A stretch of 43,170 bases of DNA from Gammaproteobacteria bacterium (lineage in GTDB: Bacteria; Pseudomonadota; Gammaproteobacteria; UWMA-0217), in the NCBI GenBank assembly GCA_026981985.1, contig JALSHZ010000123.1, positions 1 through 43,170 on the forward strand. Direction: 5' to 3'. The translations under genes were made by a program, and so were the position numbers. The notes below the pieces were generated by a model. That model was not told where the DNA came from, ran no database searches, and saw nothing but the letters and a program-made list of their open reading frames with translations. This document shows positions 1-43,170 of the stretch, one piece after another; the first letter of the stretch is position 1; each line of letters begins with the position of its first letter.

Positions 1-35
1 TAGAATGATGATGCTTCTGAGGCAGGGGTTTGAAG

Positions 36-122
36 CTAATCCCTGGATTGCCGAAAAAGCAGGAAAAATACGCAAAAACCCTGTCAAGCTTTTTTTATGG
101 TTTTTTTGCGCTGAGTAGTTAC
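36..122 (+). repeat. Possible degenerate copy or end of the GTAA-type mobile element
   Basis: Bases 111-122 read CTGAGTAGTTAC, identical to the right end of the element at 38701-38842. ATTGCC at 47-52, preceded by a stretch loosely resembling GTAACTGCTCAG, may be a decayed internal left end. Between them, CGCAAAAACC (71-80) pairs with GGTTTTTTTGCG. The conserved TTTACA...TGTAAATGA core of the other copies is missing. The true left end may lie before the window. The rest of bases 1-253 holds no convincing gene. Confidence 0.35.
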
Positions 123-253
123 GATTTGTTTTACATTTCCCCCGCCATCACTTTTCTCATCAACGACCACGACCGCGCTTTGAATCACAGAGCCACTCTG
201 GAGATTTTTCCCACGCTTGTCATAATACCGACAAGCACATCATAAGAACCGCT

Positions 254-685
254 ATGCATACCATCACCGCCTCTCCGGCATCACTCCTGCACCGCTTGGC
301 TGCCATCATCTACGACGTTATTCTGTTGTTTTCCGTTCTTTTCGTCGCCTCGATCCCGGTTGTCGTCGTGTTCAATATCACCTGGGGCAGCCCCTATTAT
401 GGCTACTATCGCGCCGGCCTGTTTCTGCTGTGCTTTCTCTATTTCGGCTGGTTCTGGGTTCACGGTGGCCAAACTCTAGGCATGAAAAGCTGGGGGATTC
501 GCCTGCGGAGCAATCGTGGCCCCAGCATTTCCTGGCGCCAGGCAATGCTGCGATTTGTTACCGCTATCGCGTCATGGGGGGTATTCGGGATGGGTTTTCT
601 TTGGAGCTTGTTGCGTGAAGACCGTGCTACCTGGCACGACCTGATCTCGGATTCACAACTGATCAGAGAAAGTCGGGAAGACTAA
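254..685 (+). CDS. RDD family membrane protein
   Basis: A 143-residue integral membrane protein of the RDD family. Hydrophobic segments lie at about residues 15-45, 55-70 and 95-120. The family's Arg-Asp-Asp signature is only partly kept: the N-terminal motif has Arg (HRLAAIIYD), and the C-terminal motif reads DRATWHDLIS. A GQTLGMKSWGIRLR stretch, typical of the middle of RDD proteins, is clear. RDD proteins are generally of unknown biochemical role; some have been linked to ion transport. The gene runs tail-to-tail into lptG, and the two stop codons overlap by 4 nt. RDD genes next to lptG are common in gammaproteobacteria as far as I recall. The family call is good; the function is unknown. 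Confidence 0.82.
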   Translation: MHTITASPASLLHRLAAIIYDVILLFSVLFVASIPVVVVFNITWGSPYYGYYRAGLFLLCFLYFGWFWVHGGQTLGMKSWGIRLRSNRGPSISWRQAMLRFVTAIASWGVFGMGFLWSLLREDRATWHDLISDSQLIRESRED

Positions 686-1746
686 ACCCGCCGCAACATC
701 ACCATCGCAGCCGACAAAAAAATCAGCGGCGGCATCATGGCACTCAGAAAAGGGGGTAGGCCATAGACAATCCCCAGTTGATTGAGAAGACGGCTGATCA
801 GGAAGTAACCCACACCCAGCAGCGTACCGATAAACAGTTTCTGCCCTGCTCCGCCGGTGCGTTGCGAACCAAAGACGAAAGGCAGCGCCAGCAGCAGCAT
901 GACCAGCGCCGACAGAGGCTGCGTAAAACGGTTCCAGAACGCGAGTCGATATTGGGCACTCTCCAGCTGGTTGGCTTTCAAATAGCGCACATAGTCATAG
1001 AGATCGAGCGCCGACATTCTTCCCGGCTTGCGCTGTAGAACGGCAAACATTTTGTCGTCCACCAGCTGCGCCCAGTGCTCGGTTTCTTCCTGCGACGTCT
1101 TCAGCGCATCGACATCGAATTCCACTCGACTCACAGTATGCAGTGTCCAGCCGTTGCCACTTTTCTGCGCACTGGCGGCGTGTACAACCGACTTTAGCCG
1201 GCTGCCATCAAACTCGAACACCTCAACGTCGAGCAAATGGCGGTTGTTGGCGATTCCACGCGTGCGAACGAAACGGCCAGCATGCTTCATCCACAATCCC
1301 GAATCAGACTGAATAGCTAGATTTCCGGATACCGACCCTGTGCGCAGACGCTCGCCTTTTGCCTGTGACAAAGGCGCCAGCCATTCGCCGAGCAGAAAAA
1401 TGACAATGACGAAAACCATTCCAGCCTTCAGCGTGGCAACCGCAATACCACTGATCGACATGCCAGCAGCACGCATTGCGATCAACTCCCCTTGTGCAGC
1501 TAACCCGCCGAGGCTCAACAAGCCGCCAATCAGTACCGATGTTGGCGCATACTGATACATGCGCTCGGGCAAACTGAAAAAAATGACCAGCAACGCCTCC
1601 AAATGGCCATAGTCACCCCGTCCCACATTGTCGAGTTCATTGATATAGGAGAAAAAGGCGTCCAGCGCGGTCAGCGTCATCAACACCAGCAGCACACCGG
1701 CAAGCAATTGCCAGAATAAGTATCTGTCGAGAATTCGTATCAGCAT
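682..1746 (-). CDS. lptG: LPS export ABC transporter permease LptG
   Basis: One of the two inner-membrane permease subunits of the LptB2FG complex, which extracts lipopolysaccharide from the inner membrane and pushes it onto the LptC-LptA-LptD bridge. The 354-residue length is usual for LptG. The topology fits the YjgP/YjgQ family: about three N-terminal membrane helices (residues 13-35, 60-80, 100-125), a large periplasmic beta-jellyroll domain (about 135-265), then three C-terminal helices including LALPFVFGSQR. It starts 15 nt after the lptF stop, so the two are clearly one operon. The ATPase LptB is not in the window, which is usual because it is encoded elsewhere. Confidence 0.93.
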   Translation of the reverse strand: MLIRILDRYLFWQLLAGVLLVLMTLTALDAFFSYINELDNVGRGDYGHLEALLVIFFSLPERMYQYAPTSVLIGGLLSLGGLAAQGELIAMRAAGMSISGIAVATLKAGMVFVIVIFLLGEWLAPLSQAKGERLRTGSVSGNLAIQSDSGLWMKHAGRFVRTRGIANNRHLLDVEVFEFDGSRLKSVVHAASAQKSGNGWTLHTVSRVEFDVDALKTSQEETEHWAQLVDDKMFAVLQRKPGRMSALDLYDYVRYLKANQLESAQYRLAFWNRFTQPLSALVMLLLALPFVFGSQRTGGAGQKLFIGTLLGVGYFLISRLLNQLGIVYGLPPFLSAMMPPLIFLSAAMVMLRRV

Positions 1747-1761
1747 GTCATTCGACCTTGT

Positions 1762-2859
1762 TCACGCCGTCGCCTTGCGTAGCAGACGGGGTAAGCGGCT
1801 GCCGGAATAGCGAACCATCAATACCGGAAACAGCAACAGAAAAATGCCATGCACCCACCACAGCCCCAGCCATACCGGCATCACTCCAGACTCGAGCCAG
1901 TTTTTGCCCAACCCCAGGAGGTTCGCGTAGAGCACATACAACAGTATTGCGATGGCAACACGCCCAAAACGCCCTTTACGTGGCGAGGTATGACTCAGCG
2001 GGATGGCGAGCAATGTCAGCACCATCATGCTGAACGGAAATGACAACCGCCAGTGCAATTCTGCGAGTTTTGCTCGGTCGGATGCATCCAGCAGCTGCCC
2101 GATCGGTAACATTTTCAACCGCAGCCGCGTAACGCTAGCAGCGCCAGGAACATTGATCCTGCTACGAGCATAACTGCCTGCAATGTAGCGATTCGAACCG
2201 GGCGCGCCCTGGTAGAAATTGCCATTGTTCAAATCCAGAAAGCGGGCTTTTCCCTCGTCATCATCCAGTTGCGTTGCTGTACTGGCGGTCATAATTTTGA
2301 GATTGTTGCCACGTCCGGAAAACAGCACGATATCTGTCAGCGCCGCGGCACTGGCGTCACGCCCACCAGCCAGGATTACCCGATCAGCCCCAGGGAGCGA
2401 GATGAATCGTCCCGGCACGATGGCGGAGAGATCGAAACGGCTGACCGCTTCCTGACGTAGCGCCTGCGTCTGCACTGCCGCATGCGGCGAAACCCAGGCA
2501 GCGAGCAAGACGAGCACCAGCGCCACCACCAAACCAAATGGCAGGAACAGGCGCACCAGCGCAGCATCGCCCATCCCCATTGTTCGTAGTGCATGGATTT
2601 CGCTGTTGCGATACAGCGTCCCCATGGTCAGCAATATCGCTAGGAAGGCAGAAACCACCAGCAACGTCGTCAACGAACTGACCGAGCCCCACAGCAGCAG
2701 GGGGAATACCAGGTCGAACTCGATACTGCCATCGGCAACCTTGCCCAGCAGCTTGACGAAGACACCGCCCAGCAAGATCAGCAGCAGCACCAGCAGGATG
2801 GCAAGAAAATTACCAATAACATCCTTGAGCAGATATCGATGAATGATGGGGATTTGCAT
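1762..2859 (-). CDS. lptF: LPS export ABC transporter permease LptF
   Basis: The partner permease of LptG in the LptB2FG lipopolysaccharide extraction machine. It has 365 residues. N-terminal helices lie at about residues 15-37, 50-75 and 97-120 (the last with LFLPFGLVVALVLVLLAAW), a periplasmic domain at about 125-265, and C-terminal helices from about 268. The sequence LAIPLSHTSPRKGRFGRV is characteristic of the loop before the penultimate helix in LptF. First gene of a lptF-lptG operon divergent from pepA, as in E. coli and Pseudomonas. The divergent intergenic region has been split by an 866-bp insertion (3004-3869), but about 144 bp of native sequence remains upstream of lptF. Confidence 0.93.
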   Translation of the reverse strand: MQIPIIHRYLLKDVIGNFLAILLVLLLILLGGVFVKLLGKVADGSIEFDLVFPLLLWGSVSSLTTLLVVSAFLAILLTMGTLYRNSEIHALRTMGMGDAALVRLFLPFGLVVALVLVLLAAWVSPHAAVQTQALRQEAVSRFDLSAIVPGRFISLPGADRVILAGGRDASAAALTDIVLFSGRGNNLKIMTASTATQLDDDEGKARFLDLNNGNFYQGAPGSNRYIAGSYARSRINVPGAASVTRLRLKMLPIGQLLDASDRAKLAELHWRLSFPFSMMVLTLLAIPLSHTSPRKGRFGRVAIAILLYVLYANLLGLGKNWLESGVMPVWLGLWWVHGIFLLLFPVLMVRYSGSRLPRLLRKATA

Positions 2860-2936
2860 GGGCCTGATTTGCTATGATTCGACGCAGGCCAAGAGTTTAC
2901 ATCAGCATACTCGGGTATACATCGCCCACGAGGAAA

Positions 2937-2974
2937 GCCTCAATGTCCCTGATACCCCTCAGGCACATTGAGGC
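2937..2974. repeat. Strong intergenic hairpin upstream of lptF
   Basis: GCCTCAATGT (2937-2946) pairs perfectly with ACATTGAGGC (2965-2974). Inside, after a C:C mismatch, CCTGA pairs with TCAGG. It lies in the native part of the lptF/pepA divergent region, about 80 nt upstream of lptF. No T-run follows on either side, so a simple intrinsic terminator is unlikely. A protein-binding palindrome or a palindromic repeat unit is possible. Confidence 0.6.
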
Positions 2975-3114
2975 AGCCGGGTGACCACGCAGTATGCCGT
3001 CAAGTAACTATTCAGCGACGCAGCCCGCGTAGCGGGCACACACCGAAACATAACGAAATGATACTGAGCCAGCCATTCAATAGCCACCCGGCCACTTGGT
3101 TTTCTTTCCCCTTC

Positions 3115-3262
3115 ACACGCGCCGCTGTCGGGTGCGACTGGAGGGGGCAACCGGCCATGGATGGCCGGTTGAAGCTTGCGCGGCAGGAAGCCGCTCAAGC
3201 TGACCCCGGAAGGCGTGCCCGGCAGCGGAATCAAGCGTGTGTGGGGCGTCCTTTTTTGGGTT
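3115..3262 (+). repeat. About 148-bp repeat module, inverted copy at 14919-15065
   Basis: This segment, which includes the palindromic ACCGGCCATGGATGGCCGGT, is almost identical to the reverse complement of 14919-15065, differing at only a few bases. It lies inside the passenger part of the 3004-3869 insertion. One frame is open in both copies, but sequence beyond the module diverges, so a protein product is unlikely. It belongs to a repeat family rather than a gene. The two inverted copies are 11.6 kb apart. Confidence 0.85.
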
Positions 3263-3490
3263 CCGTTTTTTGGACGAGCAAAAAATGGAACTCGCGCTGT
3301 GCGAGAATACGTTGGAAGAATCGTAGCGTTGAGGAGCGCGAAACCCATACCACCTCGCTTGATATGAATGGTGAGGACAACAAGCGTAAGATCTGGCTTG
3401 TTGGCCTCAATACTTGGAAAGCACGGTGGCATTGTTTCGTGGCCAATCAAGCTTTGCTGCTTCCGCCCTGGCTCTCTGCCACAGCCCCGA

Positions 3491-3522
3491 GTACCTTTTT
3501 GTCAACAGCAACAAAAAGGTAC
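3491..3522. repeat. Stem-loop of the TACCTTTTTG...CAAAAAGGTA type
   Basis: A perfect 12-bp stem, GTACCTTTTTGT with ACAAAAAGGTAC, closes an 8-nt loop. It resembles the two stem-loops at 14888-14921 and 15348-15381 in stem design and in the CAACAGC or CTGTTG-like loop, which indicates one family of intergenic stem-loops. It lies in the passenger region of the 3004-3869 element. Confidence 0.7.
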
Positions 3523-3747
3523 CAAAGCGCCGCTCTCTTGCATCCTGCAATCGCGGCATTCGTACATCCATGTACATCAATGCCGCCCCGATTCCCCGCT
3601 GTCGACTCCAGGGATGGAGGAGCTAGAGCGACGCAGGATGCCAAAGCCGCTTCCTGCGCTTCTCGGGCGGGCAAAGGGGAGAAATCATGGTTGCCAAGCG
3701 ACCGGCTTGGTGGGAAGTTACTTGGAAGCAGGTGGAAAAATAGAGCC

Positions 3748-3869
3748 GTAACTGCTCAGATTGCCGATGAAACGCATCAGATCAAGGCGGGAAATGTGAG
3801 TTTACACATGTAAATGACCATTTCCCAACGCTGAGCTGATGTGTTTCACATGGTGAGCTGAGCAGTTAC
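3748..3869. repeat. 122-bp long-hairpin module (copy 1) upstream of pepA
   Basis: This module is bounded by perfect 12-bp inverted ends, GTAACTGCTCAG and CTGAGCAGTTAC, and can fold along its whole length. TGAAACGCATCAG (3768-3780) pairs with CTGATGTGTTTCA (3836-3848) with one wobble. GGGAAATG pairs with CATTTCCC around the core GTTTACACATGTAAATGA. It aligns end to end with the modules at 38722-38842 and 43062-43170, but its arm segments differ in sequence from theirs. It ends 40 nt before the pepA start codon. Confidence 0.85.
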
Positions 3870-3909
3870 GCCGTCAATAGCATCAAGATGCACAACCCTG
3901 GAAGCAATT

Positions 3910-5406
3910 ATGACCATTGAATACAGCATAAAAACCGGTCGGCCGGAAAAACAACGCTGCGGATGTATTGTTCTGCCCGTTTTCAAGGACGGTAAGCTGA
4001 CCGATATTGCCGAGGCATTCGACAAGCTGACCAGCAATTCGCTCGGCCAGTTCCTCGCCAAAGGCGACTTCAAAGGTGACGCCGGTGAAGTCATGTTTCT
4101 CTACGGCATCTCCCAGGCCGCATCTGACCGCATTTTGCTGGTCGGCGTGGGTGAGCAGGACAAGCTCGGTTTTGCCAACTACAAAAAGGCTGCCTCAGCC
4201 GTAGCAAAACGGCTCGATGAATCTGGCGCCACTGATGCCGCCAACTATCTGGCCACCGTGGCCAGCGACAAACTCACCTTGGCGCAAAAAGTAAGAGAGC
4301 TGGTGCTCAGCACCGAGGATGCGCTCTACAACTTCGATGCCTTTCAAAGCAGCAAGGAAAAGAAGCGCCGCAAGTTCAAACGCATGACCATTTTCGTCAA
4401 CCAGCGCCGCGAAACCAGCACTGGGGAAACGGCAATGACACAAGGCGTCGCCATTGCCGAAGGCATGGCGCTGACCAAAGACCTTGGCAACTATCCACCG
4501 AATATCTGCAATCCGGGCTGGCTCGCATCGCAGGCGCGCAAGCTCGGGCGCAAGCACCGCAAGCTCAAAGTCGAAGTACTCGATGAAAAGCAGATCGAAA
4601 AACTTGGCATGGGTGCGTTTTATGCGGTGAGCAAGGGCAGCAAGGAATCCGGCAAGCTGATCACGATGCAATACAACGGCAGCGGCAAGAAATCCGCCAA
4701 ACCCATCGTGCTGGTCGGCAAAGGCATTACCTTCGACACCGGTGGCATATCTATCAAGCCGTCGGCGAAAATGGATGAAATGAAGTTCGATATGGGCGGC
4801 GCTGCCTCGGTTTTCGGTGTGATGCAGGCTTTGCTGACGCTGGAATTGCCTGTGCACGTCATCGGCGTGGTAGCCGCGGCGGAGAACATGCCCGACGGCA
4901 GTGCCAGCCGACCCGGCGACATCGTCAAAACCCTCTCCGGCCAGACGGTGGAAATCCTCAACACCGATGCCGAAGGCAGACTGGTACTCTGCGACGCCCT
5001 GACCTATATCGGAAAATACAAACCCGAGACCGTCATCGATATCGCTACCCTGACGGGTGCTTGCATCGTCGCACTGGGTCACGTCGCATCCGGCATGCTG
5101 TGCAACAACCGGGAGGTTGGCGATGCGCTGCTCGACGCCAGTCAGTCGATCGACGACCGTATCTGGGAGCTGCCGCTGTGGGATGACTACGCCGAACAGC
5201 TCAAAAGCAATTTCGCCGACATGGCCAATATCGGTTCACCAGGAGCCGGCACGATCACTGCCGCCTCTTTTCTGTCGAAATTTACTGAAGACTATCGTTG
5301 GGCACATCTGGATATTGCCGGCACGGCATGGAAGTCGAACGCCGACAAAGGGGCAACCGGGCGGCCGGTGCCACTGCTGATGGAATTCATCCTCAAACAC
5401 ATATGA
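3910..5406 (+). CDS. pepA: Leucyl aminopeptidase (cytosol aminopeptidase, M17)
   Basis: A cytosolic dizinc/dimanganese exopeptidase that releases N-terminal residues, preferably leucine, from peptides; in E. coli the homologue also binds DNA in Xer recombination and carAB control. The 498-residue length is normal. The N-terminal domain covers about residues 1-165 and the catalytic domain about 185-498. The M17 signature NTDAEGRLVL is present, as are metal-ligand segments KGITFDTGGISIK and MKFDMGGAA. The ATG follows GGAAG by a good distance. It overlaps holC by ATGA. Only 32 nt of native leader separate the start from the target duplication of the 866-bp insertion, so the promoter may now lie within or beyond that element. 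Confidence 0.97.
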   Translation: MTIEYSIKTGRPEKQRCGCIVLPVFKDGKLTDIAEAFDKLTSNSLGQFLAKGDFKGDAGEVMFLYGISQAASDRILLVGVGEQDKLGFANYKKAASAVAKRLDESGATDAANYLATVASDKLTLAQKVRELVLSTEDALYNFDAFQSSKEKKRRKFKRMTIFVNQRRETSTGETAMTQGVAIAEGMALTKDLGNYPPNICNPGWLASQARKLGRKHRKLKVEVLDEKQIEKLGMGAFYAVSKGSKESGKLITMQYNGSGKKSAKPIVLVGKGITFDTGGISIKPSAKMDEMKFDMGGAASVFGVMQALLTLELPVHVIGVVAAAENMPDGSASRPGDIVKTLSGQTVEILNTDAEGRLVLCDALTYIGKYKPETVIDIATLTGACIVALGHVASGMLCNNREVGDALLDASQSIDDRIWELPLWDDYAEQLKSNFADMANIGSPGAGTITAASFLSKFTEDYRWAHLDIAGTAWKSNADKGATGRPVPLLMEFILKHI

Positions 5407-5825
5407 CCCAGGTGGATTTCTATGTGCTGGATTCGGGCGCGCATCTGGCGCGCCTGCATTTCGCAGTCAAATTCGTGGAAAAACTGTTCCGCGGCAAGAT
5501 GGCGGTGCATGTGCATGCAGACGATCAGGCACAACTGCGCCAACTGGACGAGCTGCTGTGGACAGCACGCGACACCAGTTTCGTGCCGCACGAGATCAGC
5601 CCGGCACCATTGCAGCATTGTCCTGTCACGCTCAACGTGGGAAACTTCGCCGGCCACGAAGGCATTCTGATCAACCTTGCCAGCAGCGTTCCCGACTGGT
5701 TCAGCCGCTTCGAACGCGTGGTGGAGATCATCAACAAGCAGGATGCCGATGTGGCCGCAGGGCGCGAGCGTTACCGTTTTTACAAAGACCGGGGCTACCC
5801 TCTGGTCAATCACACGATTGGATAA
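5403..5825 (+). CDS. holC: DNA polymerase III subunit chi
   Basis: Chi joins the clamp loader (through psi, HolD) to single-strand-binding protein at the replication fork. The 140-residue protein starts MTQVDFYVL, a typical chi N terminus, and carries the family's C-terminal GRERYRFYKDRGYPL. An upstream in-frame start would overlap pepA by over 100 nt; the ATG at 5403, which overlaps the pepA stop as ATGA, gives the family's usual length and is preferred. The order pepA-holC-valS is conserved in gammaproteobacteria. Confidence 0.93.
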   Translation: MTQVDFYVLDSGAHLARLHFAVKFVEKLFRGKMAVHVHADDQAQLRQLDELLWTARDTSFVPHEISPAPLQHCPVTLNVGNFAGHEGILINLASSVPDWFSRFERVVEIINKQDADVAAGRERYRFYKDRGYPLVNHTIG

Positions 5826-5831
5826 CAGCAG

Positions 5832-6167
5832 ATGAGCGACGACGACAAGGATATTCCGATTCTTGACGAAGTGATCTTTCCCGGCCGCCCTGACCAGGTG
5901 AAAGACAACGAACCCGCCGCACCAACACCCCCTCCCCGCCCTTCGGTGGCCCCCAGTCTGCGCGAACGCATCGCCGCGCAGCAGCCACTGTCCGAGCAAC
6001 AGGTCAGCAAGCCGAAACCCAAGCAGTCCAACTTCGAGGCAATGATCACCCGTCAGATCGATGCCGTACTGGAAAAGCATATGAAGGCCGCACGCGAAGA
6101 GATCGTGCGCATCGTGATGCTGGAGCTGCGCTCCAGACTGCCCAGCGGCGGCAAACGTCCGGGCTAG
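5832..6167 (+). CDS. Small hypothetical protein between holC and valS
   Basis: A 111-residue, hydrophilic, probably cytoplasmic protein. The first half is acidic and then proline-rich (PAAPTPPPRP), likely disordered. The second half is predicted helical (about residues 65-105, FEAMITRQIDAVLEKHMKAA). No enzyme motif is visible. It starts 6 nt after the holC stop, with AGCAG upstream, so it is translated from the same message. Pseudomonas also has a small gene in this position between holC and valS, which supports its reality. A role with the polymerase III chi subunit is conceivable, but nothing in the sequence shows it. Confidence 0.72.
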   Translation: MSDDDKDIPILDEVIFPGRPDQVKDNEPAAPTPPPRPSVAPSLRERIAAQQPLSEQQVSKPKPKQSNFEAMITRQIDAVLEKHMKAAREEIVRIVMLELRSRLPSGGKRPG

Positions 6168-6290
6168 CGCGAATTTCTCGGCGGTTCATGACTGAGACCA
6201 CCCGATGCGGCGGCCACGCATCTTCGCTTGCACTCGCCTAGGCCGCCATTATACTGGCCTCCCTCGCACATTCCGCGGCAGCGCATACCC

Positions 6291-9056
6291 ATGGACAAGA
6301 CTTACAATCCGCACGACATCGAACAACGCTGGTACCAAACCTGGGAAAGCAACGGCTATTTTGCCCCATCCGGCAAGGGTGATCCCTATTGCATCATGAT
6401 CCCGCCGCCGAACGTCACCGGCACATTGCACATGGGGCACGCTTTCCAGGACACCCTGATGGATGCGCTAATCCGTTTTCACCGCATGAAGGGTGACAAC
6501 ACGCTGTGGCAGCCCGGCACCGACCACGCCGGCATTGCGACGCAGATGGTCGTCGAGCGCCAATTGATCGCTGAAGACAAGACCCGCCACGACCTCGGCC
6601 GGGAGACCTTCGTCGAACGCATCTGGGAATGGAAAGCGGAATCGGGTGGCGCCATCACCCAGCAATTACGCCGCATGGGCGCCTCGGTGGACTGGCGCCG
6701 TGAACGTTTTACCATGGACGAGGGCTTGTCCGATGCGGTCAGCAAGGTCTTCATCAGCCTCTACGATGAAGGGCTGATCTACCGCGGCAAACGTCTGGTC
6801 AACTGGGACCCGGTACTGCACACCGCCATTTCTGATCTGGAAGTGATCTCGGAGGAGGAAAACGGCTTTCTCTGGCATATGCGCTACCCGCTCGCCGACG
6901 GCTCCGGACATCTGGTGGTCGCAACAACCCGCCCCGAAACCATGCTGGGGGATACCGCCGTCGCGGTGCATCCTGACGACGAGCGCTATCAGGCACTGAT
7001 CGGCAAGGAAATAGAGCTGCCGCTGACCGGGCGCAGGATCCCGATCATCGCCGACGACTATGTAGATCCCGAATTCGGCACCGGCTGCGTCAAGATAACA
7101 CCGGCCCACGACTTCAACGACTACGAGATGGGTCAACGCCACCAGCTGCCGTTGATCAATATCTTCACCATCGACGCCACCATCAATGACGAAGCCCCGG
7201 AAAAATACCGTGGCATGGATCGCTTCGAGGCGCGAAAACAGATTGTCGAAGACCTGAAGGCACTCGATCTACTGGAAAAAATCGACGACCACAAGCTGAT
7301 GGTACCGCGCGGTGATCGCTCGGGAACTGTTATCGAGCCTTTTCTCACCGACCAGTGGTACGTCAAGATCGAGCCATTGGCAAAACCTGCGATCGAGGCT
7401 GTCGAATCCGGCAAGATTCGCTTCATTCCGGAAAACTGGGACAAAACCTATTATGAGTGGATGCGCAATATCCAGGATTGGTGCATTTCGCGCCAGCTAT
7501 GGTGGGGCCATCGCATCCCGGCCTGGTACGATGACGAAGGCAATATATATGTTGCCGCCAGCGAGAAGGAAGCTCGACAGAAATACCAGCTCGATGAAGA
7601 CCTGCCGCTGCACCAGGACGAGGACGTTCTCGACACTTGGTTTTCATCGGCACTGTGGCCCTTCTCGACACTCGGCTGGCCTGAAGACACCGCAGAGTTG
7701 CGCACCTTCTACCCCACCAGCGTCTTGGTCACAGGCTTCGATATCATTTTCTTCTGGGTCGCGCGGATGATCATGATGGGGCTGAAATTCATGGGCGATG
7801 TGCCATTCCATGAAATCTACGTGCATGGCCTGATCCGCGACGCTGAAGGCCAAAAAATGTCGAAGTCGAAAGGCAACGTCCTCGACCCGATTGACCTGAT
7901 CGATGGCATTGACCTCGAATCGCTGGTGAAAAAGCGCACCAGCAATATGATGCAGCCGGAAAAGGCTGCGCAAATAGAAAAATCGACGCGCAAGCATTTC
8001 CCCGACGGCATCCCCGCCTATGGCACCGACGCCATGCGTTTTACCTTTGCTGCGCTGGCCTCCAACGGCCGCGACATCCGCTTCGACCTTCAACGTATCG
8101 AAGGCTACCGCAATTTCTGCAACAAGATCTGGAACGCAGCACGTTATGTGCAGATGCAATGCGAGAACGAGGACACCGCCATCGATGGCGGCAACATGCA
8201 ACTGTCTCTCGCCGATCGCTGGATCCTGTCCGAGCTGCAAAAAACCATTGCGATCGTGACGGAGCACATCGACAAATACCGCTTCGACATCACCGCCAAG
8301 GCGATGTACGAATTCACCTGGCATGAGTACTGCGACTGGTATCTGGAGTTGTCGAAGCCGCTACTGTTCAGTAAAACAGCCAGCGCAGCGGAAAAACGCG
8401 GCACACGACACACGCTGGTCAGCGTACTGGAAACCATGCTGCGCCTGATGCACCCGATCATGCCCTTCATTACGGAAGAGATCTGGCAGCAAATCAAGCC
8501 TTTGGCCGGCGCGAGCGGTGACACCATCATGCTCGCTGATTATCCGGCGCATGACCCCGAGCGGATCGATGAAGACGCCGAGCATGATATCGGCTGGCTG
8601 AAGTCCTTTGTTCTCGGTGTCAGAAAAATTCGTGGCGAAATGAGTATCAGCCCCGGCAAACCATTGCCCGTGATGCTGGCCAATTGGACCGCAGAAGATC
8701 GCGAACGCTTCGAGCGCAATAGCGATTTCATTGTGCAACTGGCCAGATTGGAAACGGTCAGCTGGCTCGACAGTGAAGACGATGCACCTGAATCAGCCAT
8801 GGCGCTTGCCGGAGAAATGAAAATTCTGATCCCGCTAGCCGGCCTGATCGATCGTGACGCCGAAATCGAGCGGCTGGAAAAAGAAATCGCAAAGCTCCAG
8901 GGCAATCTGGATAAAACCGAAGCCCGGCTCAACAATCCCTCATTCGCAGGCAAAGCGCCACCCGCTGTGGTCGAGCAAACCAGAAAGCAGGCCGAAGAAC
9001 AGAAGGCGACCCTGGAACAGCTGAAAACGCAGCTGGAGAAGATCAGGGCAATATGA
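6291..9056 (+). CDS. valS: Valyl-tRNA synthetase
   Basis: Class I aminoacyl-tRNA synthetase that charges tRNA-Val and edits threonine. The product is 921 residues from the preferred start [11 protein letters not shown]; a longer frame from 6228 adds 21 residues unlike any ValS N terminus. The HIGH-type motif appears in [14 protein letters not shown]. The editing (CP1) domain follows, with [13 protein letters not shown]. The KMSKS loop is [14 protein letters not shown]. The anticodon-binding domain lies at about 680-830, and a C-terminal coiled coil (about 855-921, rich in Glu, Lys and Gln) ends the protein as usual. Last gene of the pepA-holC-valS run; it converges on the EAL gene 57 nt away. 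Confidence 0.97.
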
Positions 9057-9113
9057 CCAGTATCGATTAGCCCGGTGGCAGCACCTGGTCTGGTGGATCA
9101 AAAGTAGTCACCA

Positions 9114-10436
9114 TCAGGGGCGATACCACTCATTACGGTGCAACCACTCCACCAGTTCATCTGGTGGCTGTGGCCGGCTGATGAAATATCCCTGCACAAC
9201 ATCACAGCCCGCATCCATCGCCAGGTGATAGGTTTCGACATCCTCGATGCCTTCAGCAATCACGCGCAGACCAAAGCCTTTGGCCAGCTCCGCCACCGTT
9301 TCCACGATCAGACGATCTTTGCGTTCGTGACGCATGTTGTCGACAAAGGCGCGGTCGATCTTGATTTCCTGAATCGGAATATTCTTTAGATACTCGAATG
9401 ACGAATAGCCGGTACCGAAATCATCCATTGACAGCTTGATGCCCATCGCATTGATTTCGGTAAAAACCTCCATCGCCTTGTCGGGATTTTCCATAAAAGC
9501 CGTTTCGGTGATTTCCAGCGTCAACGCCTCAACCGGCATGCCCCAGATATTCCTGCGGCTGATGAAGCGCATCAGTGCCGGGTCATTGATCACCTCGGTG
9601 GAGAGATTGACGGCGATCGGCACGGCATCCTTGCCCCAGCGCTGATACTGCAAAATCGCATTATTCAAAGTCTGAAAGGTCAAATTATTGATCAGCCCGG
9701 AGCGTTCCGCCGTGGCGATAATCAGATCCGGCCGGACAACACCAAAAATCGGGCTGGTCCAGCGTACCAGCGACTCGACACCAACCACCCTGCCCGTTCG
9801 CATCTCGACCTTTGGCTGAAACACCGATGTAATCTCGTTCTGCTCCAGCGCACGTTCCAGGTCCAGTTGCAGTTCGAGAAAGGGAAACTCATCCTGCTCA
9901 TCGCTAATCTCATCATGAATGCATTGCGGCAGGCGGGAATCATGGGCATGCAGCAACGAGCTGTCTGCGAGACGCATCAGCTCCGGTGCATCGACCGATT
10001 TGTCGACACTGTAGCTGGCACCAATGGTGACATTGACGCGAAAACTGCTGTCCATCACGGAAAAAAGCTCAAAGACAATGCGTTGAATCTTATTGATGGC
10101 CAGTCCCAGCTGCTGCCTGATCTTCAAGTCCGGCAGCAGCACTACAAACTCGGAGAGGCCCAGTGGCAATACCGTTACTTTCGCTGGCAATTCCTTGTTC
10201 AACCTCTCTACCACCAGCTTGCTCAGCGTTGCGGCGAAGCGATAACCATAGCTGGCACGGATACGCTGATACTGGTTGATTTCAACGAGAACCACACCAA
10301 CCATCAACGTGGTATCCCGGTTGGCTTTCAGTAGCGCTTCAATCCGGCAGATTGCGTCATCACGCGGCACCGTGCGGAACCCGGTATCGCCACAATCACA
10401 TGGCGAAACAGCACGACTCTCAGAGGTAGAAGTCAT
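9114..10436 (-). CDS. Degenerate GGDEF-EAL protein, likely c-di-GMP phosphodiesterase
   Basis: A 440-residue protein. Residues about 25-170 resemble a GGDEF domain, but the active-site loop reads GLSEF (93-97) in place of GGDEF, so diguanylate cyclase activity is not expected. Residues about 185-435 form an EAL domain: ESLVRW has Ser-Leu where the motif has Ala-Leu but keeps Glu221, and the key downstream stretches MDDFGTGYSS, KIDRAFV and AEGIED are intact, so hydrolysis of c-di-GMP is plausible. No membrane segment or signal peptide is visible. The preferred ATG lies inside the end of the HD-GYP gene (17-nt overlap), pointing to coupled translation. A longer frame from 10571 would begin deep in that gene with an unrelated N terminus. 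Confidence 0.85.
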   Translation of the reverse strand: MTSTSESRAVSPCDCGDTGFRTVPRDDAICRIEALLKANRDTTLMVGVVLVEINQYQRIRASYGYRFAATLSKLVVERLNKELPAKVTVLPLGLSEFVVLLPDLKIRQQLGLAINKIQRIVFELFSVMDSSFRVNVTIGASYSVDKSVDAPELMRLADSSLLHAHDSRLPQCIHDEISDEQDEFPFLELQLDLERALEQNEITSVFQPKVEMRTGRVVGVESLVRWTSPIFGVVRPDLIIATAERSGLINNLTFQTLNNAILQYQRWGKDAVPIAVNLSTEVINDPALMRFISRRNIWGMPVEALTLEITETAFMENPDKAMEVFTEINAMGIKLSMDDFGTGYSSFEYLKNIPIQEIKIDRAFVDNMRHERKDRLIVETVAELAKGFGLRVIAEGIEDVETYHLAMDAGCDVVQGYFISRPQPPDELVEWLHRNEWYRP

Positions 10437-11745
10437 CGGCCGTGACACCATACGAATTGGGCTTGAGCGCTGACTCGATAAACAGCTTGTTGCCGTTCTT
10501 GTCGAACAGTTCCATTGCCAGATCACAGTTGTATGGCATGTCGATCTCTTGCTTGTCACTGTCTCTGACAATCAACACAGTCGGGCGCAAACGCCGCAGT
10601 GGGTTCTGTTCGATAACGATACCTACCTCACCCGAACTCAGCAGCACGATCGAGCCAGTAGGGTAAACCCCCTGGCATTGAATGAATTCCTCGACCAGCT
10701 CGGGCTGAAAACGAGTACCGCTGCCGCTATAGAGCGCATTGATCGCCTGTGCTGTGCTATGTGCCGGACGGTAGGGGCGTGGATGTGTGTAGGCATCGTA
10801 GAAATCGACAATCGCTGCTATGCGTGCGTAGACAGGGATTTCTGACCCTTTCATCCCTTTCGGATAGCCCTTGCCATCGAAACGTTCATGGTGATAGGCA
10901 ACAATCGAAAGCACCTCGGGATCAAGGCCTGGTGTTTCGGCCAGCACTTCGATCGAATAGTCGACATGCTGCTTCAACAGGCGTACTTCGACATGATGCA
11001 GCTTACCTACCTTGTCGAGCAATGCAGGGGGGAGCTTCAGCTTGCCGATGTCCAGCAGCAACACGCCGAGCGCCAATTTATTCAATTCTGCCTCGGTCAA
11101 GCCGAGATGGCGACCAAACAGAATGGCCAGCACGGAGGCCTCGACACTGTGCGCATAAGAGTAGCTATCCTGGGACTGAAGCCGTACCAGTAACGCGGAT
11201 GCATCCGGGTTGCGAATCATGCTCTCGATCAGATGATTGGTCGAGGCTTTTACCTCATCGACATGCAGCTCGCTACTCTCATTGTAGGATGCCAGTGCAT
11301 TGTTCAGCGAAGTTTCGAGTTCAGCATGCACCTCACGCGCGACATCCAGCTCCTTTTCAATCGAAGCGGTGACCTCATACTCAACGAATGCATTGGGCAA
11401 CCCGACGGCATCATGTGCCTTGCGCGCTGCAGCGACGAGTTTGCCGCGCTCAGTCGCCCCCCCCGGCGTCCATTGATCATTCTGCACATCCCGCTGCATC
11501 ACGAGATGGTCTACACCCTCGTCATCGCTGCCAGGAACAGCCGAACTGTCATGACTGCTCAGCACATGCTTACCTCGGGAGGGATCAATATAGACATGCT
11601 GGCAGCACTGCTGAAGTTGCTGCAGATCCTCATCGGATTCGATCAGGAACCCCTGCAACAGAAAGGGGGATTCGTGCCAGGGTCGGTCCAGTTCGGTAAC
11701 GAACATCCCTGCACTCAATTCATCGACTGTGATCTTGACGGTCAT
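10420..11745 (-). CDS. HD-GYP domain protein with N-terminal DUF3391, altered HD motif
   Basis: A 441-residue cytoplasmic protein starting MTVKITVDELSAGMFV, a typical DUF3391 opening; AAGGGAT precedes this ATG. The HD-GYP domain occupies about residues 195-400. The GYP motif is present (HHERFDGKGYPKG, P295), as is PYRPA. The metal-binding His-Asp pair, however, reads LLLDIGK, with Leu231 in place of the His before Asp232, and the usual DVFDALTS region reads VDFYDAYTH. HD-GYP proteins normally hydrolyse c-di-GMP; loss of this His suggests weak or no catalysis and perhaps a binding or scaffold role. It lies 152 nt downstream of prfC and overlaps the EAL gene by 17 nt. Confidence 0.88.
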   Translation of the reverse strand: MTVKITVDELSAGMFVTELDRPWHESPFLLQGFLIESDEDLQQLQQCCQHVYIDPSRGKHVLSSHDSSAVPGSDDEGVDHLVMQRDVQNDQWTPGGATERGKLVAAARKAHDAVGLPNAFVEYEVTASIEKELDVAREVHAELETSLNNALASYNESSELHVDEVKASTNHLIESMIRNPDASALLVRLQSQDSYSYAHSVEASVLAILFGRHLGLTEAELNKLALGVLLLDIGKLKLPPALLDKVGKLHHVEVRLLKQHVDYSIEVLAETPGLDPEVLSIVAYHHERFDGKGYPKGMKGSEIPVYARIAAIVDFYDAYTHPRPYRPAHSTAQAINALYSGSGTRFQPELVEEFIQCQGVYPTGSIVLLSSGEVGIVIEQNPLRRLRPTVLIVRDSDKQEIDMPYNCDLAMELFDKNGNKLFIESALKPNSYGVTADDFYL

Positions 11746-11897
11746 TATCCCTTGACAGCTATCGGTTCCAATCCGGAACGCGACAGTACCAAGGCTTTCA
11801 TTTTCGCTCCACGAGGCAGCTGGCAAACTCCGATCGGGATCACAGCGCATGGCGCAGGCGGTAGAAAAGTGGGACTTACCGGACTAACCCGTAAGAG

Positions 11898-13484
11898 CTA
11901 ACCCCCATGCTCCCGCGTGGCGCGAAATTCGATGTCAGGCCACTTCTCCTGCGCCATCTGCAGGTTGACTCGGGTCGGTGCGATATAGACCAGATCACCT
12001 CCGTGGTCGATGGCCAGGTTGCTCGCCATCTTCTCGCGGAACTGTTCAAGCTTCTTCTCGTCGTCACTCGTCACCCAGCGGGCGGTGTTGACATTGACCG
12101 CTTCAAAATCGCATTCGACATTGTATTCCGCCTTGAGCCGGTGGGCAACAACATCGAATTGCAGAATGCCGACCGCGCCGAGCACGAGATCATTGTTGGT
12201 CAGCGGCTTGAACAGCTGGGTTGCCCCCTCCTCACAGAGCTGGGTCAAGCCCTTCAGCAGCGCCTTCATCTTCAGCGGATCACGCAGCCGGGCACGGCGG
12301 AAAAGCTCCGGCGCAAAGTTCGGAATACCGGTGAAACGGAGCGTCTCGCCCTGGGTAAAAGTGTCGCCAATGCGGATCGTGCCGTGGTTGTGCAGGCCGA
12401 TGATGTCGCCTGGGTAAGCGGCCTCGACATGATCCCGCGATGCCGCCATGAAGGTGAGCGCATCGGCAATCTTCAGATCCTTGCCGGTGCGCACCTGATG
12501 GATCTTCATACCCTTGCTGAACGTGCCGGAGCAGATGCGCGCAAACGCAATGCGGTCGCGATGCTGCGGGTCCATGTTGGCCTGGATCTTGAAAACGAAG
12601 CAGCTGAACTTCTCTTCCGACGGATCGACCACCCGTGCCGAGGCATCACGCGGCAGTGGCGGCGGCGCGTACTTCACGAAGTCGTCCAGCAGTTCATTGA
12701 CGCCGAAATTGTTCAGCGCCGAACCGAAATAGACTGGCGTCAGTTCACCGGACAGGAAAGCTTCCTGATCGAAGGCATGGCTGGCGCCCTGCACCAGCTC
12801 TATTTCTTCGCGCAGCTCAGCGGCCATGTCACCAATCAGCTCATCGAGGCGCGGATTATCAAGCCCGTCGATCACCTCACCTTCCTGGATCTTGCCGCCA
12901 TGGGCGGGGGAAAACAGATGAATCCTGTCATTGCCCAGGTGGTAAACCCCTTTCAGACGCTTGCCCATGCCGATCGGCCAGGTCATCGGCGCACAGCGGA
13001 TTTTCAGCACATCCTCGATCTCGTCGAGCAGTTCGATCGGCTCCCGCCCCTCCCGATCGAGCTTGTTGACGAAGGTCATGATCGGGGTATCACGCAGGCG
13101 GCAAACCTCCATCAGCTTGATCGTCCGCTCCTCAACGCCCTTGGCCACGTCGATGACCATCAGCGCCGAATCGACTGCCGTCAGCGTGCGGTAGGTATCT
13201 TCGGAAAAATCCTCGTGCCCCGGCGTGTCGAGCAGATTGACGATGCAATCGCCATAGGGAAATTGCATGACTGACGAAGTGACGGAAATTCCGCGCTGTT
13301 TTTCCAGCTCCATCCAGTCTGATGTCGCATGCCGGGCCGACTTGCGTCCCTTGACAGTGCCGGCCTGCTGAATGGCGCGCCCATAGAGCAATAATTTTTC
13401 AGTGATGGTAGTTTTTCCCGCATCGGGGTGAGAGATGATTGCAAAGGTTCTGCGCCTGCGCATTTCCTCGAGGAAACTGGACAT
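11898..13484 (-). CDS. prfC: Peptide chain release factor 3
   Basis: A GTPase that removes RF1 or RF2 from the ribosome after peptide release. It has 528 residues, the usual length. The G1 loop is SHPDAGKTT (18-26), the G2 region includes GISVTSS, G3 is DTPGHEDF, and G4 is NKLD. Domain II starts near residue 290 and the C-terminal domain III follows. The RF3-type insertion [13 protein letters not shown] before switch I distinguishes it from EF-G. It is divergent from the SCP2-like gene (177-nt gap), which presumably holds both promoters, and upstream of the two c-di-GMP-type genes on the same strand. Confidence 0.97.
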
Positions 13485-13661
13485 GGTGTGGTGGTTGCCG
13501 TAATCGCGTAAAAGCGCGGAATTATACAGTATTTCAGGCTATTCTTAATTAGTTGCAACAGTACAATTTTTTAGGCAGGATCGTGACACACCACACTCAA
13601 CATGCCGCCAACACTGACTTCCGGCGGCCAGTCACAGCAACCACAACGAGGGTACAAAAAA

Positions 13662-14057
13662 ATGGCAGAACTTTTCTCGCCCGAATGGATGGAAGGCTTC
13701 AAGGATGCATGGAACGCAGAATCAGAACTCAGCGACGCACTCGCCGCCATCGGCTTCAATTCCGTCATCGGCTATGGCTTCCCAGAGGATGAAAATCCCA
13801 GCGGCGTACTCGTCGTCGAAAACGGCAAGGCCACCTCCGGCGGCGCCTACGACGGCCAGGAACTGAACTGGGACATCCGCGCCAAAAAAGCCCAGTGGGA
13901 AAAATGGATGAAGAAACCGCCTGGCATGGCTGGCCTCGGTATGGCTTTCACCACTGGAAAAATGAAATTCAAGGTGGGTGACTATGGCAGCATGCTGAAA
14001 GATCCACGCATGGCCGGGCCGTTCATCAAGAGCTTCAGCGTCATGGCGCGCGTCTGA
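13662..14057 (+). CDS. SCP2 sterol-binding domain-like protein
   Basis: A 131-residue cytoplasmic protein starting MAELFSPEWMEGF. Its pattern (helix, VLVVENGKA strand, then KFKVGDYGSMLKDPRMAGP and a short C-terminal helix) resembles small SCP2 sterol-transfer proteins, which bind lipids or acyl chains in a hydrophobic pocket. The ligand and pathway are unknown. GAGGG lies a suitable distance before the ATG at 13662; an earlier in-frame start at 13602 adds a low-complexity stretch and is less likely. A strong terminator follows, so it is probably a single-gene transcript. Confidence 0.75.
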   Translation: MAELFSPEWMEGFKDAWNAESELSDALAAIGFNSVIGYGFPEDENPSGVLVVENGKATSGGAYDGQELNWDIRAKKAQWEKWMKKPPGMAGLGMAFTTGKMKFKVGDYGSMLKDPRMAGPFIKSFSVMARV

Positions 14058-14083
14058 CCCAAACAAAATAATCCACTAACAGC

Positions 14084-14116
14084 AAATGGCCCGGATTCCG
14101 GGCCATTTCCGTTTTG
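14084..14116 (+). terminator. Intrinsic terminator after the SCP2-like gene
   Basis: A 12-bp perfect stem, AAATGGCCCGGA (14084-14095) with TCCGGGCCATTT (14097-14108), is followed by CCGTTTTGT. It sits 27 nt after the stop of the SCP2-like gene and about 20 nt before the hisI start. The short T-run is broken, so termination may be partial. Confidence 0.7.
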
Positions 14117-14134
14117 TCCCCGACCTCAGCATCC

Positions 14135-14572
14135 ATGAACTTTTTTAAATCCACCGAATCCGCCGACAAAGGCGCTCGTTTCGATCTCGACGAAGCCCTG
14201 CAAGCCATCAAATACAATGCCGATGGTCTGGTGCCTGCCATCGCGCAGCAATACGACAGCGGCGAAGTACTGATGATGGCTTGGATGAACCTGCCATCGA
14301 TTCGCGAAACCCTGCAAACCGGCCGTGTCTGCTACTGGTCGCGCTCACGTCAGCAATATTGGCGCAAGGGTGAATCCTCGGGCCAGATCCAACTGCTCAA
14401 GGAAATCCGTATCGACTGCGATGGCGACACCCTGCTCCTGCTGGTAGACCAGACCGGCCCGGCCTGCCACACTGGCCGCAAAAGCTGTTTCTACAACATC
14501 ATCCGCAACAACCATTTGGAGATCGGCTCCGAGCCACTGATCGACCCGGAGACGCTGTACAAACAATCGTGA
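14135..14572 (+). CDS. hisI: Phosphoribosyl-AMP cyclohydrolase
   Basis: Third step of histidine synthesis: opens the purine ring of phosphoribosyl-AMP to give ProFAR. The 145-residue product is HisI alone, without the fused HisE pyrophosphatase of E. coli. Family motifs are all present: [21 protein letters not shown], the metal-binding DCDGD, and [12 protein letters not shown] with zinc-binding cysteines. The ATG at 14135 is preferred over a TTG at 14114, which would lie against the upstream terminator. Its stop overlaps the GTG start of yidD (GTGA). No other his gene is in the window, so this is a stand-alone hisI outside a his operon. Confidence 0.94.
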
Positions 14573-14802
14573 AACGCCTGCTCACCGGCCTGATCAAAAT
14601 CTACACCGCCCTCATCAGCCCCTACATCGGCCACAGCTGCCGCTACACCCCCACCTGCTCCGCCTACGCCATCGAAGCCATCGAGAAACACGGTGTGCTG
14701 AAGGGGTTGTGGCTTGGCACCCGACGGGTGCTACGCTGCCATCCGTTTCATGAGGGGGGGATTGATCCGGTGCCGGAGGTTAAGCGGGGGAAACGGGGGT
14801 GA
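14569..14802 (+). CDS. yidD: Membrane protein insertion efficiency factor YidD
   Basis: A 77-residue inner-membrane-associated protein that assists YidC in inserting membrane proteins. The amphipathic N terminus ([18 protein letters not shown]) and the signature [19 protein letters not shown] are textbook, with [10 protein letters not shown] near the C terminus. It uses GTG as start, overlapping the hisI stop by 4 nt, so translation is coupled. In most bacteria yidD sits between rnpA and yidC near the origin; here it has a different partner. The 3' end borders the 14.8-15.4 kb repeat cluster. Confidence 0.93.
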
Positions 14803-14887
14803 GTTGGCTTGTGCTCTGTTGCTGTCACTGAGGTGGGAGCAAGATTCCGTTGGCGTCCTGCGCATTTCGCCCCCTCCCGTGGGGCGA

Positions 14888-14921
14888 GTTACCTTTTTGC
14901 CTACAGCTGCAAAAAGGTAAC
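14888..14921. repeat. Stem-loop with 13-bp perfect stem
   Basis: GTTACCTTTTTGC pairs with GCAAAAAGGTAAC around an 8-nt loop. It adjoins the left inverted repeat of the 14843-15426 element and is followed by a run of seven A. The T-run on the minus strand could make this a terminator for transcription coming from dnaE. Confidence 0.7.
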
Positions 14922-15065
14922 CCAAAAAAAGCCGCCCCACACACGCTTGATTCCACTGCTGGGCACGCCTTCCGGGGTCAGCTTGAGCGGCTTCCTGCCG
15001 CGCAAGCTTCAACCGGCCATCCATGGCCGGTTGCCCCCTCCAGTCGTACCCGGCAGCGGCGCGTG
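14919..15065 (-). repeat. About 147-bp repeat module, inverted copy of 3115-3262
   Basis: Read on the minus strand it matches 3115-3262 nearly base for base, including the ACCGGCCATGGATGGCCGGT palindrome and the GGCGTGCCC stretch. One copy is inside a transposed element and the other inside the 14843-15426 inverted-repeat cluster. Confidence 0.85.
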
Positions 15066-15112
15066 CGAGGGGGAGGCCCGCAGGCTCGCTATCGCATCGC
15101 TCGTATCTTCAT

Positions 15113-15140
15113 GTCATTCCAGCTGGGACGCTGGAATGAC
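15113..15140. repeat. GTCATTCCAGC palindrome
   Basis: GTCATTCCAGC pairs with GCTGGAATGAC (11 bp) around TGGGAC. It resembles the short GTCATTCC-type interspersed palindromes found in many proteobacterial genomes. Confidence 0.6.
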
Positions 15141-15347
15141 GGCATTGAAGCAATGCCGGGCCAAAGGCCGGCGAGCCGTATTATTTCCCCTTTTGCCTGC
15201 CCGAGCATCGCAGGACCAGACGGGATCAGCCCACAGGGGCAGGCCAGGGATGGCCTGAGTCGGTCGCCGCGAAGGGACGCGTCGACCGACCCCCGGCTGG
15301 GCCGAGAAGCGCAGGAAACAGCAGGCAAGTGGGGCGGCGTTTCTTTG

Positions 15348-15381
15348 GTTACTTTCTTGTCGCTGTTGACAAGAAAGTAAC
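15348..15381. repeat. Stem-loop with 14-bp perfect stem
   Basis: GTTACTTTCTTGTC pairs perfectly with GACAAGAAAGTAAC around the loop GCTGTT. It adjoins the right inverted repeat of the 14843-15426 element, mirroring the stem-loop at the left side, though with a different stem sequence. Confidence 0.7.
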
Positions 15382-15503
15382 TCGCCCCACGGGAGGGGGC
15401 GAAACCTGCAGGACGCCAACGGAATCAATCACTCGCTCAAGAGCAGCAACGAAGCCTCCAATCACCATCAGGCTCGCTAACGCATCGCACGCTCCATCAG
15501 CGA

Positions 15504-18500
15504 TCACTGATACCGAACCGCCACCTTCCCCTCCCCAGCCCACTTCTCCAACCGCTGCAAGCATTCATCAGTAGGCGTCACTGCCCACTCCTCCGCCAGC
15601 CGGATCTCCGCTCTCGCATTGCCATTGACATACTTGAGCACAACCGGACAGCGGCCATCCCGGTAGGGCATCAACAGCCGTGATATGTCGGCCGCACCTT
15701 CTCCCCTGGTCAGCAGCGATCGCTCTACCTGCAATTCGAGAAAACGCGCATAGCGGGCACGGGCATGATCGATATCGAACAGTTCCTTGCAGCGCAGGCG
15801 GAACTGGCCGGAGTAGTCGTCGTAGGCGAGCGAGCCATCGACGACGAGAATCCGGTCCTTGACCAGAAGATCGGCATATTTTTCATAGTCTTCACCAAAA
15901 AAGCTCACCTCGATTCGCCCTGAACGATCATCCAGCGTGACGAAGGCCATGCGGCCACGGCGACCGTTGCGGGTGCGGATTTCGATGACCAGGCCGGCAA
16001 CGACGACTTGCTTTTCGGCGCCCCGCCTGCCCTGGGTGGCGTTGTCGAGGTTGAGGTCAACAATACGACAGGAGGTGAACACCTTCAGTTCTTCGAGGTA
16101 ACGATTGATGGGGTGGCCGGTGAGGTAGAGTCCGAGCGTCTCCTTCTCCTGCTTCAACCGATGCAGCTCGTCCCACTCCTCCACCGCTTCGCGTTCAGCA
16201 TCCGAGACGACGACCGCCGGGCCACCGAACAGGTCGCTCTGACCGGCTGCCAGATCGCGATGATGCTGCTCGGCGCGCTGCAACGCGTCGTCCAGCCAGG
16301 CCATGGCGCTGGCGCGGCTGGGGGTGATGCTGTCGAGCGCCCCCGCACGGATCAGGGCTTCGAGCACGCGGCGGTTGGTCTTTTGCGTATTGACACGGCG
16401 ACACAGATCATCGAGTGAGCTGTAGGGACCATTGGCCTCGCGCTCGTCGATCAGATTCTCGATGGCGCCCTCACCAACCCCTTTGAGTGCGCCGAGGCCG
16501 TAGACGATCGAGCCATCCGGCAACGCGGCGAATTTGTAGCGCGAGCGATTCACATCCGGCGGAATCACGGTGATGCCGAGATCACGGCAGTCGTCGATCA
16601 GGGTGACGACCTTGTCGGTGTTGTCCATGTCCGCCGACAACACCGACGACATGAACTCAGCCGGATAGTGCTGTTTCAGCCAGGCAGTCTGATAGGAGAG
16701 CAGCGCATAGGCAGCCGAATGCGACTTGTTGAAGCCGTAACCCGCGAACTTCTCCATCAGATCGAAGATGTAAGTGGCGACATGCTCGTCGACGCCCCGT
16801 TCGGTGGCACCGGTGACGAAGATGGTGCGCTGTTTTTCCATCTCCTCGGGCTTCTTCTTGCCCATGGCGCGGCGCAGCATGTCGGCACCGCCGAGGGTGT
16901 ACCCGGCAAGCACCTGGGCGATCTGCATGACCTGTTCCTGATAGAGGATGACGCCGTAGGTCGGCTTCAGGATCGGCTCCAGATCGGGATGCGGATACTC
17001 CACCTTCTGCCGCCCGTGCTTGCGGGCGATAAAGTCGTCCACCATGCCCGATTGCAGTGGACCGGGCCGGAACAGTGCTACCAGAGCAACGATGTCCTCG
17101 AACACGTCGGGCTGCAAGCGCTTGATCAGGTCTTTCATGCCACGTGATTCGAGCTGGAACACCGCTGTGGTCAGCTGATTCTTCAGTAATGTGAAAGTAT
17201 CGGGGTCGTCGAGCGGAATGCGGGAGATATCGAGCTTCTCCTCGCCATCGGCGCGGTGCTCATTGACCGCTTTGACCGCCCAGTCGATGATCGTCAGTGT
17301 GCGCAGACCGAGGAAGTCGAACTTGACCAGACCGACCGCCTCGACGTCATCCTTGTCAAACTGGGTGACGAGGTTGCTGCCATCCGGCTCGCAGTACAGC
17401 GCGGAAAAGTCGGTCAGCTTGGTCGGGGCAATGACGACGCCGCCCGCATGCTTGCCAGCATTGCGCGAGATGCCTTCCAGCTTCATCGCCAGCTCGATCA
17501 GGGCGCGGACTTCTTCGTCCTCGTCGTAGAGTTTTTTCAGATCCTCCGATTCATCCAGCGCCTTGGTCAGCGTCATGCCGATTTCGAACGGCACCGCCTT
17601 GGCGATGCGATCGACGAAACCGTAGGGATGGTCGAGCACCCGGCCGACATCGCGCACCACCGCCTTGGCCGCCATCGAGCCGTAGGTGATGATCTGCGAC
17701 ACCTTTTCGCGGCCATAGGTACGCGCCACATAGGCGATGACCTCGTCGCGGTTGTCCATGCAGAAGTCGATATCGAAATCCGGCATCGACACCCGCTCCG
17801 GGTTGAGGAAACGCTCGAACAGCAGATCGTATTCCAGCGGGTCGAGGTCGGTGATCTTCAGTGCATAGGCCACCAGCGAACCGGCCCCGGAACCCCGCCC
17901 CGGACCGACCGGAATATCGTTGTCCTTGGCCCACTGGATGAAGTCGGCAACGATCAGGAAGTAGCCAGGAAAGCCCATCTGGTTGATGACGTTCAGCTCG
18001 ATTTCGAGCCGTTCGTGATAGGCCTTGGCGCGTTCTTCCCGGTTCTCGCAGCCTTCCGGCAGCAACACCTGCAAGCGCTGTTCCAGCCCCTTGCGTGACT
18101 CTTGACAGAAATACTCTTCGGTGGTCATCCCCTCGGGGATCGGGAATTCCGGCAGCACCGGATTGCCGAGGTCCAGCGTCACCGCGCAGCGCCGCGCGAT
18201 CTCGACGCTGTTCTGCAGCGCTTCGGGCAGATCGGAAAACAGCTCGGCCATTTCCGCCGATGTCTTCAGATACTGCTCGGCCGTGTACTTGCGCGGGCGT
18301 CGGCTGTCACTGAGCGTATAGCCGCCGTGAATGCAGACACGGGCTTCGTGAGCATCGAAATCCGCGGCCTCGATAAAGCGCACATCATTGGTCGCCACGA
18401 CCGGCACGCCTTCCTCAATGCTCAGCTCCACGGCAGCGCGGATGAATGCCGCCTCGCCAGGCCGTCCAACGCGCTGCAGTTCAAGGTAGAAGCGATCAGG

Positions 18501-18986
18501 GAACTGTTCGCGCCAGAACGCCAGCTCCGCCTTCGCCTGCGCCAGATCCCCGTTCTTCAGCGCTTCCCACAACTGCCCTTCGAAGCCGCCGGACAGCGCC
18601 AGCAGTCCATCGCTATGCGCCACCAGCCAGGCCTTCGAGATCCCGGGTGTGCCATCGATCTGCCCTTCCTGGTAGCCGAGTGACACCAGCTCGATCAGAT
18701 TGCGGTAGCCCCGCTCGTTCTGCGCCAGCAGCACGACACGAGTCAGACGATCTGCATCGTGTTCGTCACGCAACCAGGCGTCGACGCCGAAGATCGGCTG
18801 AATCCCCTTGGCCAGCGCCGCGCGGTAGAACTTGACGACGGCGAACAGATTGCTCTGATCGGTCAGCGCCACGGCGGGCATGCCATCCGCTGCCACCGCC
18901 TCCATCAGCGGTTTGACGCGCACGATGCCATCGACGAGGGAGAACTCGGTGTGCAGATGCAGGTGAACGAAGCCGGGATCAGTCAT
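15504..18986 (-). CDS. dnaE: DNA polymerase III alpha subunit
   Basis: Replicative polymerase of the chromosome. The 1160-residue length equals that of E. coli DnaE. The N-terminal PHP domain opens with [11 protein letters not shown]. The palm carries the catalytic aspartates in PDFDIDF (402-408) and the third in [20 protein letters not shown] marks the Pol3 core. The tandem helix-hairpin-helix lies at about 830-900, and the OB fold at about 985-1070 ([18 protein letters not shown]). The C-terminal region matches the tau-binding part. Its ATG overlaps the end of rnhB by 8 nt, the conserved rnhB-dnaE pair. DnaE type 1, with no sign of an exonuclease fusion. Confidence 0.98.
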
Positions 18987-19605
18987 CGCTGAGCAACTCC
19001 GCTACCGGCCGGAAACTGCGGCGATGATGCGGCGTGACACCCAGGCGCTGCAAGGCTTCGCGGTGCTGCACGGTCGGGTAGCCCTTGTGCTGCTCGAAGC
19101 CATAGCCTGGGCAGCTTTCCGCCAGCGCCAGCATCTCACGATCGCGCGTTACCTTGGCGATGATCGACGCCGCGCTGATCGACGCCACCTTGCTGTCGCC
19201 CTTGACGATGCAGCGCATATCGAAGGCCAGATCAGGACAACGATTGCCATCCACCAGCACCTTCTGCGGCGCAATGGCCAGCGCATGAACGGCGCGCTGC
19301 ATCGACAACAGCGAGGCATTGAGAATATTGAGACGGTCGATTTCAGCCACCTCAGCGCGGCCGACGGCCCAGCACAGCGCGCGCTCGCAAATCTCGTCGT
19401 AGAGGCGATCGCGACGCTTTTCAGTGAGCTTCTTGGAATCGGCCAACCCGTCGATCGGCCTGCGGTGATCAAGAATCACAGCCGCCGAGATCACAGGCCC
19501 GGCAAGCGGCCCACGCCCCACCTCATCGACGCCGGCGAACAGCACCCCGGTCGCCGCTTCACAGCGGATCTGCGCAAGCATGTCATCAGCGGAGGTTGAC
19601 GCCAT
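18979..19605 (-). CDS. rnhB: Ribonuclease HII
   Basis: Cuts the RNA strand of RNA-DNA hybrids and starts removal of single ribonucleotides from DNA. It has 208 residues. The active-site motif [14 protein letters not shown] gives the first Asp and Glu; further conserved acids are in VDGNRCP and [15 protein letters not shown] and [14 protein letters not shown] are family hallmarks. Overlaps dnaE by 8 nt and is presumably co-transcribed with it. In E. coli lpxB lies directly upstream; here lpxB is on the other strand 3.3 kb away, so this block has been rearranged relative to E. coli. Confidence 0.96.
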
Positions 19606-19763
19606 CGAATACCCGAAAGTCAGTAACAGGATGCCGACAATACATCATTTTTCGGGAACCATTAAAGCGTCACGCCATCCAAGCAGCAATCGGGCGATTT
19701 CTGCAACTGCATCACAATATGTTATTCTGCGCCCACTTTTAACACAGCCTCTGGAACCCATCG

Positions 19764-20108
19764 ATGAGCACTGAAACCACCGCCTCCGGCCTCGTGATTG
19801 AAACCCTGGAAGAAGGCAGTGGCGACGCCGCAGCCGCCGGCCACAAAGTCACTGTACACTACACCGGCTGGCTCAAGGATGGGACCAAATTCGATTCCAG
19901 CCTGGACCGCAACTCGCCGTTCCAGTTCAACCTGGGTGCTGGCCAGGTTATCCGCGGCTGGGACGAAGGCGTTGCCGGCATGAAACCCGGCGGCAAACGC
20001 AAACTGACGATTCCGGCGGAACTGGGATATGGCGCTCACGGCGCCGGCGGGGTGATCCCACCTAATGCCACGCTGATTTTTGAAGTGGAACTGCTGTCCA
20101 TCGACTGA
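19764..20108 (+). CDS. FKBP-type peptidyl-prolyl cis-trans isomerase
   Basis: A 114-residue single-domain FKBP that catalyses cis-trans isomerisation at proline. There is no signal peptide, so it should be cytoplasmic. The binding-pocket motifs are complete: [37 protein letters not shown] and the C-terminal strand LIFEVELL. It resembles the short FKBP12-like bacterial type rather than SlyD or periplasmic FkpA. A plausible sigma-70 promoter (TTCTGC at 19699, 18-nt spacer, TATTCT at 19723) lies just upstream. It is divergent from rnhB and may be the first gene of a run into the methyltransferase and lipid A genes. Confidence 0.93.
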
Positions 20109-20155
20109 ACTGCTCGCAAGCGCCAAAGCCTGCAAGATATACGGGGGAACGATCC

Positions 20156-20821
20156 TTGAAGCTCGAAGCCGTACAGAAAACCTATAAGCGCTATGCACCA
20201 CAGTATGATCTTCTGTTCGGTGCCATCTTTCATCCGGGCCGCAAGGCGGTCATCGACGACCTGGAGTGTCAGCCCGGCGAGCAGGTGCTGGAAGTCGGCG
20301 TTGGCACGGGCCTGTCACTGCCGCTGTATGACAAGTCGGTACAGGTCACCGGCATCGATATCTCCGAGCACATGCTGGAGATCGCCCGCAAGCGCAAGGC
20401 GCGGCTGAAGCTGGACAACGTCGAGCTGCATGTGATGAACGCGCAGGAGACCGATTTCCCTGACAACCACTTCGACAAGGTCGTCGCCATGTACGTAGCC
20501 TCGGTGGTGCCTGACCCGGTGGCGCTAGTGGAAGAGATGCGCCGCATCTGCAAGCCTGGCGGCCAGCTGATCTTCGTCAACCATTTCAACAGCAACAACC
20601 CGGTCATCAGCCGTGTCGAGCGCTGGCTCGAACCACTGGCCAATACGCTGGGTTTCCACCCCGGCTTCAGCATGGGTGAATTTCTCGCCCAAACCGGTCT
20701 CAAACCCGAACAGGTCATGCCGGTGAATCTTTTCGGCTATTGGCAGTTGCTGCGCGCCATCAACGACAAGCCCGGCGTCGCCAACACAATGCCAGAAGAC
20801 AACATCGCTGTTGCCGTCTGA
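20156..20821 (+). CDS. SAM-dependent methyltransferase, PmtA/UbiE-like
   Basis: A 221-residue class I methyltransferase. The SAM-binding loop is VLEVGVGTGLSLPLY, with the acidic residue after strand 2 in GIDISEHML and the post-II segment NAQETDFPDNHFDKV. The overall pattern, including KTYKRYAPQYDLLFG and FVNHFNS, resembles Rhodobacter-type phosphatidylethanolamine N-methyltransferases (PmtA), so phosphatidylcholine synthesis is a reasonable guess; a quinone or other small-molecule methyltransferase is the main alternative. The start is TTG, supported by GGGGGA seven bases upstream and by the conserved N terminus. It sits 47 nt after the FKBP gene and 35 nt before gnnA. Confidence 0.72.
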   Translation: MKLEAVQKTYKRYAPQYDLLFGAIFHPGRKAVIDDLECQPGEQVLEVGVGTGLSLPLYDKSVQVTGIDISEHMLEIARKRKARLKLDNVELHVMNAQETDFPDNHFDKVVAMYVASVVPDPVALVEEMRRICKPGGQLIFVNHFNSNNPVISRVERWLEPLANTLGFHPGFSMGEFLAQTGLKPEQVMPVNLFGYWQLLRAINDKPGVANTMPEDNIAVAV

Positions 20822-20856
20822 TCGTTCCTCCCAGCAGTTCAACCTGGCATTCTGAC

Positions 20857-21804
20857 ATGACCATTCGCTGTGCCGTGATCGGCGTCGGCTATCTCGGCAA
20901 ATTCCACGCGCAAAAGTATGCGGCACTCGACTCGGCTGAACTGGTGGCCGTCATCGACCCCAACGTCGAGGCGGCGACAGCGCTGGCCGACGAACTGGGC
21001 TGCCAGCATTACACCACCCACGACACCATCCTCGATCAGGTCGATGCCGTCAGTATCGTCGCCCCCACCACGCTGCACCACCAGATTGCTTCCGACTGCC
21101 TGCGCCGCGGCATCCATGTGCTGCTGGAAAAGCCCATCACCACCACGGTGGCTGAGGCCGAGGAGCTGGTCGCACTGGCGAAGAAGCATTCAGCGGTATT
21201 GCAGGTGGGACATCTGGAGCGCTTCAACCCTGCCATCATGGCGCTGGGAGAGCGGCTTTCCGATCAAGTACGCTTCATCGAAGCGCACCGGCTGGCGCCG
21301 TTCAAGCCACGCGCTACCGACGTCAGCGTGATGCTCGACCTGATGATTCATGACATCGACATCATCCTCAATCTGGTGAAATCCGAGGTGACCGACATCC
21401 GTGCCAGCGGTGCTTCAGTGCTGTCGGATTCGGTGGATATTGCCAATGCCCGACTCGAATTCGCCAATGGCTGTGTCGCCAACGTGACTGCCAGCCGTAT
21501 CAGCCAGAAGTCGGAGCGCAAGATGCGCATCTTCCAGCAGAACCACTACCTGACCGTCGATTTCCAGGAAAAGGCGCTGGATGTCTATTCGCGGGGCGAC
21601 GAGGAGATGTTTCCTGGCGTCCCGGACATCGCTCACGATCAGTTCAGCGGCGGCGAAAGCGACGCCCTGCTGCTTGAAATCAAAGACTTCCTCGGTGCCA
21701 TTACCCATGGCCACGCGCCCGTCGTCACCGGTGAAGATGGCAAGCGCGCGCTGGAAACCGCCATCCGCATCAGTGCGCTGGTGCCCGACACTCAATCCCT
21801 GTAA
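20857..21804 (+). CDS. gnnA: Gfo/Idh/MocA oxidoreductase, probable UDP-GlcNAc 3-dehydrogenase GnnA
   Basis: A 315-residue NAD(P)-dependent dehydrogenase. The Rossmann motif is GVGYLGKFHAQ at the N terminus; the catalytic-lysine motif EKPI and the MIHDIDI segment are typical of Gfo/Idh/MocA sugar dehydrogenases. GnnA of Acidithiobacillus ferrooxidans oxidises the 3-OH of UDP-GlcNAc, and GnnB then aminates it, giving the diamino sugar used for lipid A with amide-linked acyl chains. The tight gnnA-gnnB-lpxB order here argues for the same role. Alternative: a WlbA-like enzyme for a surface polysaccharide. The start is the ATG at 20857, after the methyltransferase stop; a longer frame from 20740 overlaps that gene. 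Confidence 0.75.
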   Translation: MTIRCAVIGVGYLGKFHAQKYAALDSAELVAVIDPNVEAATALADELGCQHYTTHDTILDQVDAVSIVAPTTLHHQIASDCLRRGIHVLLEKPITTTVAEAEELVALAKKHSAVLQVGHLERFNPAIMALGERLSDQVRFIEAHRLAPFKPRATDVSVMLDLMIHDIDIILNLVKSEVTDIRASGASVLSDSVDIANARLEFANGCVANVTASRISQKSERKMRIFQQNHYLTVDFQEKALDVYSRGDEEMFPGVPDIAHDQFSGGESDALLLEIKDFLGAITHGHAPVVTGEDGKRALETAIRISALVPDTQSL

Positions 21805-21816
21805 GGACGCAACACC

Positions 21817-22914
21817 ATGATCCCAATGGTCGATCTGAAGCTGCAATACCAGCAGCTGCAAAGCGATATCGATGCTGCCCTGGCCGATGTGCTGGACAGC
21901 ACGGCCTTCATCCTGGGCCCCAATGTGCGGGCTTTCGAAGCGGAAGCCGCAGAATATCTCGGCACCCAATTCGCCATCGGCTGCGCTTCGGGCACCGACG
22001 CCCTGCATCTGGCCCTGCTCGCCGCGGGGATTGGCCCTGGCGATGAAGTCATCACCTCCGCCTTTACCTTTATCGCAACGGCGGAGGCGATTGCCTACGT
22101 CGGCGCGACGCCCGTTTTCGTCGATATCGATGAACGCACGATGAACCTCGATCTCGACGCAGTCGCGACAGCAATCAGCGACAACACCGCCGCGATCCTG
22201 CCGGTACATCTGTTTGGCCAGCCGGTGGACATGGGCCAACTGTCGGCGCTGGCGGAAAAACATGACCTGACCATCGTTGAAGACTGCGCCCAGTCCTTTG
22301 GCGCCGATATTTCAGGTCAGCAGACGGGTAGCTTTGGCCTCGCCGGCTGCTTCAGCTTTTTTCCCAGCAAGAACCTTGGCTGCTACGGCGATGGCGGACT
22401 GATCACGACCAACAGCGAAAGCGTGCGCGACCACCTCTTGAGTCTGCGCAATCACGGCAGTTCGAAGCGCTATCATCATCAGGAGATCGGCTACAACAGC
22501 CGTCTCGACGAGATTCAAGCGGCGATTCTCCGCGTCAAGCTGCGGCACATCGACCGCTTCAACCAGGAACGTCGCCGTGTAGCCCATCGCTACAACGAAC
22601 TGCTGGCGGATACTGGCATCACCACGCCATTCGAGGACGGTATCGGCACCCACGTGTTCCACCAGTACACCCTGCGTTCACCGCAGCGCGATGCGATCAT
22701 GGCCGCCCTCAGCCAGCGCGAGATCGCCTGTGCGATCTACTATCCGGTACCACTACATCGCCAAGAAGTGTTCGCCGAGGTTTGCCGCGACCACTCCCTG
22801 CCCGTCACCGAAGCCATTGCCAGTGACTGTTTCTCGCTGCCGATCTTCCCGGAAATGACCGACCAGCAGATTGTCGAAGTCACCGACACCATCAAACAGG
22901 CACTGAATGGATGA
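21817..22914 (+). CDS. gnnB: DegT/DnrJ/EryC1/StrS aminotransferase, probable GnnB
   Basis: A 365-residue PLP-dependent sugar aminotransferase. The PLP lysine is K185 in FFPSKNLGCYGDGG. Other family marks are GTDALHLALLA, VEDCAQSFGA, and the C-terminal ACAIYYPVPLH. GnnB transfers an amino group from glutamate to the 3-keto sugar made by GnnA. A good TAAGGA ribosome site overlaps the gnnA stop, and the gene overlaps lpxB by 8 nt, so the three are co-translated. By motif alone it could also be a WbpE/WlbC-type O-antigen enzyme; the link to lpxB favours lipid A. Confidence 0.77.
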   Translation: MIPMVDLKLQYQQLQSDIDAALADVLDSTAFILGPNVRAFEAEAAEYLGTQFAIGCASGTDALHLALLAAGIGPGDEVITSAFTFIATAEAIAYVGATPVFVDIDERTMNLDLDAVATAISDNTAAILPVHLFGQPVDMGQLSALAEKHDLTIVEDCAQSFGADISGQQTGSFGLAGCFSFFPSKNLGCYGDGGLITTNSESVRDHLLSLRNHGSSKRYHHQEIGYNSRLDEIQAAILRVKLRHIDRFNQERRRVAHRYNELLADTGITTPFEDGIGTHVFHQYTLRSPQRDAIMAALSQREIACAIYYPVPLHRQEVFAEVCRDHSLPVTEAIASDCFSLPIFPEMTDQQIVEVTDTIKQALNG

Positions 22915-24079
22915 GCGCCTGCTGATCGTTGCCGGCGAGGCATCGGGCGACATGCATGCCGCGCATGTCGTCGAGGCACTGCGCCAGTTGCGTCCCGGCA
23001 TCCACGTCGATGCCATGGGCGGCGACGCACTCCGTGCCACCGGCGCAAATATCGTGGTTGATAATCGTGACCTGGCCGTCGTCGGGCTGTTCGAGGTCAT
23101 CAGCCACTATCCCGTCATCCACCGTGCGCTGAAGCGACTCAAGGCACACCTCGAAACCAGCCCACCCGATCTGCTGGTGCTGGTCGACTACGTGGAATTC
23201 AACCTCAAGCTGGCGCAGCACGCGAAAGGGCTCGGCATTCCGGTGCTGTTCTATGTCAGCCCCCAGGTCTGGGCCTGGCGGCCCGGGCGAGTGAAGAAAA
23301 TTGGCGAGCGCATCGACATGATGGCAGTCATATTCCCGTTCGAAACGCGCTTCTACGAACAACACGGCATTCCGGTGCGTTATGTCGGCAATCCACTGGT
23401 GGGCAAGGTCAAAGCATCGACGCCCGCCGCAGAAGTTCGCAACAGGCTGGGGCTCGATCCCTCAGCAACCGTTGTCGGCCTGCAACCCGGCAGCCGCAGC
23501 AGCGAAATCCAGCGGATGCTGCCCCTGTTTCTCGAAGCCGCTGAAAAGATTCACACCACCTTGCCCGACACGCAATTCGTACTCCCGGTCGCCCCCGGCA
23601 TCGATCGGCGCAGCATTACCGAGCTGATTCCCCGCGACCCGCCCATCGCAGTCTGCGACGAATTCAGCGCCTATGACTTGATGCAGATCTGTGATGCCGT
23701 CATCACCGCCTCGGGCACCGCCACACTGGAGACAGCGCTGATGCAAACGCCCATGGTCATTGCCTATCGGGTCTCGCCACTGAGTTACCAGATTTTCCGC
23801 CGTCTGATCCGCATTCAGGATATCGGGCTGGTGAACATCGTCGCGGAAAAGCGGATTGTCGAGGAGTTTGTGCAGGATGCGGCCACGGGCGACAACATCG
23901 CCCGTGAAACCCTCACCCTGCTGCAGAACCCGGTCGCGCGAGAGCAAATGCTCGACGCCTTCGAACAGGTACGCGAGAAACTGGGCGACCTGAATGGATC
24001 GCGTGAAATGGCGCGGCTGGTCGATGAACTGCTCGATGGCCAGGCACCAGAGCTAAGCTCCCCTCCGCCACACAGCTGA
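22907..24079 (+). CDS. lpxB: Lipid-A-disaccharide synthase
   Basis: A GT19 glycosyltransferase at the inner face of the cytoplasmic membrane. It joins UDP-diacylglucosamine and lipid X to form the lipid A disaccharide. It has 390 residues. Conserved regions are VAGEASGDMHAAHV at the N terminus, LVDYVEFNLKLA, YVSPQVWAWRPGRVKKI, VGNPL, and the C-terminal donor site ASGTATLETALM. The ATG lies inside the end of gnnB. The next 367 nt hold no gene, so this probably closes the lipid A transcript. Confidence 0.96.
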   Translation: MDERLLIVAGEASGDMHAAHVVEALRQLRPGIHVDAMGGDALRATGANIVVDNRDLAVVGLFEVISHYPVIHRALKRLKAHLETSPPDLLVLVDYVEFNLKLAQHAKGLGIPVLFYVSPQVWAWRPGRVKKIGERIDMMAVIFPFETRFYEQHGIPVRYVGNPLVGKVKASTPAAEVRNRLGLDPSATVVGLQPGSRSSEIQRMLPLFLEAAEKIHTTLPDTQFVLPVAPGIDRRSITELIPRDPPIAVCDEFSAYDLMQICDAVITASGTATLETALMQTPMVIAYRVSPLSYQIFRRLIRIQDIGLVNIVAEKRIVEEFVQDAATGDNIARETLTLLQNPVAREQMLDAFEQVREKLGDLNGSREMARLVDELLDGQAPELSSPPPHS

Positions 24080-24309
24080 ATCGCTGTCCATGAACCTGTC
24101 ATTGTCGACACACTCTGTCACAGCATGCCTTTGATTTCATTCAGGCCTTTGGTAGACAGCTGTGACACACTTCAACTAATCTATGTGGACAACAATATAG
24201 CATTCCATATAGAACTCAGGGATGACGTACCCGTCACAAGCAACCGGGCAACCGGCAGACATGGCAGTCTGAACAGCAGCGTGTTGAGCATGGGCAAGTC
24301 CCTGCCATC

Positions 24310-24360
24310 AGCCCGGATTTCTCACCGGGTCGCGTAGCGAGCTGGTGAGAAATTCGGGCT
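24310..24360. repeat. 17-bp stem-loop in the lpxB-bcsAB gap
   Basis: AGCCCGGATTTCTCACC (24310-24326) pairs with GGTGAGAAATTCGGGCT (24344-24360), with a single G-T pair. The loop contains CGCGTAGCG. It may end lpxB transcription, although no T-run follows, or be a dispersed palindromic repeat. Bases 24080-24309 show no gene. Confidence 0.65.
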
Positions 24361-24374
24361 AACCATTATGGTTT

Positions 24375-24408
24375 CCCCCTGCCGACACATCGGCTACTGC
24401 GGCGGGGG
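24375..24408 (+). promoter_or_regulatory. Possible structured leader of the cellulose operon
   Basis: CCCCC-T-GCCG (24375-24384) can pair with CGGC-GGGGG (24400-24408). A shorter competing hairpin, GCCG with CGGC (24381-24394), shares the left arm. It lies about 40 nt before the bcsAB start, so it could influence translation or elongation. I do not recognise a known riboswitch class. Confidence 0.35.
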
Positions 24409-24446
24409 CTCATGCCGCAGCGTCATCAGGGTCTACATCCAAAACA

Positions 24447-27400
24447 ATGAAATCCTACGATTCGTCATCACCTTCGCAGCGCCACCCCATGACAGGGGGC
24501 AGAAAAACCGGGTGGCTACTGACACTGCTGGTGATCACTGCGATACTCATGCTCCTGCTGAGCTCGATTCCGCTGACGATCGAGCAACAAACCCTGTTTG
24601 TTCTCGCCTCTCTCGGCCTGTCACTGCTGCTGCGCCCCCAGAACGAGCTGGCGCGCTACCGCGTCATTGTACTGATTCTGATTTCCTGTATCGCCACCGG
24701 TCGCTACATCTTCTGGCGCCTGACGGAATCACTGGGCTGGTTCGACCCGAATCTGGAACTGACATTCCTCGACTATTTTTTCTCCGCCGGGCTGCTGCTG
24801 GCTGAATTCTATGCCTGGACCGTGTTGTTTCTCGGCTATTTCCAGACCGTCTGGCCTCTGCGTCGTGACATCAAAGTATTGCCGGAGAATCATGATCTCT
24901 GGCCGTCGATCGATATTCTGATTCCCACTTACAACGAGCCCCTCGATGTTGTTACACCGACTGTACTTGGCGCGCTGGACCTCGACTGGCCATCGGATCG
25001 GCTCAATGTCTACCTGCTCGATGACGGTTGCCGCGAGGAGTTTGCTGACTTTGCCGCCGAAGCCGGTGCCGAATACATCGAACGCAAAAGCAGTGAAGGC
25101 GCCAAGGCTGGCAACATCAACCACGCGCTGGCGCAAACCACGGGTGACCTGGTGGTGATTTTCGACAGTGACCACGTACCAACGCGCAACTTTCTGCTCG
25201 ATACCGTTGGCTGGTTCATCGAGGACGACGATCTGGGGCTGCTGCAAACCCCACACCTATTCCATACCCCCGACCCGATGGAACGCAACCTCCAGGTATT
25301 TCACCAGGTACCCAACGAAGGCCAGCTGTTCTACGGCCTGGTGCAAGATGGCAACGATTCCTGGAACGCTGCCTTCTTCTGCGGCTCCTGTGCCATCATC
25401 CGGCGCGAGGCATTGGACGACATTGGCGGCATCGCCACGGACACGGTGACGGAAGACGCGCACACCTCACTGCTGATCCAGAAGGAAGGCTGGGGCTCGG
25501 CCTACCTCAACACGCCGTTGGCAGCTGGCCTTGCGACCGAGCGACTCTCCGCCCATATCGGTCAGCGCAAACGCTGGGCACGGGGCATGTTGCAGATCTT
25601 TCGCAAGGACAACCCACTGCTGGCAAAGGGTCTGTCGATGGCGCAGCGTCTGTGCTATTTCAATGCGATGCTGCACTTCCTGTTCAGCCTGCCACGCATC
25701 GTGTTCCTGACCGCTCCACTGGCCTATCTGTTTTTCGAAGCCTATGTCATCCAGGCCTCGGCAGTACTGATCGCGATCTACGCGCTGCCGCATATCTTCC
25801 AGGCTCAGCTGGCCAACTCGATCATGCAGGGGCGCTACCGTCACAGCTTCTGGGCGGATGTCTATGAGACCATTCTGTCGCCCCACCTGATCATGCCCAC
25901 GCTCACCGCGCTGATCCGCCCCGACAAGGGCTCGTTCAACGTGACCGACAAGGGTGGCATCGTCGAAGAAGATTTCTTCGACTGGAAATCCGCCAAGGTG
26001 ATTTTTCTGCTGCTGGTGCTCAACCTGGTTGGACTGGTATTTGCGTTCCTGAGGCTGTTCTGGTGGAACCCCGACGAGACCGGCACCGTACTGATCAACC
26101 TTGGCTGGACGGTCTATAACAGCATCATTCTCGGCGCAGCCATCAGCGTTGCCTGGGAGAAACGCCAACGGCGCGAAGAACCGCGCATCCATCGTAAGTA
26201 TGATGCCTTTGTGACCTTGCCCAACGGCAAGCGTGTACGCGCGGAAACGCGGGATCTTGCGCTGACCAGCATCAGCCTGCACGTGCCCCCTGATCTACAT
26301 CTGCAGCGTGACGACGAAATCGATATCGAAATCAGCGATGGCGAACACAGCGCCTCCTTTCACGGCACTGCGGCTACCATCCTGCCACGGTATCTGGGCG
26401 TTAGACTCGCGCCGATGCCCGCCTGGGAACAGCAGGAGCTGATCTACTTCAGCCATGGCAAGGAGCACTGCTGGGACGACTGGTACACGGCCTGCGAACC
26501 CAGCAAGCCACTGGCATCCTTTTTTGAGATCATTCGCCTCGGCATCATTGGCGCCATTAGAGCCGTGTTCGGCCATTCCGATGACCCTGAAATCAATGCC
26601 GCGCGCCTGCGCCGCCTCAAACGCCCAATGGCTATTGCCCTCGTCAGTATAGCCACATTGCTGGCTGGACAGAGCGAACTTCGGGCACAGACGGAACAAC
26701 CTCAAGCCAGCACCATCAGCACTGAGACAGCATCCGGTGCCACCACTGACACATCCAGGCAAGCAATGATGGCAGGACGCTATGCCGAAAGCCGCACGCT
26801 ACGCTTCTCTGAACTTGGGGTCGATCAACCACTGAAGCTGCGCGGCGGCAATTCGCAGGATGACGTCTGGTTTCATGTCCGCGCCGACCGCATCGTCAAG
26901 GCCGGGGAACTGCGGCTGCTGTACAGCATTTCCAGTGAATTACTCGAAGACTTCAGCGATGTGGCGATCACGCTCAACGGCCAGCCGGTCGCGACCATTC
27001 CAATCACCCGGGACAACGTCGACAAACCGCTGGTGGACGTGTTTCCAATAGAACGCCTGAACTTCAGCGACCTCAACCAGCTGGGCTTTCGCCTGGTGCC
27101 ACGTGACGAGGAAAACTGCGAGAAGCTCGATCGCGAAGCGATCAGTGTCGAGATCCAGACTGACAGCGAACTGGTACTGCATATGAACTCGCTGGATCTG
27201 ATCAACGACCTCGCCCTGTTTCCGGTCCCGTTCTACGATTTTCGCGACGACCGCAAGTTGGTACTGCCCTTCCTGTTCGGTGATACGCTCTCCCAGGCCT
27301 TGCCAGCATTGAAAGCCGGCGCCATTCTGGCCTCGTGGTTCGGTGCCAAAGCCGACTATCTTGGCGCCAGGTTTCCGGTATATACCTCATCTATTCCGTT

Positions 27401-28931
27401 GCAACATGCCATTGTGTTTCGCACCCCCGGCTCGCAATTCTCCGGCCTGTCCAACCGCCCGATCGAGGGGCCTTCGGTGGAAGTGCTGAGCCACCCACTG
27501 GAGCCGTCGATCAAACTGCTGCTCGTCTCCGGGCGCACAGCGGAGGAATTGATCATTGCCGTCAAGGGACTCGTCTCCGGCCAGCTCGAACTGCAAGGCA
27601 GCTATACCTTGATCACACCGGATCAGTTCAACCTGCCACTACGAACACCCTATGACGCCCCTCGCTGGCTACGCGATCAGGACAAGACCTATCTCAGCGA
27701 GCTGATCGCGCCAGCCAAGCTGACTGCCACAGGGATTTCACCACGCACCATCCGCATCAATTTCAGGCTGGCGCCCGACCTGCTGACCTGGCAGAACGAA
27801 AAGATCCCGCTACAGCTGGGCTACAGCTACAGCGACCTGCCACTGGAATCTGGCAGCGCACTGGACGTCGGTCTCAACGGTGAATGGCTGGCCAGCTATT
27901 CTCTTGATGGTCAGTCCGGCCGATTGCCCGAGATTGACAAAGCCAGCGGCAAGGCGGACGTGCAGATGATCAGCAAACAGAGTACCGTCGAACTGCCGGT
28001 GCGCCGTCTGGTGGGGCTGAATCAGATCAGCTTCTATCCCAACCTGATCCTCCCGGAGGAGGCCGCGCGGGAGTGCGCCGAGATCTATACCCGGTACATG
28101 ACAACCGCAATCAATCGTGATTCCTATATCGACCTTTCCAACCACTATCACTTCACCCGGCTGCCGGATCTGGCAAAGTTCGCCAACCTTGGTTTCCCCT
28201 TCACCCGCTATGCAGACCTGCAGGAGACGGCCGTTATCCTGCCGCTGAGGCCGGACAACAATGAAATCGAGTTTCTGCTCAACAGCATGGGCATCGCGGG
28301 CGCAGCGACTGGCTACCCTGCATTCAGCGTCACCCTGCTCTACCCGGATGACATTGAAGCCGCACAAGACATGGACATCCTGCTGATCGGCGGTGACGAC
28401 CGCCAACCACTCAGCGAGGCCTGGAAAGACCACATGGCTGTCAACCAGGACGACTCGCAGGCTTGGCAGCTGCGGCAGCTCTCCCCTCTGAAGCGGCTGT
28501 CACTATGGTGGAAAGGCGAAAAGCTCGATGATCTTCGCTCGGCACGCAAGATGATCGAAGCCAACAGCGACGACCTGACCGCGCTGAGCGGCTTTCAGTC
28601 ACCGCTGGACAGCGACCATTCCGTCGTCATGCTGGTGGCGAGCTCGTCGGATTACCTGCAACAACTGAACGAGGTATTGTCCAACCCTGATCTGTTTGCA
28701 CAGATCCAAGGGGACCTGACCATATTTTCGGGCAGCGCCATTCAAAGTTTCAGAGTGCTGCCCAGTTACTATCTGGGCGACCTGCCCTGGTATACGAAAA
28801 TTCGCTGGTATCTGTCGACGCATATTCTCGCCATGATCCTGCTGACCCTGGTCGTTATCCTCATCGCCGCACTGGTGCTGAAATTGCTGCTGTCGGAGCA
28901 TGCCAATGCACGTATCACCAGCGATCAGTAA
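24447..28931 (+). CDS. bcsAB: Cellulose synthase, BcsA-BcsB fusion
   Basis: A 1494-residue inner-membrane synthase that makes beta-1,4-glucan from UDP-glucose and moves it to the periplasm. Residues 1 to about 720 are BcsA: N-terminal helices, GT2 domain with DDG (192-194), DSD (240-242), FFCGS, TED (335-337) and QRKRW (373-377), more helices, then a PilZ domain from about 570. The first PilZ motif RxxxR is intact (R576, R580); the second, normally DxSxxG, reads DLALTS (603-608). From about 728 a hydrophobic stretch (MAIALVSIATLLAG) with an AQ-like cleavage site resembles a retained BcsB signal peptide and begins the BcsB part, which ends in a membrane helix near 1465-1485. E. coli encodes A and B separately; Komagataeibacter AcsAB is a known fusion. 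No clear ribosome site; start ATG 24447 or 24489. Confidence 0.95.
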   Translation: MKSYDSSSPSQRHPMTGGRKTGWLLTLLVITAILMLLLSSIPLTIEQQTLFVLASLGLSLLLRPQNELARYRVIVLILISCIATGRYIFWRLTESLGWFDPNLELTFLDYFFSAGLLLAEFYAWTVLFLGYFQTVWPLRRDIKVLPENHDLWPSIDILIPTYNEPLDVVTPTVLGALDLDWPSDRLNVYLLDDGCREEFADFAAEAGAEYIERKSSEGAKAGNINHALAQTTGDLVVIFDSDHVPTRNFLLDTVGWFIEDDDLGLLQTPHLFHTPDPMERNLQVFHQVPNEGQLFYGLVQDGNDSWNAAFFCGSCAIIRREALDDIGGIATDTVTEDAHTSLLIQKEGWGSAYLNTPLAAGLATERLSAHIGQRKRWARGMLQIFRKDNPLLAKGLSMAQRLCYFNAMLHFLFSLPRIVFLTAPLAYLFFEAYVIQASAVLIAIYALPHIFQAQLANSIMQGRYRHSFWADVYETILSPHLIMPTLTALIRPDKGSFNVTDKGGIVEEDFFDWKSAKVIFLLLVLNLVGLVFAFLRLFWWNPDETGTVLINLGWTVYNSIILGAAISVAWEKRQRREEPRIHRKYDAFVTLPNGKRVRAETRDLALTSISLHVPPDLHLQRDDEIDIEISDGEHSASFHGTAATILPRYLGVRLAPMPAWEQQELIYFSHGKEHCWDDWYTACEPSKPLASFFEIIRLGIIGAIRAVFGHSDDPEINAARLRRLKRPMAIALVSIATLLAGQSELRAQTEQPQASTISTETASGATTDTSRQAMMAGRYAESRTLRFSELGVDQPLKLRGGNSQDDVWFHVRADRIVKAGELRLLYSISSELLEDFSDVAITLNGQPVATIPITRDNVDKPLVDVFPIERLNFSDLNQLGFRLVPRDEENCEKLDREAISVEIQTDSELVLHMNSLDLINDLALFPVPFYDFRDDRKLVLPFLFGDTLSQALPALKAGAILASWFGAKADYLGARFPVYTSSIPLQHAIVFRTPGSQFSGLSNRPIEGPSVEVLSHPLEPSIKLLLVSGRTAEELIIAVKGLVSGQLELQGSYTLITPDQFNLPLRTPYDAPRWLRDQDKTYLSELIAPAKLTATGISPRTIRINFRLAPDLLTWQNEKIPLQLGYSYSDLPLESGSALDVGLNGEWLASYSLDGQSGRLPEIDKASGKADVQMISKQSTVELPVRRLVGLNQISFYPNLILPEEAARECAEIYTRYMTTAINRDSYIDLSNHYHFTRLPDLAKFANLGFPFTRYADLQETAVILPLRPDNNEIEFLLNSMGIAGAATGYPAFSVTLLYPDDIEAAQDMDILLIGGDDRQPLSEAWKDHMAVNQDDSQAWQLRQLSPLKRLSLWWKGEKLDDLRSARKMIEANSDDLTALSGFQSPLDSDHSVVMLVASSSDYLQQLNEVLSNPDLFAQIQGDLTIFSGSAIQSFRVLPSYYLGDLPWYTKIRWYLSTHILAMILLTLVVILIAALVLKLLLSEHANARITSDQ

Positions 28932-28935
28932 AACC

Positions 28936-30018
28936 ATGCTGCAACGTTTTCTGCTCACCACCTTACTGCTGCTCGCGCCGATATCACAGGCGATGGCATC
29001 AGCCTGGCCACAATGGGAAGCCTATAAACATCGATTCATCCAGCCCGATGGCCGCGTGGTCGAATATTCCCAACAGGCACGCACCACATCGGAAGCGCAG
29101 GCCTATGCGCTGTTCCACGCGCTGGTTGCCAACGACCGTAAGAGCTTCGACAAGATCCTCAGCTGGACCGAGAACAACCTCGCCGATGGTGATCTGACAC
29201 GCCAGCTACCCGCTTGGCTATGGGGCAAACGACCTACCGGTGACTGGGGCATCATCGACGACAACGCCGCCAGCGATGCCGACATGTGGCTGGCCTGGGT
29301 ACTGCTCGAAGCCAGCGAAAAATGGCATGCCAAACACTACCGCAAACTGGGCAAGGGTTTGCTGAAACTGATCGAACGTCATGAAGTCACGCAGCTGCCA
29401 GGACTGGGCTATATGGTGCTGCCCGGGCCTGATGGCTTCGTCACTGACAACAAGCGCTGGAAACTGAATCTCTCCTATCTGCCATTACAGGTCATTCGCA
29501 AGTTCAGCCACACCGGTGACTCGACCATCTGGACTGAAGTGCTGCGCAACAGCATCACGCTCATTGACCGGGCCAGCGTCAATGGCATCGTGCCCGACTG
29601 GGTCATCTACCAAGCGGATGGCCGTCTGCAGGCCAGCAACAGTTCAGCCGCGAACCACATTGGCTATGACGCCATCCGCGTCTATCTCTGGGCGGGCATG
29701 CTGCCACCCTCTGAACCCACCAGAACATCGCTATTGCAGCAGCTGACACGAGACTGTGTTGAACGGATCACCCCCTCTGCCAGTGAATCACCAGGCATGA
29801 AGATCGCCATCGCGCCACTGATGAAAACAACCGGCAACACCCGCTGTCTGGGCCAACTGGTGAACCTCGTCGATCGCTCCTGGCACCAGGGGCTGCTGGG
29901 TGATCCGGCGCGTTACTACGACCAGAACCTGTCGATGTTCGCCCTTGCCTGGCTGGAGAAACGCTACGCATTTACTGCGGACGGAGGTCTGCTGACACGC
30001 CACCATGAAACTGACTAA
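28936..30018 (+). CDS. bcsZ: Periplasmic cellulase BcsZ (GH8 endoglucanase)
   Basis: A 360-residue endo-beta-1,4-glucanase of family GH8 that trims nascent cellulose in the periplasm and is needed for proper secretion in model systems. A signal peptide (MLQRFLLTTLLLLAPISQAMA) precedes the mature WPQWEAYKHRF. The likely catalytic acid is the Glu in TTSEAQAYALF and the catalytic base the Asp in YDAIRVYLWAGM; the ASDADMWLAW helix is typical. The chosen ATG is 4 nt after the bcsAB stop; a start at 28900 would overlap bcsAB and add 12 residues before the signal peptide. The gene overlaps bcsC by 14 nt. Confidence 0.93.
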   Translation: MLQRFLLTTLLLLAPISQAMASAWPQWEAYKHRFIQPDGRVVEYSQQARTTSEAQAYALFHALVANDRKSFDKILSWTENNLADGDLTRQLPAWLWGKRPTGDWGIIDDNAASDADMWLAWVLLEASEKWHAKHYRKLGKGLLKLIERHEVTQLPGLGYMVLPGPDGFVTDNKRWKLNLSYLPLQVIRKFSHTGDSTIWTEVLRNSITLIDRASVNGIVPDWVIYQADGRLQASNSSAANHIGYDAIRVYLWAGMLPPSEPTRTSLLQQLTRDCVERITPSASESPGMKIAIAPLMKTTGNTRCLGQLVNLVDRSWHQGLLGDPARYYDQNLSMFALAWLEKRYAFTADGGLLTRHHETD

Positions 30019-33000
30019 CGCAACCAACCAACTTATCTTGACGCTGGCGCTATCGAGCCTGCCCGTATTGGCAAGCGTCGCGGCGAGCCAGCCTGAAGAT
30101 ATCCAGCAACTATTGGTACAGGGCCACTACTGGGTTGGGCAGGGTCAACCTGACCTCGCCATCGCCGCCTGGAAAAAGGTATTACTGACCGACCCGAACA
30201 ATGACGAAGCCAGCAATGCACTGCGCGAACTGCAGGACTTCCACCCCTCCCTGATCGACCGCACGAAGCTGGAACTGGCGCGCAAGCTGGCGCGGCAACA
30301 CAAGTACAGCGATGCCTTGAAGATGTACAAGCTGGCCTTTTCCGGTGGCACGCCCAACAGCTTCTACGCTGCGGAATACTACGAAACCCTGAGCGGCACC
30401 CGCGGCGGCTGGAAGCAGGCCATCGAAGCCCTGGACGAACTGGTACGCAAATACCCCTCCAATCACCACTATCGACTGGTTCACGCACGCGTACAAACCT
30501 ACGCCGAATCGACCCGACGCCAGGGCATCGACACCCTCGAACAAATGGCCACGGATGACAAGCTTGACCAGGAAATCCGGGATGCCGCCACAAAAGCATG
30601 GCGCAATGCACTGCTTTGGTTGCCAGGTATCAGCAGCGACCGGGAACGTTACGAACGCTTTCTGGCACTGCACGGCAGTGACAGCGAGATCGAAAACCGC
30701 CTCGCCAACCTCGACAAGCTGGGCAAACACACCAGTTTGCAACAGGGGTTCGACTACCTCGAATCGGCTGCGCTGGACAAGGCGGATGTCATCTTCAGCC
30801 GGCTGTTGCAAGCATCGCCCGACAACGCCGATGCCCATGCCGGTCTCGGCATCACCCGGATGAAACGCCAGCGCTTCTCCAGTGCAGCGGAACACCTGCA
30901 AAAAGCCCTGGAGATCGACCCCGAAGCCCATCGGGAGCTGGAACCACTGTTGCAGGAAGCGCAATTCTGGGTCAACTACAAGGCGGCGGAGCAAGCCTAC
31001 AAACGGGGGCACTATCACAGCGCGTTGACGCGCTTGGGCAAGGCCGAGCGGATCATGCCCGACCGTATCGAATCACTGTTGCTGCGCGCCGCCATCGAAG
31101 CACGGCGTGGCAATATCCGCGCGGCCAGCCGCCTGTACGATCAGGCGCTGGAGCGCCAACCTGGCAACCACATTGCCCGCCACGGCCTGCTGCAACTGCT
31201 GATTCAGTCCGGCGATGAAAAGGCCGCCACAGCGCTGCTGAAGAAGCATCAGCTACCTGAACGCGAATTCCGCCGGGCACGCAACCAGCTGCAAGCTGAG
31301 CGATTGCGGCAACAGGCGCGGCTGGCCGACGATCCGCGTAGCGCCATTATCGACCTGCGGCAGGCGCTGGAACTTGATCCGGGCAATGCCTGGCTGCGCC
31401 TCGACCTCGCCAGATTACTGGCATCTCAAGGCCAGGATGATGCGGCCACCAGCCTCTTCGACGGCTATCTGCAAAGTTTCCCGAACGACAGCGAAACCCG
31501 CTACGCCGCCGCGATCCTGTATGGCGAAATGGATCACCCGGAGAAGGCATTGCAACACCTCTCCGCCATTCCCGCAGCAAACAAGAGCGAAGCCCAGCTG
31601 TCATTCGAGCAACAGCTGCATGCCCGTTTGCAACTGAAGAAGGCGAAACGACTGATCAGCAAGGGTGACTACCGGGCTGCTGCTTTGATCGCCGAATCAC
31701 TGCGTCAGTCGGCGGACAACCCGATGACCCGGTTGCTCCACGCCGAATTGCTGGCGCGACTCGGCGAGGAGAAAGATGCACGCTGGCAGGCACAGCATGC
31801 CTGGCAGTCCGTCAGTGACGACATCGGCGCAAGCCTGCAATACGCCACCGTACTGCTGCTGATACATGACTACCAGACACTGGACGAACTGCTGACAAAC
31901 CTGAAGCACCGCCCTGGCCTGACACCTTCCGACAAGACCGCATTATCCCGGCTGCGCCTCGGCCTTGAACTGGAACTGGCCAACAACCTGCGAAAATCGG
32001 GCGACTACAACGCCGCCTGGGAACAATTGCTGCCCTTTTTGCCTGAACACGCTGACGACGCCGCCGTACGATCGCTGCTGGCCAGCATCTATCACGACGC
32101 CGGCAATCATGAACTGGCACTGCGACTCTATCAGGAGGAAGTTGCCCACCATCCTGATAACCGAGACGCCTGGAGCGGTGCCGTGGGCGCGGCCATGGCG
32201 CTCGATGACAACGAACTGGCCATGACCTTGCTCACGCAAGCGCTGGAACATCACCCTGATGATCCGGTGCTGCTGGTACAGCGCGCACAACTCAACTACC
32301 TGCGGGGATATCGTCAGGCGGCGATCACCGATCTCGATCAGGCACTGGAACAAAATACCCCCGCTCCCGGCGCAATCCGCCAGCGCACTGCGGCACAATA
32401 CCCAAGGCCCATTCAGGGCAGCATCGATCAACCGGCTGTCGAACAGGAAGCCTGGGCGATCGAAGCACAGACTTTGCGCCAGCGAATCGACGCTGAGACC
32501 GCAACGACATTGACCATCGGCAGCAAGATTCGCAAACGTGACGGCTCGCCCGGACTGGATCAGCTGAGCGAAACCGCACTGCCAATCGAGTGGCAAACCG
32601 CGCTCAATGCCGACATGCGCTGGGGCATCCGTCTGACGCCAACGCTGATCAATGCCGGTACTCCCACGGCCTCGACGGCACATCTGCTTGGCAGTCAGGC
32701 CACAGTACCATCAGCAACGGTCGCAGATAGCGATCTCAAGGACGATGGAACCGACCTGTTGCTGTTTTACCAAGGCCGGCAATGGGATGCTGACCTCGGC
32801 CTGTCCGGCGCGGGCTATCTGATCGACAACCTCGAAGGCCGCATCGCCTGGAAACAGCAGGATTTCAACAACCAGTTGATCATCGGCATCGAACGACGTG
32901 CGGTACGTGAATCTCTGCTTTCCTGGGCTGGCCTGAAAGACGGACTGAGTGGCATCGAATGGGGCGGCGTCAGCCGCAATGCTATTCAGATCGACCACTA

Positions 33001-33631
33001 TCTGCGCAGTGCGGAGATGGCACCGGCAACGATTCACAGCAGCGCCAGCTATGCCCTGCTTGAGGGGGAGCATGTCGAGAACAACAGCCAGCTCCACCTT
33101 GCAGCGGCTGTCCACTGGTCGCTAGCGCGCAGCAGCGAGCTGCAATCACAGCTGGGCATCCGCGCCAGCTACCAGCACTTCGACAAGAATCTGCGCGGCT
33201 TCACCCTGGGTCAAGGCGGTTATTTCAGCCCTCGACATCACCTGGCCCTGAGCATTCCAGTCGACCTCAGCGGTCGCCGCGGTGCCTTGCAATACGGCCT
33301 CTCACTCTCGGTTGGACTGCAATACTTAGAAGAGCAAGACAGCCCGGTGTTTCCGCTCGACAACACCTTGCAGCAGCAACTCGAAACCAGCGGCAGCGCA
33401 GCCACGCTTGAAGGCGACTCGAAAAGCAGCTTCACTGCGGCTATTCGCGCCGGCTTCGAATACCGCCTGAACCGTGATATCGGCATTGGTGGCCTGCTGT
33501 CATCAACCAATGATCGGGACTTCAGCGAGACCGGTGTTGCACTCTACCTGCGCTATTACTTCAATGGTTCCCGCGCACAACCGGAGCCTGGACGCTGGCA
33601 GCAGCGTGGAGAGTTTGCCGGCCTTTGGTAG
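30005..33631 (+). CDS. bcsC: Cellulose secretion protein BcsC (TPR and outer-membrane barrel)
   Basis: A 1208-residue export protein. A signal peptide (residues 1 to about 27) leads into an all-helical TPR scaffold (about 30-790) with many repeats of the form LLxxxPxNxxA, including ALEIDPEA and LRQALELDPGNAW. This would bind peptidoglycan and the growing chain. From about 850 to the end the sequence becomes beta-rich and ends in LYLRYYFNG before a short tail, consistent with the BcsC outer-membrane barrel. The length is slightly above E. coli BcsC. It closes the cellulose operon; no bcsD, bcsQ, bcsE or bcsG is present nearby. mrdA starts only 39 nt downstream with no obvious terminator between. 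Confidence 0.93.
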   Translation: MKLTNATNQLILTLALSSLPVLASVAASQPEDIQQLLVQGHYWVGQGQPDLAIAAWKKVLLTDPNNDEASNALRELQDFHPSLIDRTKLELARKLARQHKYSDALKMYKLAFSGGTPNSFYAAEYYETLSGTRGGWKQAIEALDELVRKYPSNHHYRLVHARVQTYAESTRRQGIDTLEQMATDDKLDQEIRDAATKAWRNALLWLPGISSDRERYERFLALHGSDSEIENRLANLDKLGKHTSLQQGFDYLESAALDKADVIFSRLLQASPDNADAHAGLGITRMKRQRFSSAAEHLQKALEIDPEAHRELEPLLQEAQFWVNYKAAEQAYKRGHYHSALTRLGKAERIMPDRIESLLLRAAIEARRGNIRAASRLYDQALERQPGNHIARHGLLQLLIQSGDEKAATALLKKHQLPEREFRRARNQLQAERLRQQARLADDPRSAIIDLRQALELDPGNAWLRLDLARLLASQGQDDAATSLFDGYLQSFPNDSETRYAAAILYGEMDHPEKALQHLSAIPAANKSEAQLSFEQQLHARLQLKKAKRLISKGDYRAAALIAESLRQSADNPMTRLLHAELLARLGEEKDARWQAQHAWQSVSDDIGASLQYATVLLLIHDYQTLDELLTNLKHRPGLTPSDKTALSRLRLGLELELANNLRKSGDYNAAWEQLLPFLPEHADDAAVRSLLASIYHDAGNHELALRLYQEEVAHHPDNRDAWSGAVGAAMALDDNELAMTLLTQALEHHPDDPVLLVQRAQLNYLRGYRQAAITDLDQALEQNTPAPGAIRQRTAAQYPRPIQGSIDQPAVEQEAWAIEAQTLRQRIDAETATTLTIGSKIRKRDGSPGLDQLSETALPIEWQTALNADMRWGIRLTPTLINAGTPTASTAHLLGSQATVPSATVADSDLKDDGTDLLLFYQGRQWDADLGLSGAGYLIDNLEGRIAWKQQDFNNQLIIGIERRAVRESLLSWAGLKDGLSGIEWGGVSRNAIQIDHYLRSAEMAPATIHSSASYALLEGEHVENNSQLHLAAAVHWSLARSSELQSQLGIRASYQHFDKNLRGFTLGQGGYFSPRHHLALSIPVDLSGRRGALQYGLSLSVGLQYLEEQDSPVFPLDNTLQQQLETSGSAATLEGDSKSSFTAAIRAGFEYRLNRDIGIGGLLSSTNDRDFSETGVALYLRYYFNGSRAQPEPGRWQQRGEFAGLW

Positions 33632-33670
33632 GATACCGCCTTTCCCAGCCACCCTACTGCGGCTCTGACC

Positions 33671-35515
33671 ATGCGCGGCGTTCACAGCGATTTCAAGGAT
33701 ATCAATCAGGAGCAAGCCTTATTTGCTGCACGTCTGCTAGTGCTGCTCGTCGTGGTGGCAACCATGACTGGCTTGCTGGTGTGGCGCATGATCGATCTCC
33801 AGGTCATCGACAGCGCACGCTACAGCGAGCTGGCAAAAAACAATCGCGTGCGCATCTCGCCACTACCACCACCCAGGGGACTGATCTATGACCGCAACGG
33901 TGCCTTGATCGCCGAAAACCTGCCCTCGTTCAGCCTTGAAATCACACCATCTTTGGCTGGCAATCTGGGCAACACGATCCAGCGTTTGCGCAAAATTATC
34001 GACATCAGCGAGGAAGACATCCAGAAATTCAACAAGTTACAGCGCGGCCGCTCCTCCCACCGCAGCACGCCCCTGGTGGTCGGTCTCAGCGAAACCCAGG
34101 TGGCAAAGTTTCATGTCAACCGGCGCGAGTTTCCCGGGGTGACGATTCAGGCCAGAACCCGGCGCAACTATCCCTATGGCGCAGTATTTTCCCATGTGCT
34201 GGGGCACGTCGGCAGAATCAACACCCGTGATCTGGAGCGGGTCGATCGCGCCAACTATCGCGGCACGGCGCGCCTCGGCAAAACAGGCATCGAACGCTAC
34301 TACGAAGAAGATCTGCATGGCGTCACCGGCTTTCGCAGCGACGAGGTCAACGCCCAGGGCAAGGTGATTCGCGCCTTGTCGCAACAGCCGCCAAGCAGCG
34401 GCAAGAGCCTGATTCTGACCATCGACCTCAAGCTGCAACAAACCGCTATCGAGGCCATGGGTGACAATACCGGTGCCGTCGTCGCAATCGATCCGGAAAA
34501 TGGCGAGATCCTGGCGCTGGTCAGCCTGCCGAGTTTTGACCCCAACCCCTTCATCAACGGTATTTCCAGCCGTGACTATGCGCTGCTGCGTGATAACGAC
34601 CAGCGTCCGCTGTTCAATCGAGCCGTGCAAGGCCAGTACCCACCCGGTTCGACGATCAAGATGCTGACGGCCCTGGCCGGGCTGGAGGCGGGCACCACCA
34701 CAGCGACGAAACGCATGTATGCCGCCGGCTACTATCAGATACCCAACGATCCACGCAAATATCGCGACTGGAACCGCGGTGGCCACGGCTGGGTCGATCT
34801 GACCGACGCCATCGCACGCTCATCGGACGTCTATTTTTACGATCTGGCCTACAAGACCGGCATCGACCGTCTGGCACCGATGTTTCGCCGCTTTGGTCTG
34901 GGCAGCAAGACCGGGGTCGACCTGCCCGGCGAAGCGGCCGGTTTGGTACCATCGCGCGCCTGGAAGAAAAAACGCTACGGCAAGCGCTGGTTCCCTGGCG
35001 AAACCCTGATCTCGGCCATTGGTCAGGGATATATGCTGAGCACCCCCTTGCAGCTGGCAAGGATGACAGCTTGCATTGCGATGAAAGGAGACTGTCCGCA
35101 ACCACATCTGCTGCGCTCCCGTATTCCGGGTGGCCCGGCAACACGGTTCATTGAGAACAGTGGTGACAAAGAGATCGAACTGGCAAATCCGCTGCACTGG
35201 GAGCAGATTATCGATGCCATGGAAAAAGTGGTCACCGACCCACAGGGTACCGGTCGGCGGATCAAACAAGGACTCAAGTGGCGCATCGCCGGGAAGACCG
35301 GCACCTCACAGGTGTTCGGGCTAAAAGAGGATCAGGAATACGATGCTGCAACGCTGCAACGCCATCTGCGCGACCATGCCTTGTTCGTTGGCTTTGCACC
35401 GATCGAGAAACCGAGCATTGCGCTGGCTGTCATCGTCGAACACGGTGGGCATGGCGGCGTAACCGCTGCGCCGATTGCCCGCAAGATCATCGATAGCTGG
35501 CTGGAGCGCCACTGA
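33671..35515 (+). CDS. mrdA: Penicillin-binding protein 2 (elongation transpeptidase)
   Basis: Class B transpeptidase of the rod-shape elongasome that crosslinks new peptidoglycan with RodA. It has 614 residues. A single N-terminal helix lies at about 19-41, then the pedestal domain opens with PPRGLIYDRNGALIAENLPSF. The transpeptidase domain has the active serine S327 in STIK (327-330), the SSD motif (ARSSDVYF) and GKTGTSQV. The PBP2 signatures LGKTGIERYYE and TGVDLPGE are present. It is 7 nt upstream of rodA. Its usual upstream neighbours rsfS-rlmH are replaced here by the cellulose operon. Confidence 0.97.
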   Translation: MRGVHSDFKDINQEQALFAARLLVLLVVVATMTGLLVWRMIDLQVIDSARYSELAKNNRVRISPLPPPRGLIYDRNGALIAENLPSFSLEITPSLAGNLGNTIQRLRKIIDISEEDIQKFNKLQRGRSSHRSTPLVVGLSETQVAKFHVNRREFPGVTIQARTRRNYPYGAVFSHVLGHVGRINTRDLERVDRANYRGTARLGKTGIERYYEEDLHGVTGFRSDEVNAQGKVIRALSQQPPSSGKSLILTIDLKLQQTAIEAMGDNTGAVVAIDPENGEILALVSLPSFDPNPFINGISSRDYALLRDNDQRPLFNRAVQGQYPPGSTIKMLTALAGLEAGTTTATKRMYAAGYYQIPNDPRKYRDWNRGGHGWVDLTDAIARSSDVYFYDLAYKTGIDRLAPMFRRFGLGSKTGVDLPGEAAGLVPSRAWKKKRYGKRWFPGETLISAIGQGYMLSTPLQLARMTACIAMKGDCPQPHLLRSRIPGGPATRFIENSGDKEIELANPLHWEQIIDAMEKVVTDPQGTGRRIKQGLKWRIAGKTGTSQVFGLKEDQEYDAATLQRHLRDHALFVGFAPIEKPSIALAVIVEHGGHGGVTAAPIARKIIDSWLERH

Positions 35516-35522
35516 TTTGGAC

Positions 35523-36632
35523 ATGACATCACCACGGCAGGGATGGATGCAAAGCCTGCTCTACCGCCTCAATCTCGACCCGGTGCTGCTGACGGCCATT
35601 CTTGGTCTCGGCCTGTGTGGCATGCTGCTCCTGTACAGTGCTTCGGGCGGCAATATGGATATCGTCACACGACAGGGCATACGCTTCGGCATGGCGCTGC
35701 TCCTCATGATGGCGGTGGCCATGCTGCCACCACCCGTGCTGTATCAGTGGACACCGTTCGTCTTTTTCAGCATCGCGCTGATGCTGCTGGTCGTGCTGGT
35801 GGTCGGCAGCAGTGGCAAGGGGGCGCAACGCTGGCTCGATATTGGCATCCTCCGCTTCCAGCCGTCGGAGATGATGAAGATCGCCATGCCGATGATGATC
35901 TCCTTCTACTTTGCTGAACGGCGCCTGCCACCCAACTTTCGTGATGTCGTCATTGCACTGCTACTGGTGCTGGGTCCAACCACGATCATCTTCTTGCAGC
36001 CAGATCTCGGCACCGCTTTGCTGATCAGCACCGCAGGCCTCACGGTCATCTTTCTCGCTGGCATCCGCTGGCGTACGATCATTCTCACACTGCTTGGCGC
36101 CATTGCTGCATTGCCTGTGCTGTGGCATTTCATGCATGAGTATCAACGCCGCCGCGTCGAGACATTCATGAATCCTGAGTCTGACCCGCTCGGCGCCGGC
36201 TATCACATCATCCAATCGAAAATCGCACTGGGCTCTGGCGCTATCTATGGCAAGGGCTGGCTCAATGGCACCCAGACCCAGCTCGACTTCCTGCCAGAAC
36301 AAACCACCGATTTCATTTTCGCGGTGTTCGGCGAAGAATTCGGCCTCTGGGGTGTGCTGCTGCTGTTCGCGCTCTACCTGCTGATCGTACTGCGCGGCTT
36401 TTATATCGCCTGGAACGCACAGGATACCTACGCCAGGCTGCTGGCCGCGAGCATTACAATGATCTTTTTTACCTACTTCTTCGTCAACGTGGGCATGGTG
36501 TCCGGGCTGTTGCCCGTAGTGGGCGTGCCACTGCCACTAATCAGCTATGGCGGCTCATCGATGGTGACGATCATGGTCGGCTTCGGTATCCTCATGGCTA
36601 TCAACAGCGAAAAAAGACTCTTGTCGAAATGA
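35523..36632 (+). CDS. mrdB: Rod-shape peptidoglycan polymerase RodA
   Basis: SEDS-family glycosyltransferase that polymerises lipid II glycan strands together with PBP2. It has 369 residues with about ten membrane helices. SEDS hallmarks are GKGAQRWLDIGILRFQPSE, LQPDLGTALL, FLPEQTTDFIFAVFGEEFG and the C-terminal PLPLISYGGSSM. The ATG at 35523, 7 nt after the mrdA stop, is preferred; an earlier in-frame start lies inside mrdA. It overlaps mltB by ATGA. Confidence 0.97.
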   Translation: MTSPRQGWMQSLLYRLNLDPVLLTAILGLGLCGMLLLYSASGGNMDIVTRQGIRFGMALLLMMAVAMLPPPVLYQWTPFVFFSIALMLLVVLVVGSSGKGAQRWLDIGILRFQPSEMMKIAMPMMISFYFAERRLPPNFRDVVIALLLVLGPTTIIFLQPDLGTALLISTAGLTVIFLAGIRWRTIILTLLGAIAALPVLWHFMHEYQRRRVETFMNPESDPLGAGYHIIQSKIALGSGAIYGKGWLNGTQTQLDFLPEQTTDFIFAVFGEEFGLWGVLLLFALYLLIVLRGFYIAWNAQDTYARLLAASITMIFFTYFFVNVGMVSGLLPVVGVPLPLISYGGSSMVTIMVGFGILMAINSEKRLLSK

Positions 36633-37633
36633 AATCCCGCCTGCTGCGGTTCCTCCTGCCATTCATTGCCATCGTACCGATCTGCACCAGCGCCGGCATC
36701 ATCCAGCGTGGCGATTATCTGCAACGCGAAGACGTGCGCGCATTTATCAACAAAATGCATCAAGAACATGGTGTCTCGGTGCAACGGTTGGAGTCCATTA
36801 TCGCCCAGGCCAGGCAGCAGACCCGGGTGCTGGAGCTGATTGCGAAACCCGCCGAAGGTAAGCCATGGCGCGACTACCGGCCAATCTTCGTCAATGAAAA
36901 GCGTATTGCGGCCGGTGTCGCGTTCTGGAATGACAACGAAAAACTGCTGGAAAATGCTGAAAGCCGCTTTGGTGTGCCGCCGGAAATCATTACTGCGATC
37001 ATCGGTGTCGAAACCTTCTACGGCACCCGCATGGGCGGTTTTCCGGTACTCGACTCACTGGCGACGCTGGGTTTCGACTACCCACCCCGGTCAAAGTTCT
37101 TTAGCAAGGAGCTGGAGCAATTCATTCTCTTCACCCTGGAAGAGAATATGGATCCGTTCTCGCTCAAAGGCTCCTACGCCGGCGCCATGGGCATGGGACA
37201 GTTCATGCCCAGCTCGTACCGCCAATACGCTGTGGACTTCGACCGCGATGGCCAGCGCGATCTGTTCAACAACAGCGCCGACGCCATTGGCAGCGTGGCC
37301 AACTATTTCGCCCGGCACAAATGGCGCCAGGGTGACAAAATCGCAACCCGGGCACAGGTAAAGGGCAGCAAGTACCGCAAGCTCAAGGCCAACGAACGCA
37401 AGCCACGCTACACACTGAAACAGCTGGCAGCAGCCGGCGTAACGCCAGTCTCCAGGCTTTCAGGCAATGAAAAACTCAGCTTTCTGGCCCTCGATGGCAA
37501 CAAAGGCAAGGAATTCTGGCTTGGCCACCACAATTTTTTTGTCATCACCCAGTACAACCATAGCGTAAAATACGCGCTGGCCGTCTATGAACTCAGCGAA
37601 GCAATCAAGGCCCGACGCAACAATGCCCACTGA
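36629..37633 (+). CDS. mltB: Lytic murein transglycosylase B
   Basis: A GH103 lytic transglycosylase that cleaves glycan strands with formation of 1,6-anhydro-MurNAc. It has 334 residues. The N-terminal hydrophobic stretch (about residues 4-20) is a signal peptide; Cys21 follows VPI, a poor lipobox, so unlike E. coli MltB it may be soluble. The catalytic Glu is E128 in GVETFYGTRMGG; GAMGMGQFMPSSY and FDRDGQRDL are typical of the family. It overlaps rodA by 4 nt, the usual place of mltB in this cluster. Confidence 0.95.
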   Translation: MKSRLLRFLLPFIAIVPICTSAGIIQRGDYLQREDVRAFINKMHQEHGVSVQRLESIIAQARQQTRVLELIAKPAEGKPWRDYRPIFVNEKRIAAGVAFWNDNEKLLENAESRFGVPPEIITAIIGVETFYGTRMGGFPVLDSLATLGFDYPPRSKFFSKELEQFILFTLEENMDPFSLKGSYAGAMGMGQFMPSSYRQYAVDFDRDGQRDLFNNSADAIGSVANYFARHKWRQGDKIATRAQVKGSKYRKLKANERKPRYTLKQLAAAGVTPVSRLSGNEKLSFLALDGNKGKEFWLGHHNFFVITQYNHSVKYALAVYELSEAIKARRNNAH

Positions 37634-37664
37634 CCGATACAACCCAACCGAAAACTATCCGCAA

Positions 37665-38678
37665 ATGACCAGCCCCCGATATCTGCTCGTACTCGCGATC
37701 GCCCTGTTGCTCAACGCCTGTGGCACCGCACCGAAACACAAGGTAATCCCCCTTGGCGACCTCGACCTGGATGCCATACCAGATGCCGTACCGCGCTCCG
37801 AGCCACTGAGTCGGTACGGTAATCCGGAGTCCTATGTCGAAGGTGGCCGGCGTTACTGGATCATTCCCAACCCCAAGGGCTATGTGGAGCGCGGCCTTGC
37901 CTCCTGGTACGGACCCAATTTCCATGGTAAGCGCAGCTCCAGCGGCGAACCTTACGATATGTACAAGATGACAGCAGCCCACAAGACCTTGCCGTTGCCA
38001 ACCTATGTGCGGGTGACCAATTTGGAGAACAATCGTAGCGTGGTCGTCAAGATCAATGATCGCGGCCCATTCAAGGATGGCCGCATCCTCGACCTCTCCT
38101 ACGTTGCCGCCGCCAAACTGGAGATCATCAATAACGGTACGGCGACAGTCGAACTGCATGTGCTCGACGAAGGCGTACCGGGTGCCGCGGTAACAGAGGC
38201 CGATGATGAATCTGTCATCACCAGCGGCATTGCTGCAGCTGCACCGCTACCAGTGGAAACCCTGCCGACACCGGCAGACACCGCCGCAGCTGAAGTACCA
38301 CCCGGCTCGGGTTCTGGCCTCTCGGCCGCCGAAGCAGGGCTACCCACACCGGGGGGGCAACCAGCGGTGCCGACGGCCAGCGAGACCTCTGCGGTGCCTG
38401 CCGTCACCCAGCAAGCTGCTGACAACACCACGCCAGCGGCCCAACAAGGCATCTTTATTCAGGTCGGTGCCTTCTCCAACCTGCAAAATGCCGAGCGGGC
38501 AAGGCAGAAGCTGCTCGAAGTACAGCAGCATCCTGTTACAATCTCGCCGGTTCAGGGGCGTTACCAGATGCTTCAGCGTGTGCAGATCGGCCCGTTCGAA
38601 TCGAAAGCCGATGCGGAAAAACTCAAAAGCACGCTGAACGAACTGGGGTTCAAGGGCCACCGGATCATTTCTCGATAG
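37665..38678 (+). CDS. rlpA: RlpA, septal ring lytic transglycosylase with SPOR domain
   Basis: An outer-membrane lipoprotein that cuts denuded glycans at division sites. From ATG 37665 the protein has 337 residues and a lipoprotein signal ending LLLNAC (Cys19). Two earlier in-frame ATGs (37587, 37623) overlap mltB and would put extra polar residues before the signal, so they are less likely. The double-psi barrel starts at RGLASWYGPNFHG. The residues matching the Pseudomonas catalytic set are seen in SSGEPYDM, AAHKTLPL and KINDRGPF. A low-complexity linker rich in Ala and Pro follows, then a C-terminal SPOR domain from about 260 (GIFIQVGAFSNLQNA) for binding denuded peptidoglycan. Confidence 0.94.
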   Translation: MTSPRYLLVLAIALLLNACGTAPKHKVIPLGDLDLDAIPDAVPRSEPLSRYGNPESYVEGGRRYWIIPNPKGYVERGLASWYGPNFHGKRSSSGEPYDMYKMTAAHKTLPLPTYVRVTNLENNRSVVVKINDRGPFKDGRILDLSYVAAAKLEIINNGTATVELHVLDEGVPGAAVTEADDESVITSGIAAAAPLPVETLPTPADTAAAEVPPGSGSGLSAAEAGLPTPGGQPAVPTASETSAVPAVTQQAADNTTPAAQQGIFIQVGAFSNLQNAERARQKLLEVQQHPVTISPVQGRYQMLQRVQIGPFESKADAEKLKSTLNELGFKGHRIISR

Positions 38679-38700
38679 GCAATGCCAACAAAGTTATCTT

Positions 38701-38842
38701 GTAATTACTCAGTATAGTCCCGTAACTGCTCAGATTGCCCCCGTTTTGCGTCAAATCAAGGCGGAAGCGCGCAGTTTACAAGTGTAAATGAGCACTTCCA
38801 ACGCAGAGTTGGCGCAAATAAGGGGGTAAGCTGAGTAGTTAC
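38701..38842. mobile_element. 142-bp miniature element (copy 2) with perfect 8-bp target duplication
   Basis: The ends GTAATTACTCAG and CTGAGTAGTTAC form an inverted pair with one mismatch. The element is flanked by the direct repeat GTTATCTT at 38693-38700 and 38843-38850. After the first 21 nt comes the 121-bp hairpin module (38722-38842), in which CCCGTTTTGCGTCAA pairs with the stretch at 38809-38826. The hairpin module is the same family as at 3748-3869, and its first 109 nt are identical to 43062-43170. GTAA ends with an 8-bp duplication point to IS66-type mobilisation. It lies between rlpA and dacA, 62 nt before the dacA start. Confidence 0.9.
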
Positions 38843-38904
38843 GTTATCTTTTGGCCATGCGTCAATACCTGCGCATGGCTCTTCTTTCATGGAATGAAAC
38901 GATC

Positions 38905-40041
38905 ATGAAACAACATTTTGCAACCCTGTTTTTCATTCTCTTGCTCGTCGCAACAGCGACGGCCGAGGCGCTGCCGATTCCCGCGCCACCATCACTGAAC
39001 GCGAGCAGCTACATCCTCGCCGATGCCGACAGTAACCGCATTATTGCCGAGAAAGAGGCCAATACCCCGGTCGAGCCAGCCAGCATCACCAAGATCATGA
39101 GCGGCTATCTGGTTTTCCAGAGCCTGGCCGAAGGGCTGATCTCGCTCCAGGACAAGGTGCTGATCAGCGCCCGCGCCGGCCACACCGGCGGCTCGAAAAT
39201 GTTTATTGAAACCGGCTCGCTGGTCACGGTTGAAGACCTGATCAAGGGTATGATCATCCAGTCCGGCAACGACGCCACCATCGCGCTGGCCGAGCATATT
39301 GCCGGCACCGAGGAAGCCTTCGTCGATCTGATGAATGCACAGGCCGCCGAACTCGGCATGAAGCACACCCACTACATGAATGCCACCGGGCTGCCAGATC
39401 CCAACCACTATTCGACGGCACACGACATTCTCAAACTGACCCGTGCGCTAATCCGTAACTTTCCCCAGGAATACCGCTGGTATTCGCAGAAGGAATTCAC
39501 CTGGTCCGGGATTCGCCAGTCCAATCGCAACAAGCTGCTGTGGCAGGACAAGCGGGTCGATGGCGTCAAGACCGGACACACCGACTCCGCCGGCTACTGC
39601 CTGGTCGCATCCGCCGTGGAGAAGGAAATGCGCCTGATCTCGGTGGTACTGGGTGCCAAGAGCGAAAGCGCTCGCATTCGACAGAGCCAGGCGCTGCTGA
39701 ACTACGGGTTCCGTTTTTTCGAGACGCGCAGACTCTACAAGCAGGGCGACAAGCTGGCCGATACCAAGATCTGGAAAGGCGCGCTAGAACAGCTGCCTAT
39801 GGGTGTCACCGAAGACATTTACGTGACCTACCCCAAGCGCCAGGGCGACCAACTCAATGCCCGCATCGACCGCCCAAGGCTGCTGGAGGCACCCGTGAAA
39901 AAAGGCGACCCGCTGGGAAAACTCACGATTTCGCTGGATGAAACAATACTCAGTGAAGCACCGCTGGTGGCGCTGGAAGATGTGCCAGAGGGGGGATTTT
40001 TTACCCGCGTGAAGGATTCTCTGATGTTGTTTTTCGAGTAA
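38905..40041 (+). CDS. dacA: D-alanyl-D-alanine carboxypeptidase (PBP5/PBP6 type)
   Basis: Removes the terminal D-Ala from peptidoglycan pentapeptides in the periplasm. It has 378 residues. A signal peptide (residues 1 to about 21, ending TATAEA) is present, then the catalytic domain with S60 in SITK (60-63), the SGND motif and VKTGHTDSAG. The C-terminal beta domain and a terminal amphipathic helix (FFTRVKDSLMLFFE) anchor it to the membrane. The ATG at 38905 has GGAA upstream and gives a proper signal peptide; a start at 38851 adds residues before it. The 142-bp mobile element separates it from rlpA, so its expression may differ from that of the upstream cluster. Confidence 0.95.
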   Translation: MKQHFATLFFILLLVATATAEALPIPAPPSLNASSYILADADSNRIIAEKEANTPVEPASITKIMSGYLVFQSLAEGLISLQDKVLISARAGHTGGSKMFIETGSLVTVEDLIKGMIIQSGNDATIALAEHIAGTEEAFVDLMNAQAAELGMKHTHYMNATGLPDPNHYSTAHDILKLTRALIRNFPQEYRWYSQKEFTWSGIRQSNRNKLLWQDKRVDGVKTGHTDSAGYCLVASAVEKEMRLISVVLGAKSESARIRQSQALLNYGFRFFETRRLYKQGDKLADTKIWKGALEQLPMGVTEDIYVTYPKRQGDQLNARIDRPRLLEAPVKKGDPLGKLTISLDETILSEAPLVALEDVPEGGFFTRVKDSLMLFFE

Positions 40042-40061
40042 ACGATCCGGCGAGTACGACA

Positions 40062-40358
40062 ATGACCGATACCAACGACAAGCCAACCACAACAGACGAA
40101 CAACAGAGCTGCATCGAATTCCCCTGCGATTTTCCGATCAAGGCCATGGGAACCGACCGCGCGCTGGTGGAAAAGACTCTGCTCGATGCTGTCGAACGCC
40201 ATGCCCCCGACTCACCGCGCGATAATATCGAACGGCGCGACAGCAGAACGGGCAAATACATCGCCGTTACCATCACCATTACTGCCAGCAGCAAGCAGCA
40301 GCTCGACAGCATCTATCAGGAACTGACCGACTCCGAACACATCACCATGGCACTTTGA
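40062..40358 (+). CDS. ybeD: YbeD family protein (DUF493)
   Basis: A 98-residue cytoplasmic protein of the DUF493/UPF0250 family. CIEFPCDFPIKAMG and the C-terminal YQELTDSEHITMAL are characteristic. The function is not established; the fold resembles ACT-like regulatory domains and the gene is nearly always between dacA and lipB, as here, which suggests a role connected with lipoate. It is slightly longer than the E. coli protein because of a polar N-terminal tail. Confidence 0.93.
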   Translation: MTDTNDKPTTTDEQQSCIEFPCDFPIKAMGTDRALVEKTLLDAVERHAPDSPRDNIERRDSRTGKYIAVTITITASSKQQLDSIYQELTDSEHITMAL

Positions 40359-40385
40359 CGCCGTCTTCTCGCTCCAGCTGCCATC

Positions 40386-41012
40386 ATGACACCCTCACAG
40401 CCCCCCGATCTCGAGGTTCATTTTCTCGGCCGACGCGACTATCGGGACGTTTGGGAAAAGATGCAGGACTTCACCGACCGGCGCTCACAGCAGACCCCTG
40501 ACAACCTCTGGGTCGTCGAACACCCACCGGTCTTCACCTTGGGACAGGCCGGAAAAACGGAACACCTGCTCGCGCCGGGCGACATCCCCATCATCAAGGT
40601 CGATCGTGGCGGTCAAGTCACCTATCACGGCCCCGGCCAACTGGTCATCTATGTTCTGATCGACCTCAAACGCCATCAACTCGGCGTGCGTCAGCTCGTT
40701 AGCGCACTGGAACATGCGATTATCGGCTTGCTGGCAAGCCACGGCATTGAAGCGACACGTCGCGACGATGCACCGGGCGTTTACGTTGACGGCGCCAAGA
40801 TTGCCTCTTTGGGCCTGAAAATCCGCAAAGGCTGTAGCTATCATGGACTTGCACTGAACGTCGACATGGACCTGGAGCCATTCAGCCGCATCAACCCTTG
40901 TGGCTACGAAGGGCTGGCCGTCACGCAGCTCCGTGACCTCGGTGTCTATACGCCAATGTGGGAAATTGCAGGAGAACTGTGCGAACGGCTGTATGAGGAG
41001 ATTTCAGGCTAA
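40386..41012 (+). CDS. lipB: Octanoyl-ACP:protein octanoyltransferase
   Basis: Transfers octanoate from acyl carrier protein to the lipoyl domains of 2-oxoacid dehydrogenases and GcvH, the first step of lipoate synthesis. It has 208 residues. Conserved motifs are [14 protein letters not shown], the catalytic lysine K138 in GAKIASLG, and the catalytic cysteine C172 in INPCGYEG. lipA, which usually follows, is absent: a convergent antiporter gene begins 8 nt after the lipB stop. Confidence 0.96.
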
Positions 41013-41020
41013 AGAACACA

Positions 41021-43000
41021 CTAGCGATCCCCGGCCAACAGAATCTCCTCGCCATGCTCGACCGCCTCTGCACTGCCTTCGAGAATCACGCCGTCACCTG
41101 CACGTAACACCATATCGGCTTGCGGTGACTCACCCCGCATACCATCACGGCAGACAGCCACCACCGTGGCGTTGACGCCTTCCAGCCCCAGTTCGCCAAC
41201 TCGCTTGTCGACGGCCCAATTTTCCGGATCGAGCAGCACGGTATGCAAGCGGGGACGCTCACTCTCCTCCAGCGATTCAACGTCCTCGCCGTGGAAATAA
41301 CCGCGCAGCTGATGGTAGTGATCGGCGCGCGCCGCTTCGATCACACGATGGACCTCCTCGGCATCGATACCGAGGAACTCCAGCATATGCTGTGACAGCA
41401 TCATGCTGGCTTCCAGTGTTTCGGGCAGTACCAGCGTCGCGCCAGCTTCTTCCAACAACTCCATGCTGGTATCACTACGCGTTCGTACCAGAATCGGCAC
41501 CTCGCTGTCTTCACTCCGGACGGTGCGAATAATTCGCTCGGCAGCATGCAGTTCGTCGATGGTAACGACAATGACCCGTGCCCGATCGAGGCCAGCGGCG
41601 CGCAGCATATCGATATGGGTCGAATCCCCAAAGTAGACCTGCTCCCCGGCTTCCCATGCTTCCTTGACCAGTTTCGAGTTGGTGTCGAGCGCGACATAGT
41701 CGATGCCTTCACGCAGCAGAAACCCGGCCATGTTCTGGCCAATCCGGCCATAGCCGCAGAAAATCACATGACCACGCTTATCTCGCACGGCCTTGCTGAG
41801 GCGGGCACGCTGGGAAACGTGCTCTCTGGCCACCTCGCGCGCAAACAGGCGTTTCACAATGGCACCATTGCTGCTGACCAGCAGCGGCGCCACCATCATG
41901 CTGAAGATCACCGCAGCCAATACCGGCTGCGCTTCTATCGGGGTCAGCAACTGATTGGCGATTGCGAGCGTCACCAATGCAAAACCGAACTCACCACCAT
42001 TGGCGAGCACAATCCCGGTACGCATCGCAACAACCCTGTCGTAACGCATCAGCCGAACGATCAAGGCCACCAGGGCCGTCTTGCCAACGATAATCCCCAG
42101 CGTTAACACCATGATCAGCGGCCACTGCGCCCAAGCCTCGACCAGATTGAGCTGAGCACCAACACTGATAAAGAAAATGCCCATCAGGATGTCACGAAAT
42201 GGGCGTATATCGATCTCGATCTGGTGCTTGAACTCGGTTTCGCTGAGCATCATACCGGCGAGAAAGGCGCCCAACGCCAATGACAAACCAAAGAAGTTAG
42301 TCATCCACGCCGCCGACAACGACACCAGCAACGCGGTGAGGGTAAACAGCTCGGTGGAATGCGCCGCGGCAACGACATGGAATATCGGCCGGATAAACCA
42401 GTGCCCCAGGGCCAGCATGCCGACAACGGCGACAACAGCCTTGAGCATGGCCAGCAGGATTGGCACAGCCACCCCGCCATCACCACCAGCGCCAAGAATC
42501 GGGATCAATACCAGAAACGGCACCACGGCGATATCCTGAAACAGCAACACCGCAAACGCGAGACGCCCATGCGGCGAATGCATTTCCAGTTGTTCGATCA
42601 ACTGCTTGATGACAATCGCCGTGGACGACAGAGCAAGAATACCGCCAATGACCAGCGATCCCTGCCAGGAAATACCGCTGAACCAGGCAATGGTTCCCGC
42701 CGCGATCACCGACAGCAGAACCTGCGTTCCGCCAAGCCCGAATACCGCGCGTCTCAGGGTCCAGAACTGCGCCAGCGAGAATTCCAGCCCGATCATGAAC
42801 AGCAGGAATACCACGCCGATCTCGGCAAGAAGCTCCAGCATGTGAAGATCAGGCAACCACTGTAGCGCATGGGGGCCGGCAACAATGCCAACAAAAAGGT
42901 AGCCGAGTACGGGCGGCAGGTGGATTCGCCGGAACAGCACGACAGCTGCCACCGACAGGGCAAGCAGCAACAAACCGGCGGTCAGGGCGTCATGGTGCAT
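41021..43000 (-). CDS. Kef-type monovalent cation:proton antiporter (CPA2) with RCK domain
   Basis: A 659-residue membrane transporter. Residues 1 to about 385 form the Na+/H+ exchanger-like domain with about 12-13 helices; GVVFLLFMIGLEFS, LSSTAIVIKQL and FQDIAVVPFLVL are CPA2 hallmarks. From about 410 a TrkA-N/RCK NAD-binding domain follows (GHVIFCGYGRIGQNMAGFL), and a TrkA-C domain ends the protein (about 575-659). This is the KefB/KefC/YbaL layout, a K+/H+ antiporter for potassium efflux and pH control. No KefF or KefG partner gene is nearby, so the exact subtype is open. Mobile element copy 3 begins 41 nt upstream of its start codon. Confidence 0.92.
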   Translation of the reverse strand: MHHDALTAGLLLLALSVAAVVLFRRIHLPPVLGYLFVGIVAGPHALQWLPDLHMLELLAEIGVVFLLFMIGLEFSLAQFWTLRRAVFGLGGTQVLLSVIAAGTIAWFSGISWQGSLVIGGILALSSTAIVIKQLIEQLEMHSPHGRLAFAVLLFQDIAVVPFLVLIPILGAGGDGGVAVPILLAMLKAVVAVVGMLALGHWFIRPIFHVVAAAHSTELFTLTALLVSLSAAWMTNFFGLSLALGAFLAGMMLSETEFKHQIEIDIRPFRDILMGIFFISVGAQLNLVEAWAQWPLIMVLTLGIIVGKTALVALIVRLMRYDRVVAMRTGIVLANGGEFGFALVTLAIANQLLTPIEAQPVLAAVIFSMMVAPLLVSSNGAIVKRLFAREVAREHVSQRARLSKAVRDKRGHVIFCGYGRIGQNMAGFLLREGIDYVALDTNSKLVKEAWEAGEQVYFGDSTHIDMLRAAGLDRARVIVVTIDELHAAERIIRTVRSEDSEVPILVRTRSDTSMELLEEAGATLVLPETLEASMMLSQHMLEFLGIDAEEVHRVIEAARADHYHQLRGYFHGEDVESLEESERPRLHTVLLDPENWAVDKRVGELGLEGVNATVVAVCRDGMRGESPQADMVLRAGDGVILEGSAEAVEHGEEILLAGDR

Positions 43001-43040
43001 GATGATGCTTCACGTCTCGTGTCCTAAAAGAGAAATCTGG

Positions 43041-43170
43041 GTAACTACTCAGCACAGTCCCGTAACTGCTCAGATTGCCCCCGTTTTGCGTCAAATCAAG
43101 GCGGAAGCGCGCAGTTTACAAGTGTAAATGAGCACTTCCAACGCAGAGTTGGCGCAAATAAGGGGGTAAG
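43041..43170. mobile_element. Miniature element, copy 3, cut by the window edge
   Basis: It starts GTAACTACTCAGCACAGTCCC, then the hairpin module from 43062. The last 109 nt are identical to 38722-38830. The remaining right end (about 12 nt to CTGAGTAGTTAC) lies beyond the window. If it is a complete 142-bp copy, the 8 bases before it (AAATCTGG, 43033-43040) should recur right after position 43182. It stands upstream of the Kef gene in the opposite orientation, relative to the gene, from copies 1 and 2. Confidence 0.88.

What the first reader, a model, noticed from the sequence alone, without database searches (positions are those of the whole stretch)
38693..38850. A family of transposase-less miniature elements with GTAA ends and 8-bp duplications
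Seen: the 142-bp element has near-perfect inverted ends and perfect GTTATCTT flanks; a second insertion (3004-3869) has related ends and perfect GCCGTCAA flanks; a third (43041 onward) is nearly identical to the first. Known: IS66-family elements have ends starting GTAA and make 8-bp duplications. Inference: these are non-autonomous elements moved in trans by an IS66-type transposase. Near identity of copies 2 and 3 suggests recent activity.
Basis: partly seen in the sequence, partly recalled or inferred. Interest (0 to 1): 0.75.

Follow-up and report, generated by a model that had tools for sequence, protein, structure and literature searches.

The report
IS66-driven miniature elements with doubled ends
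The short repeats in this bacterial genome are small DNA parasites with no transposase gene of their own that are very probably moved by an IS66-type jumping gene present in many near-identical copies; unexpectedly, they carry a doubled recognition end and a conserved hairpin body, and long versions carry a known RNA motif of unknown function.

Summary
In detail: 142-bp element 38701-38842 (flanks GTTATCTT), 866-bp element 3004-3869 (flanks GCCGTCAA), and a 98%-identical copy from 43041 cut off by the contig end. The genome holds 241 exact tips (0 in the reversed-pattern control). In the DNA sampled, 37 non-autonomous elements have perfect 8-bp duplications.

The IS66 inference is supported. 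No IS66 transposase is in the assembly, but 49 contig ends stop inside a collapsed, essentially identical element with these tips. One of its ends encodes an IS66 transposase C-terminus. Thirteen of 22 left ends pair with a right end by the same 8-bp flank (0.009 expected). The group matches the ISBst12 group (ISDge4).

Beyond the finding:
- Short elements share a 121-bp hairpin core with covarying stems and constant loops, found in 81 of 369 genomes of the class.
- One end carries two tips 20-22, 31-32 or 52 bp apart; the duplication abuts the outer tip in 29 of 30.
- All nine long elements (818-1008 bp) carry the TwoAYGGAY RNA motif.

The core resembles the ERIC apical hairpin, but that test is inconclusive. 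Verdict: a known kind of element in a new variant, with a hairpin body and doubled end worth testing.

The parts
38693..38700 (.). 8-bp target-site duplication GTTATCTT, left copy
38701..38842 (+). 142-bp miniature element (outer tip, 9-bp spacer, 121-bp hairpin core)
38701..38712 (+). outer tip GTAATTACTCAG; the duplication abuts this tip
38722..38733 (+). inner tip GTAACTGCTCAG, 21 bp inside the outer tip, same orientation
38722..38842 (+). 121-bp imperfect hairpin core with covarying stems and constant internal loops
38831..38842 (-). right tip GTAACTACTCAG (minus strand), single
38843..38850 (.). 8-bp target-site duplication GTTATCTT, right copy
2996..3003 (.). 8-bp duplication GCCGTCAA, left copy
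3004..3869 (+). 866-bp non-autonomous element: one tip, non-coding body, hairpin core at the right end
3144..3207 (+). match to TwoAYGGAY RNA (RF01731, 39.7 bits, gathering 43) inside the 866-bp element
3748..3869 (+). hairpin core of the 866-bp element
3870..3877 (.). 8-bp duplication GCCGTCAA, right copy
43041..43170 (+). third copy, first 130 of 142 bp; cut by the contig end, right flank unknown
1..122 (-). left end of the autonomous IS66-type element, collapsed in the assembly; flank AACAAATC pairs with a right end on contig C21

Best explanation
These are non-autonomous elements (MITEs and longer relatives) moved in trans by an IS66-family, ISBst12-group transposase, which recognises GTAACTRYTCAG tips, joins the element to staggered cuts in new DNA, and leaves 8-bp duplications. 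The helper is still in this genome in at least about 22 nearly identical copies but is missing from the assembly because it collapsed. Shown: the tips, the 8-bp duplications, the collapsed element with the same tips and duplications, its IS66 C-terminus, and full IS66 copies with the same ends and duplications elsewhere. Shown but unexplained: the short elements carry two tips in the same orientation at one end, spaced about two, three or five helical turns, and the duplication sits at the outer tip. Inferred: transposition in trans, and that the doubled tip is a two-site transposase-binding end kept in helical phase.
For: 241 tips vs 0 in control. TSD length exactly 8 in 30 of 92 tip pairs; 37 perfect elements. 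22 left and 27 right contig ends of one near-identical repeat; 13 exact 8-bp pairings, 0.009 expected, none at 9 or 10 bp. The right end encodes an IS66 C-terminus. In relative G086 the matching left end leads into an IS66 transposase (PF03050 5.5e-47, NF033517 6.6e-83). Many full IS66 copies in named genomes have GTAACTAYTCAG ends and exact 8-bp duplications. ISDge4, an ISBst12-group IS66 element seen to transpose, has ends GTGACTACTCAGCA / GTAACTGCTCAGCA, one 449-aa ORF and an 8-bp repeat (PMC12898284). TSD offsets 20, 21, 22, 26, 31, 44 and 52 bp upstream of the inner tip in 29 of 30.
Against: No intact transposase gene is assembled in this genome. No empty site was found for any copy: the joined-flank search gave none, and the syntenic gap in the same-genus genome lacks the element but is too diverged to show a single GTTATCTT. 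Small elements share only the tips with the autonomous element.
Confidence: 0.93

Rival explanations
1. The elements are moved by a transposase of another family with 8-bp duplications (such as ISL3, IS256, IS6 or ISAs1), and the IS66 similarity of the tips is coincidental.
For: Several IS families make 8-bp duplications (general knowledge); no IS66 gene is assembled.
Against: The 12-bp tip is the end of an IS66 element in this genome, in relative G086 and in many other genomes, and of the active ISDge4.
Confidence: 0.03
2. The hairpin core is not just transposon filler but a functional nucleic-acid structure (an RNA hairpin acting on neighbouring transcripts, or an ssDNA fold used in transposition) that selection maintains, with IS66 tips as the vehicle. 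This adds to the best explanation rather than replacing it.
For: 18 of 41 pairs show changes on both sides; 86 doubly changed cells vs 27 in shuffles; slid controls far lower. Unpaired loops TCAAGG and AACG are nearly invariant while stems vary. Model R1 finds it in 81 of 369 genomes. Long-ORF insertions are rarer than at random sites, 15 of 36 vs 898 of 1000.
Against: Template-switch correction within palindromes also produces covarying arms; conserved loops could be transposase or host-factor DNA sites; no expression data.
Confidence: 0.35
3. The doubled tip is a historical accident: one core element landed beside another tip and the composite spread by descent, so the spacing has no functional meaning.
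For: Within this genome the 21/22-bp and 31-bp classes each look like few lineages; core and doubled tip are largely co-inherited.
Against: Spacers differ widely between genomes, yet spacing stays at 20-22, 31-32 or 52 bp; only 1 of 30 duplications is at the inner tip.
Confidence: 0.4

Closest known systems
ISDge4 and the ISBst12 group of the IS66 family (PMC12898284)
   Same: Ends GTRACTRCTCAGC, 8-bp duplication, single transposase ORF in the related full copies found here
   Different: The elements in the window have no transposase, are 121-1008 bp, and the short ones carry a second tip inside one end
Bacterial MITEs such as MITEPye1 (tentatively IS1182-moved, PMC11578231)
   Same: Short, transposase-less, terminal repeats shared with an IS, duplications, long predicted hairpin
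   Different: IS66 tips with 8-bp duplications; hundreds of tips per genome; doubled end; a hairpin core conserved across many families
ERIC repeats of enterobacteria
   Same: Similar size, imperfect palindrome, near-identical apical hairpin (AGYTTACAnnnGTAARTGA)
   Different: ERIC lacks GTAA tips; covariance models give only E 0.1 (whole core) and 0.008 (19-nt apical part), so common descent is not shown
TwoAYGGAY RNA (RF01731), proposed to bind CsrA (PMC4333381)
   Same: 27 matches in this genome; all nine long TSD-bounded elements carry it
   Different: Most matches lie just below Rfam's gathering score; here it sits in a mobile element

Membership tests
IS66 family, ISBst12 group (helper element) | IS66 transposase (PF03050 / NF033517) | tested here: met
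   Own genome: only the C-terminal 37 residues visible, matching NF033517 359-386/387, E 0.0019. Relative G086 with matching left end: PF03050 5.5e-47.
IS66 family, ISBst12 group (helper element) | GTAA-starting terminal inverted repeats | tested here: met
IS66 family, ISBst12 group (helper element) | 8-bp target duplications | tested here: met
   13 of 22 left ends pair with a right end by exact 8 bp; many full copies elsewhere
IS66 family, ISBst12 group (helper element) | Single transposase ORF without tnpA/tnpB | tested here: inconclusive
   Full relatives are 1.5-1.76 kb with one long ORF; the interior of the own-genome element is not assembled
MITE (non-autonomous element) | Short, no transposase gene, ends shared with an autonomous element | tested here: met
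MITE (non-autonomous element) | Transposition in trans by the partner transposase | not testable with these tools
   needs an assay
ERIC | Homology to ERIC over the element | tested here: inconclusive
   R1 best match 11.4 bits, E 0.1; R2 apical 19 nt only, 14.1 bits, E 0.0084; sequence profile within shuffle background
ERIC | ERIC-type termini | tested here: not met
   The two E. coli ERIC loci read here show no GTAACT tips
TwoAYGGAY RNA | Match above Rfam gathering score | tested here: inconclusive
   1 of 27 genome matches at or over 43 bits; window match 39.7 bits; 0 of 14 control genomes

The most novel reading that the evidence does not exclude
A large, class-wide superfamily of structured hairpins with constant internal loops, which includes or is ancestral to ERIC, is spread as cargo by IS66-type transposases that grip a two-site end kept in helical phase; long versions also spread a CsrA-type RNA sponge.
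Probability: 0.15. Interest if true: 0.8.

Novelty: new variant of a known kind. Interest (0 to 1): 0.5.

Why it matters
It assigns a very probable mobiliser to an abundant, widespread family of miniature elements. Papers found by searching the held library for IS66 with MITE did not describe an IS66-moved MITE in the passages read; that search covers open-licence papers only. The doubled end and conserved hairpin give a concrete way to test how IS66 transposases recognise ends, a family described as insufficiently characterised (PMC12898284). If the hairpin is selected, it is a mobile regulatory structure in many bacteria. All nine long elements with duplications carry the orphan TwoAYGGAY motif, so a mobile element is a route by which it can spread.

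Tried and rejected
IS66 Pfam and protein searches of the assembly found nothing; explained by collapse of the repeat at contig ends. Plasmid searches gave nothing for the 142-bp element, and only a 47-bp match next to pglX for the 866-bp region. A genome contigs pattern scan for the own-genome left end found none. Empty sites by joined flanks: none. Synteny in relatives: element absent, flank too diverged for a precise empty site. Nucleotide profile of the core against ERIC: not separable from shuffles. Coding function of the 866-bp body: not pursued further after the alignment showed indels and rearranged modules typical of non-coding sequence. C88 as the mate of the third copy: flanks differ at 1 of 8 bases (AAATCTGG vs AAATCCGG), left open.

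Full report
1. The observation. The 142-bp element lies at 38701-38842 with GTTATCTT on both sides, the 866-bp element at 3004-3869 with GCCGTCAA on both sides, and a third copy starts at 43041. The window is a whole contig (G000:C123), so the third copy is cut by the contig end after 130 bp (98% identical to the first) and its duplication cannot be checked. The 142-bp element sits between the gene for a lytic transglycosylase with a SPOR domain (37587-38678) and a D-Ala-D-Ala carboxypeptidase gene.

2. Not chance. The tip GTAACTRCTCAG occurs 241 times in the 3.35-Mb genome, the reversed pattern 0 times. The 142-bp element has 58 blast matches. Among 92 tip pairs 100-1100 bp apart, 30 have a direct repeat of exactly 8 bp; none has 4-7 or 9 or more. 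With looser tips and more loci there are 37 non-autonomous elements with perfect 8-bp duplications, 121-1008 bp long.

3. The helper. Neither PF03050 nor an IS66 protein query finds a transposase in the assembly. But 22 contig ends carry one sequence with this tip and 27 carry a second one, nearly all 100% identical, and all break 116-127 bp inward: the signature of a repeat longer than the assembler could bridge. Read inward, the second end encodes FCRIRGYLSTCRKQGLSASDALALVFAGKLPHFDLMG and a stop that overlaps the tip. This matches the last residues of NF033517, IS66 transposase. Outside the contig ends, 13 of the 22 left ends share an exact 8-mer with a right end, where 0.009 are expected, and no pair matches at 9 or 10 bp. 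So the collapsed element makes 8-bp duplications. Window positions 1-122 (minus strand) are one of its left ends.

4. Relatives of the helper. In genome G086 a similar left end leads into an IS66 transposase (PF03050 5.5e-47 and NF033517 6.6e-83). A scan of named genomes with that protein gave 80 loci; many complete copies have GTAACTAYTCAG ends with exact 8-bp duplications and lengths of 1.5-1.76 kb. ISDge4 of Deinococcus geothermalis, an ISBst12-group IS66 element shown to transpose, has ends GTGACTACTCAGCA and GTAACTGCTCAGCA, one 449-aa ORF and the 8-bp repeat CCTCGATG (PMC12898284).

5. The doubled end. Most short elements have two tips in the same orientation at one end. In this genome the spacings are 21-22 bp (30 cases) and 31 bp (22); in other genomes 31-32 bp (12 of 13) and 52 bp, with one more at 20 bp. 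Spacer sequences differ. Where an 8-bp duplication is seen, it abuts the outer tip in 29 of 30 elements (offsets 20, 21, 22, 26, 31, 44, 52 bp from the inner tip). Apart from the single 26, these are near multiples of 10.5 bp. Inside the fetched full IS66 copies no second tip was found at these spacings. Counts include related copies, so helical phasing is a suggestion, not a result.

6. The core. The 121-bp core folds into an imperfect hairpin. In 24 diverse copies 18 of 41 pairs show changes on both sides, with 86 doubly changed cells against a shuffled mean of 27, and slid controls are far lower. The unpaired segments TCAAGG and AACG are almost constant while stems vary. A covariance model finds the core in 81 of 369 genomes of the class. 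Some distant matches appear to lack GTAA tips (L317, L318). Palindrome correction could mimic the stem covariation but does not explain the constant loops.

7. ERIC. The apical hairpin resembles that of E. coli ERIC read from two loci. The whole-core model gives 11.4 bits, E 0.1; the broader central model 14.1 bits, E 0.0084, over 19 nt only; a nucleotide profile is within shuffle background. This is a lead, not homology.

8. Long elements. All nine elements of 818-1008 bp with duplications carry a match to TwoAYGGAY RNA. Most matches are just below Rfam's gathering score, and the motif also occurs without tips, as at window 14974-15037. TwoAYGGAY has been proposed to bind CsrA (PMC4333381).

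9. Where they sit. With flanks rejoined, 15 of 36 insertions fall in a long ORF, against 898 of 1000 random sites; this is a crude ORF test but shows avoidance of genes. The syntenic interval in the same-genus genome has no element.

10. Verdict. The kind is known (an IS66-mobilised MITE of the ISBst12 group); the doubled end, the conserved hairpin core and the RNA-bearing long forms make it a new variant. Trans-mobilisation is inferred, not shown.

Noticed in passing
window 14840-15420 (approximate), TwoAYGGAY match 14974-15037 (-): Large intergenic inverted repeat carrying a TwoAYGGAY-like segment that is 94% identical to the 866-bp element over 164 bp but has no GTAA tips, so the motif also exists outside the IS66-type elements.
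   Followed up: partly
window 3603-3649: 47-bp module with a GGA-loop hairpin, 91.5% identical to DNA under the pglX (BREX) annotation on two enterobacterial plasmids; such modules recur as insertions in the long elements.
   Followed up: no
window 4474-4668 (-): Match to Yersinia sRNA Ysr276 (46.3 bits, gathering 100), antisense to the M17 aminopeptidase gene; probably reflects protein-coding conservation.
   Followed up: no
L083 1527-1558: In a same-family genome two element ends face away from an 8-bp sequence (tip, GATGTATT, tip), as expected for adjacent elements sharing one duplication.
   Followed up: no
L317, L318: Hairpins with the same central AG/TGA internal loop but apparently no GTAA tips, hinting that the core exists beyond IS66-type elements.
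   Followed up: partly
L025 around 1460-1624: Tandem arrays of tips at 22-bp spacing (44, 66 and 88 bp) at one end of an element, as if the end were being extended unit by unit.
   Followed up: no
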